Assembly (NCBI GenBank): GCA_018222765.1
Contig: JAAEZT010000006.1
Location: 1 to 57,910, forward strand
Length of the DNA stretch: 57,910 nucleotides
Direction of reading: 5' to 3'
DNA from: a bacterium
GTDB taxonomy: Bacteria > Verrucomicrobiota > Verrucomicrobiia > Verrucomicrobiales > Akkermansiaceae
The notes beneath the pieces were generated by a model that did no database searches, had not been told where the DNA came from, and saw only the letters and a program-made list of their open reading frames with translations. Both the position numbers and the translations under genes were made by a program. Positions 1 to 57,910 of the stretch are shown here, in pieces (positions within the stretch are counted from its first letter, which is position 1; the number at the start of each line of letters is the position of its first letter).

Positions 1-1135
1 CCAAGCTTTCATCCAACAGATTATCTTCAAGATCTTCATCATCGTCGCTCGAGAGGATCCGGCGGCGCTTTTCTTTGGTAATGGCAACCGAGATCCAACG
101 GAGTTCATTGCTATTCTCAAGCATCACTTTCACCACCATGGTGAGTGGGACCGCAAGCAACATTCCTACCGGACCCCAGATCCACCCCCAAAAGAGAACT
201 GAAATGATGACAACCAGAGTGGACAGACCAAAGCGACGTCCCATCAGCATCGGCTCGAGGAAATTCCCCAAAAAGATATTAATCGAAATATAGCCAATCC
301 CCACCGCAACCGCGCTTGCGGCGTCATTCACAAGGAACGCCAAAATTACCGGGGCAATCCCCGCAATAATCGATCCAAGCACCGGGATAAAATTCATCGT
401 GAATGCTACAATCCCCCAAAGGACGAAGAAATCGAGCCCGGCGGCCCAACAAAGAAAGCCAGCCAGCAATCCCGTCGCAAGACTCACTACTGTCTTCATT
501 GCCAGATAACGCTGAATATCAGCTGAAGAGTTCATGAACCGATCGAAGTTTGGTCCGCGCGCCTCAAGAATGGCATTTTTGCGCCGCCCAAACATGCGAG
601 CTTCACTCAGCATGAAGACCGTCAAAATCAACACCAGCAACGTGGTCCCCAAGAACGAAATTAATCCCCATGCCACGTTAGCCCCGACTCCAAAGACATC
701 CAGATTTGCACCCAACTTCTGGGGAATCTCCACGTTAGTATATTGACGAACCAAGCCCTCGGCATCTTGAACCTGCCAATTTTCAAGAAGATCTACCGCG
801 GTGAGGGAGATTTCTTCGATCCTCTCATTCACAGCCGGGAAATACTTGGTTTGCCACTTGTCTTCCAAATCCCCCATCAACGAAATTACAATGACGACAA
901 TTCCCGTCAAAAAGGCGAAATCCACCAAGACAGTTAACAAAACAGCAAAAAAACGAGGAACCTTGCGACGGCGCAGCCAATTGGTGATCGGAAAACTGAC
1001 GGTCGCGATAAAGACTGCGAGGAGAATGGGCACGAAGAATCCCTGCGCTAGTTTGAGGCCGCCGATAATGACAATCGTACTCGCAGCAGCCACCAAAATG
1101 CGCGTTGAATGAGCTTTTCGGCCTTCGGGCATCAT
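1..1135 (-). CDS. AI-2E family transporter (partial, C-terminus beyond window)
   Basis: I translated the reverse strand from the ATG at 1135 (a second in-frame ATG follows directly). The frame stays open for 378 codons to the window edge, so the C-terminus is missing. The protein has a hydrophobic segment near residues 10-40, a second at about 60-85, a soluble stretch, then a C-terminal half with several membrane segments including NFIPVLGSIIAG, GNFLEPMLMG and the end motif WGPVGMLLAVPL. These are hallmarks of the AI-2E transporter/permease family (PF01594: TqsA, YdiK, PerM). Members are inner-membrane proteins of about 350 residues, proposed to export autoinducer or other small solutes. The visible tail after the last helix is charged and acidic (SSDDDEDLED), which is longer than usual. 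The substrate cannot be told from sequence. The gene is divergent from the Bat operon. Confidence 0.9.
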   Translation of the reverse strand, partial: MMPEGRKAHSTRILVAAASTIVIIGGLKLAQGFFVPILLAVFIATVSFPITNWLRRRKVPRFFAVLLTVLVDFAFLTGIVVIVISLMGDLEDKWQTKYFPAVNERIEEISLTAVDLLENWQVQDAEGLVRQYTNVEIPQKLGANLDVFGVGANVAWGLISFLGTTLLVLILTVFMLSEARMFGRRKNAILEARGPNFDRFMNSSADIQRYLAMKTVVSLATGLLAGFLCWAAGLDFFVLWGIVAFTMNFIPVLGSIIAGIAPVILAFLVNDAASAVAVGIGYISINIFLGNFLEPMLMGRRFGLSTLVVIISVLFWGWIWGPVGMLLAVPLTMVVKVMLENSNELRWISVAITKEKRRRILSSDDDEDLEDNLLDESL

Positions 1136-1610
1136 TGTGTTCCGGAAGTGTTTAAAATCTTCCTCCCCAGATGATACGTGAAAATTCTCATTTGAACAAA
1201 ACTTTCATACATTTTTTATGTCTCCATCACACTGAGCGCCGTTCGCCGTCTTTTGGTATGATCGCTCACCTGTAGAGATTTTGACCACAAATTTTTCGGA
1301 CAATGTCTCCTACCCATCATCTGCGCCCTTTGGTGTTCCTCGTGATCCCCCCATCGCCTGATTTCTTATTTGCTTTCCCAATAGAACAGCATAACTCCAT
1401 CGCTCTCATTATTCCCTGTCGATTCAATGCAAAGAACCTGCCGCACAGATCGTGCCAATTCAACCATTCACAACCCCGCTCCCCAATAACCGGGCGCCTC
1501 GCCAGCGAGGAGAGAGGAGAGTCACACCCCAAATCAGCTCCCCGAATAAGGAGGACATTTAGCCGCTCCTCTCTTGCACCGTGGCCTGTCGGGTATTAAA
1601 AAGCCACCGC
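1136..1610. other. Intergenic region between AI-2E transporter and Bat operon
   Basis: About 475 bases separate the divergent transporter and DUF58 genes, so promoters for both should lie here. A reading frame from about 1303 is open but has no recognisable protein character and I treat it as chance. A strong purine-rich ribosome-binding-like stretch, AAGGAGG, lies at 1548-1554 but is too far from the ATG at 1611 to serve it and is followed quickly by a stop. I see no convincing tRNA, small RNA or repeat. Confidence 0.4.
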
Positions 1611-2501
1611 ATGGAGGAAGAGGAAGGTATCGAGGAAATCATGCGCCGGGTGAGGCGTTTAGAGATTCGTGCCCGTCGGCTGGCCAGTGAATCATTCTCC
1701 GGCGATTACCATTCCTCCTTTCGCGGTCAGGGGCTGGATTTTGACGAATTCCGGGAATACCAGCCGGGCGATGAAGTGCGTTTCATTGATTGGAATGTCA
1801 GCGCCCGAATGCAGGAGACCTACATCCGAAAATTCCGGGAGGAGCGCGAACTGAGCGTCATTCTCGCCGTCGATATTTCCGGATCCACAAACTATGGGAG
1901 CGACTTTCTCAGTAAACGGGAACGCGCTGCCGAAATTGCGGCTCTCCTTGGATTTAGCGCCCGCTACAATGGCGATAAGGTGGGCCTGCTTCTCTTTGCC
2001 AAAGAACCGGTCCTTTACCTTCCCCCCGCCAAGGGCGGCAAGTCTGTTCTCCGGGCCGTTCGGGAAATCCTCACCGCAAAACCAGCGGAGGAAGGCACTT
2101 CGGTTTCTGCAGCCTGCTCCTTTATGCTCCGGACCCTCAAACGGAAGGGACTCATCTTCCTGATCTCTGATTTCATTGATTGGGGATTTGAAAAATCCTT
2201 GGGGTCCCTTGCCCGACAACACGATGTCATCGCCCTCCCTCTCATTGACCCTCTTGAAAAGAAGTTACCTAATGTCGGACGGGTCTATTTGCGCGACCCG
2301 GAAAGCGACCAGGAAGTAATCGTTAACACCTCTAACCGGAACACCCGCATGGGACTTGAGAAACTCTCCCGCCGATATCGCGAAGGACTTGCGGCATTTT
2401 TCAAAAAGCATGGAATCGACAACGCTGTGATCTCCACCAGAGACGACTACCTTGCCTCACTTCACCGCCTCTTGAAACAACGAGCCCACCGCCGTCGCTA
2501 A
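1611..2501 (+). CDS. DUF58 domain protein of the Bat aerotolerance operon
   Basis: A 296-residue DUF58 (PF01882) protein. The family signature is clear near residues 45-75: FRGQGLDFDEFREY followed by PGDEVRFIDWNVSAR. A VWA-like MIDAS start follows (AVDISGSTN). DUF58 proteins regularly sit between a MoxR AAA+ ATPase and VWA proteins. The complex is thought to act in envelope maturation or stress tolerance. Here it heads the operon and no moxR is present upstream, where the divergent transporter begins. A GTG at 1581 would add ten residues, but I prefer the ATG at 1611 because the acidic start MEEEEGIEEIMRRVRRLEI fits family N-termini. Neither start has a good Shine-Dalgarno. Three bases separate it from the next gene. 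Confidence 0.9.
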   Translation: MEEEEGIEEIMRRVRRLEIRARRLASESFSGDYHSSFRGQGLDFDEFREYQPGDEVRFIDWNVSARMQETYIRKFREERELSVILAVDISGSTNYGSDFLSKRERAAEIAALLGFSARYNGDKVGLLLFAKEPVLYLPPAKGGKSVLRAVREILTAKPAEEGTSVSAACSFMLRTLKRKGLIFLISDFIDWGFEKSLGSLARQHDVIALPLIDPLEKKLPNVGRVYLRDPESDQEVIVNTSNRNTRMGLEKLSRRYREGLAAFFKKHGIDNAVISTRDDYLASLHRLLKQRAHRRR

Positions 2502-2504
2502 ATC

Positions 2505-3020
2505 ATGGCTGACGAACCCGCACCACTCCCAATCCTGGAACACGGAATTGCTCCTCCCGAGGAGCTTCTCCCTCCAACTCCATGGTGGGTCTGGTCGGTT
2601 ATCGGAGTGACGATCATTCTCGTTCTGCTTGGGATTTTATGGACTCGAAAAGGAATCCAACCACCAACCGAAGAAAAGGCACCCCCACTCCCCGACTATT
2701 ATCGCATTGCCAAACAACGGCTCGATCTTCTCGAGGGACAATTCAGCAACCATCCCCTTTCAGAAATTGCGGCTGAAGCATCTTTGGCTGTTCGTGGCTT
2801 TCTCGCGGGAGCTTTGGCCGAACCCGCGCTCTATGAAACGACTGAAGAATTTTCCCGACGCGACGTTCATCTCCCAAAGGACGCCGCAGACCTCTTGAAC
2901 GATCTCAATACCACCAAGTATTCCCCTTCCCACGCCTCTCCCGAACTCGCAGAGGAGCTGGTCAACCGCTGCCAGGCCTGCCTCAAAACCCTCCACACCG
3001 CCAACACTCTTGGGAAATGA
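2505..3020 (+). CDS. DUF4381-like membrane protein in Bat operon
   Basis: A 171-residue protein with a proline-rich N-terminus, one membrane helix at about residues 26-47 (WWVWSVIGVTIILVLLGILW) and a cytoplasmic helical domain. Size, topology and position between the DUF58 gene and batA match the DUF4381 group (PF14316) found in Bat-type operons. The domain contains the ...LAVRGFLAG... and ...TTEEF... pattern typical of such proteins. Function is unknown; it is presumed to help assemble the membrane VWA complex. Its stop overlaps the batA start by four bases (ATGA at 3017-3020), a sign of translational coupling. Confidence 0.75.
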   Translation: MADEPAPLPILEHGIAPPEELLPPTPWWVWSVIGVTIILVLLGILWTRKGIQPPTEEKAPPLPDYYRIAKQRLDLLEGQFSNHPLSEIAAEASLAVRGFLAGALAEPALYETTEEFSRRDVHLPKDAADLLNDLNTTKYSPSHASPELAEELVNRCQACLKTLHTANTLGK

Positions 3021-4018
3021 GGAGTCTTGAAAATTTTTCCTTCGCCACCCCGGGATGGTTATTCCTCCTTCTCGCTATCCCTGTCCTTTGCTTCCTTGGA
3101 TTCAATCAGGGAACCCGTAGTTGGATTATTTACCCCACGCTACGAGTCCTTGGGACCTTTGGCTGGAAACCTAAGGACAAGCCCCTCCGACTCGCTCCGC
3201 TCATTTTACCTCTCGCCTTGATTCCCGCCATCCTGGGATTAGCCCGTCCGCAATTCCAACAAGATCGCAGCTCCAGAACAGCAAGCGGAATCGATATCCT
3301 CATCGCCCTCGACGTCTCGCGTTCAATGGAGATTGCAGATTTTCAAGATGCCAAGACGAGAGCCCTTCGCCGTGAACGCCGTATCGATGCCGCAAAGAAA
3401 GTGATCACTGACTTTATTAAAGCTCGACCGGACGACAGAATCGGCATCGTCACTTTCGCCGCCCGCCCATACACCGTGGCTCCTCTGACCTTGAGTCACG
3501 AGATTATTGCCCATGCCCTGGAACCAATCTCTCTGGTCGATGGCGAGGAAAGCGGGACAGCCATTGGGAGCGCGATTTCCGCAGCAGCCACCCGCCTCGA
3601 GAACCTTCAAAATTCGAAGAGTAAAGTCGTCGTTCTTGTCACCGATGGAATGAGCAACTCAGGCCAACTCTCGCCACTCGAGGCCGCCGAACTTGCCGGA
3701 GATCTTGGCATCAAAGTTTATCCGGTCGCGATCGGCACTGAGTCCGGTCGCCTTAAAAACGGTGTTCCCCAGAAAGAATTTGATGAGGAAACATTGAAGA
3801 AGATCGCCGAAATCACCAAAGGGGACTACTACCGAGCCCGAAATTACACCGGATTGCGCGAGGCATTTTCCAGCATCGATAAATTGGAGAAAACCGAAGT
3901 TCAACGCGAAAGCTGGATTCAAAGTGAAGATCTCTATCCTTGGTTTATCCTGCCCAGTATGATCATCGTTTTCCTCTTCCTCGCGGTTTCCGCACTCAAC
4001 CCTCCCGCGATGCCATGA
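3017..4018 (+). CDS. batA: BatA, membrane-anchored VWA protein
   Basis: A 333-residue protein. The N-terminus carries the BatA-type membrane region (FATPGWLFLLLAIPVL and a second helix near residues 60-77). It is followed by a VWA domain with an intact MIDAS motif (ALDVSRSM, about residue 95), the TD-G segment (VTDGMSNSG) and a C-terminal helix near 308-328. BatA proteins belong to the Bacteroides aerotolerance operon, proposed to act at the periplasmic face through metal-dependent protein contacts. The insert after the MIDAS motif (KTRALRRERRIDA) is normal for the family. The start overlaps the previous gene and the stop overlaps the next by ATGA, so the genes are probably translated in a coupled way. 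Confidence 0.92.
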   Translation: MRSLENFSFATPGWLFLLLAIPVLCFLGFNQGTRSWIIYPTLRVLGTFGWKPKDKPLRLAPLILPLALIPAILGLARPQFQQDRSSRTASGIDILIALDVSRSMEIADFQDAKTRALRRERRIDAAKKVITDFIKARPDDRIGIVTFAARPYTVAPLTLSHEIIAHALEPISLVDGEESGTAIGSAISAAATRLENLQNSKSKVVVLVTDGMSNSGQLSPLEAAELAGDLGIKVYPVAIGTESGRLKNGVPQKEFDEETLKKIAEITKGDYYRARNYTGLREAFSSIDKLEKTEVQRESWIQSEDLYPWFILPSMIIVFLFLAVSALNPPAMP

Positions 4019-5991
4019 CCTTTGCCAATCCAACCTGGCTTCTCCTACTCATCCCTCTTCCTCTCTTGGTGATCGCGGCCGGCATCACCTGGCAGCGGCG
4101 CGGAGAGCGTTGGCATAAAATGGTTGCCGACCGTCACCGCACCCGCCTGAGTCACCAGCGACCGCTGTGGATTTACTTTACCAGCCTGGCGCTGGGGCTT
4201 TTTGGATTGGCCGGACTGATCGTAGCATACGCGCAACCGGAATCCGGTGAGGAATGGATCGAAACAAAGAACGAAGGCCGCAATATTTTGCTCTGTGTCG
4301 ATATTTCGCGAAGCATGCTGACCAAGGATGTCAGCCCCAACCGGCTTCTGGCTGCCCGGGCTGCCGCTCTCGATATCGTGGAGCAGTTTCCCCAAGACCG
4401 GATTGGCCTCCTCGTTTTCTCCGGAGAAACCCAAGTTCAGGTTCCCCTCACCATCGACCACACCTTCATCCAACAATCTCTGGCCCAACTCAACCCGATC
4501 GACCTCCCCATCGGAGGCTCCAATCTTGGAGAAGCCATCCTGACGGGCACACGCGTTCTGGTAGATACCGGCCAGCGCAGTAATATTCTCGTGATCTTCA
4601 GCGATGGAGAGGAATTTTCCTCGGGACTGGAGGAAGCCGCCAAGACTGCAGTTGATAGCGGGGTTTTTGTCTACGCTCTCGGATTCGGCACAAAGGCCGG
4701 AGACTTCATTCCAGGAGACACTCCGGAGCAACCCTTTTTCTTCGACCGAAACAACAACCGGGTGCAAAGTCGCCTAAACGAGGAATCGCTTACGATGATT
4801 GCCAAAATCAGCGATGGCTTCTATTCCCGGGGCATCGGACCAACTTTTTTGCGAAAATTGGATAATGCCGTTCAGGAAATGGACCGTTTTGAAGAAGAAG
4901 GGAAACATCAACGAGTTGCGAAACCGGCCTATCAATGGTTTCTTTTTGGAGGTATCTTATTCCTGATGGCTTCCCTGGCACTACGCTGTTTCCCGCTACG
5001 CTCTGTGACTGCGACGGTATTGACATTCCTTTTACTTCCAGCACCCCCGGCCCAGGCCAACCCCCTCGCTGATGGTCGAAACGCATTGCGCCAAGGCGAC
5101 GCGATGAGAGCCCATTCTCTTTTTACCGAAGCGGCAGAGCAAACCTCCGGAGACCGAGCGTCCCGAATCCATCTGGCAGCAGGGTCGGCAGCCTTCCAGG
5201 CTCAGGGATGGAGCTCGGCAGCAGACTCATTTAGCTCAGCCCTCGTTACTACCGATGCCGACCTTAAACAAGAGGCTCACTACTCTCTTGCCACGAGTCT
5301 TTTCTACCTGGGAACCAAACAGTCAAAAGAATCCAAAATAAAAGCCTGGCAAGGATCGATCGAGCACTACGAGCAAGCACTGGAAATTACGCCTGACGAC
5401 AAAAAATCTGAGAAGAATCTCGAGTTGGTCCGAAAATACCTGAAGGAAATGCAATCCGAGGAAGAGCAGAAAGAGGATCAAAAACAGGAATCATCGGACG
5501 ACGAAGAAAAGGAGGACGAAGAGCAAACGGACGACAAAGAAGATCAGGAAGGTGACAACCCGGACGACAAAGAGGAGTCGGAAAATCAGGACGAGAACCA
5601 ATCAAAAGATAAGGAGGAGAAAGAGGACCCATCACAAGGCGAGGGCGAAAACGAACAAGAGCCCACAAACCAAGAGGAGAAAAAGGAGAATGAGCAGGAT
5701 CCAAAGGATAGCGAGGGGGGGGCTGGAGATGAAAACGACCCTCAAAAGGATCAGGAAAATTCAAACAATTCCGAAGAAAACAACAGGCAGGGCTCTGAAG
5801 ATCCCGAGAATAAAGAAAAGTCTGATCAGGAATCCTCAACAGCAAACGAGGCCGAAAGCGACCTCCCACCGCCAGATGGAGAATCAAGAGAGGAACGAGC
5901 AAGGCGCCTCCTCCGTCAACACGCAGACTTTGGCGGCAAGCCCCCAAAATATCGCCGCAGACCCTTCCGTCGACCTGAGAAAGACTGGTAA
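4015..5991 (+). CDS. BatB-BatC fusion: VWA domain, TPR repeats and long acidic tail
   Basis: The start is the ATG at 4015, overlapping the batA stop. An upstream in-frame start at 3940 lies inside batA and is not needed. The 658-residue product has an N-terminal BatA/BatB membrane region (FANPTWLLLLIPLPLLV), a VWA domain with intact MIDAS (CVDISRSML) at about residue 96, a pair of helices near 305-345, then TPR-like repeats at about 350-480. A strongly Glu/Asp/Lys/Gln-rich tract covers about 480-620, and the tail is basic and proline-rich. BatB and BatC are separate proteins in Bacteroides-type operons; here they form one chain. BatC-type TPR proteins often have such charged low-complexity ends. 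The tract is compositionally extreme and probably disordered. Confidence 0.88.
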   Translation: MTFANPTWLLLLIPLPLLVIAAGITWQRRGERWHKMVADRHRTRLSHQRPLWIYFTSLALGLFGLAGLIVAYAQPESGEEWIETKNEGRNILLCVDISRSMLTKDVSPNRLLAARAAALDIVEQFPQDRIGLLVFSGETQVQVPLTIDHTFIQQSLAQLNPIDLPIGGSNLGEAILTGTRVLVDTGQRSNILVIFSDGEEFSSGLEEAAKTAVDSGVFVYALGFGTKAGDFIPGDTPEQPFFFDRNNNRVQSRLNEESLTMIAKISDGFYSRGIGPTFLRKLDNAVQEMDRFEEEGKHQRVAKPAYQWFLFGGILFLMASLALRCFPLRSVTATVLTFLLLPAPPAQANPLADGRNALRQGDAMRAHSLFTEAAEQTSGDRASRIHLAAGSAAFQAQGWSSAADSFSSALVTTDADLKQEAHYSLATSLFYLGTKQSKESKIKAWQGSIEHYEQALEITPDDKKSEKNLELVRKYLKEMQSEEEQKEDQKQESSDDEEKEDEEQTDDKEDQEGDNPDDKEESENQDENQSKDKEEKEDPSQGEGENEQEPTNQEEKKENEQDPKDSEGGAGDENDPQKDQENSNNSEENNRQGSEDPENKEKSDQESSTANEAESDLPPPDGESREERARRLLRQHADFGGKPPKYRRRPFRRPEKDW

Positions 5992-6003
5992 CCATTCCCC
6001 GCA

Positions 6004-8295
6004 ATGATTTCCGTTCCGCGATATTATTTCCCAGGCATTCTCACCTTCCTTGCTTCGCTTTTTTTCAGCCAGGGAGTATTTAGCCAAACCCCGGAAGTCC
6101 GGGCCCGATTGACGTCTGACTTTCTTGTCGTGGGAGAAAAGGCGGAACTTATCCTGGAGGTTTATGATCTGAGACTGACCAGCTGGCCCACTCCTCCCAA
6201 AGTCAGCCCGCTCACCCTCAAACAAAAACGCCACTACGCTCCCGCGATCCGTGGACGAACTGCATTGGTTTTTGTCTACAATGTCTCCTGCTTCAAACCC
6301 GGACGATTCACCATCCCTCCGTTTGATTTCAGATACGGAAACACCACTCTGAGTACAGAGCAATTCGAAGTCCAGGTCTTCCCGACCAACCTGCTCAATG
6401 TGGGTGCGATTCAAATCGGAGACTCCACATTTCCTTACATGAGTGCGCTTTTACTCGAGAAAGCCACAGCGTTTGTTGGAGAAACCCAATCTGCCGTGGC
6501 CAAACTTTACCTGCCGGGGAATTTCAATCTTCGTAACATTCGTGTGATTAATCTCGAAAAAGAGAAAATCGCAGCGTGGCGGTTCTCGGCCCAAAAAGAC
6601 CAGGGAACTTATCTTCGCGAGGGAAAACAATACACCGTAATCTCGTATCCCAGTGCGATTACACCGCTCGCCAACGGAGATCTCAAACTAGGTCCCGGGA
6701 ATACCCAGATCAATCTGCAATGGCAGGAAGCCCAGCGTGGAATTGTATCCTGGGCAAAAAACAAGGACTTCGAATTTCAATTCCCCGCGCAAAAACTTAA
6801 GGCACGCCCTCTTCCCACCCCCAAACCGGACAACTTCCAGGGAGCAGTGGGAAACTTCCGACTTACCGCCGAAGCCTCGGCCACCGAAGTTCGCCAAAAT
6901 GAGAACATCACGGTCGAGGTCAAAGTTGGAGGAACTGGGAATTTCGACCAGTTTCCCGGCCCTATTCTCCTGGATGAGAAAAAGGAATGGAAGCAGTTTG
7001 AGATGACTCAAAAACCCCAAGGCAGCGAACGGCGCTCTTCCTCCGGAGAGGTCGAATTTTCCCAAGTGATCCGTCCCGAACAGGTCGTTGCCGGTCTCCC
7101 CCCCTACGCCTTCACCTTCTTCGATCCCTTGCTAGAGAAATACCGCACGATCAAAACCCCCCTTCAATCACTCAAGGTCCTCCCCGCCCCCATATCTCTC
7201 GCCACAAACGAGGAATCAGGCGATAGCAACTACCTTACCCCCAGCAAACTTCCCCTTCTGGTATTTGAGGGAAAAAGCAGTTTCCCCATCTGGATCTGGC
7301 AAATCATTCCAGTAGGATTTATGACATTTTTCATCGTATCACGGAGCCGGCAAGAGCTCGCTCGAAGAAAAGCTGTTTCACTCCCGGGCCGCGAATTTGA
7401 AGATGCTCTGAGGGCAGTCTCGGCAAGCTCCACCGAGCGTGTCAGCTTTTATCGTGAAGCCGCCAATTTCATTGTTTTCTGGAAGGGGGAAACTGATGAC
7501 GAAGACTTCACCAAGATTCAAAATACTCGCGACGACATTTGCTTTTCTCCGAATGTTCCGCCTGAAGCCGTCTCAAAGGATGAAAAGGCATGGGTCCTTG
7601 AAAGCCTCAAAAAATTGAGTCCACTCATCATTTTCTTTCTAGCTCTTGTTCCAGATTCCCTCCTTGCTCTCAGCTCCGATCCAAAGATCGCCAAAGGAGA
7701 AATTCTTGAGCTAATGGAATCCCAGCCTAGCCGGGAGCATTTTCATAATCTGGCTCTTGCCGAGAAAAGCCTCGGAAACCAAAGCGAGGCTGCTCTGTGG
7801 GCCTACCGTTATGCCGTTCAGGGCGGAGATGCCACTGAACTATTCAAGGGACTGCCAGGAATCCGGCCCAGAGAACCCAAGGGATCGGAATGGGTGTCCA
7901 TTCTCCCACTGGCATTTTACCAGCAGGTTTTTGCTGCGGGACTTTGGGGAACTATCCTCATCTTCTTTTTCTTTGGAATGAATCATTCCAAGGCAAGAAA
8001 AACCCTCATCATCAGCTTTTCCGCGTTTGCGCCCCTCCTGCTCGTTCTTGGTGCGTTATCGTGGCTCATTTACCCCAAAGACGTGAGCTTTCGTCACCTT
8101 TCCCAGATGTCGGTGCTGATGAAAGAAACGGCCCTACAAGCCCAACCATACGAGGGAGGGCAGGGCGGCCGAAGTGTCGAACACGGCAGCCTCGGCCTTG
8201 TCACCTCAACTAGCCGGGAGTGGGTCTATGTTGAATTCCCCGGAGAAATGAAAGGCTGGCTCCCTAAAGAAGTCGTCCAGCCCATCATCGATTAA
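6004..8295 (+). CDS. BatD-BatE fusion: oxygen-tolerance protein with TPR and SH3-like domain
   Basis: A 763-residue protein. Residues 1-27 form a signal peptide (LASLFFSQGVFSQT). Residues 28-420 are Ig-like BatD modules (PF13584), recognisable by FLVVGEKAELILEV and later NENITVEVKVGGTGNFDQFP. A helix lies at about 427-447. A second signal-like hydrophobic stretch near 540 (LIIFFLALVPDSLLA) is followed by a TPR-like segment (HNLALAEKSLGNQSEAALWAYR), two more helices (about 640-695) and a C-terminal SH3-like domain ending in GWLPKEVVQPI. The second half has the layout of BatE, so this is a BatD-BatE fusion. The internal signal-like segment marks the junction. It closes the operon and meets clpC tail to tail. 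Confidence 0.85.
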   Translation: MISVPRYYFPGILTFLASLFFSQGVFSQTPEVRARLTSDFLVVGEKAELILEVYDLRLTSWPTPPKVSPLTLKQKRHYAPAIRGRTALVFVYNVSCFKPGRFTIPPFDFRYGNTTLSTEQFEVQVFPTNLLNVGAIQIGDSTFPYMSALLLEKATAFVGETQSAVAKLYLPGNFNLRNIRVINLEKEKIAAWRFSAQKDQGTYLREGKQYTVISYPSAITPLANGDLKLGPGNTQINLQWQEAQRGIVSWAKNKDFEFQFPAQKLKARPLPTPKPDNFQGAVGNFRLTAEASATEVRQNENITVEVKVGGTGNFDQFPGPILLDEKKEWKQFEMTQKPQGSERRSSSGEVEFSQVIRPEQVVAGLPPYAFTFFDPLLEKYRTIKTPLQSLKVLPAPISLATNEESGDSNYLTPSKLPLLVFEGKSSFPIWIWQIIPVGFMTFFIVSRSRQELARRKAVSLPGREFEDALRAVSASSTERVSFYREAANFIVFWKGETDDEDFTKIQNTRDDICFSPNVPPEAVSKDEKAWVLESLKKLSPLIIFFLALVPDSLLALSSDPKIAKGEILELMESQPSREHFHNLALAEKSLGNQSEAALWAYRYAVQGGDATELFKGLPGIRPREPKGSEWVSILPLAFYQQVFAAGLWGTILIFFFFGMNHSKARKTLIISFSAFAPLLLVLGALSWLIYPKDVSFRHLSQMSVLMKETALQAQPYEGGQGGRSVEHGSLGLVTSTSREWVYVEFPGEMKGWLPKEVVQPIID

Positions 8296-8305
8296 TTGGG
8301 AACGC

Positions 8306-10822
8306 TCACTTGGCAGTCTTCTCAGGCTTCTCGACCTTCTTCTTTGATTTGAAGAAGATCTTACCGTCCTTCTTCTTCACTGCAGCCGTGACCAAATCAC
8401 CTTCCTTAACTTCCGAGGCCAGGAGAGCTTCCGCCAAGGGGTCTTCAAGAAATCTTTCAACCGCCCGCCTCATTGGGCGAGCCCCGTATTCGGGGTCATA
8501 TCCTTCGGTAACAATCAGTTCGCGCGCTGATTTGTCCAAGATCAATTCGATCTCCTTCTCAGCCAGGCGTTCGACAAGCTTCTTCACCTCGAGATCGACG
8601 ATCTGATTAAGATGGATCTTCTCCAACATGTGGAAGACGACCATCTCATCGAGACGATTCAAGAATTCTGGCCTGAAGTGCTTTTTGGAAACTTCTTCGA
8701 TCTTGGCCTTCATTCCATCGAAATCCCCCTCGCTCTCAGACATAGCATTGAAACCAAGACTGGACTGACGCTTGATGCTGTCGGCACCGACATTGGAAGT
8801 GAGGATGATGATGGTATTACGGAAGTCAATTTTCCGACCAAAACTATCAGTGACCATTCCTTCCTCTAAAATCTGAAGCAGGAGATTCATCACGTCAGGG
8901 TGGGCTTTCTCCACTTCATCGAAGAGCACCACTGAGTATGGCCGACGACGTACCGCTTCCGAAAGCTGACCACCTTCTTCGTAGCCGACGTATCCTGGAG
9001 GAGGTCCGATGAGACGACTCGCGCTGAATTTCTCCATGTATTCAGACATATCGATTTGGATCAGAGAGTCAGGGTCACCGAACATGAAGTTCGCCAAGTT
9101 ACGAGCGAGGTAAGTCTTACCAACACCGGTAGGTCCGAGAAACAGGAAGGAACCGATCGGGCGACGGGGATCTTTGAGATCTGCCCGAGACCGACGAAGG
9201 GCTTTCGAAATCACGACCACAGCCTCATCCTGACCAATGACAGACTCCTTGAGATCCTTCTCCATATTGAGCAGTTTGGCAGCCTCTCTCTGCTCCATCC
9301 GCTGGAGTGGAACGCCGGTCCATTTGGAAACGACTGACATGATGTCATCTTCGACGATGTCAACAATCTTCTCCTCACTCTCACCACGCCAACCATCGAT
9401 TTCATCGTCAAGTTGTTTCCGAGTGCTCTTTTCTTCGTCACGCAACGAAGCTGCTTTCTCGAAATCCTGATCGTTTATGGCTGCGATTTTTTCGTCATTT
9501 ATCTCGGTGATACGCCCTTCCAATTGCTTGAGCTCCGGCGGCCGGGTCATTGTGGTAATCCTCGCCCGTGCTCCGGCTTCATCGAGGACGTCAATGGCCT
9601 TATCAGGAAGAAAACGGCTGGTAAGGTAGCGAGAGGTCAACTTGACGGCAGCCTCCAACGCATCGTCAGCATAACGAACCTTGTGGTGGCTCTCGTATTT
9701 CTCACGGAGACCTTTCATAATCTCGATCGCGTCATCGACCGAAGGCTCGTCAACTTTGACCTGCTGGAAACGACGCTCCAAAGCGGCATCTTTTTCAATG
9801 TGCTTGCGATACTCGTTCAAGGTGGTTGCTCCAACACACTGCATCTCAGAGCGACTAAGGGCGGGCTTAATGATATTCGAAGCATCCATTGCCCCTTCCG
9901 CAGAACCCGCACCAACGATGGTGTGCAGTTCATCGATGAAAAGGATAACGTTTTTGACTTTGCGAATCTCATCCATCACGGCCTTAATCCGCTCTTCGAA
10001 CTGACCGCGGTATTTAGTACCCGCTACCATGAGTGCCAAGTCAAGGGTCACCACTTTCTTGTCCCGAAGGATTTCGGGAACATCGCCAGCTGCAATTTCC
10101 TGAGCCAAACCTTCAACAATCGCGGTCTTACCAACACCCGCTTCCCCTACAAGCACAGGGTTATTTTTGGTTCGGCGACAGAGGATCTGAATCACTCGCT
10201 CGATTTCAGGAGCACGCCCAATAACCGGATCCAACTCGCCGGATTTTGCGAGTTTGGTTAAATCCCGACCGAACGCCTTGAGAGCCGGAGTCTTCGTCTT
10301 TCCTTCGGGACTCTCGGCCTCCTCCTCAAGATCAATGTCTTCTTCTCCATCAAAATCAAAATCTTCTTCAGCATCCTCGGAAGAAAAATTGGGATCAATC
10401 TCCGCCAGAACCTCGTTACGAGTTGTGGCAAGATCCACATTAAGACTGGTCAGGACACGGGATGCCATCCCCTCTCCCTCACGCAGCAAACCCAGCAGAA
10501 TGTGTTCGGTTCCGACATAGGAATGGTTAAGCTGTTTGGCTTCCTTGTTTGCCAGTGAGAGAACCTTTTTCACCCTCGGGGTGTATGGGATATTCGATGA
10601 TTTTTTTTGGTCAGGGCCAGTGCCAACCTCTTTCTCAACTTCCATGCGAACAGATTCGAGATCCAAGCCCATCCGCTGAAGAACGCTCACCGCGACTCCC
10701 TGGCCGAGCTTGATCAGTCCGAGGAGAACATGTTCGGTTCCAATGTAGTTATGATTAAAACGGTCGGCCTCCTTCCGGGCCAATGCCAGGACTTGCTGGG
10801 CGCGAGGTGTGAAATTGCTCAT
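8306..10822 (-). CDS. clpC: ClpC AAA+ chaperone-unfoldase
   Basis: An 838-residue Hsp100 protein. Two Clp-N repeats occupy about residues 1-150 ([11 protein letters not shown] and [11 protein letters not shown]). An acidic linker follows, then AAA domain 1 with Walker [10 protein letters not shown] near residue 229, a UVR segment near 450 ([16 protein letters not shown]), and AAA domain 2 with Walker [11 protein letters not shown] near 565. The middle UVR domain and double N-domain identify ClpC rather than ClpA or ClpB. ClpC feeds unfolded or arginine-phosphorylated proteins to ClpP. The linker at about 160-190 is unusually acidic ([20 protein letters not shown]). It is downstream of mcsA and mcsB on the same strand, which supports an arginine-phosphorylation-linked role. 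Confidence 0.97.
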
Positions 10823-10845
10823 ATCGTCGATTAACTAAGTGAAAA

Positions 10846-11937
10846 TTAATGTTTGTTTCCTGAAATATCAATAGCAGGGGGAAGGGCTGAACGCAACTGA
10901 TCCCGGATCATTTGCGCCCTCATAATATCACGCGCATCGGGCTCAAGCTTACTTCCGGCATCCCACTGCAGATGGGCCGGTTGTGTTTCCATGAAAAGCC
11001 GGTCGCAGGTCTCCACCAACTCTTCCGGCATTACCCCCAAATCAGCCCCCAAACGCAGCATCGAAAGATGAGTCAGCGCCTCCTTGGAAGCAATGATGCG
11101 GGCGTAGGTGAGGATACCGGCAGCCCGGCCAATGTGATCCTGCACCATCAGAGGATCATCCGTCATGAGTTTTTCCCTGGCCTGGGACTCGTACCGCGCC
11201 ACATCCCCAATAACCTTGGACAGGCGGGCCAAAATATCATTCTCGCTCTCACCGAGAGTCGATTGATTGGAAATTTGGTAGAGATTTCCAAGAGACTCGG
11301 TGCCCTCACCATATAGTCCCCTTACCGCCAACCCTAACTTGGCAATCCCCTTCAAAACCTGGCCAATTTGATCACTGAGAACCAAACCGGGCAAATGGAG
11401 CATCGATGACGCCCGCATTCCGGTTCCCAGATTTGTAGGACACGCAGTCAGATATCCCCATTTTGGGTGAAAAGCATAGGGCAGCTCTTTCTCAAGGGCC
11501 TGGTCGACTTTGTGAGCGAGATGGTAAGCCTCCTTCAATTGCAAACTCGGCCGAATGGCCTGAATACGGAGGTGATCCTCCTCGTTTACCATGAGACTCA
11601 AAGTCTGCTTGCGGTTCACTACGGTCGCACTCCCCTCATTGCGTGCTGCTTGCTCGCGACTAATTAAATGCCTCTCCACGAGCACTTGCTTTTGCAGCGA
11701 ATCCAGACTCGAAAGCTCATGAGAAAAACCACGTTTCATCTCAGGCAAGGCCTCCAGTTTTCCGTGCAGAGATTCCAATAACTCGCGACGCTGATTTTTC
11801 CGGGCCCAACCAGGGAATGGTGCATTCCGAATATTCCGGGCTAGGCGAACACGGCTGGTGACCACCACCGAAGTTTCGGCAGTATGCCCCGTCATCCAAT
11901 CAGCCGGATGCTTAAGAAGTGTCTTAAACCGCATCAT
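10846..11937 (-). CDS. mcsB: McsB, protein-arginine kinase
   Basis: A 363-residue phosphagen-kinase-fold protein with the N-terminal ATP-binding motif SSRVRLARN-like (VVTSRVRLARNIRN), the segment VNEEDHLRIQ and CPTNLGTGMRASSMLHLP in the nucleotide site. These are McsB signatures. McsB phosphorylates arginine residues, marking proteins for ClpCP, and is activated by McsA. The ATG at 11937 overlaps the end of mcsA by four bases, so translation is probably coupled. Length is normal for the family. The residues usually needed for catalysis appear present, so I expect an active kinase. Confidence 0.95.
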   Translation of the reverse strand: MMRFKTLLKHPADWMTGHTAETSVVVTSRVRLARNIRNAPFPGWARKNQRRELLESLHGKLEALPEMKRGFSHELSSLDSLQKQVLVERHLISREQAARNEGSATVVNRKQTLSLMVNEEDHLRIQAIRPSLQLKEAYHLAHKVDQALEKELPYAFHPKWGYLTACPTNLGTGMRASSMLHLPGLVLSDQIGQVLKGIAKLGLAVRGLYGEGTESLGNLYQISNQSTLGESENDILARLSKVIGDVARYESQAREKLMTDDPLMVQDHIGRAAGILTYARIIASKEALTHLSMLRLGADLGVMPEELVETCDRLFMETQPAHLQWDAGSKLEPDARDIMRAQMIRDQLRSALPPAIDISGNKH

Positions 11938-12467
11938 AAGTCCGATTCCGCAACGGGATTTTCCGCAACAACAGGGTTAACTCTCTCTAATTCGTCCCGC
12001 AAGCGGCCAGCTTCTTCGTAATTTTCAGCGTCAATCGCCTTTAATAGACGGCTTTTAATGTCCCTCAGTCTGGCATCCCGCGCTTGGGTCGCAACCAAGC
12101 CAGCCGGAATGTATCCGACATGGGCGTCACCTTTGTGGAGAGTTGGAATCCTTTCGCTGACCTCCCGTGCGAAAGCATCGTAGCAATCCGGACACCCAAA
12201 GCGTCCGACTTTCTGATAATTACCGATTCCAAATCCACAGGTGGAGCATTCGGTGGATGACCCAAGAGAAATCGCCTCCGCCTCAGGAACCGAAAGGGTA
12301 TGGTCAAGCACCTGCTCGGCCATTAACAAGCCATCGGGATTCGTAATTCCTTTTTCCTGAGCACAGGTCTCGCAGAGGACAAACTTCTTCAGCTTGCCAT
12401 CCGCGATCTGGGTATAAAAGACCGTCGCTTTCTCTTCACACAAGTCGCACTTCATCGACATACGCAA
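11934..12467 (-). CDS. mcsA: McsA, zinc-finger/UVR activator of McsB
   Basis: A 177-residue protein with four CxxC-type pairs: CDLC, CETC, CSTC and CPDC, which is the zinc-binding layout of McsA. A C-terminal UVR motif follows (LLKAIDAENYEEAGRLRDELE, given here in part as AENYEEAGRLRDE). McsA activates the McsB arginine kinase and links it to ClpC. The first ATG gives MRMSMKCDLC; the third Met (MKCDLC) would also fit. The gene lies 10 bases after the exbD-like gene and overlaps mcsB. No ctsR repressor gene precedes it, unlike the classical Firmicutes operon. Confidence 0.93.
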   Translation of the reverse strand: MRMSMKCDLCEEKATVFYTQIADGKLKKFVLCETCAQEKGITNPDGLLMAEQVLDHTLSVPEAEAISLGSSTECSTCGFGIGNYQKVGRFGCPDCYDAFAREVSERIPTLHKGDAHVGYIPAGLVATQARDARLRDIKSRLLKAIDAENYEEAGRLRDELERVNPVVAENPVAESDL

Positions 12468-12477
12468 GATAGCCTCT

Positions 12478-12879
12478 CTAGTCGCGATGGCTACTGAAAA
12501 GTCTCGGCAGAATCAACAATCCCCCCGAATTGATCCTCATCTCGGCGAGACAATTCAGAATATCGATGAAACGCTGATATTCGCTACCTTCGTCACTCCA
12601 GACATGGACATTTGGCCCCTCAATACAGAGATCCCCAATCAGATCCATTCGGGCTTTAGGAGTGGGTAAATCATGCCCACTGTCACTCACCTCCACGATT
12701 TCTTCACTCATTCCTGATTTCAGGGTGATTCCACCTCCTTTATCCAAATTGATTTGAATGAGCTCTATTCGTGAGATTTTCCCGCGCTCACACGTTTGCT
12801 CAATAGTGAGATCTTCCTGCGTCTTTCCGATGGACGTTGCCACGAGGGAGAAAATGAGGAGAAAAAAACTGACGTCCAC
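12478..12879 (-). CDS. ExbD/TolR-like protein with uncertain start
   Basis: From the GTG at 12879 this encodes 133 residues. The start reads MDVSFFLLIFSLVATS, the single membrane helix of ExbD/TolR including its conserved Asp, and the tail (ALADGEV-like segment NVHVWSDEGSEYQRFIDILNCL) fits the periplasmic ExbD domain. In the same frame the 16 codons upstream of the GTG still look like ExbD N-terminus (KLDLSSLVDVSFF), up to a TAA at 12925-12927. No ATG, GTG or TTG occurs there, and the GTG lacks a Shine-Dalgarno. The gene is either started oddly, truncated or damaged. ExbD normally works with ExbB as a proton-driven motor; no exbB is nearby. It is 10 bases upstream of mcsA. Confidence 0.6.
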   Translation of the reverse strand: MDVSFFLLIFSLVATSIGKTQEDLTIEQTCERGKISRIELIQINLDKGGGITLKSGMSEEIVEVSDSGHDLPTPKARMDLIGDLCIEGPNVHVWSDEGSEYQRFIDILNCLAEMRINSGGLLILPRLFSSHRD

Positions 12880-13034
12880 TAGTGATGAGAGGTCTAATTT
12901 CGGGTCATCGGTTTTGAAACTTTGTTAAGATAGGGTGGGTTTTATTTTCAGGACCACTCAAGAAACGAGTGAAGCCCCAATCTTCTTGGATCATTTCTTG
13001 CCCAATAATCCAGAGGCCCTAATCTTTCGACCAC

Positions 13035-13823
13035 ATGGACAATGCTCAATTTCTGACAGACATATTTGGCCTCGAAGGCAAGACCGCCGTTGTCATCGGT
13101 GGAACCGGGGAACTTTGCTCCTACATGGCCCTTGGCCTCGCAAAAGCCGGAGCCGAAGTCATCCTTGTAGGTCGCAACGAAGAAAAGGCCAATCAAAGGC
13201 TCGAAGTCATTCGCGAGGCAGGCGGCAAGGGCTACTTCGCCGCAGCTGATGCTGGAAACCGACAATCTCTCAATGAACTCCTCGACTCCGTCGTCGAGCA
13301 ATCCGGAAAAATCGACATTCTCATCAATGGCGCGGGAATCAACTCCCCCACGCCGTTTGTCGAAATTACCGACGAAGAAGCACTTAACATTTTTGACATT
13401 AACCTCGTCGGCGTCATGCGTGCCTGTCAGGTCTTCGGAAATTACTTCCTGAGCCGTGATGTCCAGGCTTCGATCATCAATCTGGGATCAATTTCCGGAC
13501 TGAATCCGCTCTCCCGCGTCTTCACCTATTCAGCATCAAAGGCCGCCGTTCACAATCTCACTCGCAATCTCGCCCGTGAGTGGGCTGATCGTGACATCCG
13601 AGTCAATACCCTCGTTCCCGGATTTTTCCCGGCAGAGCAAAACCGGTCCGTTCTCGATGAATCACGAGTTGCGGAGATTCTCCGTCACACCCCGGCTTCG
13701 CGATTTGGTAATCCCGACGAATTAATCGGAGCCACCCTCCTCCTCGCCTCAAACGCTGCAGGCGGGTTCATTACTGGCACCGAAGTGGTCGTCGATGGCG
13801 GATTTAACTCGATGACGATCTAG
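13035..13823 (+). CDS. SDR-family oxidoreductase (sugar-acid dehydrogenase-like)
   Basis: A 262-residue classical short-chain dehydrogenase. The N-terminal Rossmann fold has the glycine motif [18 protein letters not shown], a variant of TGxxxGxG. NGAG follows near residue 97. The catalytic set is Ser (SISG), Tyr and Lys (YSASK, about residue 169). The C-terminal [10 protein letters not shown] is typical. The closest kinds in memory are gluconate 5-dehydrogenase or mannonate oxidoreductase-like SDRs, which begin with a short helical leader like [14 protein letters not shown]. The exact substrate is inferred only weakly. It stands alone: divergent from the exbD-like gene and sharing its stop tetranucleotide CTAG (13820-13823) with the convergent ftsB-like gene. 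Confidence 0.85.
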
Positions 13824-14176
13824 CGTTCGAGCTGGAAAATTGTTTCCCCCTCGCGGTAATAGCGAAGGCGGTCGCGAGCCCGATCTTCGAGGTAACGACG
13901 GTTATTTTGAAGTGCATCAGATTCGGCACGGAACTGCTTTTTCTTCTCAAGTAACTCCTGTTCCTGCGCTTCAGCATCCGCAAGCTCATTCTCAATTTCC
14001 TGCAACTTTTGATATTGCGGAATTGCCGGAATAATAAAGGAGAGAGCGACCACGAGCACAAAGACACCAAAGACAATCCAGGTCGGCTTGCCAATCAATC
14101 CACGCCTGGGCATATCCTGCGCAAACTCAGGGTCACGCCGCGCTTTGGAGTAATATTTGCGATACCTGTGTGACAT
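13820..14176 (-). CDS. FtsB/DivIC-like septum formation initiator
   Basis: A 118-residue bitopic membrane protein: a basic cytoplasmic N-terminus ([10 protein letters not shown]), one helix at about residues 32-52 ([20 protein letters not shown]), then a periplasmic coiled coil (about 55-100) ending in [16 protein letters not shown]. This is the FtsB/DivIC pattern (PF04977), in which the tail ...ARexLgmvkpGEt.y... is conserved. The protein would join FtsL and FtsQ at the division septum. It follows enolase on the same strand, separated by a strong terminator, so it is probably transcribed from its own promoter near 14180-14240. Confidence 0.85.
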
Positions 14177-14244
14177 TCCCCGATCTCTTTATCATAAAAA
14201 GTCGATAATTAGGAAGACTAAAATAAAATTCTCGACCAAAATCG

Positions 14245-14279
14245 AAAAAGCCACGAGAGAGAAATCCCCTCGTGGCTTT
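14245..14279 (-). terminator. Rho-independent terminator of enolase
   Basis: An 11-base perfect inverted repeat, AAAGCCACGAG at 14247-14257 and CTCGTGGCTTT at 14269-14279, with an 11-base loop. Read on the minus strand it follows the enolase stop and continues into a T run (14245-14249), the form of an intrinsic terminator. Confidence 0.9.
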
Positions 14280-14300
14280 GAAATTAATCGCAAAGTCTGA

Positions 14301-17463
<3,163 letters not shown>

Positions 17464-17542
17464 GGCGCGAGCGTGCCTTTCTCACACCTGAAAAGCAAGA
17501 ACTGATCGAAAACGTTTTACCCTAGTCAAATTTACGCTCCCG

Positions 17543-18262
17543 TCAATTTGTTTCCTTCGGCTTTGGCTCTGCCTCCTTCGACTCCGGATCCCGTGCAATA
17601 TACCTCACTCGTCTCTTCTTCTCTCCTGACCCAGACGATGACTTTTGGACCAAGGTCATCTGCAAAACCATAAAAGGCTCCATCCATCGAGGCTCCAATG
17701 AACTGGATAGGGTTGATGAGCTTAACTCACTATCGAAAAGAACTTTATCACCTTTAACCACCTTAAGCCGCCATCCACGAGGTCGTTTTTCCAGAGTGAA
17801 ATGCTCGCCATTAACCGTCATTTCGGTCGTCTCCACCGAACTCTCAAGTCTGCGGGAGCCTTGCTGAGGAATATCCCGCGATCCCCTGCTCGAAACCAAA
17901 TAGCTCCTGGATTTGGGCCATTCGGAGAGAACCAACGATAATTTTTTCGGCTGATTATCCCTAAAAAACTCTACCTTTATCGTGTCTCCGGGCTTTTTCC
18001 CCCGCAGTAGAACAACTAACTGTCCCCGACTGACCAAAATCTGACCGTCAAATTTCCACCACAAATCCCCCTTCAATCCACCAGATTTCTCTAAAGGGCC
18101 ATTCCTGGCGACATGTCGAACACTCAGACCCACTCCTTCGGCCACTCCCGCCGTCACTGATTCTTCGCTTTTAGAGCAATGCAAAGATGCGCCAATCCAT
18201 GGGAGTTTCCCCGCGTAAAGCAAAGAACTCGAGAGAAAACACAGACAAAGGAAGGACTTCAT
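17543..18262 (-). CDS. Secreted PDZ-domain protein next to sigma/anti-sigma pair
   Basis: A 239-residue protein with a signal peptide (CLCFLSSSLLYAGK) and one PDZ-like domain at about residues 25-115. The PDZ signs are GVGLSVRHVARNGPLEKSGGLKGDLWWKFDGQ, of which the core is NGPLEKSGGLKGD, and RGKKPGDTIKVEFFRD. No protease domain is present. The C-terminal half is Ser/Arg-rich and otherwise unrecognised. It is 16 bases downstream of the anti-sigma-like gene and probably belongs to the same operon as the ECF sigma factor. It may sense or scaffold periplasmic peptides, by analogy with PDZ modules in sigma-E pathways; that is inference. Confidence 0.65.
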   Translation of the reverse strand: MKSFLCLCFLSSSLLYAGKLPWIGASLHCSKSEESVTAGVAEGVGLSVRHVARNGPLEKSGGLKGDLWWKFDGQILVSRGQLVVLLRGKKPGDTIKVEFFRDNQPKKLSLVLSEWPKSRSYLVSSRGSRDIPQQGSRRLESSVETTEMTVNGEHFTLEKRPRGWRLKVVKGDKVLFDSELSSSTLSSSLEPRWMEPFMVLQMTLVQKSSSGSGEKKRRVRYIARDPESKEAEPKPKETN

Positions 18263-18278
18263 TGATCACATAAGTTCT

Positions 18279-18767
18279 CTAAAACTGGCTTTTAGGTACC
18301 TCAATCTCGTAGCGATCTTTCTTCGACCAAGTAATCACGCTGTTGGTTCCCACTGGACGAATTGTCTCTTTCTCCACTTTTACCTCACTCCAAACTTCGC
18401 GGACATCACCTGCCTCATCAACATAGACGGATGCGAGGCCCACGGACACGATTTTTGTGGGGTGCTCAATAATATCGAATCCCGCCACATAGCTTGCAGA
18501 AACCGGATCTTTTTCGACAATCTCCTGAGAATTGGAAACCCCTTTGCCAAGCCACCATCCGGACCCCAAGCCTATTCCCAGAGCAACTGCCGCAGCCGCC
18601 GCACTGGCCTTCCAGGTCAATCCGGATCGATACGGTGCCAGATCATCCACTTCACCGGCTGCCAATTTGTCAATGAGCGCCGAACACGAAGCTTCGCCTT
18701 CATCAGTAAGCCCACGCGGAAGCAATGATTCCAACTGCGATTCTAGTTCTTTTAGAGAATTATCCAT
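18279..18767 (-). CDS. Membrane anti-sigma factor-like protein
   Basis: I start at the ATG at 18767 (MDNSLKELESQLESLLPRG), which overlaps the sigma gene by eight bases; a longer frame to 18890 lies inside the sigma gene. The 162-residue protein has an acidic helical N-terminus of about 60 residues, one helix at about 60-80 rich in Ala and Gly (AAAAAVALGIGLGSGWWLG) and a periplasmic beta-rich tail (ASVYVDEAGDVREVW). This layout, together with its coupling to an ECF sigma gene, indicates an anti-sigma factor. It lacks a zinc-binding HxxxCxxC motif, so it is not a ZAS-type anti-sigma. Assignment rests largely on context. Confidence 0.6.
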   Translation of the reverse strand: MDNSLKELESQLESLLPRGLTDEGEASCSALIDKLAAGEVDDLAPYRSGLTWKASAAAAAVALGIGLGSGWWLGKGVSNSQEIVEKDPVSASYVAGFDIIEHPTKIVSVGLASVYVDEAGDVREVWSEVKVEKETIRPVGTNSVITWSKKDRYEIEVPKSQF

Positions 18768-19293
18768 GTCTGGAGCTTTTGAGATGTTTGAGTTTTTTCT
18801 GCAGCTGCTCAAGAGCATAACGATACCGTGACGCCGCCGTGTTATTTGATAAAGTAAGGATCTTGGCGATTTCGGCAAAAGTGAGACCACCCCAGATTTT
18901 CAGAGTCAGAACCTCCCGCAATTTCTCCGGAAGCGACTGCACCTCTCTTCGAAGAATCTCCGCCTCCTCCTGATCCTCGGAGGCAGGATCCAACCAATAA
19001 TCATCATCTTGTTGAAACTGAACGATCTTGTTGTCTCGCTTTTCTCGGCGCCCTTTTCTGCGGCCATGGTCCAAGCCTAGATATCTCAGAACGGAAAAAG
19101 CCAAGGGAAGATCGGGCGGTCTGAACTCCCTCTCTGCCTGATAATGCCAAAGTTTGATCAGGGCATCCTGCAAGACGTCTTCTGCCTCCTCGGCACTTTG
19201 GCACCGTTGCCGGGCATAGGCCAATAGTCTGGGAGCATTCTCACTCAACCACGACTTCCATTGCTTATTCAAATTTTGACCCTTGAGCACCAT
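18760..19293 (-). CDS. ECF RNA polymerase sigma factor
   Basis: A 177-residue sigma-70 family factor of the ECF type. Region 2 (about residues 15-85) includes RLLAYARQRCQSAEEAEDVLQDALIKLW. Region 4 (about 115-170) includes LPEKLREVLTLKIWGGLTFAEIAKIL and a recognition helix with NNTAASRYRYALEQL. ECF factors direct envelope or stress regulons and are held by a cognate anti-sigma; here that is the overlapping downstream gene. Region 2 contains an unusual basic insertion, HGRRKGRREKRDNK, before the linker. The start ATG at 19293 gives MVLKGQNLNKQW. Confidence 0.9.
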   Translation of the reverse strand: MVLKGQNLNKQWKSWLSENAPRLLAYARQRCQSAEEAEDVLQDALIKLWHYQAEREFRPPDLPLAFSVLRYLGLDHGRRKGRREKRDNKIVQFQQDDDYWLDPASEDQEEAEILRREVQSLPEKLREVLTLKIWGGLTFAEIAKILTLSNNTAASRYRYALEQLQKKLKHLKSSRHG

Positions 19294-19364
19294 TCTTCAC
19301 ACATGAGAATGCCTGAAACCAAACGGTTTGTCTCCAAAAAGATGAAAAGCTTTAGGGCCGCGGA

Positions 19365-19439
19365 TGGTGCTCGATACTGGATTTGAACCAGTGACATCTT
19401 GCGTGTGAAGCAAGCGCTCTACCACTGAGCTAACCGAGC
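19365..19439 (-). tRNA. tRNA-Val (anticodon CAC)
   Basis: Read on the minus strand, this folds as a full cloverleaf: acceptor GCTCGGT pairing with ATCGAGC (one G-T pair), D arm TTAGCTCAGTGGTAGAGC, anticodon stem CTTGC/GCAAG around loop TTCACAC, giving anticodon CAC (valine, codon GUG), and T arm with GGTTCAAATCC. The CCA end is encoded (19365-19367). It lies 59 bases downstream of the tRNA-Leu gene on the same strand, with a hairpin in between. Confidence 0.95.
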
Positions 19440-19455
19440 ATGATCCGGGAAAATC

Positions 19456-19485
19456 CGAAAGGCCCCGTTTAGGGGCCTCTTTGAA
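19456..19485 (-). terminator. Hairpin between tRNA-Leu and tRNA-Val
   Basis: An inverted repeat AGGCCCC (19459-19466 region) and GGGGCCT (19472-19479 region) with a five-base loop lies between the two tRNA genes. Read on the minus strand it is followed by only three T residues, so it may be a weak terminator or a processing signal rather than a strong stop. Confidence 0.45.
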
Positions 19486-19498
19486 ACTGCCAAACAGA

Positions 19499-19586
19499 TG
19501 GTGCGCGAGGGGGGAGTCGAACCCCCACGTCCTAAACGGACACCAGATCCTTAGTCTGGCGCGTCTACCAATTCCGCCACCCGCGC
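19499..19586 (-). tRNA. tRNA-Leu (anticodon AAG)
   Basis: Minus-strand cloverleaf of class II type with a long variable arm. The acceptor is GCGCGGG against CTCGCGC (one G-T pair), the D arm TGGCGGAATTGGTAGACGC, the anticodon stem CCAGA/TCTGG around loop CTAAGGA, the variable arm TGTCCGTTTAGGACGT and the T arm GGGGGTTCGACTCCCCC. CCA is encoded at 19499-19501. The loop places A at position 34, giving anticodon AAG for codons CUU/CUC. Most bacterial leucine tRNAs reading these codons have GAG, so this is uncommon and would need A34-to-inosine editing to read CUC well. Confidence 0.93.
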
Positions 19587-19664
19587 TTTCAATCTGTTGA
19601 CGGCGCTGCTCTTAAGCCCGGCTTTGCCTGCATGCAAGAAATACTTAGAAGATTTCTAAAAAAA

Positions 19665-20582
19665 TTATGGTCGGGGAGTGATTACTGTTTTGCTGTAACG
19701 GTATCCATTCTGTTCGATGAATTTGGCCTTGGCCTCCGCACTCGCAAATGGACTATTCTTGAGAATTCGCAAACCCGGGTCCGAGATGACGGTAATACTC
19801 ATATCTACTGCGACTACCGAACCATTTTTGTATGGAACACTATCCCTTCCATTCGCTTTGATTCTGGTTCCGTTAATAATGAACTCCCTGACGGCATTCT
19901 GTCCTTTGGCAGTTGCCATGATAGGAATGCGCACTGTCTTCTTGTCATTATTCTCATCGATATACTCCACGACGAAAGTCACCGTCAGTTCATAAATATT
20001 TTCGCAAATAAAATCAACGGGCTCGTTTCCGGTCGATTTCGAACGAAATGCAACCTCAAGATCCTCCTCCCCGAGGAGTCCCCGAAATGTCTCATCAGGA
20101 TTAAGCAGGGCCCGATACATGACGAAAGTAGAGGTCTTCTCATCATCCCCTCCAAAAATTGGATCGGTGTATGCCAACTGGTAGGATACCGCACAAACGT
20201 CTCCCCCTTCATCGACGGATTCCTTACCAACCTCACCATTGTATCGATCAGCAGCAGCAGTGAAAAAAATCAAGCGCCCGGCATTTGGACTGGGCTGATC
20301 CTCGGGACCGACGTCGGTCGCCTTGGAATCTGCATGCAGCCATTCGAATTCATTGTTACGACGAAGAATCATCGATTCGAGATCGCTCCCAAGGGCATCA
20401 AGCATAATTTTTGCCTGACTCGCTGCCCTAATTTCTGTCCGAGCCCCTCTCCAGGCGTCGATTGCAGTGCCGGTAATGGTGATGGTCAAAGTGACCAACA
20501 CAATCGTGATCGTCATGGCGACTAAGAGCTCGGCCAAGGTGAAACCCTTTCGCCGAGTCGAATGGCGGGTGGAAATGATCAT
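19665..20582 (-). CDS. Prepilin-like protein, Verru_Chthon cassette protein C type
   Basis: A 305-residue protein with a type IV prepilin/pseudopilin N-terminus: a basic leader, then the cleavage site in KGFTLAELL, followed by a hydrophobic helix. The body is soluble with segments LDALGSDLESMILRRN and RLIFFTAAADRYNG, which I associate with the C member of the Verru_Chthon cassette. The helix would be processed by a prepilin peptidase and the protein assembled into, or capped onto, a pseudopilus. It follows the B and D members on the same strand. Function of the cassette is unknown to me; related genes occur in many copies in Verrucomicrobiota. Confidence 0.8.
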   Translation of the reverse strand: MIISTRHSTRRKGFTLAELLVAMTITIVLVTLTITITGTAIDAWRGARTEIRAASQAKIMLDALGSDLESMILRRNNEFEWLHADSKATDVGPEDQPSPNAGRLIFFTAAADRYNGEVGKESVDEGGDVCAVSYQLAYTDPIFGGDDEKTSTFVMYRALLNPDETFRGLLGEEDLEVAFRSKSTGNEPVDFICENIYELTVTFVVEYIDENNDKKTVRIPIMATAKGQNAVREFIINGTRIKANGRDSVPYKNGSVVAVDMSITVISDPGLRILKNSPFASAEAKAKFIEQNGYRYSKTVITPRP

Positions 20583-20604
20583 AACAATAGGGAATTAAAG
20601 AAAA

Positions 20605-21327
20605 CTAGCGACGAACTGTAAGATTCCGCGTGAACACCGGCTTGGTGAACCTCTCCGGATTGAACGCATTGGTCAGGAAATCGTAGGAAACCGTGGGAAG
20701 GGTGAAAAACTGAGCTTCATAGGCAATGACAGCTTCGGGATATTCATTCGGAGTGGCTGCAAAGTCTTCGCCCGGATCGTAGGGGTCAGTAATAACACCA
20801 ACCTCCTCGGCCACCCGTAATCCCTCTCCCTCAAAAATTAACTGGGTCATTTTTACAAAGAAGACTCTTCCATCGACAGCACCCAGATCATCTTCCAGAA
20901 GCGGATCATCAACTCGACGAACCATCGGCTGGATGACGTAATCCTCGCCGGCCAGTTGAATCTCTCCTCGATCGGTAGGCTCAAGCGTTCCATCAATGCG
21001 TATTTCCGCAGGATTACCCCGGTATTTATAAACCAATACTGTGCTCCCTCTCTCATGAGATCTGGAAATCCAATTCATTGCCTTGTAAAACGAGTTCCCG
21101 AGATAACGTTGCTCATCATCACCCTCCCTGACATTGGAAAGCTCCCTCTCAAGGGTCGTTTGAAGTCGACTGGCCTCATCGGCAGAAAGTGTTTTCCGAA
21201 TTACCGTTGCAGCTGGTCCGAAGACCGCCAAAAACCCAGTGATCAAGACAACCAGAATCCCCAACGCAATGACAGATTCCGCGAGGGTAAATCCTTTCAG
21301 ATGGGACTTTTTAAGATGCTTTTTCAT
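20605..21327 (-). CDS. Prepilin-like protein, Verru_Chthon cassette protein B type
   Basis: A 240-residue protein with a lysine-rich leader and prepilin cleavage motif KGFTLAESVIAL, followed by a 20-residue hydrophobic helix. The rest is soluble and resembles a minor pseudopilin, with RLQTTLERELSNVRE after the helix. The Ala-Glu-Ser sequence after the cleavage site and its place between D and C members fit the B protein of the cassette. Start ATG at 21327 follows the upstream gene after about 20 bases. Expected to be membrane-inserted and processed by a prepilin peptidase that is not encoded in this window. Confidence 0.8.
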   Translation of the reverse strand: MKKHLKKSHLKGFTLAESVIALGILVVLITGFLAVFGPAATVIRKTLSADEASRLQTTLERELSNVREGDDEQRYLGNSFYKAMNWISRSHERGSTVLVYKYRGNPAEIRIDGTLEPTDRGEIQLAGEDYVIQPMVRRVDDPLLEDDLGAVDGRVFFVKMTQLIFEGEGLRVAEEVGVITDPYDPGEDFAATPNEYPEAVIAYEAQFFTLPTVSYDFLTNAFNPERFTKPVFTRNLTVRR

Positions 21328-21347
21328 GATGACAAATAGTTGCGAAA

Positions 21348-22022
21348 TTAGCCTTCGCTATCGATTTGGTCGATGTCTCTGATCATTGAAGTGCTTCCAT
21401 TCCTCCAGATAACAAATCCTCCAATATTTCTCGTTTTTCCTAAAATCGCTCTTTCCTCGTTGTTGGGACGGGCCCCGTTTTCAAACACAAAGCTTGCGCC
21501 AGGAGTGGTGCAAATTCCCTGGGAATTGAACTCGATATAGTAACAATCCGCAGAATCAGAAGGGTCGTTGGACAACTGGAATCTATCCTTGGACCACTCA
21601 TCACCGGTCACGACTTCTTTCCTGCTACGCTCCGCACTAAAAAATACCTGGTCGGGCAAAAAAACCGGAACTCCTGATCGAGACCAAGTTTGACTTTCGA
21701 CGCCTGTCTCAGGGTCTATTTCGCGATAAACAACCATCATCAGCCGGCGATAACGACTCCGCTCAATCGGATCTTTGTCATTCAACTCCGAATGAATGAT
21801 CAGCCTCGCAGTTGTCCCCTTCCCTTTGGCAATACTCCGGGCAGAACTCACAAGCCCCTCTGCCAAGGCAATCCCGGAGGTAATTCCCTGACCTTTACCG
21901 ATTTTTGAAATTCCAACCGACGCCAGCGAGAGAAGAACGGCAATGATCGTCATCACGGCGAGCAACTCGACAAGGCTGAAGCCTTTCGAACCGATGCGGG
22001 TTCTGGATTTTGTCCTTAGCAT
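21348..22022 (-). CDS. Prepilin-like protein, Verru_Chthon cassette protein D type
   Basis: A 224-residue protein with prepilin motif KGFSLVELLAVMTIIAVL, which contains the conserved Glu at +5. The soluble domain begins with GIALAEGLVSSARSIAKGKGTTARL and contains RLMMVVYRE and AERSRKEVVTGDEW. It is the first gene of the three-gene set. Its features match the D member of the Verru_Chthon cassette as I recall it. The upstream gap to galE is short (about 66 bases), and this gap should hold the promoter unless galE and the cassette are one operon. Confidence 0.78.
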   Translation of the reverse strand: MLRTKSRTRIGSKGFSLVELLAVMTIIAVLLSLASVGISKIGKGQGITSGIALAEGLVSSARSIAKGKGTTARLIIHSELNDKDPIERSRYRRLMMVVYREIDPETGVESQTWSRSGVPVFLPDQVFFSAERSRKEVVTGDEWSKDRFQLSNDPSDSADCYYIEFNSQGICTTPGASFVFENGARPNNEERAILGKTRNIGGFVIWRNGSTSMIRDIDQIDSEG

Positions 22023-22088
22023 TTGATGGATAAGAGATCGGTCTTATACGGAGAGAGAGCAAGCAAAAAATTGTAGTTACACTGTAAA

Positions 22089-23093
22089 TCACTCCTTGAA
22101 ATGACCGCCATGCGGCGCAGACATCCACTGCCAGGCTGTTTCCACCATTGAACGCACCTTTGTGTGTTTCGCCTCCCACTCAAGAATTTCCTTTGCTAAT
22201 CTGGGATCTGCAACAAGTTGCGCCGGATCACCCGGACGCCGCTCCCCATACTTCACCGGCACCTTTCGCCCCGTAACTTCCTCGGCAATATCAATGATTT
22301 CTTTCACCGACACTCCAATTCCAGTCCCAAGATTGCAACGTAGCGACTCTCCTCCGCCGGCAAGATGCTTCACCGCCGCAACATGGGCCGTCGCCAGATC
22401 TTCCACATGAATATAGTCCCGAATACAAGTTCCGTCGGGGGTCTCATAATCAGTCCCAAAAACCGTAAGGTGCTCAATCCCTCCCTGCGCCGCCTGGAGA
22501 ACGAGAGGAATAAGGTGGGTCTCCGGATTGTGATCCTCTCCGATCTTGCCGTCCGAGGAGCACCCACTTGCGTTGAAATAGCGTAGCGCGACACTTTTTA
22601 GGTTAAAAGCTTCATCACAATCCTCCAGGATCCACTCAACCATGAGCTTACTCCTGCCATAGGGATTGATCGGACTCTGGGGATGATCCTCTGTAAGAGG
22701 GATCCTCCGGGGTTCCCCATAAGTGGCGCAGGTCGAAGAAAAGACAAAAGCCTGACAATCAAACTCAGCCATCACCTCAAGAAGAGTCAAAGGCTCCGCG
22801 GTATTGTTGCGATAATACTTCAACGGGTCGGTCACCGATTCCCCAACATAGGCGAAAGCAGCAAAGTGAATAACAGCTACGAACTGGTGCTCCCTGAACA
22901 AGCGCCTCAAGAGCTCCCGATCCCCCACTGCGCCCTCAACGAAAACGACCTCGTCATCGACAATGGCACCACGATGCCCGTATACGAGATTATCAAGGAC
23001 CACCACCTTGTAGCCCTCTGAGTTCAGCAAGCGAACCGTATGCGATCCAATATATCCGGCTCCCCCTGCGACAAGAATTGACTGAGATCCCAT
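22089..23093 (-). CDS. galE: UDP-glucose 4-epimerase
   Basis: A 334-residue extended SDR enzyme. The start is the ATG at 23093, preceded by AAGAAGG; a TTG at 23111 is less likely. Motifs: NAD-binding GGAGYIGSHTVRLL, VVLDNLVYGHRGA, a catalytic Ser in SSTCATYG, Tyr-x-x-x-Lys in YGRSK, and the sugar site LRYFNASG. It interconverts UDP-glucose and UDP-galactose for exopolysaccharide or galactose use. The TCATYG segment differs a little from the commoner SATVYG. Length is complete. Confidence 0.95.
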   Translation of the reverse strand: MGSQSILVAGGAGYIGSHTVRLLNSEGYKVVVLDNLVYGHRGAIVDDEVVFVEGAVGDRELLRRLFREHQFVAVIHFAAFAYVGESVTDPLKYYRNNTAEPLTLLEVMAEFDCQAFVFSSTCATYGEPRRIPLTEDHPQSPINPYGRSKLMVEWILEDCDEAFNLKSVALRYFNASGCSSDGKIGEDHNPETHLIPLVLQAAQGGIEHLTVFGTDYETPDGTCIRDYIHVEDLATAHVAAVKHLAGGGESLRCNLGTGIGVSVKEIIDIAEEVTGRKVPVKYGERRPGDPAQLVADPRLAKEILEWEAKHTKVRSMVETAWQWMSAPHGGHFKE

Positions 23094-23149
23094 AAACCTT
23101 CTTATAGTCAATCAGTGCCTGCTCTGACCGTCAACCACTGAGAAGTTCC

Positions 23150-23920
23150 CTAGCGCAATTTCACCAAAATTTTCGATTGATTTCGCATTCTCACTAAATC
23201 CTCCAAGGTCAACAGTTTTGGGAAAAACCTTGGAATCGAGACCCAACCAATCAAGCCCCCGGCAAAATGCAACAAGTGGGCGATTTGAAACAATCCCTGC
23301 CCCAGTAGATCAACCAAGCCCCCTCCCAAATCACTTAGAAAGGGAATCCCCAATGAGGGCGTCGCCACAAAAAGAAGCGCACTCGCAATCAAAATCCCCT
23401 TAGCCAGATTGTTGGCCGAAACCGGAATCAAAAGCATTCGTGAACCTGGAGAGAGGGCGAAATAAGCTAACAAAAGACCCATAATTCCTCCCGACGCTCC
23501 CACCAGAGGGTCTCTGGGCATCCCGTCGAAAACGGCTTGAGCGGAAATATGAATCAATCCCGAACCGATACTCACCGCCAAAAAAAAGACCAAGACCCTG
23601 GAACTGCTCAGGACATGACTCAAGCGGGCACAGCTGTAGTAAAATAAAATCACGTTAAGAACGAGATGTCCCCAATTTCCATGAAGCCAAAAATACGTAA
23701 ATAGCTGCCAGACATGGCCGGACGAAACGCCCTCCCAGGTCAGTCCCAGCTGGATATAAAGCGATCTCAACCCTCCTCCCGCTCCATCGGGAAAAACACC
23801 CCCCGTCAACATTACCACGATATGGATAATAACCATCGCAACCGACCCGATCGTTGCACAATTGAGTCCCGGCGCCTGAAGCAATACCCACTTTCCCTTT
23901 CCTTCGTCCGATTTATCCAT
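23150..23920 (-). CDS. Rhomboid-family intramembrane serine protease
   Basis: About 256 residues from the ATG at 23920 (MDKSDEGKGKW); a GTG at 23941 would add seven residues. Six or so membrane helices are visible. The rhomboid motifs are HGNWGHLVLN (loop and helix 2), GASGG with the nucleophile Ser, and HLLHFAGGL with the catalytic His. Together they form the Ser-His dyad, so the enzyme should be active. The substrate is unknown. The C-terminus ends in a basic cytoplasmic tail (MRNQSKILVKLR). It lies upstream of galE on the same strand, with about 57 bases in between. Confidence 0.9.
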   Translation of the reverse strand: MDKSDEGKGKWVLLQAPGLNCATIGSVAMVIIHIVVMLTGGVFPDGAGGGLRSLYIQLGLTWEGVSSGHVWQLFTYFWLHGNWGHLVLNVILFYYSCARLSHVLSSSRVLVFFLAVSIGSGLIHISAQAVFDGMPRDPLVGASGGIMGLLLAYFALSPGSRMLLIPVSANNLAKGILIASALLFVATPSLGIPFLSDLGGGLVDLLGQGLFQIAHLLHFAGGLIGWVSIPRFFPKLLTLEDLVRMRNQSKILVKLR

Positions 23921-24071
23921 CTTTCTTGTGCTGACGACCACTCAGTAGGCGATTTGCTCACCGAAATCTAACTTAATCATGGATGTTTCCTTTTTTAGGG
24001 CCAATCAAAATAAATCCCGGGAAATTCTCGCGACTCGCGGCCAATCCTCTGGTTAACTCCCCCGAAGATTC

Positions 24072-24659
24072 ATGGGGGAGACTGAGGATGCCAATGATGA
24101 AGACGTAGCTTGGATGGCCCGCATCGCAAAAGGCGACGACCAAGCCTTCCGTCTCCTCGTGGAAAAACATCAAGGCGCAGTCATTGGAACTGTGGCCAAA
24201 ATGACCAACGGCTCCGCCGATACCGAAGACATCGCCCAACAAGTCTTCCTCCGAATTTGGAAATCAGCCAAACGCTACCAACCGACGGCCAAATTCACGA
24301 CCTTCCTCTTCACCGTCACCCGAAATCTCGTTTTCAACGAAACGGCCAAGAAATCCCGACGAAAAGAATCTTCCATGGAAGAGCAAGAGGGCGACTGGCA
24401 TCGCTCAGTCGCCTATTCAGACAAAACTTCCCAACCCGACCAAAAGCTCGCCCAGTTGGAAATGAAAGAGATCGTCGACAACGCCATTGCCCGGCTTCCT
24501 GAAAAACAGAGGCTCGCTGTGATTCTTCGTCGCTATGAGCAAATGCCCTACGAGGAAATGGCCACGGTCCTCGAACTCTCGGTTCCCGCCGTGAAGAGCC
24601 AACTCTTCCGCGCTCGTAATAGCCTCCGCGAAATGCTCTCAGAATACCTCAAGGATTAG
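24072..24659 (+). CDS. ECF RNA polymerase sigma factor
   Basis: A 195-residue sigma-70 factor of ECF type. Region 2 runs from about residue 20 to 90 (AFRLLVEKHQGAVIGTVAKM, ADTEDIAQQVFLRIWK, TFLFTVTRNLVFN). Region 4 is about 135-190 (ARLPEKQRLAVILRRYEQMPYEEMA and VPAVKSQLFRARNSLREML). The start ATG at 24072 follows GGGAGA-rich sequence only partly suitable as ribosome site. No anti-sigma gene lies next to it: the neighbour is convergent, overlapping by 11 bases. Its control must therefore lie elsewhere or be transcriptional. Confidence 0.92.
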   Translation: MGETEDANDEDVAWMARIAKGDDQAFRLLVEKHQGAVIGTVAKMTNGSADTEDIAQQVFLRIWKSAKRYQPTAKFTTFLFTVTRNLVFNETAKKSRRKESSMEEQEGDWHRSVAYSDKTSQPDQKLAQLEMKEIVDNAIARLPEKQRLAVILRRYEQMPYEEMATVLELSVPAVKSQLFRARNSLREMLSEYLKD

Positions 24660-25212
24660 GAATCACCGGCTTCGGAGCATCAGTAATCGGTCCCCACTCC
24701 AATTCCCCCATTTCGATTTTCTGTATTTCGTATGCGTATACCGCATCCTCATTTCGAGGATCAATTGTAACGGCCAGATCGATCAAACAGCGCGCCAACA
24801 ATCGATTTACATTTCCCTTCTGCTGATAAAGAAATTCAGCGCGCGTGACAAACAAGGTCGCCAATGTCTTGGGGCCGTATTGCACCTCAAGAGTTGTGGG
24901 CATCAACCCCTTCTCTAATTGAAATTTAAGAATCACCGCACGCTTATTTCGAGGCGACAGGTGCATTGCCACAGCCAGCGCCTTCCGGGCAAAGCCGAGG
25001 GAGTCCTGATTCGCCTTCATACGCACAATCTCATTCGCCGTGAAAATAGCCAAATTGGTCGCATAAGCATCCTTCTCCCGGTCGTTCATCCCGGCTTCCT
25101 TAAAAATACTTTCTCTTACGATCGGAGCCTTAAATTCAAAGGCACGCTTTTCCTGTGCCCCGAGAGCAAAACAAAAAAGTGAAAATAAGGACACTTGCCC
25201 AATCAGACGCAT
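24649..25212 (-). CDS. Small secreted protein, repeat-like helical, unknown function
   Basis: I start at the ATG at 25212, which gives a signal peptide (MRLIGQVSLFSLFCFALGAQ); the frame upstream to 25488 is the antisense of the next gene. The 187-residue product has no domain I recognise by name. The mature part is helical with TPR-like spacing (FARKALAVAMHLSPRNKRAVILKF and LLARCLIDLAVTIDPRNEDAVYAY), so a short TPR-like solenoid is plausible. Ends in prolines (APKPVIPNP). Divergent from the cyclo-ligase with only 19 bases between the two starts. Confidence 0.6.
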   Translation of the reverse strand: MRLIGQVSLFSLFCFALGAQEKRAFEFKAPIVRESIFKEAGMNDREKDAYATNLAIFTANEIVRMKANQDSLGFARKALAVAMHLSPRNKRAVILKFQLEKGLMPTTLEVQYGPKTLATLFVTRAEFLYQQKGNVNRLLARCLIDLAVTIDPRNEDAVYAYEIQKIEMGELEWGPITDAPKPVIPNP

Positions 25213-25231
25213 AAACTGTATTGTCCTCACG

Positions 25232-25804
25232 ATGTCAATAAACGCAAGCGCCAAGGACGAACTCCGCTCTGCGATCCGATCATCGCTTGCAAAAATTCCT
25301 TCGCCTACATTGCGAGCTGCGTCCACGGAGATATCGCGCTCCATCCCTCTAGAAAGCGGAACAAACTGTGCCCTGTTTTCCGGAACCCCCTGCGAACCCC
25401 AACTCCTCTCCCTTCTTTCCAACGAAAAAATCCAATGGTTTCTCCCAAGAGTCACCGGACTTGGGTCGATGACCTTCCACGAGGTCACTAGTCACTGTAA
25501 TCTGACCATCGGAAAGTTTGGTATTTTAGAACCCCTGCCATCCGCCCCCCAAATCCCCCCCGAAAATCTCGATACCCTGATCTGCCCGGGAATCGCTTTC
25601 TCACCATCAGGGATACGACTTGGCCAGGGAGGTGGATACTACGACCGCTATCTCGCAAAGACCATCAAAGCTCGTCTAATAGGTGTGGCCTTCGACCTTC
25701 AAATTCAGGATATGCTCCCAAGCGACCCCCATGACATTGCCATGCATGAAATCATTTCTGAGTCCCGACACCTCAGGGTATCGAATCCGGGACAACCAGA
25801 TTGA
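25232..25804 (+). CDS. 5-formyltetrahydrofolate cyclo-ligase
   Basis: A 190-residue enzyme of the 5-FTHF cyclo-ligase (MTHFS/YgfA) family. The N-terminus has KDELRSAIRSSLAKIP, and the diagnostic C-terminal motif is PGIAFSPSGIRLGQGGGYYDRYL (core GIRLGQGGGYYDRY), which binds ATP phosphate and folate. It converts 5-formyl-THF with ATP to 5,10-methenyl-THF. Length is normal. Its 3' end overlaps the convergent apaG gene by 32 bases. The start ATG has no clear Shine-Dalgarno, and its promoter must overlap the neighbour's 5' end. Confidence 0.92.
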   Translation: MSINASAKDELRSAIRSSLAKIPSPTLRAASTEISRSIPLESGTNCALFSGTPCEPQLLSLLSNEKIQWFLPRVTGLGSMTFHEVTSHCNLTIGKFGILEPLPSAPQIPPENLDTLICPGIAFSPSGIRLGQGGGYYDRYLAKTIKARLIGVAFDLQIQDMLPSDPHDIAMHEIISESRHLRVSNPGQPD

Positions 25805-26162
25805 AGCCCGGAATGCTAACTCTGACTTTCGCGCCATGTTCCGAAGTTCCAAAAAAAGAACCACTCACTCGACTGTTTTTCCCAATAACGTGGTAGGAAT
25901 TATAAGAGAATCGTTCTCCCGGAAGTAAAAACGGGTTTTCGCCAACGACGCCACTCCCTTCAACCACCATCATCTCTCCCGTGACATCCTTCAAAATCCA
26001 CTTCCGCCCCCAAATGGTAAGAGCCTCGTTCGAGTCGTTGATGATCGAGATAAAGTAAACAAAGGGGTAAGGCCTCTCTTCCGGAGCCTCAAGATTCGGA
26101 TTGTAGATCACCTCTTCAACCTCGACTCTTAGTCCTAAAATTTCCTGATACCCCTCTGGCAC
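25773..26162 (-). CDS. apaG: ApaG domain protein
   Basis: A 129-residue ApaG/DUF525 protein. The family fingerprint is seen in FVYFISIINDSNEALTIWGRKWILKD, of which the core is NDSNEALTIWGRKW, and in GENPFLLPGERFSYNSYHVI and SGSFFGTSEHG. ApaG folds as a fibronectin-III-like beta sandwich. It is linked genetically to apaH and to cation and stress tolerance, with biochemical role unclear. Length is normal. It overlaps the end of the convergent cyclo-ligase gene by 32 bases. Confidence 0.9.
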   Translation of the reverse strand: MPEGYQEILGLRVEVEEVIYNPNLEAPEERPYPFVYFISIINDSNEALTIWGRKWILKDVTGEMMVVEGSGVVGENPFLLPGERFSYNSYHVIGKNSRVSGSFFGTSEHGAKVRVSIPGFNLVVPDSIP

Positions 26163-26216
26163 GACTGCAGATTAGCCATCAGAAGGCACTCGGCAAGCCC
26201 ATCTATCTTCAGCTAA

Positions 26217-26405
26217 ATTGCACAATCCCGTCCCTTCCCTAGCGATATCCTTTCCCTGTTCAGCCGCCCATCTTTCCTCATTCTCTTACTCCCTCGATTT
26301 CTGGTCCCACTTTTGGTCATTGGCCTCTCACAATTTTTCTCAGCCGCCGCCGACTGGGAAAGCCAGGCTATTTTCCCAAAAAACGAGGCGCTTCCAGCCG
26401 ATTAG
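26217..26405 (+). other. Candidate small membrane or secreted protein without standard start
   Basis: A reading frame opens after the TAA at 26214-26216 and ends at TAG 26403-26405, sharing the tetranucleotide TTAG with the convergent dehydrogenase. It reads as a signal-peptide-like sequence (SRPSFLILLLPRFLVPLLVI then FSAAADWESQ) and a 20-residue polar tail. There is no ATG; only a TTG at 26313 in the same frame. It may be a real small gene with an unusual start, a 3' remnant, or chance. Confidence 0.2.
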
Positions 26406-27289
26406 GAAGAATGGCGTCCGGGGAAGGTCAGTTCGGCGATGCCGGACTTGTCCAATTCACCGAGGCCTTCGGAAACCATCTTGTCGTATTGCGCTTTGGT
26501 GGCGTCATTGACGGGAAGTGAAACTCCAAGACCATTGGCAATATCTTGGGCAATCCCGGAATCCTTGGCAGCGTGTTCAGCAGAGAACCAGCATTCGTGA
26601 TCGCGATCACGCATGTCTTCCGCATCGGTCTCTAGAACACGACTATTCGCGCCGGTCTGTGAGAAGATATTACAGATCAGATCGATATCGATTCCCAGGG
26701 CGCTGGCGAGACCAAGACCTTCGGCGAGGCCGGCGGTATTGATGTTCATCACCATGTTTACGAGAGCCTTCACTTCGGCCGCTTTGCCAATTTCACCGCA
26801 GAGGCTGAGATTCACGGAGAGCTGGTCGAGGATCTCCTTGTGAGTATTGAAAACCTCTTCGTCTCCACCAATCATGAGGAAAAGCGACCCTTCGCGGGCC
26901 TGTGAAATTGAGGAAGCCATCGCTCCCTCAAGAACATCGGCATCGACAGCTTTACCGGCAGCATAAACCTCTTTGTGAATACCAGGCGATAAAGTCGCGC
27001 AGTTGATAAAGGTCTTTCCGGAGGAGTCAACGAGGAGGTTGTCTCCGTCACCAAGGAAGATAGCTCGCATTGCGTTGTCGTTAGTGACGACAGTGAAGAT
27101 GATCTCTGCCGCTTCGGTCACCTCGGCAAGAGTGGTGCAATCCTTTGCTCCCAGCTCTGCGGCGATCTCGGCAGAAGCCTCTTTGTTGACATCATAAACA
27201 GCGGTGATGTCATGTCCGCAATCAAGTTGAAGATGACGGGCCATATTGGCTCCCATTCGGCCGACGCCGACAAATGCTACTTTACTCAT
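26402..27289 (-). CDS. NAD(P)-dependent 3-hydroxyisobutyrate dehydrogenase-family oxidoreductase
   Basis: A 295-residue beta-hydroxyacid dehydrogenase. The N-terminal Rossmann motif is VAFVGVGRMGANMARHLQ. The substrate motif appears as DADVLEGAMASSISQAREGSLFLMIGGD (core VLEGAMASSISQAREG), and the catalytic Lys lies in AEVKALVNMVM near residue 175. Members include 3-hydroxyisobutyrate, tartronate semialdehyde and glyoxylate/succinic semialdehyde reductases; the substrate cannot be fixed by eye. It is the last of a three-gene run after the metallo-hydrolase (27-base gap). Confidence 0.9.
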   Translation of the reverse strand: MSKVAFVGVGRMGANMARHLQLDCGHDITAVYDVNKEASAEIAAELGAKDCTTLAEVTEAAEIIFTVVTNDNAMRAIFLGDGDNLLVDSSGKTFINCATLSPGIHKEVYAAGKAVDADVLEGAMASSISQAREGSLFLMIGGDEEVFNTHKEILDQLSVNLSLCGEIGKAAEVKALVNMVMNINTAGLAEGLGLASALGIDIDLICNIFSQTGANSRVLETDAEDMRDRDHECWFSAEHAAKDSGIAQDIANGLGVSLPVNDATKAQYDKMVSEGLGELDKSGIAELTFPGRHSS

Positions 27290-27316
27290 GAGTTCGGTTA
27301 TTAGGTTGGTGGTTTT

Positions 27317-28138
27317 TTATTTGAATTCTGGAAAGAAGGGATTGTGGGCTTTTTCTTCCCCCACGGAAGTCATGGGACCATGTCCCGGGCAGATTACGGT
27401 CTGATCTTCGAGAGTGAAAATCTGTTCACGATTTGTAGCAAGCGCATCTTTGAAGGAAACGACCCCTCCACCCATCGATTGGGCAAAAAGAGCGTCACCG
27501 ACAACTGCAACCGGACGATCGAGACCATGAACAACGTATGTCGTTCCCGCAGGTGAATGCCCCCAAGTAAGACGCGTGGAAACACGAAGTGTTCCGATGG
27601 AAAATGTATCACCGGCAGCAAAACGCTCGGCTCCAGCGACGGGTTCCTTTCCATTCACGAGAACTCGAATCCCGGGATTTGCCGCAATCACTTTATCCCG
27701 ATCGATAATGTGATCAATATGGGTGTGCGTAATGAAGAGCGTCTTGATTTCAACGCCTAATTCCTTCGCTGCCGCAAGTGCAGGATCCGCGTTGGCTCCA
27801 GTGTCAAAGAGCGCCGCCTCCCTCGTTTGCGCATCCCAAATCAAGTAAGCGTTCACGGTCATTTCACCATCGAAATCAGTGTTGAACTGCTTGAGTCCAC
27901 CGAGCTTAACATCCTCCGGACGCCAGGAACGATTACCTAGTTCGACAAGGCTATCCGCATCGAGGCCCAGCGAAGGAGCCACCGCCCGCACTGCGTCTTC
28001 ATTGAAAACACCATCCTTCAACTTCGTAATAACGTCTTCGTTCACATTGGTGAGAAAAGACAACACACCGTCAGCCATCCCCGTTCCCCGGAGAGTCTTG
28101 CCGATGACGTCTTCAAAAAAATCTTCTAATTCTATCAT
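27317..28138 (-). CDS. Metallo-beta-lactamase-fold hydrolase
   Basis: A 273-residue MBL-fold enzyme. The metal site is ITHTHIDHIID (HxHxDH), with a further GHSPAGT, VVGDALF and CPGHGPMT. These are the five usual MBL metal-binding segments. The N-terminal 85 residues are an extra helical region (AVAPSLGLDADSLVELGNRSW). The nearest types in memory are glyoxalase-II-like hydrolases or persulfide dioxygenase-like proteins; the substrate is undetermined. It sits between the beta-propeller gene and the dehydrogenase gene on the same strand, with 15 and 27-base gaps, so is probably cotranscribed. Confidence 0.85.
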   Translation of the reverse strand: MIELEDFFEDVIGKTLRGTGMADGVLSFLTNVNEDVITKLKDGVFNEDAVRAVAPSLGLDADSLVELGNRSWRPEDVKLGGLKQFNTDFDGEMTVNAYLIWDAQTREAALFDTGANADPALAAAKELGVEIKTLFITHTHIDHIIDRDKVIAANPGIRVLVNGKEPVAGAERFAAGDTFSIGTLRVSTRLTWGHSPAGTTYVVHGLDRPVAVVGDALFAQSMGGGVVSFKDALATNREQIFTLEDQTVICPGHGPMTSVGEEKAHNPFFPEFK

Positions 28139-28153
28139 GATTATTGGAGTAAA

Positions 28154-29173
28154 CTATTTCTTGGGGAAAAGCGTGATTAGGCGGCCCACCTTGCTGTATT
28201 CAGAAACGTAAATTTGTCCCAGAGGCCCCCACTTGATTCCATGGGGAGCGGAAAAACCACTATCTCGCAACTGATAGGCAGGCACGGTATTGACCGCCCA
28301 TTGACTCTTGTTCGGATTATCCAGCAGAGCCGCGACGACCTTCCCCTCCCTATCCATCAGGATGACACGCCCTTCGATTTCGGCAACCGCTGCGTAGTCG
28401 CCCTGTATATCAACATCAGCCGGACGCCGCATGGAAGTAGTGCCATAAATTCCGATCCAGGTAAGATTAAGAGTAAGATGGATCATGCGACGACCATCGC
28501 GGTCGCAAACGAGAATGCGGGGCTGGTCATAGCGAAAATCCATGGCCGCCCCATGACAGGCCGAGAACTGGTCCTTACCAGTTCCCACGCCCCCGTATGT
28601 CTTCACAAGACTGCCATCGGGTTTGAGTTTGTGAATTTTTTTTGAACCATACCCCATAAAGAAAAAGAGATGTCCTTTGGGCCCAACAAGAACTTCACTC
28701 AGTCCCTCCATCCCGCCTTCGAGCTTTCCGGTTTTCTCATTGGGGAGGGCGGAGGCAATATTGCCTTCGAGATCAAATTTAACCGCTTGGTTGGCTTGAT
28801 GCTGAGCCCCCCAAAGAAATTCCTTCCCGTTCTCCTCAACGACAGTGAGCGAGTGAAACTGCTGAAGTCCAGGTTTGAGGGTTTTGATGAATCTCCCGTG
28901 TTTGTCGAAAACGGCGACTCCTGCATTAGATTCCAGCGAAACATAAACATTACCCGATTTCACAACAGCCAAATCGCCGTGGAGTGGTCCGATGTTCTCC
29001 CCCCCGGGAAGCGCCCCCCATCCGGGAACAGTGACAAACTTGCTCCCTTCAGGTCCGGTGACAGTCGCTGTGGTCACGATATTGCCTATACCAGTGGCGT
29101 GAACGTGCCCCTCGTGCGCGATGCCCGGAGCAGCAAGCGTCAAGGCCGTCGTGATAATTCGGGACAACATCAT
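28154..29173 (-). CDS. Secreted NHL/beta-propeller protein
   Basis: A 339-residue protein with a signal peptide (ITTALTLAAPGIAHEG; residues 1-20) followed by His-rich AHEGHVHATG and a series of beta-propeller (NHL/SMP-30-like) blades: VAVFDKHGRFIKTL, AVKFDLEGNIASAL, ADVDIQGDYAAVAEIEG, APHGIKWGPLGQIYVSEY. The repeated D-x-x-G-x-I pattern supports the propeller. Such secreted propellers are common in Verrucomicrobiota and Planctomycetota and their ligands are usually unknown. It heads the three-gene run with the MBL hydrolase and dehydrogenase. The ATG pair at 29173 gives MMLSRIITT. Confidence 0.8.
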   Translation of the reverse strand: MMLSRIITTALTLAAPGIAHEGHVHATGIGNIVTTATVTGPEGSKFVTVPGWGALPGGENIGPLHGDLAVVKSGNVYVSLESNAGVAVFDKHGRFIKTLKPGLQQFHSLTVVEENGKEFLWGAQHQANQAVKFDLEGNIASALPNEKTGKLEGGMEGLSEVLVGPKGHLFFFMGYGSKKIHKLKPDGSLVKTYGGVGTGKDQFSACHGAAMDFRYDQPRILVCDRDGRRMIHLTLNLTWIGIYGTTSMRRPADVDIQGDYAAVAEIEGRVILMDREGKVVAALLDNPNKSQWAVNTVPAYQLRDSGFSAPHGIKWGPLGQIYVSEYSKVGRLITLFPKK

Positions 29174-29287
29174 CAGGGCAGTATGCTGTCTGACAGGACT
29201 ACCGGGAAAAGAAAAAAGTGAGCGAGAATTAGCTCCTTACACAGAATTAATGCTGCGTTTTTCGCTCTGTTGCGCATCTTCAGCGCG

Positions 29288-30715
29288 ATGCGAATCACCT
29301 TCGACAATACCTACGCCCGACTCCCCCGAAGGTTCTACTTCAAACAGGAGGCCGCGCAGGTTCCCGAGCCAGAGATCATCCGGATCAATAGCTCGCTGGC
29401 TAGGGATCTCTCGCTTGCCCCTGATGAGCTCAAGTCAGCCGAAGGTCTGGCTTTCCTCTCAGGTAATGCGACTCCTGAAGGTGCCGATCCTCTGGCGCAA
29501 GCTTACGCCGGACATCAGTTCGGTAACTTTTCTCCACAACTCGGGGACGGACGAGCACTCCTCATCGGTGAACTTCTGGATCAATCGGGGAACCGGTTCG
29601 ATCTCCAGCTCAAGGGCTCTGGACCCACACCCTTTTCCCGGAGCGGTGATGGCAGGTCCGCCCTCGGCCCCGTTCTCCGGGAATACATCGTGAGCGAAGC
29701 AATGGCGGCCCAGGGTGTTCCCTCCACCCGGGCTCTGGCTGCGGTTTCGACCGGGGAACCCGTCCACCGTCAAAACGGACCGGAACCCGGAGGAATCTTT
29801 ACAAGAATCGCGGCAAGCCACATTCGTGTGGGGACCTTTCAATACTTCTATGGGCGCAATGATGTGGAAGCACTTCGGATTCTCACCGACTATACCATCG
29901 AGCGCCACTATCCTGAAGCTAGTGATCCCATCGAGCTACTTCGTGCGGTCATCGCAGCCCAGGCCTCGCTGGTTGCGCATTGGATGTCGTTGGGATTCAT
30001 CCATGGTGTCATGAATACCGATAACTGTGCCATTTCCGGCGAAACCATCGACTTCGGCCCATGCGCCTTCATGGATAAATTCCATCCGCAATGTGTCTTC
30101 AGTTCGATTGATCGCAATGCGCGTTACGCCTGGGGAAACCAAGCCAGTATTGCTCACTGGAATCTCATGCGCTTCGCGGAAACGCTTCTCCCCTTGATTG
30201 ATCCCAATACAGACAAAGCCATCACTCTGGCTGAAACCGAGCTCAAAGCCTTCGGAGACCTGTTTCAAAAAAACTATCAAACACGCTTCCTTCAAAAACT
30301 TGGACTTCCTAAAACCTCATCGTATGACGAGATTGACCGCTGCCTGAAAATTCTCACCGAACAGGAAATCGATTTCACTCTTTTCTTCCGACGCCTCACC
30401 CTATTCGCCGCTGGAGAATCAAGCGAACCTCTTGCCGAATTATTCCCTGACAAAGTCATCTTCAAGGACTGGCTCAACGATTGGAATCAATCATCGCTCG
30501 ACGTCTCTAAGATGCGTGAAGCCAATCCCATCCTCATTCCAAGAAACCATCGCGTGGAGCAAGCTATCCAGGCAGGCTACCAGGGAGACTTCGCACCATT
30601 CCATCGTCTCGTCGACGCCTTGAAGACTCCCTTTACCGAACAAGAGGAATATTCCGACCTCGAAACACCTCCTCGTCCCGAGGAGGCCGTCCACGAAACC
30701 TTCTGCGGAACCTAA
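29288..30715 (+). CDS. selO: SelO/YdiU protein adenylyltransferase
   Basis: A 475-residue SelO (UPF0061) protein from the ATG at 29288 (MRITFDNTYARLPRRFY). Signatures include AYAGHQFGNFSPQLGDGRA, LQLKGSGPTPFSRSGDGRSALGPVLREY (core KGSGPTPFSRSGDGR), RIAASHIRVGTFQYF and HGVMNTDNCAISGETIDFGPCAFMD (core HGVMNTDN, IDFGPCAFMD). SelO is a pseudokinase that AMPylates proteins, here with the metal-binding Asn-Thr-Asp and DFG elements intact. Known substrates relate to redox proteins. It shares its stop region with the convergent sulfatase gene. This is a cysteine or plain form; I see no TGA-encoded selenocysteine. Confidence 0.94.
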   Translation: MRITFDNTYARLPRRFYFKQEAAQVPEPEIIRINSSLARDLSLAPDELKSAEGLAFLSGNATPEGADPLAQAYAGHQFGNFSPQLGDGRALLIGELLDQSGNRFDLQLKGSGPTPFSRSGDGRSALGPVLREYIVSEAMAAQGVPSTRALAAVSTGEPVHRQNGPEPGGIFTRIAASHIRVGTFQYFYGRNDVEALRILTDYTIERHYPEASDPIELLRAVIAAQASLVAHWMSLGFIHGVMNTDNCAISGETIDFGPCAFMDKFHPQCVFSSIDRNARYAWGNQASIAHWNLMRFAETLLPLIDPNTDKAITLAETELKAFGDLFQKNYQTRFLQKLGLPKTSSYDEIDRCLKILTEQEIDFTLFFRRLTLFAAGESSEPLAELFPDKVIFKDWLNDWNQSSLDVSKMREANPILIPRNHRVEQAIQAGYQGDFAPFHRLVDALKTPFTEQEEYSDLETPPRPEEAVHETFCGT

Positions 30716-32922
30716 AGCCCGAATTCCTTTAGCTTGGGCTCGATCGCCTCGGCCCAAATCCTGTATCCCTCTGCTTTTGGGTGAAGGAAGTCAGGCATGA
30801 TTGCCTTTGGTAAAACTCCATCTTTATCGAGGAACTTGCCCCCGATATCCATGAAGTGCACCCGCTGGCCATCAGCAAGTTTTGCGATGCGTTCGTTGAT
30901 GGCATTGTTGATCTGTCGGAGCTTCCCATCGGGCTTGTGGTCACGAGGGAAAATACCTAAGAGTAAAACTTTCGCCTCGGGACAACGGGCACGAAGCGCG
31001 GAGAGGATTCGCTCAATTCCGTCGGCAGTCTCACTCGGATCCTGCTGACTATGTCCGGTATTATTCGTGCCGATCATCATCACGATGGCCTTGGCATTTT
31101 TCTGCTTCTGCAACTCACGATTGTTGATCCTCCAGAGAACGTGTTCGGTCCGATCGCCCGAAAAACCAAGATTCAAGGCTTTGCGCTCACCGTAGTATTT
31201 CTCCCAGGTGGCCTTGCCGGCACTTTCCCAAGAATGCGTGATGGAATCACCAATGAAGATGAGATCGTGGGACTGCTTGCGAGCTTCCGCCACTTTCTGA
31301 GCGTGGCGCTTTTTCCACCATTCTTGATTGTTTCGATCAGCGCGAAGGATCGCCGAGTGCGCACGATACTTATCTTTCAGCTTGGCATACTCCCGCTGAA
31401 GCTCACCGAGCTTCGCTGTGTAAGCGGGATCCTTATGAACACTCTTAATCTGCTTCGGATCTTTCTTAAGATCAAACAACTGCCACTCTTTCGTTTTGGG
31501 AACATAAAAGGCGGTGAAGTCTTCCGTGCGCACTCCATCATGAGCTGCCACCTGATGGGTCCGCTCTCCGTAATAGGCATAGTAGATCGATTTCCGCCAA
31601 TCATCTGGAGCCTTGCCACTATTCTTGAGAACGGGTAACAAGCTCCTCCCTTGCAGATCTTTGGGAATCTCCGCTCCGCAGACATCGAGGAATGTCGAAG
31701 CGTAGTCGATGTTTTGAATGAGCGCCTTTGACGACGAACCCGGCTTGATCACACCAGGCCAGCGAATCACGAAGGGCATCTGAAAGGACTCTTCAAACAT
31801 CCAGCGCTTGTCATACCATCCGTGTTCACCAAGATAAAACCCCTGGTCCGAGGAATAGATTACAATCGTGTTTTTTGCCAAGCCAGACTCATCGAGGTAA
31901 TCGAGAATTTTTCCAATCCCCTCGTCCATACTGCGAATCGTCGCGAGATAGTCCTTAATGTAGCGCTGGTATTTCCATCGAACGACATCCTTGTCGGTAA
32001 GCTTGCCCGCTCTCATGTCCGCGATGAATTTCTGGTTCTGCGGCTCATAAACGGCATCCCACGCATTCTTCTGCTCGGGAGTCATCCGCTTGTATTCGCC
32101 ATTGGCAAGCCCACCCATAAAGTGATTGGGAAAGGGATTCTTATCATGGAACTTCATGTCCCAACCCCAGAACATGTGCTTGTCGATTCCCATGGCGTGT
32201 TCTTTGAGCACGGAAGACCGGTTTTCATACGCATCAAACAATGTGTCCGGCTCAGGCATGGTGACGCCGTCAAACATCTTAATGTGACGCAAAGCCGGCG
32301 ACCAATTGCGGTGAGGGGCCTTGAACTGCGACATCATGATGAAGGGCTTGCTCTTATCGCGGCCCTTCTTGAGCCATTCGAGGGAAAACTCGGTCACCTT
32401 ATCGTTGCCGTATCCTTCGTAGCGCTTGCGGCTACCGTCCATTTCGATGAAATCCGGATTATAGTAACTTCCCTGCCCCGGAAGAATTCGCCAAAAGTCA
32501 AAACCAACGGGATTCGAATGGAGGTGCCACTTTCCGATCATGGCCGACTGGTATCCGGTCTTACCCAGAAGCTGGGGAAATGTCTGCTGCAACCCATCGA
32601 AGTGCGAAGAGTTGTTATCAAGGAAGCCATTCATGTGACTGTGCTTTCCAGTCAGAATAGAGGCCCGGGAGGGCCCACAAATCCCGTTGGCGCAAAAGCT
32701 ATTTGTGAAAATCAAGCCCTCCTTGGCAATGCGATCAATCGACGGCGTCGGAGCAACCTTGTCAAAAAGTCCGCCGGGATAGCAGGAAATAGCATTCGGA
32801 GCGTGATCGTCGGAAAAGAGGAAAAGGATATTGGGGCGTTCCTCGGCGCTCGCCAATCCGGGAAGGAGGCTGAGTGCAGAGAGAAGAGCACGATGGGGTC
32901 GAAGCCAGAAGGTCATGTTCAT
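30712..32922 (-). CDS. Secreted sulfatase fused to SGNH/GDSL esterase
   Basis: A 736-residue protein with a signal peptide (ALLSALSLLPGLASAEE). Residues about 28-500 are a type I sulfatase: NILFLFSDDH metal motif, and the formylglycine site Cys82 in CGPSR (CxPSR type), then KWHLH, GQGFYLGEHG-like SSDQGFYLGEHGWYDKRW (core SSDQGFYLGEH). The C-terminal part (about 555-736) is an SGNH hydrolase: IFIGDSITHSW, GFSGDRTEHVLWRI, IGTNNTGH and the His near DFLHPKAEGY. Sulfatases remove sulfate from polysaccharides; the SGNH module would remove acyl groups. Both catalytic sets look complete. It probably works on sulfated and acetylated marine-type glycans. It is preceded by an unusually close downstream neighbour, the convergent selO. 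Confidence 0.9.
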   Translation of the reverse strand: MNMTFWLRPHRALLSALSLLPGLASAEERPNILFLFSDDHAPNAISCYPGGLFDKVAPTPSIDRIAKEGLIFTNSFCANGICGPSRASILTGKHSHMNGFLDNNSSHFDGLQQTFPQLLGKTGYQSAMIGKWHLHSNPVGFDFWRILPGQGSYYNPDFIEMDGSRKRYEGYGNDKVTEFSLEWLKKGRDKSKPFIMMSQFKAPHRNWSPALRHIKMFDGVTMPEPDTLFDAYENRSSVLKEHAMGIDKHMFWGWDMKFHDKNPFPNHFMGGLANGEYKRMTPEQKNAWDAVYEPQNQKFIADMRAGKLTDKDVVRWKYQRYIKDYLATIRSMDEGIGKILDYLDESGLAKNTIVIYSSDQGFYLGEHGWYDKRWMFEESFQMPFVIRWPGVIKPGSSSKALIQNIDYASTFLDVCGAEIPKDLQGRSLLPVLKNSGKAPDDWRKSIYYAYYGERTHQVAAHDGVRTEDFTAFYVPKTKEWQLFDLKKDPKQIKSVHKDPAYTAKLGELQREYAKLKDKYRAHSAILRADRNNQEWWKKRHAQKVAEARKQSHDLIFIGDSITHSWESAGKATWEKYYGERKALNLGFSGDRTEHVLWRINNRELQKQKNAKAIVMMIGTNNTGHSQQDPSETADGIERILSALRARCPEAKVLLLGIFPRDHKPDGKLRQINNAINERIAKLADGQRVHFMDIGGKFLDKDGVLPKAIMPDFLHPKAEGYRIWAEAIEPKLKEFGL

Positions 32923-33001
32923 AAAATTGTCTGTGGACTGGATGGTAAGGCAATGGAACGACCGGGATACAGCGCCTTTTTCAGGAGATTGCTCAAATAC
33001 G

Positions 33002-33034
33002 AAAAAAGCCCGGAGAACGAATCTCCGGGCTTTT
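33002..33034 (-). terminator. Rho-independent terminator of trxB
   Basis: A 13-base inverted repeat, AAAAGCCCGGAGA at 33004-33016 and TCTCCGGGCTTTT at 33022-33034, with a five-base loop, lies 17 bases after the trxB stop. The T-rich end in either direction makes it bidirectional, so it also separates trxB from the sulfatase gene. Confidence 0.92.
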
Positions 33035-33050
33035 CAAAATTGCACAAGCC

Positions 33051-33977
33051 TTACTCGCTGTCAGCGAGATAGCGCTCGGCCTCAAGAGCAGCAGCACAAC
33101 CCTGTCCAGCCGCCGTAATTGCCTGACGATAGACATGATCGGCGACATCACCCGCCGCGAAAATCCCCGGAGTTTTAGTCCCAGTGCTGTGCGCGTTTTG
33201 CAAAATGTAACCACCTTCGTCAAGATCGGCCAAATCACCCACAAATTGACTATTGGGAACGTGACCAATGGCAACGAAAACACATTTCACTTCAAGCTCG
33301 GACTCACTACCTGATTTCAGGTTTTTTAGAGTGGCGGCTCGAACTTCGCCAGCCTCGTCAGTGAGATACTCTGTGATCGCAGAATCCCAAACCGGCTCAA
33401 CCTTCTCGTTAGCTAGGACACGGTCAGCCATTATTTTAGAAGCGCGAAGTTCATCGCGACGATGGATGAGATACACCTTTGAAGCAAAGCGCGTAAGGAA
33501 GTTAGCTTCTTCACAAGCCGAGTCACCTCCACCGACAACCGCGACCGGGACGTCACGGTAAAATGCACCATCACAGGTCGCACAGGAAGTGACTCCGTGA
33601 CCAACCAGCTCCATTTCGTTCTCCAACCCGAGGTAACGAGGAGCTGCTCCGGTGGCGATAATGACGGTCTTGCTCTGAAGCTCGTCAGAATCAGTCTTGA
33701 TGGTAAAGGTTCCATCGTCATTCTTTGCAATCTCAGCAACCTTCTTGTATTCGACCCGGGCTCCAAACTTTTCAGCCTGTTGTTGCATCCGGCCCATCAG
33801 TTCAGGCCCCATCACCCCCTCGGGAAAGCCCGGGAAGTTTTCCACTTCAGTCGTGGTCGTGAGCTGACCACCGAGTTGAGTCCCCGAAAGGACAAGAGGA
33901 GAAAGATTTGCGCGACCAGTATAAATGGCAGCAGTCCAACCGGCACAACCGGTTCCAATGATAACAACGTTTTCCAT
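33051..33977 (-). CDS. trxB: Thioredoxin reductase
   Basis: A 308-residue low-molecular-weight thioredoxin reductase. FAD motif [16 protein letters not shown] at the N-terminus, redox motif CATC near residue 133, NADPH motif [15 protein letters not shown] and the second FAD motif [11 protein letters not shown] near the C-terminus. It passes electrons from NADPH to thioredoxin. The first glycine motif is GTGCAG where family members usually have GSGPAG, a Cys replacing Pro. It is 48 bases downstream of ftsH on the same strand and is followed by a strong terminator, so ftsH and trxB are probably one unit. Confidence 0.96.
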
Positions 33978-34025
33978 GATTTTTGAGAGGGTATGAAGAG
34001 AAAGTTAATTGCCTGAAATAAATGC

Positions 34026-36383
34026 TCAAGCAGGAGCACCCACAATTTCGCCTGGCAAAGAGTCGTCGCCATTATCTTTGGACTCTTTCGATTCCTTTGG
34101 AGCCTCCTCTTTTTTCATTTCGTCGGGAATTTCAGGGGGTGCCGGCGGATTGGGTGGATCCTTCATTTCGCCATGCTCGATGAGATCACTAATGTGATGA
34201 GCGTCGAGGGTTTCGAATTCCATCAAGGCCTGAGCAATCAACTCAAGGAGATCTTTCCGCTCTCTAAGTTCCTTTTGCGCCAGAGCGTAGGACTCGTCGA
34301 TGAAGCGCTTAATCTCCGCATCGATTTGTTGCGCGGTGGCTTCAGAGTAATTGTTGGAATGATTCATCATGTCCTTAGCAAGGAATCCGGCGCTTCCACC
34401 GTCGCCATATTCGATCATGCCCATCTTGTCGCTCATTCCCCACTCGCAAACCATGCGGCGAGCCAGGCTGGTCGCCATGTGGATATCACCACTGGCTCCG
34501 CTTGCGACATCATCAAGCATGATCTCTTCCGCAACACGCCCGCCCATCAGCACCACCAGCTGCGCGAGCATTTCCTTTTTGTGGTAGCTGAAACGATCGC
34601 CTTCCGGAAGGAACATTGTGGAGCCAAGAGAAGGACCACGAGGAATGATCGTCACCTTGTGAAGTGGATCGGTATGCTCGATCACTTCATTCAAGATAGC
34701 GTGACCAGCTTCGTGATAAGCGGTCTTGAGCTTATCTTCCTCGGAAAGAGCCATGCTTCGACGTTCACGCCCCCAACGGACTTTATCACGAGCCTCCTCC
34801 ATCTCGGCCAGAGTCACCGCCTTGATCCCTTTACGGGCCGCAAGAAGAGCGGCCTCATTGATTAAGTTGGCTAACTCAGCTCCCGAGAATCCCGGAGTCC
34901 CTTTGGCGATCACCCCGAGGTCAACACCCTCAGCCAGTTTAATTTTCTTGGAATGAACTTTGAGGATTTGCTCGCGTCCTTTGACGTCAGCCAGAGAAAC
35001 CGTCACCTGTCTATCGAAGCGACCGGGACGAAGCAAAGCGGGATCGAGAACATCGGGACGGTTGGTTGCCGCGATGATGATCACCCCTTCCTGGGTATCG
35101 AAACCATCCATCTCGACGAGGAGGGCATTCAAGGTCTGCTCCCGTTCGTCATGCCCACCGCCCATGCCGTGGCCACGATGACGACCGACCGCGTCAATCT
35201 CATCAATGAAGACCAGACAAGGAGCGTGCTTTTTGCCTTGTTCGAACATGTCGCGAACACGGCTGGCACCCACACCGACGAACATTTCGACAAAATCAGA
35301 TCCGCTGATGGAGAAGAATGGAACATCCGCCTCACCGGCAATCGCACGAGCGAGAAGGGTCTTACCCGTTCCCGGAGGACCTACCATGAGGACACCTTTC
35401 GGAATTTGTCCGCCGAGCGCTTGGAACTTGCGAGGGTCACGAAGGAAATCAACGATTTCGAACAATTCTTCCTTAGCCTCTTGGATTCCCGCAACATCCT
35501 TAAAGGTCACCTTTTGCTGATCCATCGTCAGCATCTTGGCCTTGGACTTCCCAAAGCTCATCGCTCCCTTCCCTGCAGACTTCATCTGATGGCGGAAAAG
35601 GAAGAAAATCAGCGTAATCAACAGAAGAACCGGAAGGAAACTCAGCATCACCTTACCAAAGGTATTGTCTTCGCTACGGGTTTTGATGTTGGATTTAACC
35701 AAGGCAGCCAAATCATCACGCATAACTATCGTGTTTAATTTCACAACAAATTCCCCGATTTCCATCTCCTTGAGTTTCTCGGAGTCGAATGGCACTGGGT
35801 TTCCGGATATTGCGAAAAGAGTCGCCTCCTTGGACTCGGCATCCCGGAAAATTTTGAAGCTCTGATCTGGCCCCAGAACAAGCTTGTTTTCCGCAAGCAA
35901 TCCTCTCAGTTTGGAAAATGGCACTAACTCGGACGCTTCGGCACCGACCGGCTGCTCCTCGACCCATTCCAACTTCTCGCCAAAGGTTTGATAGAGTTCG
36001 GAAGTGAGCGTATCGATATCGAGCTGGATCGACGATTTGATCGGCTTTTCATCACTCCACCTCTCGACCAAGATATCCGAGTCATGGAAAAACCCCTTCA
36101 CCTCAGCACGTGTTTCTCCGCTGTAAGTAACCAACTCCAGCTGACCTTTCTTAAAATCATCAGCGGTGGTTTGAAGAATCCGACCTTCAAGAAAGGCCTC
36201 CCGAAACTCAGGGAATGTTAGCGTTTTGTCCTTGCCTGATTGATCAGACATGAAGGCAAAGTAGATAATCGCGATCGCGATGGTAAATAGGATGATCACC
36301 TTCCAGTTCACGCCGCCCTCAGGAGTGGGACTTGACGACGATTTCTTTGAATTCGGTGACTCAGGTGGCTGTTGCTCAGACAT
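34026..36383 (-). CDS. ftsH: FtsH ATP-dependent zinc metalloprotease
   Basis: A 785-residue AAA+ membrane protease. The N-terminus is Ser/Pro-rich, then helix 1 near residues 28-46 ([17 protein letters not shown]). A long periplasmic part of about 200 residues and helix 2 ([19 protein letters not shown]) follow. The AAA domain has Walker [19 protein letters not shown] near residue 340, Walker B with [14 protein letters not shown] and the SRH with [21 protein letters not shown] (core RPGRFDRQ). The Zn site is HEAGH near residue 560. The C-terminus has a Pro/Lys/Glu-rich tail. Length exceeds the usual 640-700 because of the enlarged periplasmic domain and tail. FtsH degrades misfolded membrane and some soluble proteins. 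Confidence 0.97.
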
Positions 36384-36482
36384 GATAAAATACCGCCAGC
36401 CCAGAGGCTGCTTTTTCCGGTGCGGAACGCTAACCCAAGAAAACGGAATGGAAATTCCTTTTTTCGGGAATTCAGGGCAAAG

Positions 36483-36514
36483 AAAACCCGCCAGACCGAA
36501 GCCGAGCGGGTTTT
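36483..36514 (-). terminator. Rho-independent terminator after Lys/Ala-rich gene
   Basis: An inverted repeat AAAACCCGC at 36483-36491 and GCGGGTTTT at 36506-36514 with a 14-base loop (which itself can pair further, TCGGC/GCCGA). On the minus strand it follows the stop of the Lys/Ala-rich gene and ends in T residues. Confidence 0.85.
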
Positions 36515-36538
36515 GAAGATTATTTTTGAGGAGGAGTC

Positions 36539-36844
36539 CTATTCACCTTCCTTCGTTTCAGCACCAGTGTCCTCGGTTTTCACCTCGGAAGCTTTTGCAG
36601 CAGCCTCTTTTTTGGGGGCGGCTTTCTTCGCTACTTTCTTGGCGGCGGCCTTCTTGGCTACTTTTTTAGTAGCTGCTTTTTTGGCGGCCTTCTTAGCAGC
36701 CTTCTTCGCGGCCTTTTTTGCAGGCTTTTCGTCCTTGGGAGCGGCTTTCTTGATAGCGGCATTTGCTTTAGCCTGGTCGTTCTTCCGCTTGAGATATTGG
36801 CTTCTCCGGCGGCGCTTCAGTCGTGTTTTAAGATTCTGGCCCAT
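36539..36844 (-). CDS. Lys/Ala-rich histone H1-like basic protein
   Basis: A 101-residue basic protein from the ATG at 36844 ([21 protein letters not shown]); the longer frame to 36964 would overlap the methyltransferase start and is not likely. The N-terminus is Arg/Lys-rich, followed by repeats of [18 protein letters not shown] type over about residues 40-85, then an acidic C-terminal tail ([15 protein letters not shown]). The composition resembles histone H1/HC1-like and AlgP-like proteins that bind and compact DNA. I recall no firm family name. It has a strong terminator behind it. Role in nucleoid structure is inference from composition. Confidence 0.65.
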
Positions 36845-36944
36845 AATGGTAGGTGGGGAGGGCTTAGGCAGAGAGACCCCGATGATCAAGCGAAAAGGAC
36901 GGGCAGTTCTTGATATTCCAATTCCCCTGCCCTTTTCTCTGCCC

Positions 36945-38105
36945 ATGGCAGGCCTGATTATCAAACCCCGCGCCCGAATTTTCCACGGACACGAATGGGT
37001 TTATGCATCCGATATCCAAAAAACCTTTGGGAATCCATTGCCTGGAGACCTAATTACCCTGAAGGACTTCAAGGATCGCCCGCTCGGCTGCGGTATTTAC
37101 AATCCCAACTCCCAAATCGTCGCCAGACGCATCTCCCGGAGACTTCAAAAGCTGGATCAGGAGTTCTTCACCCGACGAATCGGTCAGGCCATTGCCTATC
37201 GCCGGAGAATCAACATCGATCCCGAGCTCTGCCGCCTTGTCTGGAGTGAATCCGACGGACTACCGGGCATCATTGTTGATAAATACGGCGATCACTTGGT
37301 TCTTCAAACGACCACTCTGGCAATGGATCAGCGTAAGGAACTTATTGCAAAGGCATTGATCGACCTCTGCAACCCCACATCAATCACATTGCGCAATGAT
37401 TCCTCTATGCGGAAAGCCGAGGGTCTAGAGAATGAAATTAGGATGCTCCACGGCAGCCACCCCGAGCCCTTCACGGTCGAGCATCAGGGATCCATCTTCG
37501 AAATTGATCCCGCCAACGGTCAAAAAACAGGTCTCTTTCTTGACATCATGGACAGTTATCGCCGCGTAGCCGAGCTGGCAAAGGGCAAAAAAGTCCTCGA
37601 CGTTTTCTGCAACCAAGGCGGCTTCGGTCTCGCCTGCATGAAAGCCGGGGCGGAATCCGTGCTTGCAGTCGACATTTCCGAGGAAGCCACCTCCGCGACC
37701 AAGCGGAACGCGAATCTCACCGGAGTAGAAATCGAAACGGTTACCTCCAACGCCTTCGATTTCCTCCGGAGACACGAGGAAACTTACGATCTCATCATTC
37801 TCGATCCACCATCCTTCACGCGAAACAAGAAAACGGTCAAAGACGCGATGCGCGGATACAAGGAGATTCACCTCCGCGCCTTGAAGATGCTCAATCACGA
37901 TGGCCGGGTCGCAACCTTCTGCTGCTCCCACCATGCTTCCCGCGAGCTATTCCTGGAGACGATTCAAAGGGCCGCCATCGACGGCAAACGTACTCTTCGC
38001 ACCATCCAGTCGCACAGCCAGCGGCTGGACCATCCAGTTATTACCACAATCCCAGAAACGGAGTATCTTAAAGGATTCGTCCTCGAACTCGCGCCTAATC
38101 GCTAA
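36945..38105 (+). CDS. RlmI-like class I SAM-dependent rRNA methyltransferase
   Basis: A 386-residue protein. The start is the ATG at 36945 (MAGLIIKPRARIFHGHEWVYASDI). The open frame reaches back to 36372, but that part is the antisense of the Lys/Ala-rich gene. The N-terminus is a PUA-like domain (FHGHEWVYASDIQ, GDLITLKDFKDRPLGCGIYN), then a middle domain with DGLPGIIVDKYGDHLVLQ, then the Rossmann methyltransferase with KKVLDVFCNQGGFGLACMKAGAESVLAVDIS and the catalytic motif ILDPPSFTRNKK. This is the RlmI/RlmK-like architecture, modifying cytosine C5 of 23S rRNA. Target base is not shown. Confidence 0.9.
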   Translation: MAGLIIKPRARIFHGHEWVYASDIQKTFGNPLPGDLITLKDFKDRPLGCGIYNPNSQIVARRISRRLQKLDQEFFTRRIGQAIAYRRRINIDPELCRLVWSESDGLPGIIVDKYGDHLVLQTTTLAMDQRKELIAKALIDLCNPTSITLRNDSSMRKAEGLENEIRMLHGSHPEPFTVEHQGSIFEIDPANGQKTGLFLDIMDSYRRVAELAKGKKVLDVFCNQGGFGLACMKAGAESVLAVDISEEATSATKRNANLTGVEIETVTSNAFDFLRRHEETYDLIILDPPSFTRNKKTVKDAMRGYKEIHLRALKMLNHDGRVATFCCSHHASRELFLETIQRAAIDGKRTLRTIQSHSQRLDHPVITTIPETEYLKGFVLELAPNR

Positions 38106-38612
38106 ATGAGCTCTAAAGAAATCCTCATCTTAGCAATCGCCATTCTTGTTGCCTTTGGCGGCTATTTTTTATGGAAGAGCACTCCGGAACAGCAAATCAA
38201 CAAGCAAATCGAATCGCTTGTTGAGGCCCTCGAGTATCGCAGGGTTTCGCTGGACAACCGGGAAAACCGCCACGAAATACTGCGAGAAATTCTCGCCGAA
38301 ACCGTGAGCTTCGAAGGCTCCCCTCCGGTCCCCGATGGTGAAACAGGGATCGACACCATCATTAAGCGCCTCGATTCCCTCCACACCATGACAACCTGGG
38401 TGGAGATCATCGAAACCGACCGAAAAATACTCCTTAAAAAAGCCACTGCCCAAGTCAGGCTCGATTGCGTGGTCAAAGCAGCCGCCGGACAGCAATTCAA
38501 AACAGAGGAAAAATGGGTCATTGTCCTCGATTTCGAGGTGATCGATGATGAATGGAAAATCGCTCACATCGATGCGACTTCCGAGGGGGAAAGTGCGGCA
38601 GCGGGCCTTTGA
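38106..38612 (+). CDS. Membrane-anchored small protein, NTF2-like fold suspected
   Basis: A 168-residue protein following the methyltransferase stop directly (TAA then ATG). One N-terminal helix at about residues 5-23 (ILILAIAILVAFGGYFLW) anchors the protein. The rest is an alpha-plus-beta domain with IETDRKILLKKATAQVRLDCVVKAAAG and WVIVLDFEVIDDEWKIAHID, a pattern like NTF2-like/SnoaL folds ending in a strand of the form W.I..... I do not recognise a named family. Coexpression with the methyltransferase is likely. It ends two bases from the convergent lipoprotein gene. Confidence 0.6.
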   Translation: MSSKEILILAIAILVAFGGYFLWKSTPEQQINKQIESLVEALEYRRVSLDNRENRHEILREILAETVSFEGSPPVPDGETGIDTIIKRLDSLHTMTTWVEIIETDRKILLKKATAQVRLDCVVKAAAGQQFKTEEKWVIVLDFEVIDDEWKIAHIDATSEGESAAAGL

Positions 38613-38614
38613 TC

Positions 38615-39325
38615 CTAAAAATCAATCAAGGTAAAAGGAAGAACCTCCCAGACTTTTTCCTTCGGATTCGTTCGCTCAATCCATTTCACTGTCTGACCTG
38701 CCCAATCCCGCATGAGATTGCGATGCGCCTTGTAATACTGTAACTTCGAAATCGACAAAAGTGAGATTGACGGCTTTTCCCGGTCGGCAAACTTGGCAAG
38801 AACCTTCCCGCTCTTCATCTCAATCACCCTCCCCTCAATCGCCATTGAGGGACGGTTTAAAATTCCTCCACCGGGGATCAATTTCCCGATAAGCTCAACC
38901 ACCGGACGAGACGCTACCACCTCAACGACATTAAGCTCGATCCCAATGGCGCCTGCCTCTTTGCTCGGTTGATTGAGCACCCGCCACCCATTGGGAGATT
39001 CCGAAAATGCTGTCGCGAACTCACACCTCAGCGATTGACTCATCATTTTAAGATCTGCCTCTTTCCTCCCAGTAAGATTTCGGCTATTCCATGCCATGTT
39101 GCGTAGCCTCGCCCCATGCAGAGCCACCGGGGCGAGATACACTTTACGATATTTGGAAAGCCCAGCGGAAGAATTTGTCCAACTTCGCTGATACGAGGTC
39201 GACTCATCCTTTGTCATCTTGGGAGGTTCCTTGAGAAACCCCGTCGGCTTTGCCGGAAAGGTACAGGACGCCAGAGCGAATATCATACCCACAAACGTGG
39301 AAGCTCTTTTTATTATCAACAGCAC
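38615..39325 (-). CDS. DUF3313-like lipoprotein
   Basis: I choose the GTG at 39325 (after GAGAAG seven bases upstream): it gives a lipoprotein signal ending in the lipobox LASC, with a lysine/arginine n-region. A longer frame goes to 39502 but overlaps trpD. The mature protein of about 210 residues has YRKVYLAPVAL, MSQSLRCEFATAFSE and ASRPVVELIGKLIPGGGILNRPSMAIEGRVIEMKSGKV (core EGRVIEMKSGKVLAKFADR), which fit the DUF3313 family (PF11769) of outer-membrane-linked lipoproteins. Function unknown. It probably follows trpD in transcription, with a 40-base gap. Confidence 0.65.
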   Translation of the reverse strand: MLLIIKRASTFVGMIFALASCTFPAKPTGFLKEPPKMTKDESTSYQRSWTNSSAGLSKYRKVYLAPVALHGARLRNMAWNSRNLTGRKEADLKMMSQSLRCEFATAFSESPNGWRVLNQPSKEAGAIGIELNVVEVVASRPVVELIGKLIPGGGILNRPSMAIEGRVIEMKSGKVLAKFADREKPSISLLSISKLQYYKAHRNLMRDWAGQTVKWIERTNPKEKVWEVLPFTLIDF

Positions 39326-39365
39326 AATTCTACTTCTCAGGGGGATTTTGATAGAGTCAATCCTA

Positions 39366-40415
39366 TCAGGAAATTTTTCCATATTCCTGCAGGATTCGCA
39401 AGCGGTCCAAAGCAGCCCCATTATCCAGAATCTCGCCCGTCTTTCTGAAAGCATCGCCCATATCATCAGCCAATCCCGCACAGGCAATCGCGGCTGCCGC
39501 ATTCAAACGGACAATGTCGCGCTTGGGCCCACGTTCCTGCCCACTGAGGATTTCTTCCAGGATCACGGCGTTCTCTGCTGCATCCCCGCCTTGGAGCTCA
39601 GTTGCCGGCACGACCTCCAGACCAAAATCAGAGGGTTGCAACTCTTCATCCACCTGCCCCTGGAAATTTCCTGACTTACAAACCAAAGTCGGCCCCATGA
39701 GACTGACCTCGTCGACCACCCGGCCATCAGCCGTCGCCCCATTGACCACCCAAGCGCTGTCGCGACCCAAACGTTGCAGAATTTCCGCGAATATGGGGCA
39801 CAAGGTGCGATCAAAAACCCCCACCAACTGACATTCCGGACGAGCCGGATTTAACAAGGGGCCAATCAGATTAAAAATCGTTCGCTGTCCTTGTTCCGCG
39901 AGCAATTTTCGAACGGGCACCACAGCCTTGAAAGCAGGATGATATTGCGGAGCAAAAAGAAAGCCCACTCCCGCCTGCTCCAAACAGGTACCCACTTGTG
40001 CTGAAGGAAGATCAATACCTACCCCAAGAGCCTCCAGAACATCAGCGCCACCACTCTTGGAGGTAACCCCTCTGTTTCCGTGCTTAATCACCACACCTCC
40101 CGCGGCCGCAACAACAAACATGCTCGTAGTCGAAACATTAAACAGGTCGAGCTTATCCCCACCCGTACCACAAACATCAATCGTTGGCCCATCAAATGAC
40201 TGATTGATAAAGTCTGGTATTTGCGCTTTCTCCAAAAAAACGGTCACAAACTCGGCAATCTCTGCCGCTGTCTCACCCTTGTCTGCCAGAGCTTTCAACA
40301 GACGGGCCTTCTTTTCAACCTCTCCACTTTCATCAAGCAAATAATCTGCCGCCACTGCAATTTCCCGCGGAGGCAATTCCTCCCTGTTCTCCAAATGATG
40401 AATGATCGCGTCCAT
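39366..40415 (-). CDS. trpD: Anthranilate phosphoribosyltransferase
   Basis: A 349-residue enzyme of the TrpD family. Key motifs: VCGTGGDKLDLFNVSTTS (PRPP/phosphate binding), KHGNRGVTSKSGGADVLEALGV (core KHGNRGVTSKSGGAD) and the anthranilate site LLAEQGQRTIFNLIGPLLNPA (core RTIFNLIGPLLNP). It joins anthranilate and PRPP in tryptophan synthesis. No other trp genes are in the window. Length is normal. The next gene downstream, on the same strand, is the lipoprotein. Confidence 0.96.
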   Translation of the reverse strand: MDAIIHHLENREELPPREIAVAADYLLDESGEVEKKARLLKALADKGETAAEIAEFVTVFLEKAQIPDFINQSFDGPTIDVCGTGGDKLDLFNVSTTSMFVVAAAGGVVIKHGNRGVTSKSGGADVLEALGVGIDLPSAQVGTCLEQAGVGFLFAPQYHPAFKAVVPVRKLLAEQGQRTIFNLIGPLLNPARPECQLVGVFDRTLCPIFAEILQRLGRDSAWVVNGATADGRVVDEVSLMGPTLVCKSGNFQGQVDEELQPSDFGLEVVPATELQGGDAAENAVILEEILSGQERGPKRDIVRLNAAAAIACAGLADDMGDAFRKTGEILDNGAALDRLRILQEYGKIS

Positions 40416-40516
40416 AACCGAGGTCTATCACAGTCCTAAAGTTCATCCAAGCTGTTCGCACTCTTCATTTTCACTTGGTCGTCAGACGGATGGGACTATC
40501 GTGATCACCATCGCAG

Positions 40517-41722
40517 ATGAAGGAACTCAAAGACGGTATTCGCTCCCTCGTTCGAATTGATTTCAAGGGCCACGTCCACAAACAATTCCGGGGCACCGAT
40601 CGAGACAAACGCTTCAAAAATGAAGTGAAAGTCCTCAAAATCCTTGAAGACCGGGGGTGTGAGAATGTCCCTCGGTTGTTAGATCACGATCCCGAGACAC
40701 TCACGCTGGTCACTACCAATTGCGGCGCTCCGGCCCCCCTGGTCACGGCGGAAAAAGCCACTGCGCTTTTTAACGAACTTGAAAAACATTATGGCGTGCG
40801 TCACGACGACCCGGAACCTCGCAATGTCACCTACTCGGCTCAACTAGGACGTTTCTGCCTCATCGACTTCGAACTTTCGGAGGTTTTACCTGAGCCCGTA
40901 AAACCTTCCTCTCGAGGAGAAGTCTATCGAGCCACTTGGTCAGCCCTCTCTCAACAAGGGAAATATCACGCTGCCAATGACGATGCCTTCCTCGCTCTCA
41001 CCGTCAATCCTGAGAAAACGCTCCACCTCGAAGATTCCGGAGAGATTCTCCTCGACCCCTCCCACCTCGTCCTGGCCGTCTCCGATGGCATGGGTGGAAA
41101 GAACGCCGGTGAATTCGCCTCCCGTCTCCTCATGAGCCGCATACACCGGGAAGCAGACCGCCTTTACACCCTTCTCACCGCGAAAGAAGAAGCCGAAGAA
41201 GCTCTCGACCAGCTCCTTCGCAATGCGCACCACGACCTGATGAATCTCGCCAAAGAAGGAGACAACGCCGAAGGCATGGGAGCCACCCTCACCATGACTT
41301 GGATCACGCACGAACGCCTTTATTGGGCCCACATTGGCGATTCACGGCTCTATCTTGTAAAAAACGGCTCGGTCGAACAACTCACCAAAGATGACTGCAT
41401 CGCCTGGCATCAATGGAATCGCGGTATGATCTCCGAATACTCCTATCGCAACCATCCCCGGAAGTCCGTCCTCAGCGACGTGCTAGGCGGAAGCCCTCAC
41501 GAACCCAGCCCGCAAGTCGGATTTGTTGAATTGGAAGAAACTCAGAAAATCATGCTCTGCACCGACGGGGTCATGGACGGCCTTTGGGAAAAAAGTATCC
41601 GCGAGGAGCTCCTCAAAGATCGCAGTCTTGCTGAAACAGCCAAGGCTCTCTGCTCCAGAGCCTACGAAAACGATGATCGCGACGACACCACCCTGATAGT
41701 CGCCAAAATCTCCCGAATTTAA
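40517..41722 (+). CDS. Single-chain kinase-PP2C phosphatase fusion
   Basis: A 401-residue protein. The N-terminal ~130 residues have kinase-like elements without a glycine-rich loop: candidate Lys22 (HVHKQF), Glu36 (FKNEVKVL), catalytic loop HDDPEPRN (H96-D98-N103) and metal-site Asp117 (LIDFE). This resembles small Bud32/RIO or LPS-kinase-like folds. The C-terminal part (about 150-401) is a PP2C phosphatase: NDDAFLAL, SDGMGGKNAGEFAS, MGATLTMT, HIGDSRLY, CTDGVMDGLWE and DDRDDTTLIV, so the acidic metal ligands are present. The protein could reverse its own or a partner's phosphorylation. It lies 130 bases upstream of the glutamine synthetase gene on the same strand. No transmembrane segment is seen. 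Confidence 0.85.
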   Translation: MKELKDGIRSLVRIDFKGHVHKQFRGTDRDKRFKNEVKVLKILEDRGCENVPRLLDHDPETLTLVTTNCGAPAPLVTAEKATALFNELEKHYGVRHDDPEPRNVTYSAQLGRFCLIDFELSEVLPEPVKPSSRGEVYRATWSALSQQGKYHAANDDAFLALTVNPEKTLHLEDSGEILLDPSHLVLAVSDGMGGKNAGEFASRLLMSRIHREADRLYTLLTAKEEAEEALDQLLRNAHHDLMNLAKEGDNAEGMGATLTMTWITHERLYWAHIGDSRLYLVKNGSVEQLTKDDCIAWHQWNRGMISEYSYRNHPRKSVLSDVLGGSPHEPSPQVGFVELEETQKIMLCTDGVMDGLWEKSIREELLKDRSLAETAKALCSRAYENDDRDDTTLIVAKISRI

Positions 41723-41852
41723 AGAACTTGGCACGTCAATTGCTGCCCCAAGTCGGAAATTGTAAGTAAGGAATTGCCAGACGCCCGATTTTCATTGAGC
41801 CTCCCGCGCACTTCCGAACTGAAAAGCAGTTCTCAAGCAACCAATCAGACCA

Positions 41853-42860
41853 ATGGCTAAATACCGACTCGATTATATCTGGCTGGACGGCTACACGCCC
41901 GTCCCAAACCTTCGTACCAAATGCTGCATCAAGGAATTTGATGATTTCCCAACTCTCGAGCAATTGCCCGAGTGGGGATTTGACGGATCCTCCACCCAGC
42001 AGGCAGACGGAAGCGACTCCGACTGCATTCTCAAGCCAGTCGCTGTTTATCCCGACGGAACCCGTGAAAATGGGGCGCTCGTGATGTGTGAAGTCATGCT
42101 TCCCGACGGCAATCCTCATCCATCCAACGCTCGCGCGGGCATCCTCGACGATGAAAACGCATGGTTCGGGTTTGAGCAGGAATACTTCCTCGAAAAAGAT
42201 GGCCATATCCTCGGCTTCCCTAAAGGCGGATATCCCGAGCCCCAAGGTGGATACTACTGCGGAGTTGGCTACAAAAACGTGGGCGACATCGGTCGTGCCA
42301 TCGTCGACGAGCACCTCGACCTCTGCCTCTACGCCGGCATCAACCACGAAGGCATCAACGCTGAAGTGGCTATGGGCCAGTGGGAATTTCAGGTTTTCGG
42401 AAAAGGATCCAAGCGCGCCGCCGACCAGATCTGGGTTGCTCGTTTCCTCCTTGAGCGTCTCTGCGAAGAATATGCCGTTGACGTGAACTATCACTGCAAG
42501 CCCCTTAAAGGTGACTGGAACGGCTCTGGCATGCACGCCAACTTCTCTACCGAGAAGCTCCGTGAGGAAGGCGGCAAGGAATACTTCGACAAGCTCATGG
42601 CTCAGTTTGACAAGAACTGCATGGAACACATCGCCGTTTACGGACCTGATAACGACCAGCGGCTCACCGGCCTTCACGAGACCCAGTCAATCGACAAGTT
42701 CTCTTGGGGCATTGCCGACCGTGGAGCATCCATTCGCGTCCCACACTCCTTCGCCAAGAACGACTGGAAGGGTTACCTTGAAGACCGTCGTCCAAACTCC
42801 CAGGGAGATCCTTACGCTATCGCTTCTCGCATCCTTAAGACTATCTCGGAAGTCGAGTAA
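41853..42860 (+). CDS. Type II (eukaryote-like) glutamine synthetase
   Basis: A 335-residue GSII-type glutamine synthetase. Signatures: IWLDGYTPVPNLRTK, WGFDGSSTQQADGSDSDC (core FDGSSTQQA), GFEQEYFL metal site, NHEGINAEVAMGQWEFQ (core INAEVAMGQWEFQ), NGSGMHANFSTE, and GIADRGASIRVPH. GSII lacks the adenylylation site of GSI. It makes glutamine from glutamate and ammonia. GSII is present in some Verrucomicrobiota. The ATG at 41853 follows a gap of about 130 bases from the kinase-phosphatase gene, and a strong terminator follows the stop. Confidence 0.95.
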   Translation: MAKYRLDYIWLDGYTPVPNLRTKCCIKEFDDFPTLEQLPEWGFDGSSTQQADGSDSDCILKPVAVYPDGTRENGALVMCEVMLPDGNPHPSNARAGILDDENAWFGFEQEYFLEKDGHILGFPKGGYPEPQGGYYCGVGYKNVGDIGRAIVDEHLDLCLYAGINHEGINAEVAMGQWEFQVFGKGSKRAADQIWVARFLLERLCEEYAVDVNYHCKPLKGDWNGSGMHANFSTEKLREEGGKEYFDKLMAQFDKNCMEHIAVYGPDNDQRLTGLHETQSIDKFSWGIADRGASIRVPHSFAKNDWKGYLEDRRPNSQGDPYAIASRILKTISEVE

Positions 42861-42885
42861 GTCACCTCTGGTTTTTAACTTCTCA

Positions 42886-42920
42886 AAAGCGGTCTCCGGT
42901 TTTCCCGGAGGCCGTTTTTT
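42886..42920 (+). terminator. Rho-independent terminator of glutamine synthetase
   Basis: Stem AAAGCGG(T)CTCCGG at 42886-42899 pairs with CCGGAG(G)CCGTTT at about 42905-42917, with a short T-rich loop and a run of T residues (42914-42920). It lies 26 bases after the stop codon. Confidence 0.88.
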
Positions 42921-42972
42921 CTGTTCCCGCGATATGGAAAATCATGCTCTGGCTCCACGTAATGCCTTCCCG

Positions 42973-43249
42973 ATGATCCGATCTTCGCTCTTCTTTCTCT
43001 CCATCGGGTCGCTCAATGGAAGAGAGAAGCTCGAAAAAAGCGATGGCAACCTCCGCGGCTGGATCGATGGAAAACTTGCCTTCGAAAAGATGGACGTCCA
43101 AATGCGCATAACTAAAAACCGGGATTGAGAAAATCCGGATCAACCGCTATTAAGAAGACAGCGCCTGCGCCACCTCCCGGGATCAACTCTTCATCGACAA
43201 CCTCGTTATCGCTCGAAAATACATTGGACCGATAGTCACCCAAAAATGA
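42973..43249 (+). pseudogene. Remnant of a secreted lyase-like (concanavalin-fold) protein
   Basis: Two frames together give the C-terminal end of one protein family. Frame 1 (42973-43128) reads DGNLRGWIDGKLAFEKMDVQMR. The second frame, shifted by +1, begins at 43124 with IEKIRINRY, hits a TAA at 43151-43153, and then reads DQLFIDNLVIARKYIGPIV to a TGA at 43247-43249. In memory, secreted polysaccharide-lyase-like proteins of Planctomycetota and Verrucomicrobiota end with LRGWIDGELAFEK, then IDN.VIA.KYIGP. So this looks like a gene whose N-terminus is lost and whose tail has one frameshift and one nonsense change. Confidence 0.6.
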
Positions 43250-43256
43250 TCACCAC

Positions 43257-44264
43257 ATGAAATCACTCTCCCTACTCCTCGCTATTCTTCCACTTGCTGC
43301 AAAGCCACAACTCTACGAATTCAAGACCCGCGCCAGCGAACTCGATTCAAAGGTCAAAGAATATCCTGAAATCGGATTTCTCATCAAAGACAAGAAAGGC
43401 AAAGCCGAGGACACGCAATACGCCAGTGTCGACACCAGCGCCCAATCACGCGGACGGCTCGTCATTTGGCTGATGAGCCCCAACACCAAGCTCTTCCATC
43501 AACTCAACAAATATGGACTCCACACCATGCAAGTTGCCTACGCCAACAAGTGGTTTTCCCTTTGCTGCAAAGAACGGCCCGTCGGCCCGCATTGCCGCGG
43601 CAATATTCGCCTCGAAGCTGCCACCGGAGAGGACCACACCAACGTCGTCGCCATCGCAAAACCCGACAGCATTAAAGGCCGCGCACTGAGCTTTGTGAAG
43701 TATCTCGCCAAGAAGAACCCCGAAGGAGAATGGGGGCAATTCCTCAACTCAAAGAAAGACGATCTCCTCTGGGGAAAAATCATCCTTTCGGGGATTTCAC
43801 ATGGTTCAACCACTTCCGCCCGCTTTGCCAAACACACGAAAGTCGCTCGTGTCGTCGCCTTCTCGGGCCCCCGCGACCAATATCAGGACTGGCAGGCTCT
43901 CCCTTCCGCCACGCCAAAAAACCGCTTTTTCGGATTCACCCACATTCAGGATTCCGGCTGGGAGGCCGATCACTACTGCCGATCCTGGGAGCTGCTTGGT
44001 ATGCACCAATTCGGCCCCATCGTAAATGTTGAACAATCCAAACCACCCTACGGGAATACCCGCCGTCTCATCACTGACTTCGACGTCAAAAACGACGCCA
44101 AAGTCGCCCACGGCGCCGTCATCCCCCGCAAAGGCTCCCTCGCCGACAAGGAGGGTAACTACCTCCACGAACCGGTCTGGCGCTACCTCTTCACCCACCC
44201 CGTCGACAGCGTCGGTAAACCCGTCCCGATGGATGACTCCTGCATGAAGAAGCAAAAGCAGTAG
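43257..44264 (+). CDS. Secreted alpha/beta-hydrolase-like protein
   Basis: A 335-residue protein with a signal peptide (SLSLLLAILPLAAKPQ). The mature region contains RLVIWLMSPNTKLFHQLNKYG, a GISHGSTTSARFAKH segment resembling a nucleophile elbow (G-x-S-x-G with His in place of the usual residue before Gly), VVAFSGPRDQYQDW and a C-terminal HxP region. I link it tentatively to a BPSS1187-type family of predicted esterase-like proteins. A classic Ser-Asp-His triad is not fully clear. Start ATG at 43257 lies 7 bases after the lyase remnant. The gene ends about 70 bases before sufT. Confidence 0.6.
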   Translation: MKSLSLLLAILPLAAKPQLYEFKTRASELDSKVKEYPEIGFLIKDKKGKAEDTQYASVDTSAQSRGRLVIWLMSPNTKLFHQLNKYGLHTMQVAYANKWFSLCCKERPVGPHCRGNIRLEAATGEDHTNVVAIAKPDSIKGRALSFVKYLAKKNPEGEWGQFLNSKKDDLLWGKIILSGISHGSTTSARFAKHTKVARVVAFSGPRDQYQDWQALPSATPKNRFFGFTHIQDSGWEADHYCRSWELLGMHQFGPIVNVEQSKPPYGNTRRLITDFDVKNDAKVAHGAVIPRKGSLADKEGNYLHEPVWRYLFTHPVDSVGKPVPMDDSCMKKQKQ

Positions 44265-44336
44265 AATCACCATTGATTTCCCAAAATAAACCTTTGCGCA
44301 CTGACCGGCATCGTTGAACCTCTCTCCAACAACGCC

Positions 44337-44882
44337 ATGCACGAAGAAGTAAGCCTTACCCGCGAAGTCGACGCCATTCAGATTCCCTCAGGAGACACCA
44401 TCACACTCCCCGCGGGCACCCCAGTAGTAATCACGCAAACACTTGGCGGCACTTATACAGTGGCCACTTCCGCAGGCCTGGCACGGATCTCCTCCACTGA
44501 CACTGACGCCCTCGGCGTGGACCCCGAGGAGAAAGCCGCCAAACAGGAGGAAGAAAATCGCCTCAAAGACGCCACTCTCGAAGAGCAGGTCTGGCATCAG
44601 ATGAAGCAAGTCTTCGACCCGGAAATCCCCGTCGACATCGTGAACCTCGGACTGGTCTACGACTGCAAGCTCACCGAAGTTGAAGAAGGCACCGACGTAG
44701 ATGTCAAAATGACTCTCACCGCACCCGGTTGTGGCATGGGGCCCGTCATCGCAGCGGACGCCCAAGCACGCATTATGTCACTCAGCGAAATTAACGACGC
44801 CCGCGTCGAACTCGTTTGGGACCCAGCCTGGAATCAAGACATGATCTCAGAAGAGGGAAAGATGAAGCTAGGAATGGTCTAG
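44337..44882 (+). CDS. sufT: SufT, iron-sulfur cluster assembly/maintenance protein
   Basis: A 181-residue protein. The N-terminal region has DTITLPAGTPVVITQTLGGTYTV, the SufT-specific extension, and the C-terminal half is the MIP18/DUF59 domain: VFDPEIPVDIVNLGLVYDCKL (core DPEIPVDIVNLGLVY), VKMTLTAPGCGMGPVIAADAQ and VELVWDPAWNQDMISEEGK. The conserved Cys in PGCG is present. SufT helps in Fe-S protein maturation under demand or oxidative stress. No suf operon genes are nearby. Start ATG at 44337 is preceded by a short gap. Confidence 0.9.
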   Translation: MHEEVSLTREVDAIQIPSGDTITLPAGTPVVITQTLGGTYTVATSAGLARISSTDTDALGVDPEEKAAKQEEENRLKDATLEEQVWHQMKQVFDPEIPVDIVNLGLVYDCKLTEVEEGTDVDVKMTLTAPGCGMGPVIAADAQARIMSLSEINDARVELVWDPAWNQDMISEEGKMKLGMV

Positions 44883-44894
44883 TCTGTCCTCTAA

Positions 44895-46058
44895 TTACTG
44901 AAGCCGTTCTTCCGCGAGGAGAATGACATCGAGAGCGTAGCGGTTTTGCGCATTTTGCACTGTTCCTAACAGGTCCCGGGCCTCCGCCGCGATTTGGGAA
45001 AAGTCACCGTCCTCGGTTCGACCATAACGGGCAAATCTTGCCAGCGTCAGAGCAACCCTAAAATCATCCGACAGTTCTTCACCCTCACGAACAACTGCAT
45101 CCAAAGGCAACATGCCGCCTCGGGCGGTTTCCGTGCCTGTGTCTAGTTCGAGGTCGATCCGACCAAGCTTCCCTTCGAACCCGGTGAGCTTGACCTCATA
45201 AAAATACGATTGATTGCCGAGCAGAACCCCTCCGTCACCTTTGGGGTTTTCTGGAGTATACGATTCGCCGACCAAACGCACCGACTCGACTCTCTCAGGG
45301 TCGAAGTTAATTTGCGCGCTCACATTTTCATGTGGATTATCTCCTCCCTGGAGATTCACAAGCAACAGCGCCTTTTGATGATCCCAGGGGCAAAGCCCTA
45401 ACTCGCTGGAAACACCCACCGGCCCAACTTGCACCTGCGGTTTGGATTCGGCTTGGAGAATGTTGACCCAATTATCGACCCGAAAGTAATCTGTTCCCGG
45501 CAATTTCCCGGATTCGATCAATACTCGCTCGACCAAAGAGGGATCCGCAATCTGAAGCGAGAGCGGAAGCCTCAACGAAAGGTCCTGAACATTCCTTACC
45601 ACGTCGGTAGAAAATAGAGAAAGCAATGGGAGATCAGCGGCAGCGAGCTCGACTTCCCCGTCACCCTGGCCTTGCCCAGTGACGCCCACTCCGCTCGAGA
45701 AGGGAGGATCAACCCCCAATTTCGAGAGGCCCATAAATCCCACCGCGACCACGGCAGCCACTCCAGCTATCGCCATCAGCGACTGACGACGGGCCCGCTT
45801 TTTATGGTCACTCACAAGCACGGCTGTATCGGGACGACGCCCAGACTTGAAAATTGCTTTCCGGCGCTTTTCTCCGAGCGTGAACTGATCTGCGCCAAGA
45901 GTGCCGGAGAGAAGGGCTGCCATTTCTGACATCGCCTTACTCTCTTCAGCTAGCGCAAGATTGTCCTCCAACGCCATTGCCACCCGGGCGTTGTCGAATT
46001 CACACAACTCATCGAGAATGTATGCCGTCATCTTGGGATCTTCCGGAGTGAGCTTCAT
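44895..46058 (-). CDS. YfbK-like protein lacking the VWA domain; probable anti-sigma
   Basis: A 387-residue protein. The N-terminus (LTPEDPKMTAYILDEL) resembles anti-sigma-like N-terminal regions of YfbK proteins. A membrane helix is at about residues 93-112. Residues about 142-238 match the VWFA N-terminal domain (PF12450: FSTDV, YFRVDNWVN, SSELGLCPWDHQKALLLVNLQG). In YfbK a VWA domain follows; here the sequence passes at once into DUF3520 (PF12034: VSAQINFDPERVESVRLVG and the tail FRVALTLARFARYGR). So the MIDAS-bearing domain is missing at about residue 240. It lies four bases downstream of an ECF sigma factor and likely acts as its anti-sigma or sensor. Confidence 0.8.
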   Translation of the reverse strand: MKLTPEDPKMTAYILDELCEFDNARVAMALEDNLALAEESKAMSEMAALLSGTLGADQFTLGEKRRKAIFKSGRRPDTAVLVSDHKKRARRQSLMAIAGVAAVVAVGFMGLSKLGVDPPFSSGVGVTGQGQGDGEVELAAADLPLLSLFSTDVVRNVQDLSLRLPLSLQIADPSLVERVLIESGKLPGTDYFRVDNWVNILQAESKPQVQVGPVGVSSELGLCPWDHQKALLLVNLQGGDNPHENVSAQINFDPERVESVRLVGESYTPENPKGDGGVLLGNQSYFYEVKLTGFEGKLGRIDLELDTGTETARGGMLPLDAVVREGEELSDDFRVALTLARFARYGRTEDGDFSQIAAEARDLLGTVQNAQNRYALDVILLAEERLQ

Positions 46059-46062
46059 GGGA

Positions 46063-46617
46063 CTAGAGTGATTGGGGACTTAAATTTTGAATGAGATCTT
46101 CGGGGAGGATATTGCGAAGGCGCTTGAGACCGGCGTGGAGTAGGAAACCAACGTTTCCCATACTGAGACCCGTTACCTCACTGATTTCCTGATAGCTGAG
46201 CCCCTGCTCGAACTTTAAGAGAATGACCTCCCGCTGGTTTTCAGAAAGTCGCGACAAGGCTTCATGAACCTGCCCCACCCGCTCCTGAATATCAGCCCGC
46301 TCCGAAGGATCCCGACGCGTCGCCGGAACTTGATCCAATTCATCCTCTACAAGGCCGACGATACGTTTTTCCTTACGAAGGACATCAAGAGCACGATTTC
46401 GGCATACGGTGAAAAGCCAGGTTTTTAGACCATGCTGGATTTTCTCCGCATCCTGCTGATACAAACGCATAAAGGTATCTTGCACAACATCGCGGGCCTT
46501 CTCGACATCATGAAAAAAGCCAACGGCGTACCCGATCAAAGGCGACTCATACTCAGCGAGCGCCTCCCGGACAAACTTGTCCTGATCAGTGATCATATCT
46601 TCGCAACCGTCCTCCAT
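46063..46617 (-). CDS. ECF RNA polymerase sigma factor
   Basis: A 184-residue sigma-70 ECF factor. Region 2 (about residues 15-85) has SPLIGYAVGFFHDVEKARDVVQDTFMRLY and TWLFTVCRNRALDVLRKEKR. Region 4 (about 115-170) has LSRLSENQREVILLKFEQGLSYQEISEVTGLS and MGNVGFLLHAGLKRLR. The first ATG at 46617 gives MEDGCEDM; the Met at 46596 (MITDQDKF) is an alternative. It is followed four bases later by the YfbK-like gene, so the pair should be regulated together. Confidence 0.92.
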   Translation of the reverse strand: MEDGCEDMITDQDKFVREALAEYESPLIGYAVGFFHDVEKARDVVQDTFMRLYQQDAEKIQHGLKTWLFTVCRNRALDVLRKEKRIVGLVEDELDQVPATRRDPSERADIQERVGQVHEALSRLSENQREVILLKFEQGLSYQEISEVTGLSMGNVGFLLHAGLKRLRNILPEDLIQNLSPQSL

Positions 46618-46819
46618 GATTAAACAAATCTATGAGAGAAACGGACAATGAGCGAATTCTCTTAGAGAAATTCCCCCTTTTTTACTTCTCTTTGCATAAA
46701 ACTTTTGTCGCCCAATCCCAATAACTACGGTACTTTTGTGAATTTTGGTTGATTTTATTAACAAATCTTAAAAATTAAGTTGACCGTTATATTTATTTTT
46801 CCTAATCTCCGGCTGCGTT

Positions 46820-47815
46820 ATGAAAAACCTTACCCTTACTTCAGCTCTCGTCGCGCTTATCTCGCTTCCAGCACTCGGCCAAAGCGCTTCCAGCATCAAT
46901 TCCTCCATTTCCGCCAAGGAACAGGAAATTTCCCGACTTCAAAAAGAGATTACAGCTCTGCGCAGAAACCAAACAACACCTTCAGCAGCAGTCACCGCGA
47001 ATGGAAGCCATATTGTCAAAACCGGCGACACTGTGAGCTCGATCGCCCGGCAGCACAAGATGTCCCCCTCCCAAATCATCGCCCTCAACAATCTGAGCGA
47101 TCCTTCAAAAATCCAAGTCGGACAGTCTCTGGCCGTATCCTCCGGATCTCCGACTCCCGCTCCTGTCGCTAAAGCCACCCCGGTCAAGCTGGCCGAAACG
47201 CCCACCTCCTCGGCAAATTCGTCAAAAACTTCCGATTACCTCATACAGCAAGGTGACACTTTCTACTCAATCGCCCGGGACCACAAAATGACGGTAACCA
47301 AGCTCCGTGGGCTCAATCCGGACATTAAAACACACCTCATTACTGCAGGCTCCACCCTCAAAGTCTCCGGCGAGCAGGAGACAGCAGCCGTTGCTACCAA
47401 GAAGTTGGAAAAGAAGGCTACCGATTTCCAAGCCACCGCGAACACCGACAATTCCGGCCGCGCAATGATTTCGACCAGGAAAAAGGTCAGCACTCCCACA
47501 CCAACTCCACCTAAAACGGAAACCGTCAATGCCCCTCCCATCAAGGAGAAGACTCCACCCACCCCCCCCACTCCTGAATATTCTATCAAAGAAACAGTGG
47601 CTGCTGATACCCCACCGATTCCACCCAAAATCGACGAACCCGCACCTATACAAGCCACCAGTGTTGCCTCGATCATTCTAACAGACGAAATGACGTTCGA
47701 TGCTTTCGCCAAGAAACACGACGTCAGTACCGATCAGCTCAACTCTCTCAACGGATGGACTCTTCCCAAAGCAACCGTTCTGGCCCGCGGTTCCGAAATC
47801 TACATTCCTAAATAA
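46820..47815 (+). CDS. Secreted LysM-repeat protein
   Basis: A 331-residue protein with a signal peptide (ALVALISLPALGQSA). After a short coiled coil (ISAKEQEISRLQKEITALRR) come LysM modules: HIVKTGDTVSSIARQHKMSPSQIIALNN (core GDTVSSIARQHKM), then DYLIQQGDTFYSIARDHKMTVTKLRGLN, then a C-terminal less typical one (MTFDAFAKKHDVSTDQLNSLNG). Proline/threonine-rich linkers separate the second and third. LysM binds peptidoglycan. No catalytic domain is visible, so it is probably a structural or anchoring envelope protein. The upstream 46660-46810 is AT-rich and should hold its promoter. Confidence 0.88.
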   Translation: MKNLTLTSALVALISLPALGQSASSINSSISAKEQEISRLQKEITALRRNQTTPSAAVTANGSHIVKTGDTVSSIARQHKMSPSQIIALNNLSDPSKIQVGQSLAVSSGSPTPAPVAKATPVKLAETPTSSANSSKTSDYLIQQGDTFYSIARDHKMTVTKLRGLNPDIKTHLITAGSTLKVSGEQETAAVATKKLEKKATDFQATANTDNSGRAMISTRKKVSTPTPTPPKTETVNAPPIKEKTPPTPPTPEYSIKETVAADTPPIPPKIDEPAPIQATSVASIILTDEMTFDAFAKKHDVSTDQLNSLNGWTLPKATVLARGSEIYIPK

Positions 47816-47843
47816 TCTCCCCTTTTCCAAGGTAAGGCAGGGC

Positions 47844-47880
47844 GATACCCGGAGGCTTCCACTTGAAGTCCCCGGGTATC
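47844..47880. terminator. Hairpin between LysM gene and dxr
   Basis: A strong inverted repeat (GATACCCGG at 47844-47852 with CCGGGTATC at 47872-47880, extended inwards by GGCTTC/GAAGTCC) lies between convergent genes. No T run follows on either side, so terminator activity is uncertain. Confidence 0.5.
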
Positions 47881-47886
47881 CTCATT

Positions 47887-49038
47887 TTAGAGAGATGGCA
47901 AAAACGAAGACGCCACCCGTCTCGCTTCCAAATCAGCTGCGACGACGATTTCCAAAGCCTGGGAATCCTCATGAGGAACGGAGGACATTGTCTCCTCCAC
48001 AATCTCCCAAATCCCGGGGAAACTCAGCGCACCATTTCGGAACGCTTCATTGGCCACTTCATTGGCCGCATTCAACACCGCCGGTAAGGACCCACCCCTC
48101 TCTCCCGCCTCGCGTGAGAGCCTGAGAGCCGGGAAGGCATCCTCCCGAGGTGCTTCAAATTCCAGCTTGGCCAAACCTGGAAAGTCAAGCGGCTTAAGTT
48201 CGTTTGACAAACGCTCGGGCCAGGTCACGGCATACTGGATCGGAAAACACATATCCGTCGTACTCAACTGGGCCAACACACTGCCGTCTCTAAATTCCAC
48301 CATGGAATGCACGATACTCTGCGGGTGCACCACCACATCGATCTTGGACATGGGAATATCGAAGAGCCAACGGGCCTCGATCATTTCCAATCCTTTGTTA
48401 AACAAACTAGCGGAATCAATGGTGATCTTCTGGCCCATCTCCCAAGTGGGATGCTTTAGGGCGTCCTCCAACTTCACCGCGGCCAGTTTTTCAACTGGCC
48501 AAGTTCGAAACGGTCCACCCGAGGCCGTCACAATTAAGCGACTCACCTCATCTGAACCACCGCGATGCCCCTCGAGACACTGGAAAATTGCATTGTGTTC
48601 GCTATCGACCGGCAAAATTTGCACCCCTTTTTTGCGCGCGGCCTTCATGACTACCTCACCAGCCATCACGAGGATTTCTTTACTAGCAACCGCCAGATCA
48701 CATCCCTGCTCAATCGCCACGAGCGAAGGTTTCAAACCTCCCACCCCCACAATGGCAACAAGAACGAGATCAGGACTCGTCGTTTCGATCAACTCACACA
48801 ACCCCTCTTCTCCCACGAACACCGTTCGCTCTCCGCCCTCGAGATCTGGGCGCAATTTCTCATCTCCGACACACAAATGAGATACTCCAAATTCCCTGGC
48901 CTGTTTATCCAACTCCTGAGATCGAGTTCCGGCAGCCAAACCAACAACTTCCATTCGGTCCGGGATTTGCCGGGCCACTGTCAGAGCACTTGTTCCAATG
49001 GATCCGGTGGACCCTAAAATCACGACCCGTTTCCTCAT
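47887..49038 (-). CDS. dxr: 1-deoxy-D-xylulose 5-phosphate reductoisomerase
   Basis: A 383-residue enzyme from the ATG at 49038 (MRKRVVILGSTGSIGTSAL). An upstream frame to 49092 lies inside cdsA. Motifs: NADPH motif GSTGSIGTSAL, ASKEILVMAGE, PVDSEHNAIFQCL, ASGGPFRTWP, PTWEMGQKITIDSASLFNKGLEMIEA (core KITIDSASLFNKGLE) and VVHPQSIVHSM. It performs the committed step of the MEP isoprenoid pathway. Its start overlaps the end of cdsA by four bases, the usual pairing of these genes. Confidence 0.96.
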   Translation of the reverse strand: MRKRVVILGSTGSIGTSALTVARQIPDRMEVVGLAAGTRSQELDKQAREFGVSHLCVGDEKLRPDLEGGERTVFVGEEGLCELIETTSPDLVLVAIVGVGGLKPSLVAIEQGCDLAVASKEILVMAGEVVMKAARKKGVQILPVDSEHNAIFQCLEGHRGGSDEVSRLIVTASGGPFRTWPVEKLAAVKLEDALKHPTWEMGQKITIDSASLFNKGLEMIEARWLFDIPMSKIDVVVHPQSIVHSMVEFRDGSVLAQLSTTDMCFPIQYAVTWPERLSNELKPLDFPGLAKLEFEAPREDAFPALRLSREAGERGGSLPAVLNAANEVANEAFRNGALSFPGIWEIVEETMSSVPHEDSQALEIVVAADLEARRVASSFLPSL

Positions 49039-49934
49039 GGAGCCAAGCCTGTTACGATCAGATAAAAATACATCACCGGTGCAGCGAAACAAAGGCTGTC
49101 GATGAGATCAAGGACGCCACCAATTCCGGGCATCCAATTCCCCGAATCCTTTACCTTCAGACTCCGTTTAAGAACCGACTCGGCCAAATCACCCGCAACT
49201 GCGGACAAGCCCATCAACAATCCGACAACAAACACATGCAGCGGAGCAATCCACGCCAGAATGTCTCCTGACAATCCCCAAACCGACCAAGCCGCCAGCT
49301 GTGCAAATCCCAAGGCCCCGGCAAACCCCTCCCAAGTTTTCGCCGGACTAAGATGAGGGGCCATCTTGTTTTTCCCAATTAATGAACCGGTGATGTATGC
49401 CCCCATATCGGTAAACTTTGCCGAGGCAATCATCATCAAAACCAACCATGATCCGGGTCCAACATTTCCACTGTCGGGAAGGAACAATAATCGAAAGACA
49501 AAGGAACCAAACAAAATTGGCACATACACATAAGCAAGCAAGGCGTCGCCAACCGCATCGACACTTTCGCGTCCCTCAATACCATTGCGAAACCTCCAAC
49601 AGAAAGCAGCCAGCACCACAAAGACAAGACCAGCGGCTTCCAAAGTAAATCCTCCCACCTCCTGACACCCGCAGATCAAAAAGACTCCCGTCGCCAATGC
49701 CACCGCCAATCCCAAAAGCAGACCCAAGATCCGGCAGGCCGATCCCGGGAACTTCCGAAAAAGACCAAAAAACTCAGCCGCACCTGCGACGGTTAAAAAT
49801 CCAATCAGCCCAAAAAAGGCCCAAGGCTGCTGGGACACGAACACTCCGGTCACAATGACCCACAAAATAAGCGTGCTTGTGAGCCGGGCTCTAAAGACCT
49901 GAGCCTTTGTTGGTTTCTCCGCCTCGTCTGACAT
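49035..49934 (-). CDS. cdsA: Phosphatidate cytidylyltransferase
   Basis: A 299-residue membrane enzyme from the ATG at 49934 (MSDEAEKPTKAQVFRARL). About eight helices are visible. The CdsA signature near the C-terminus is SAVAGDLAESVLKRSLKVKDSGNWMPGIGGVLDLIDSL (core KDSGNWMPGIGGVLDLID). The normal form is PGHGGxLDRxDS; here His is replaced by Ile and Arg by Leu, although both Asp residues remain. It makes CDP-diacylglycerol for phospholipid synthesis. It leads directly into dxr (overlap of four bases). The usual uppS gene is not present. Confidence 0.9.
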   Translation of the reverse strand: MSDEAEKPTKAQVFRARLTSTLILWVIVTGVFVSQQPWAFFGLIGFLTVAGAAEFFGLFRKFPGSACRILGLLLGLAVALATGVFLICGCQEVGGFTLEAAGLVFVVLAAFCWRFRNGIEGRESVDAVGDALLAYVYVPILFGSFVFRLLFLPDSGNVGPGSWLVLMMIASAKFTDMGAYITGSLIGKNKMAPHLSPAKTWEGFAGALGFAQLAAWSVWGLSGDILAWIAPLHVFVVGLLMGLSAVAGDLAESVLKRSLKVKDSGNWMPGIGGVLDLIDSLCFAAPVMYFYLIVTGLAP

Positions 49935-50074
49935 CCCGAGTATCCTCTTTACTCCGGCGAGATGCCGCAATGACAATCCCTTGAAAAAAAATAAGCAACT
50001 TTTTCCAGGTCCCTCAGTTTCATCCCGTGAATTCAAGGAACCAAGACTTGAACAACCCAAATAACGAAAAACCA

Positions 50075-50503
50075 ATGAAAACTACAATGATAGCAGTAAC
50101 CGTCGCACTCGCCACCGCAGGCTTCGCTTTCGGTGAGCCGCCCAAGGGCAAGGGAGAGCGTGGAGGAAATCGTCCCGCCCCCGCAGAAATGCTTGAGAAA
50201 TTCGACACAAACAAGGATGGCAAGCTGGACAAGGATGAACGCAAAGCGGCTTTCGAAGCGCGCAAAGCCGAAATGATCAAGAAGTTCGATAAAGACGGTG
50301 ACGGGAAACTCAACGAAGATGAGCGCAAGGCAGCCGGACAGGCCCGCAAAGCCGAAATGCTCAAGCGTTTCGACAAAGACGGAGACGGAAAACTCAGCGA
50401 AGATGAGCGCAAGGCCTTGCCCAAGCGCGGACCTCGCGGAGAAGGAAAAGGAAAACCTGAGGGAAAAGGCGGCAAGAAGGGTGCCAAAAAGAGCGACAAG
50501 TAA
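50075..50503 (+). CDS. Secreted EF-hand repeat protein
   Basis: A 142-residue protein from the ATG at 50075 (MKTTMIAVTVALATAGFAFGE), which gives a signal peptide. Three EF-hand-like loops follow: FDTNKDGKLDKDE, FDKDGDGKLNEDE and FDKDGDGKLSEDE, spaced by about 25 residues with near-identical linkers (RKAEMLKRF). The Asp/Gly/Glu pattern fits calcium binding. The C-terminus is Gly/Lys/Arg-rich. The nucleotide repeat suggests internal duplication. Possibly an extracellular calcium-binding or low-complexity protein. A strong terminator follows. Confidence 0.85.
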   Translation: MKTTMIAVTVALATAGFAFGEPPKGKGERGGNRPAPAEMLEKFDTNKDGKLDKDERKAAFEARKAEMIKKFDKDGDGKLNEDERKAAGQARKAEMLKRFDKDGDGKLSEDERKALPKRGPRGEGKGKPEGKGGKKGAKKSDK

Positions 50504-50530
50504 TCCTCTTTCTTAAATCCTAATCATCTC

Positions 50531-50564
50531 AAAGAGATCGGGTACCTCACCCGGTCTCTTTTTT
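50531..50564 (+). terminator. Rho-independent terminator of EF-hand gene
   Basis: Stem AAAGAGATCGGGT at 50531-50543 pairs with ACCCGGTCTCTTT at about 50549-50561, followed by a T run. It lies 28 bases after the stop. Confidence 0.9.
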
Positions 50565-50804
50565 ATCCCTCTAACAACCGCGCCCGGGTTCGTCGGAATA
50601 CAACAGCTCGATCCTCGTAGGCAATTCGGCAATCATAAATCGTCGGCTCCCATCATCTTGAAACAAGCTTAGACCAGGGAATTGGCTTATGGCGAAACGC
50701 TATTTTAAAAGTCCTCAGCATAGAGAAAATATCGCCAAAAAGGACTCCAAGACTGTTAGATTGGGCCTTTGACATCAACTTAGGTCCCTGACAATCTTGT
50801 CCCC
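50565..50804 (+). other. Intergenic region upstream of amidohydrolase
   Basis: About 240 bases with no gene call. The next gene starts at a GTG. I see no tRNA, repeat or clear riboswitch; a promoter for the amidohydrolase should be here. Confidence 0.3.
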
Positions 50805-51650
50805 GTGCTTGATACTCATCACCACCTCTGGAACTATTCCAAAGAAGAATACGCTTGGATCCCCGAGGGCTCTCCCCTTGCCCAGGATCAATTACTCCCT
50901 GAACTGTATTCCGCTACTTTCGAAGCCCAAGTTACTGGAACGATTGCGGTTCAGGCCCGCCAGGTCATCGAGGAATCAGATGACCTTCTCAAATTAGCCG
51001 ATGCCGGCGACCTCATTCGCGGCATCGTTGGCTGGGTGCCCCTTATCGACGACAGGGTCGACGCAGAACTGGAACGACTTGCTCCTCATTCCAAGTTCGT
51101 CGCTGTCCGACATGTTCTTCAGGAGGAAGCAGATGACTACTTTCTCCGAGGTGATTTCCATCGCGGCCTCTCTCTTCTGCCGGGCCACAATCTCAGATAC
51201 GACCTTCTCCTCTTTCAAAGACAGCTTCCGGTCGGAATCCAACTCGTCGATAAACAACCCGAACTGGGGGTCATCGTCGATCACATCGCCAAGCCAGAGG
51301 CCCGAAATGGACGAGTCGAGGACGCTTGGCGGCGTGGAATGAAGGAATTAGCGAAACGAGACAATGTTCTCGGGGTGAAGTTTTCAGGCTTGGTCACCGA
51401 ATTCAATCAGGATGAAATTATCGACCAAAACACCATTCGGGCCTATTTCGAGGAAACTTTGGAGATTTTTGGTTCTGATCGAGTGATGTTTGGGACCGAT
51501 TGGCCTGTTTGCCTCCTCAAAATTAACGAATACCGCGAATGGGCGGAAACTGTGCGCAACCTCGCCTCTTCCCTTTCTACCCATGAACAGCTAAAAATCC
51601 TTCTGAGGAACGGCGAGGAAGCCTATCAACTCCCCAGCCAAATTGATTAA
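50805..51650 (+). CDS. Amidohydrolase-family (lactonase-like) hydrolase
   Basis: A 281-residue TIM-barrel protein. The GTG at 50805 gives MLDTHHHLWNYSKEEYAWI, with the HxH metal motif. Later segments VRHVLQEEADDYF, DLLLFQRQLP, VIVDHIAKPE and VMFGTDWPVCLL match the amidohydrolase_2 family (PF04909), which includes L-fuconolactonase-like and 2-pyrone-4,6-dicarboxylate hydrolases. The fuconolactonase group begins like this with DTHHHLW and uses the Asp in FGTDWPV. The substrate is not certain; a sugar lactone is plausible. No in-frame ATG is upstream; a Shine-Dalgarno is not clear. Confidence 0.85.
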   Translation: MLDTHHHLWNYSKEEYAWIPEGSPLAQDQLLPELYSATFEAQVTGTIAVQARQVIEESDDLLKLADAGDLIRGIVGWVPLIDDRVDAELERLAPHSKFVAVRHVLQEEADDYFLRGDFHRGLSLLPGHNLRYDLLLFQRQLPVGIQLVDKQPELGVIVDHIAKPEARNGRVEDAWRRGMKELAKRDNVLGVKFSGLVTEFNQDEIIDQNTIRAYFEETLEIFGSDRVMFGTDWPVCLLKINEYREWAETVRNLASSLSTHEQLKILLRNGEEAYQLPSQID

Positions 51651-51737
51651 ATTGCTATTCCCGTTCCTTTTTTGATTGCTGGATCGACCAAATTTTAGGA
51701 TTAGTAACGGTTTCGACACCTTAAACAACTTTCAACC

Positions 51738-52502
51738 TTGAGCCTCAACCGCACCGAATACAAGTATCTGATCACCTTGGATGACATGGAGGAAATCCAG
51801 AAGGATCTCGCCGATAGGCTTGTTGTCGACAGCTTGGCTTCGGAAGACGGGAATTACCCCATTGTCACGGAATACTTTGAAACTCCGGACCGTCAATGTT
51901 TCTGGGAGAAAAACCGCGGACTGGCCAGCCGTCGCAAGATCCGTGTTCGTATTTACGGCATGGTGGGCGGCAAGATTCCTCCCACCGGATTCATCGAAAT
52001 CAAACACAAGCATTTCGGTCTCGGCGCCAAACGCCGCCTTTTCCTTCCTGTTGAAGAAGCAATCGAGTTCGCCAACGGAAACTACGACATTCTCCGCACC
52101 GTCAAGCGCGACTGGTCCCGTGGACAGCGCATGATTATTGCCGAGCTCTTTGATCTCATTGAACGCCGAAAATTTGAACCAGCAATCCAACTTCGCTACG
52201 ATCGACGAGCCCTCATGACTCCGGATGGCCAGCTCCGCATCACTTTCGACACGCAATTAATGTGTCGCACCGAGCTCCTCTCGCTTGAGCCAAATGATAA
52301 ACGCTTCTCGGATTACATCATTCCACCTGATAAATCGATTTTTGAGGTGAAATCGATCGGCCCAGTCCCGTTTTGGTTCCGGGAGTATGGTGGAGAAAAA
52401 GACCTTATGCGACGCAGTTTTAGTAAGTTCTGCACCGCCATGAGGGCCATCGACCCTATCCTCAAGGAGCAACTCAAAAACGCCCCCAAAAACGCTGCGT
52501 AA
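51738..52502 (+). CDS. VTC-domain polyphosphate polymerase-like protein
   Basis: A 254-residue protein from a TTG start at 51738 (MSLNRTEYKYLITLDDMEEIQ). It has the features of the VTC/CYTH-like tunnel fold (PF09359): N-terminal RTEYKYLI, NRGLASRRKIRVRIYG, IEIKHKH, PAIQLRYDRRAL and FEVKSIGPVPFW. Basic and acidic residues of these strands line the tunnel for ATP and polyphosphate in eukaryotic Vtc4. Bacterial members are presumed to make polyphosphate or act on triphosphate. It is followed 70 bases later by the DUF4956 protein, a pairing seen in many genomes. Confidence 0.8.
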   Translation: MSLNRTEYKYLITLDDMEEIQKDLADRLVVDSLASEDGNYPIVTEYFETPDRQCFWEKNRGLASRRKIRVRIYGMVGGKIPPTGFIEIKHKHFGLGAKRRLFLPVEEAIEFANGNYDILRTVKRDWSRGQRMIIAELFDLIERRKFEPAIQLRYDRRALMTPDGQLRITFDTQLMCRTELLSLEPNDKRFSDYIIPPDKSIFEVKSIGPVPFWFREYGGEKDLMRRSFSKFCTAMRAIDPILKEQLKNAPKNAA

Positions 52503-52572
52503 TTTCTCTGTTCCAAAGCAGCAAAGTAATCTATTCCCTTCTTCTCCGACACCTCAAATCTACCTAAAATCT

Positions 52573-53286
52573 ATGGATCCTGTAATCGCAAACGCCGTCG
52601 ATAACTTCTTCAGTAATATGTCACCAAACACCGCTGGTGACCCTCAGCCGCTTGAGGTCATCGGCGCTATGTGCTTGAGCTTTGTTCTTAATATGCTCAT
52701 CGGAGCCCTCTACAAGCACACATATAAGGGCACCCGCTACTCTCAGGACTACGTTCACACTCTCGTCATCATCGGCACCGTCACCACCATCCTCATCATG
52801 GTCGTGAACGGAAACACCGCAGTCGCCTTCGGAATGTTTGCCGCCTTCTCGATGATTCGCTTCCGTCGCAACTTGGGTCAATCCCGGGATTTGGCCTTCG
52901 TCTTCTTCGCCATGGCAACCGGGATGGGCGTCGGCGCGCGCGAATACCCCATCGTTCTCGTGACCACCCTCATCGTTAGTTGTGCGATCTTCTTCATTTC
53001 CAAGCAAGATGCCTTCGCTCCGCGTCGTGCCTCCCACCAGCTCCGAATTCGCGTCAACAACGACGTCGATTTTTCCGTCGCCTTCGAAGAGATCTTCAAA
53101 AAATATACTGACGCCATCGAGATGATCAGTGTCGAGTCCGTCCAGGCAGGGATGATGAGCGAGCTCCGTTACGGTCTCGTCCTCAAAAACGGCGTGCAAG
53201 TCTCCGACTTTATGGAGGAAGTCCAAATAGCTTGCGGAAACAACCGCGCAATCCTGACCTCAACCCAGCGCGACCTCGACCGCTAG
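52573..53286 (+). CDS. DUF4956 membrane protein
   Basis: A 237-residue protein with several N-terminal helices (about residues 30-150), containing FVLNMLIGALYKHTYKGTRYSQDYVHTLVII, of which the core is KHTYKGTRYSQDY, plus AAFSMIRFRRNLGQSRDLAFVFFAMATGMGVG (core IRFRRNLGQSRDLAFVF) and a cytoplasmic C-terminus. This is the DUF4956 pattern. DUF4956 proteins occur next to VTC-domain genes and may be membrane partners that export or anchor polyphosphate synthesis; that is inference. A strong terminator follows. Confidence 0.85.
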   Translation: MDPVIANAVDNFFSNMSPNTAGDPQPLEVIGAMCLSFVLNMLIGALYKHTYKGTRYSQDYVHTLVIIGTVTTILIMVVNGNTAVAFGMFAAFSMIRFRRNLGQSRDLAFVFFAMATGMGVGAREYPIVLVTTLIVSCAIFFISKQDAFAPRRASHQLRIRVNNDVDFSVAFEEIFKKYTDAIEMISVESVQAGMMSELRYGLVLKNGVQVSDFMEEVQIACGNNRAILTSTQRDLDR

Positions 53287-53306
53287 GAAGGCCCAATCAT
53301 TTTCCT

Positions 53307-53340
53307 AAAGCCCCGCTGCTTCAATGCAGTGGGGCTTTTT
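53307..53340 (+). terminator. Rho-independent terminator of VTC-DUF4956 unit
   Basis: Stem AAAGCCCCGCTGC at 53307-53319 pairs with GCAGTGGGGCTTT, loop TTCAAT, then T residues to about 53340. It lies 20 bases after the stop codon. Confidence 0.9.
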
Positions 53341-53419
53341 CTTTGCCCCACAAACTAGGCAAAGAAAAGCCGCGAAGATCATTCGACCATCCACGGTTAT
53401 CTTGAACTTTCGATCTCAC

Positions 53420-54571
53420 TCAGCCTGCTTTCGAAATCGCGACTGCGATCAATCCAGCAACCACAGTAATCCCCAGAATAACGTTCACCCAGAGTGTCGA
53501 TTTTTGCAACTTCTGCACTTTGACAATATTCTCGCTCTCAGTCTTCTGAACCTGCTTGAGAAGCTCTTCGTATCGCTTACTGGACTGCTTGAGCTCTGTC
53601 TGCATCGTAACCATCGCACCACTGACCTGAGAAAGAATCCCCTTCATGCCATCCATCGTGGTGATCGTTCTCTCCCCAACGTCGTTTAGCGAGGTGATCG
53701 ACTTATCCATCGAACTCAGTGAGTCAATCATCACTGCGTCCCGCTCTCCAGCTTTCTCCAGACGTCCGGAAACCTGCTTGAGGACTCCACTGACCAACTC
53801 TTGGGTGCGATTTAAGGTATCGATATTGTCGCCGGGGATTAATGGGACCAAGTCGGCTGCTTTTACCTCAATGGGACGATTGGTCGATGCTTCCAAGCTA
53901 TGACAAATCTGATTGACCGAATCGATCAAGGCCTCGTGGCGCTTATGCACCAACTCCTCCTCTGTCAAAGGACGTTTCGCGCCCTCGACAAGTTCACCGG
54001 CCTTGCAATCCACCGCAATTTCGGGCGTCTTCCCCCAAAACTTCCACCAAGGACGCTTGGCAGGCTCCTCAACAGTCACTCCGGGTTTGGAAGCAGGAAA
54101 CTGCTCCTGTTTAACTGGTTCCCTCTTAGTAGCCTCGGATTTAAAAACATCGGTTTTAATAACTTCAGCCGGAACATTTTCAACCACCTTTGGAGATACC
54201 ACCGGAGCCGATTCATGGGTCACTTTGGACGGCGTCTTCCTAATCTCAGACGAGCCAAGACCGTTTTCATTTTTAGGCACCACTTCCTCGATCTGGGCCG
54301 GAAATCTTTCAACCGCTTTCCCATCGATTTTCGCAGGACGTGGTATCTTGTTTTCTCGGACTTGGGATGATTTCAAGGTCTCTTGAGCAGCATGCTTTAG
54401 AATCGAAACAGCTTCGGATGTATCCACTTTCTCCTCCTCTTTTACCAACGGTGAAATCGACGAACGCATCGGTTGCGGAGGCTCGGGGGTCTTCTTCGTG
54501 GAAGATCCGCCAGCGGGCGGAGCCACCTTCCCTGCGGCGCTCAAGGGACTAGGAGGTGCAGAATCATTCAT
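53420..54571 (-). CDS. Tail-anchored Pro/Lys-rich coiled-coil protein
   Basis: A 383-residue protein of no family I recognise. Residues 1-175 are Pro/Ser/Lys/Glu-rich and probably disordered. A short WWKFWGK motif lies near 180. Residues about 205-350 are helical and coiled-coil-like (HKRHEALIDSVNQICHSLE, VSGVLKQVSGRLEKAGER, VSGAMVTMQTELKQSSKRYEELLKQVQ). The C-terminus is one helix (VNVILGITVVAGLIAVAISKAG, about 360-382) ending the chain, so it is a tail anchor in the membrane with the rest in the cytoplasm. It may be a scaffold; function is unknown. Confidence 0.6.
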   Translation of the reverse strand: MNDSAPPSPLSAAGKVAPPAGGSSTKKTPEPPQPMRSSISPLVKEEEKVDTSEAVSILKHAAQETLKSSQVRENKIPRPAKIDGKAVERFPAQIEEVVPKNENGLGSSEIRKTPSKVTHESAPVVSPKVVENVPAEVIKTDVFKSEATKREPVKQEQFPASKPGVTVEEPAKRPWWKFWGKTPEIAVDCKAGELVEGAKRPLTEEELVHKRHEALIDSVNQICHSLEASTNRPIEVKAADLVPLIPGDNIDTLNRTQELVSGVLKQVSGRLEKAGERDAVMIDSLSSMDKSITSLNDVGERTITTMDGMKGILSQVSGAMVTMQTELKQSSKRYEELLKQVQKTESENIVKVQKLQKSTLWVNVILGITVVAGLIAVAISKAG

Positions 54572-54686
54572 GACGAGTAAACGATAATAGAATTGTATAC
54601 TGAATCAACGATCATTTGATTTTTTAACCCCATCCGCTCGGTCGGGGCTTGAATCTCGCCGCACAACGACCAAGACTCACTCCAAC

Positions 54687-56036
54687 ATGTGGAAGGGCCG
54701 ATTTTCTCAAGCAACCGCTGATCTCCTGCAACAGTATGGCGAATCAATCTCATACGATTGGCGTCTTTACCCGCACGACGTCGCCGGATCAATCGCCCAT
54801 GCCCGAGCCCAAGTGAATGCGGGCATTCTGAGTAAAAGCGAGTTCTCCCAAATTGAAAACGGCCTCCGGGAAATTGAGAAGGAAATCAGCGAAGGAAAAT
54901 TTGAGTTTTCGACCGAGCTTGAAGACATTCACATGAACATTGAGTCCGCACTCACTGAGCGGATAGGGACCACAGGAGGGAAGCTTCACACTGCACGGTC
55001 CCGGAACGACCAGGTTGCAACCGACACCCGCCTTTACTGTCGTTCCGCCATCGACAACCTCCTGAATCTCTTAAGCGATTTTCAAGCCGCCCTCCTCGAT
55101 CAGGCCGACAAGCACGCTGGTACCATTTTCCCCGGTTACACCCACCTTCAGCGGGGTCAGCCTGTCACCGTCGGCCATCACCTCCTCGCCTATGTGGAAA
55201 TGCTGGTCCGAGACAAGGAACGCCTCGTTGATACGCGCAAGCGGGTCAACGTCTGTCCGCTCGGATCGGGAGCCCTGGCAGGCTCCACGATTAACCTTGA
55301 TCGAGAGGCTATTGCCCAAGAGCTGGGATTTGATGGCGTCACGACAAATTCCATGGATGCCATTTCCGACCGGGATTACCTCGCCGAGCTTCTTTTCAAC
55401 TTCGCACTCTGTGGCGCACACCTTTCCCGGCTTTCCGAAGATCTCATCCTATGGAGTTCGGAGGAATTTGGGTTTGTGACCCTTTCCGATGCCCACACCA
55501 CCGGATCATCCTTGATGCCGCAGAAGAAAAATCCTGACATTTGCGAGATCACCCGCGGAAAATCCGGACGACTCTATGGCAATCTCGTCTCCATTCTCAC
55601 GGCCCTTAAAGGACTCCCGCTCACCTACAACCGGGATTTACAGGAGGACAAGGAACCTCTCTTCGACTCAATCGACACACTCACAATCGCCCTCAAGGTG
55701 AATACAGAAATGGTCACGGCAATGGAAATCAACACCGAAGCCTGCCAAATTGCCTCATCCGACCCTATGCTTCTTGCAACAGATCTCGCCGACTGGCTCG
55801 TCAAACAAGGCGTGCCATTTCGAAGCGCTCATGAATTGGTCGGCAAAGCCGTCGCCGAAGCCGTCGCCACCAGAACACCACTTGATCAACTTGACCTAAC
55901 AAAATTGGATCCAGCGTTCACCAGTGATGCCTCCTCTGTCTTCTCGCTTACCAAAGCTCTTGCTGCCCGAACCAATCCCGGTGCCCCATCCGTCGCGAAC
56001 GTACGAGCTCAAATCGCGCGCTGGAGACAATCCTAG
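54687..56036 (+). CDS. argH: Argininosuccinate lyase
   Basis: A 449-residue lyase of the fumarase/aspartase superfamily. Motifs: MWKGRFSQATADLLQQYGESI, EDIHMNIESALTERIG, KLHTARSRNDQVATD, HLQRGQPVTVGHH and the signature TTGSSLMPQKKNPDICE. It splits argininosuccinate to arginine and fumarate. Length is normal. It shares the stop tetranucleotide CTAG (56033-56036) with the convergent pyrophosphatase gene. No other arg genes are in the window. Confidence 0.97.
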   Translation: MWKGRFSQATADLLQQYGESISYDWRLYPHDVAGSIAHARAQVNAGILSKSEFSQIENGLREIEKEISEGKFEFSTELEDIHMNIESALTERIGTTGGKLHTARSRNDQVATDTRLYCRSAIDNLLNLLSDFQAALLDQADKHAGTIFPGYTHLQRGQPVTVGHHLLAYVEMLVRDKERLVDTRKRVNVCPLGSGALAGSTINLDREAIAQELGFDGVTTNSMDAISDRDYLAELLFNFALCGAHLSRLSEDLILWSSEEFGFVTLSDAHTTGSSLMPQKKNPDICEITRGKSGRLYGNLVSILTALKGLPLTYNRDLQEDKEPLFDSIDTLTIALKVNTEMVTAMEINTEACQIASSDPMLLATDLADWLVKQGVPFRSAHELVGKAVAEAVATRTPLDQLDLTKLDPAFTSDASSVFSLTKALAARTNPGAPSVANVRAQIARWRQS

Positions 56037-57706
56037 CCCATCCGGCGGATCGCTTCACACACCGCCGGGAAAAGCTGCTTCTTGCGAGATACCACACCTG
56101 GAGCGGAGAACTCTGTCGTTGCCACCCTATCAAAGGGAAGCTTCATCAATAAATTGTCGTGTCCAACCGCAAGGATCGTACTGTCATGACGACGAATATC
56201 CGTCACCATAAGTGCGCACAGATCATATCCCTTATCGTTACGCAATCGCTCCAATTCTTCCACCAATTCATCCTTTCGATTGGAAAGACCTTTGAAACTT
56301 GTTTCTTCAACTTGAGAAAGGCTAAGGAAGACTCCCTCTTCATTAAATTCCTTCCGATCAGTGCCCACGATTGCCCTGGCATTCGCGTGAAGCAAAAGAG
56401 AACCGGAAGCAAAGAAAGCCTCGGCGAACTCATCCGCATCAACGCCAGCAAGAGCTGAGAGCCACCTTAGCATCTCGCGATCCACCTCCGTGGTCGTTGG
56501 AGAAGTCAGATTCAAGGTATCCGACACCAACCCCGCACAAAGGCAAAGCGCCACCGAAGCGTCCGGCTCCAATCCCTTTTCCCGAAAACGACGGGCCACA
56601 ATCGTTGATGAACTCCCGACCGGCTCATTGATAAAGCGAACCGGATCACGCGTCGTCAAATCCCCCGACAAGCGGTGGTGATCTAGAATTTCGATAATCT
56701 TGGCCTCTTCCACGCCTTTAACAGCCTGTGAAAATTCATTGTGATCCACCAGAGAAAGCCGGGTTCGCGGCGGATCAACCAGATCGGACTTTGAAAAGAC
56801 GCCCATTAACCTCCTTGTTCCCGCCTCGACGACGGGAAATAGGTCCTGATCTGAATTTGACACTTCTTTACTGAAGCGGCTCACCACCCGGTTGGAAGCC
56901 AACGCCATGAAATCATCGCTTATAATATTACGCACCTTCCGGGCACAAAGCGCCAACTTAACCGCAGTTGCCGTATCGTGCGGAGTGCATAATATGACAA
57001 TCCCCTCCTCCTTGGCGCGCGCTGCGAGTTCGGGATCAGGCGAATGACCTCCCGTCACAAGCAAAGCCCTCGCACCATACTCAACCGCTCGTTGATGCAC
57101 CACCGGACGGTCTCCGCAAATCACCATATATTGGTAAACATTCCCCTCTTCCTTGGCCACTTGCAGACGCCGCTTCACGGTATCCTGACTGGAGGCTCCC
57201 ACCATCATGATGAGATCTTCTTCCTCATTAATACACTCGGCACCAAACTGGTCGTTGGCTCCGAGAGTCGCAGCAATATTCTCGAGACTAGCCCGGAGAA
57301 GCTTCACATCCCGACCATCAGTCGCTGGCGGAAGAAGTAACTGCAACAAATCCAAAAAATGCAACAATCCGCGAATCTCTCCGCCATTGTTCAAAACCGG
57401 AACCGCCCTTATTCCGTGATCGACCATTAATCGATAAGCCATCAGGAAAGTATCATCCTGCCTCACCGCCACGACGCTCTTGCGACTAATCGACCCCGCC
57501 GTCGGCCGAACGTCATCGACCAAGGGCGGAGCTTCCAACCCCGCTTTTTCCAAAACAATCTTCACTCGCGGAGGAACCACGCCGCAACGTGCCGCCACCA
57601 CATCAGACTCACCCAGAGCCTTGAGGTATGCCGCATGCCCTATCGCCGCGCAAATCGCATCTGCGTCAGGATTTTGGTGCCCCAGAACGTACCAAGGCGG
57701 GGTCAT
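56033..57706 (-). CDS. ppaC: Family II (DHH) inorganic pyrophosphatase with CBS/DRTGG insert
   Basis: A 557-residue protein from the ATG at 57706 (MTPPWYVLGHQNPDADAICAAIG); a GTG at 57724 would add six residues. The DHH motif GHQNPDADAI (family GHxNPDxD) opens the catalytic domain. CBS-like sequence follows at about residues 65-120 (MVDHGIRAVPVLNNGG), a DRTGG-type domain at about 200-280 (GDRPVVHQRAVEYGARALLVTGG) and the second CBS (DLFPVVEAGTRRLMGVFSKSDLV). Then come SLVDHNEFSQ and ILDHHRL, and the DHHA2 domain ends the chain. It hydrolyses pyrophosphate using Mn2+ or Co2+ and is regulated by adenine nucleotides through CBS. It follows the small membrane protein gene. Confidence 0.92.
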   Translation of the reverse strand: MTPPWYVLGHQNPDADAICAAIGHAAYLKALGESDVVAARCGVVPPRVKIVLEKAGLEAPPLVDDVRPTAGSISRKSVVAVRQDDTFLMAYRLMVDHGIRAVPVLNNGGEIRGLLHFLDLLQLLLPPATDGRDVKLLRASLENIAATLGANDQFGAECINEEEDLIMMVGASSQDTVKRRLQVAKEEGNVYQYMVICGDRPVVHQRAVEYGARALLVTGGHSPDPELAARAKEEGIVILCTPHDTATAVKLALCARKVRNIISDDFMALASNRVVSRFSKEVSNSDQDLFPVVEAGTRRLMGVFSKSDLVDPPRTRLSLVDHNEFSQAVKGVEEAKIIEILDHHRLSGDLTTRDPVRFINEPVGSSSTIVARRFREKGLEPDASVALCLCAGLVSDTLNLTSPTTTEVDREMLRWLSALAGVDADEFAEAFFASGSLLLHANARAIVGTDRKEFNEEGVFLSLSQVEETSFKGLSNRKDELVEELERLRNDKGYDLCALMVTDIRRHDSTILAVGHDNLLMKLPFDRVATTEFSAPGVVSRKKQLFPAVCEAIRRMG

Positions 57707-57713
57707 GATCCGA

Positions 57714-57899
57714 TCAATAGCCACGCCAAACTGTGAGTGAGCATCCTAAAATCAACAGGGCCAACGCCAAACCGCTCGAAGAGAGCACTTTCCAGCGACC
57801 TTTTGTAGCCGTAGCCCAATTCACTCCATCGCGGAAGAGGTAAGGCATTCCGACATAGAAGAGGCCTTTGATAATCATTACATAGGCTACCAACGGCAT
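57714..57899 (-). CDS. DUF2065-like small membrane protein
   Basis: A 61-residue protein from the ATG at 57899; a GTG at 57905 is also in frame and the frame may extend past the window edge, so the start is uncertain. Two helices are visible, with a short polar loop (MPYLFRDGVNWATATKGRW) and LSSSGLALALLILGCSL. Size and form fit the DUF2065 (YjeT-like) family of small inner-membrane proteins. It precedes the pyrophosphatase on the same strand (about 8 bases gap), suggesting an operon. Function unknown. Confidence 0.55.
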   Translation of the reverse strand: MPLVAYVMIIKGLFYVGMPYLFRDGVNWATATKGRWKVLSSSGLALALLILGCSLTVWRGY

Positions 57900-57910
57900 A
57901 AGCACTCTCA

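Follow-up and report, generated by a model that had tools for sequence, protein, structure and literature searches.

The window, by which we mean the whole 57,910-nucleotide stretch analysed here, carries on its minus strand a candidate membrane anti-sigma factor gene of the YfbK type that lacks a VWA domain, an ECF sigma factor gene directly upstream of it, and a candidate promoter in front of the sigma gene:

46640..46665, minus strand: candidate ECF-type promoter, CTAAGAGAATTCGCTCATTGTCCGTT, 22 nt from the start codon of the sigma gene that follows; the genus and VWA-bearing sister systems both keep it.
46063..46617, minus strand: ECF sigma factor of 184 aa, the partner gene, 4 bp upstream (Pfam Sigma70_r2 and r4_2, TIGR02937, sigma tree).
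44895..46058, minus strand, stop codon included: VWA-less YfbK-type membrane anti-sigma candidate of 387 aa (ORF, Pfam, family alignment, profile comparison).
45783..46058, minus strand: residues 1-92, anti-sigma-like N-terminal helices (DP.LTAY.LGEL), presumably cytoplasmic (NF052375 match and conservation in the family alignment).
45723..45779, minus strand: residues 94-112, single predicted transmembrane helix, N-in/C-out (hydropathy and charge).
45579..45722, minus strand: residues 113-160, variable periplasmic linker (alignment).
45345..45578, minus strand: residues 161-238, vWF_A N-terminal segment, PF12450-like (Pfam, profile comparison, segment spacing).
45324..45344, minus strand: residues 239-245, junction, the point at which relatives hold a VWA of about 170-175 residues (alignments with VWA-bearing relatives).
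44898..45323, minus strand: residues 246-387, YfbK_C-like strands and C-terminal helices (profile comparison; secondary structure from a low-confidence model).

The 387-codon ORF is free of internal stops and lies 4 bp from the end of the sigma ORF, which bears out the original prediction of an intact chain with a sigma factor gene four bases upstream. At the junction, which had been predicted near residue 240 and which we place at residues 238-246, the protein reads LLLVNLQG, then GDNPHEN, then VSAQINF. The topology is predicted from a single transmembrane window (hydrophobic window mean ≥1.6) and, by charge count, from basic residues being commoner on the N side of the helix, each in 30/30 members. 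YfbK_C (PF12034) is what we take to be the former DUF3520.

Taken singly, the window protein offers marginal Pfam support for this domain layout. vWF_A-N (PF12450) matches residues 178-232 at E 3e-4, with 21.2 bits against a cut-off of 25; YfbK_C matches residues 245-264 weakly (E 0.21); and no VWA family matches at E ≤ 1. Because this support is weak, tests were run at the level of the family. Among 30 family members, vWF_A-N is found by Pfam at E ≤ 0.01 in 15, YfbK_C at the same threshold in 10, and a VWA in none; in relatives such as L024, vWF_A-N rises above the Pfam cut-off. A profile of 23 VWA-less sequences, built from their C-terminal parts, aligns with a profile of 19 VWA-bearing sequences over 246 columns at E 1e-29 (hhalign), and the sole large gap in that alignment is the VWA domain. 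Moreover, the distance from the end of vWF_A-N to the start of YfbK_C is bimodal, at 2-27 or 190-196 residues. The exceptions are six VWA-less rows at 33-86 (L079, L098-L100, L102 and L113), in which the segments are poorly detected, and a VWA-bearing Streptomyces outgroup at 209; the count skipped four ORFs with one segment missing (L037, L078 and both L101 ORFs), and one further row set before the counts omitted L004, L005, L046, L057, L079, L098-L100 and the Streptomyces row. The outer segments are confirmed to be joined directly where relatives carry the VWA, and the original prediction of a missing domain with its MIDAS holds in the alignment to VWA-bearing YfbK-type proteins. A VWA relocated to an adjacent ORF was considered and rejected: among the neighbouring ORFs of the VWA-less loci examined (flanks mostly 1.5 kb; L183 and L184 outside the set), the VWA profile matched only in L101, which is not counted as VWA-less because its VWA and YfbK_C sit in two overlapping frames. 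Viral contigs searched for VWA-less or VWA-bearing relatives yielded none that was confirmed.

Three named assemblies carry the same gene, with full-length matches at 91-95% identity. The window protein is matched in 90 of 145 family genomes at E ≤ 0.001, many of the matches outside the genus being partial, and in 18 of the 21 genus genomes among those listed. Loci collected from the family hold 49 VWA-less ORFs, a count that includes the window gene, near-copies of it, and three loci in which YfbK_C is undetected (L078, L079 and L102). The architecture is accordingly not peculiar to the strain; as judged from these sequences, the VWA-less form is a family-wide lineage, with similar losses elsewhere in the class. 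Against three close orthologues, dN/dS is about 0.12 overall, 0.09-0.11 for residues 161-387, and highest within the gene in the TM-plus-linker part, ratios that indicate purifying selection on the chassis (residues 161-387). A recent deletion, a pseudogene or an assembly error is ruled out by the three other assemblies, the presence across the genus and the overall dN/dS, and the same full-length matches and ratio make a decaying remnant or one-strain assembly artefact, which the shortened architecture alone might suggest, vanishingly improbable. The same genome also has, on contig C35, a VWA-bearing paralogue of 1015 aa with a MIDAS motif and an ECF sigma of its own.

Two observations concern the edges of this distribution. 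Among the genomes listed for genus g3 of the family, whose genomes are small (20 in one listing), there was no match to vWF_A-N or to the VWA-less module, and the genus seems to be without the system. In family f2, three divergent, sigma-paired loci (L098, L099 and L100) have an ASD and a partial YfbK_C, with no VWA and no clear vWF_A-N; they are perhaps further VWA-less lineages.

The partner sigma has Sigma70_r2 and r4_2 matches above cut-off and a TIGR02937 match, and no region 3 family appears among the Pfam matches listed. The anti-sigma-like N-terminus described in the original prediction is recovered by the NCBIfam anti-sigma model NF052375, which matches residues 10-111 at E 1.5e-7, though with 31.7 bits against a cut-off of 100. 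A zf-HC2 match occurs in one of 30 family members (Pfam), and the Hx3Cx2C motif in none of the 30. A sigma gene adjoins 47 of the 49 family VWA-less ORFs, the two others being L019, which starts 16 bases from a contig end, and L114, where none was found; it also adjoins all seven of the class VWA-less ORFs. VWA-bearing relatives are placed in the same way, next to an ECF sigma in 30 of 31 ORFs of the window's family, in 46 of 58 class/phylum rows and in one of five outgroups, Rhizobium (L120). Since these relatives also adjoin ECF sigma genes, the pairing is older than the VWA loss, and the loss therefore did not create it; the proposal that losing the VWA turned the protein into a dedicated anti-sigma does not survive this comparison. 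The family ASD profile matches 43 of 58 VWA-bearing class/phylum rows but, among the 31 VWA-bearing paralogues found in the window's family, only one, and for that reason we do not claim the ASD as common to those paralogues.

The VWA-less protein is probably a membrane anti-sigma for the adjacent ECF sigma. That it might instead be an envelope protein transcribed along with the sigma, or might assist the sigma as a positive co-factor, is a reading to which the below-cut-off match to the curated anti-sigma model lends itself, and which we consider rather unlikely given the DP.LTAY.LGEL helices, the N-in topology and the place behind the sigma gene in 54/56 VWA-less ORFs.

Beyond the family, at least seven genomes have a sigma gene with a VWA-less gene next to it: G222, G252, G272, G567 (family f5), G375 (f14), G419 (f62) and G623 (f11). 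In all seven class VWA-less proteins both vWF_A-N and YfbK_C score above cut-off, and nothing matches a VWA; L098-L100 are excluded from these seven class losses. In L076 the junction, LKGRE-AGGTLVTIAKD, is a clean in-frame gap at the point where the VWA-bearing sister L133 holds a whole VWA. The junction has other edges in L074, L075, L097 and L182-L184, and some VWA-less junctions hold remnants resembling VWA edges. Being sisters, L074 and L097 are taken together as a single loss. In G567 (L182, 1-3367), a sigma gene and its VWA-less partner come 59 nt after a VWA-bearing YfbK-type gene whose start lies beyond the L182 stretch, possibly a duplication and a loss side by side.

On the sigma tree (71 rows, 23 of them VWA-less), the VWA label needs eight changes, and starred branches force six. 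None (0%) of 200 bootstrap sigma trees accommodates a single change, in a bootstrap that had not settled, and an AU test rejects the 23 VWA-less sigma rows as one clade (p 2.6e-9). Three VWA-bearing f24 rows that fall among the family VWA-less rows on a branch of length 1.95 are probably misplaced. The anti-sigma tree needs four changes, of which starred branches force only one. Because its long branches meet, the anti-sigma tree was rejected as a sole basis for repeated loss and the sigma tree was used instead. Both trees omit superseded or truncated loci and near-copies, leaving 17 VWA-less and six VWA-bearing family rows; the anti-sigma tree also keeps L036, the sigma tree drops L036, L120 and L155-L157, and L019 has no sigma row.

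The VWA could instead have been lost once, long ago, or have been absent from the ancestor, with later gains in which the scattered VWA-bearing forms were regained or transferred. Such a history would sit with the lone change forced on the anti-sigma tree and with that tree's unfixed root, and transfer or gene conversion between paralogues could have uncoupled the sigma and anti-sigma histories. We judge this unlikely, since junctions differ among VWA-less lineages, some with VWA-edge-like remnants, since the sigma tree and the AU test reject one clade, and since other phyla also have VWA-bearing forms (E. coli, Nostoc, Bacteroides, Rhizobium). We favor repeated loss: the sequences point to about seven losses as the likely number and at least three as the safe one.

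As described in the available excerpt of one report (PMC6509490), the vWA of the ArnB paralogue vWA2 (5A8J) is inserted in one eight-stranded beta-sandwich, with two strands before it and six after, followed by a four-helix bundle; the accessible part of another (PMC12852372) places E. coli YfbK, by its predicted structure, among proteins of ArnB architecture. Because the vWA of vWA2 interrupts a single beta-sandwich in that account (PMC6509490), vWF_A-N and YfbK_C are, by analogy, more likely one split domain than two. The earlier statement that two outer domains persist without the VWA thus stands for the segments and probably not for their number. If the ends of the insert lie close, the sandwich would stay whole after removal of the VWA.

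A first structure model was unusable (pLDDT 36). A second, of residues 163-387 (pLDDT 56.5, pTM 0.53), shows three strands ahead of the junction, one of them short, five after it, and four C-terminal helices, so that the fold prediction suggested at the outset gave strands on both sides of the junction and then four helices, at low confidence; the strand split is 3+5, versus 2+6 in 5A8J. Foldseek with the second model found nothing at E ≤ 0.001. Its top matches were mostly adaptin-ear and antibody-type sandwiches, and both 5A8J and 4FX5 were absent from the best 50 of 1439 rows. Searched against the sequences of solved structures, the VWA-less chassis had no match at E ≤ 10, and the full VWA-bearing family had four at E ≤ 1e-8, each of which covers the VWA part. 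The model is broadly consistent with an ArnB-type sandwich and helix bundle, but weak.

Residues conserved with and without the VWA (N199, E219, P224-W225, R261-L262, G264 and E288) fit a shared core. Other positions hardly vary in proteins that have the VWA and lose their conservation in those that lack it, both within the family and among the seven class proteins. They are the DVDTA of DVDTASY, which aligns with window residues 167-171, and most of D-F...D...DAGEIGAGH, which aligns with window residues 268-281. This pattern of invariance and decay suggests that they form a docking surface for the VWA.

In 14 genus loci, CTAAG-N17-CGTT stands upstream of the sigma gene within diverged surroundings. 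CGTT is a known ECF -10 element of canonical EcfG sigma factors, according to the accessible portion of PMC8103513. A relaxed form, YYAAKA-N14-17-CGT, precedes the sigma gene in 32 of 45 family VWA-less loci, in 6 of 10 class VWA-less loci (L098-L100 included) and in 35 of 49 VWA-bearing rows, nearly all from the wider class or phylum, counts that favor these three groups because the form was chosen after their upstream sequences had been viewed. The family's VWA-bearing paralogue system, not among the groups viewed, has it in none of 26, and shuffled sequence in about 1%. This count drops superseded loci, L004, L005 and upstream pieces shorter than 150 nt; its 49 VWA-bearing rows include L036 and Rhizobium, both misses. 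A stricter pattern derived from the genus only, CTAAG-N15-19-CGTY, is found in 26/47 family VWA-less, 2/10 class VWA-less, 15/54 VWA-bearing and 0/29 paralogue-system rows, against 0.6% in shuffles, with some genes counted twice via overlapping loci (e.g., L143 and L198). Because the same promoter occurs with and without the VWA, the sigma seems to have kept its specificity through the loss. A second conserved block, AT-rich, lies at 46753-46785 (minus strand), between the sigma gene and a divergent LysM-like gene: GGTCAACTT.ATTTTTAA.A..TGTTAATAAA. It is kept in most of the 14 genus loci and is perhaps a LysM promoter or operator.

Genome-wide, the strict site CTAAGA-N15-17-CGTT occurs nine times in G000, with no excess over chance (reversed control 34). 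The placement of strict sites, however, is not random. The start codon of an ORF of at least 120 aa lies 5-35 nt downstream of 19/58 sites in five genomes versus 1/30 control sites (Fisher p 0.001), where 58 of 64 sites (six of G031 left out) and 30 of 34 control sites, from four genomes (not G031), were examined, and where the 19 include four sigma genes, three YdjY orthologues and the near-identical pair L203/L220. A strict site precedes the gene for a secreted-looking YdjY-domain protein (NF040466, E 1e-36; L204, G000:C26:265884-266630) in 16 of 22 genus orthologues, and in 11 of 17 in genomes unused for its discovery, making this a candidate second operon of the sigma. The gene after it is presumably squalene-cyclase-like, as read from its ORF. 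Other ORFs behind sites encode an SHD1-like protein (below cut-off), HEAT- or TPR-like proteins and a PSCyt2/PSD1 protein. From these predicted products, the output of the regulon looks like the cell envelope. In one further case (L206, G000:C26:374495), the site precedes a 70-aa ORF whose G031 counterpart, L224, is intact at 481 aa and has weak matches of squalene-cyclase-like kind, a possible decay in G000.

Across the genus, VWA-like membrane proteins and proteins of about 500 aa (L233, L300-L319) have an N-terminal stretch of about 145 residues in common, and some of the VWA-like membrane proteins among them bear an ECF site. We weighed whether separate membrane VWA proteins under control of the sigma now provide the function of the VWA in trans. 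The case for it comes from L233, a membrane protein in G008 with a weak VWA match (VWA_3, E 4e-5) and an ECF site upstream, and from its homologues L301 (G079) and L303 (G057), each with a relaxed site close upstream. Of 13 homologous loci with an ORF, L301 and L303 are the only ones with a close site, the relaxed match of L310 being 130 nt away, and the homologues in G000 (L304, L309 and L316) have no site, which makes supply in trans very unlikely.

Domain anatomy, VWA absence, sigma pairing, recurrence and promoter conservation come from computation; how the protein binds the sigma, how it lies in the membrane in vivo, its fold, its signal, the way the sigma is released and the regulon are inferred in what follows. 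We think it probable that the protein is a membrane anti-sigma with a periplasmic ArnB-like chassis, a beta-sandwich plus helix bundle, whose inserted VWA has been repeatedly lost. As a single-pass inner-membrane protein, it would act on the ECF sigma encoded directly upstream, its N-terminal helices binding the sigma in the cytoplasm. The periplasmic vWF_A-N and YfbK_C would fold as one unit, the chassis, in a loop of which relatives carry the VWA. The VWA would have been lost in frame here and several times in the class, while the chassis, anchor, anti-sigma domain, sigma and, mostly, promoter stayed; because these remain, the chassis may relay an envelope signal, with the VWA as an accessory ligand-binding module. 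The sigma could be released by proteolysis or by a conformational change, by analogy, and once free would transcribe the operon that encodes it, together with envelope genes such as that for the secreted YdjY-domain protein.

A wider interpretation is one that we put forward only tentatively. The chassis may be the signal receptor of a phylum-wide anti-sigma class, and the integrin-like VWA a plug-in adhesion module whose repeated shedding re-tunes or rewires the input and leaves the output (sigma, promoter and envelope regulon) unchanged; the VWA-linked positions would then pass MIDAS occupancy to the chassis. The natural in-frame losses, one of them beside a VWA-bearing gene (L182), show which part is dispensable and point to residues that possibly belong to the VWA interface. 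The function of a VWA in bacterial signal transduction thereby becomes directly testable, with a readout supplied by the candidate promoter and the first candidate target genes.

An ECF sigma with a membrane anti-sigma is already known as a kind, and ECF-paired YfbK-type proteins are common in Verrucomicrobiota; the VWA-less variant is new to the literature searched. In the open-access literature we found no paper on the ECF/YfbK-type pair or on VWA-less forms, though absence there is no proof. The proposed split beta-sandwich followed by a four-helix bundle resembles ArnB/vWA2 (5A8J) and C. acidiphila 4FX5, as far as the available excerpts describe them (PMC6509490, PMC12852372), but the inserted vWA is absent from the window protein, which has no sequence match to them and no structural match among the best 50 of 1439. 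Like the Class I (ASDI) membrane anti-sigmas RskA and RseA, as presented in the accessible text of PMC7406223, it has an N-terminal helical ASD-like part without Hx3Cx2C, a single predicted transmembrane helix and a gene placed after the sigma gene; unlike those in the same text, its periplasmic part is the vWF_A-N/YfbK_C chassis, and its sigma binding is predicted. With the YfbK family (E. coli YfbK; PF12450, VWA and PF12034) it shares vWF_A-N and, as the profile comparison supports, a YfbK_C-like segment in the same order, and it differs in lacking the VWA and its MIDAS; in addition, the window gene has an ECF sigma neighbor and its product begins with anti-sigma-like helices, two features for which no equivalent was seen at E. 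coli yfbK. It is also like the ECF-paired VWA-bearing YfbK-type proteins of Verrucomicrobiota (L122, L133) and Rhizobium (L120), which have an ECF sigma upstream and the same segments, and which differ in having, between those segments, a VWA with its MIDAS.
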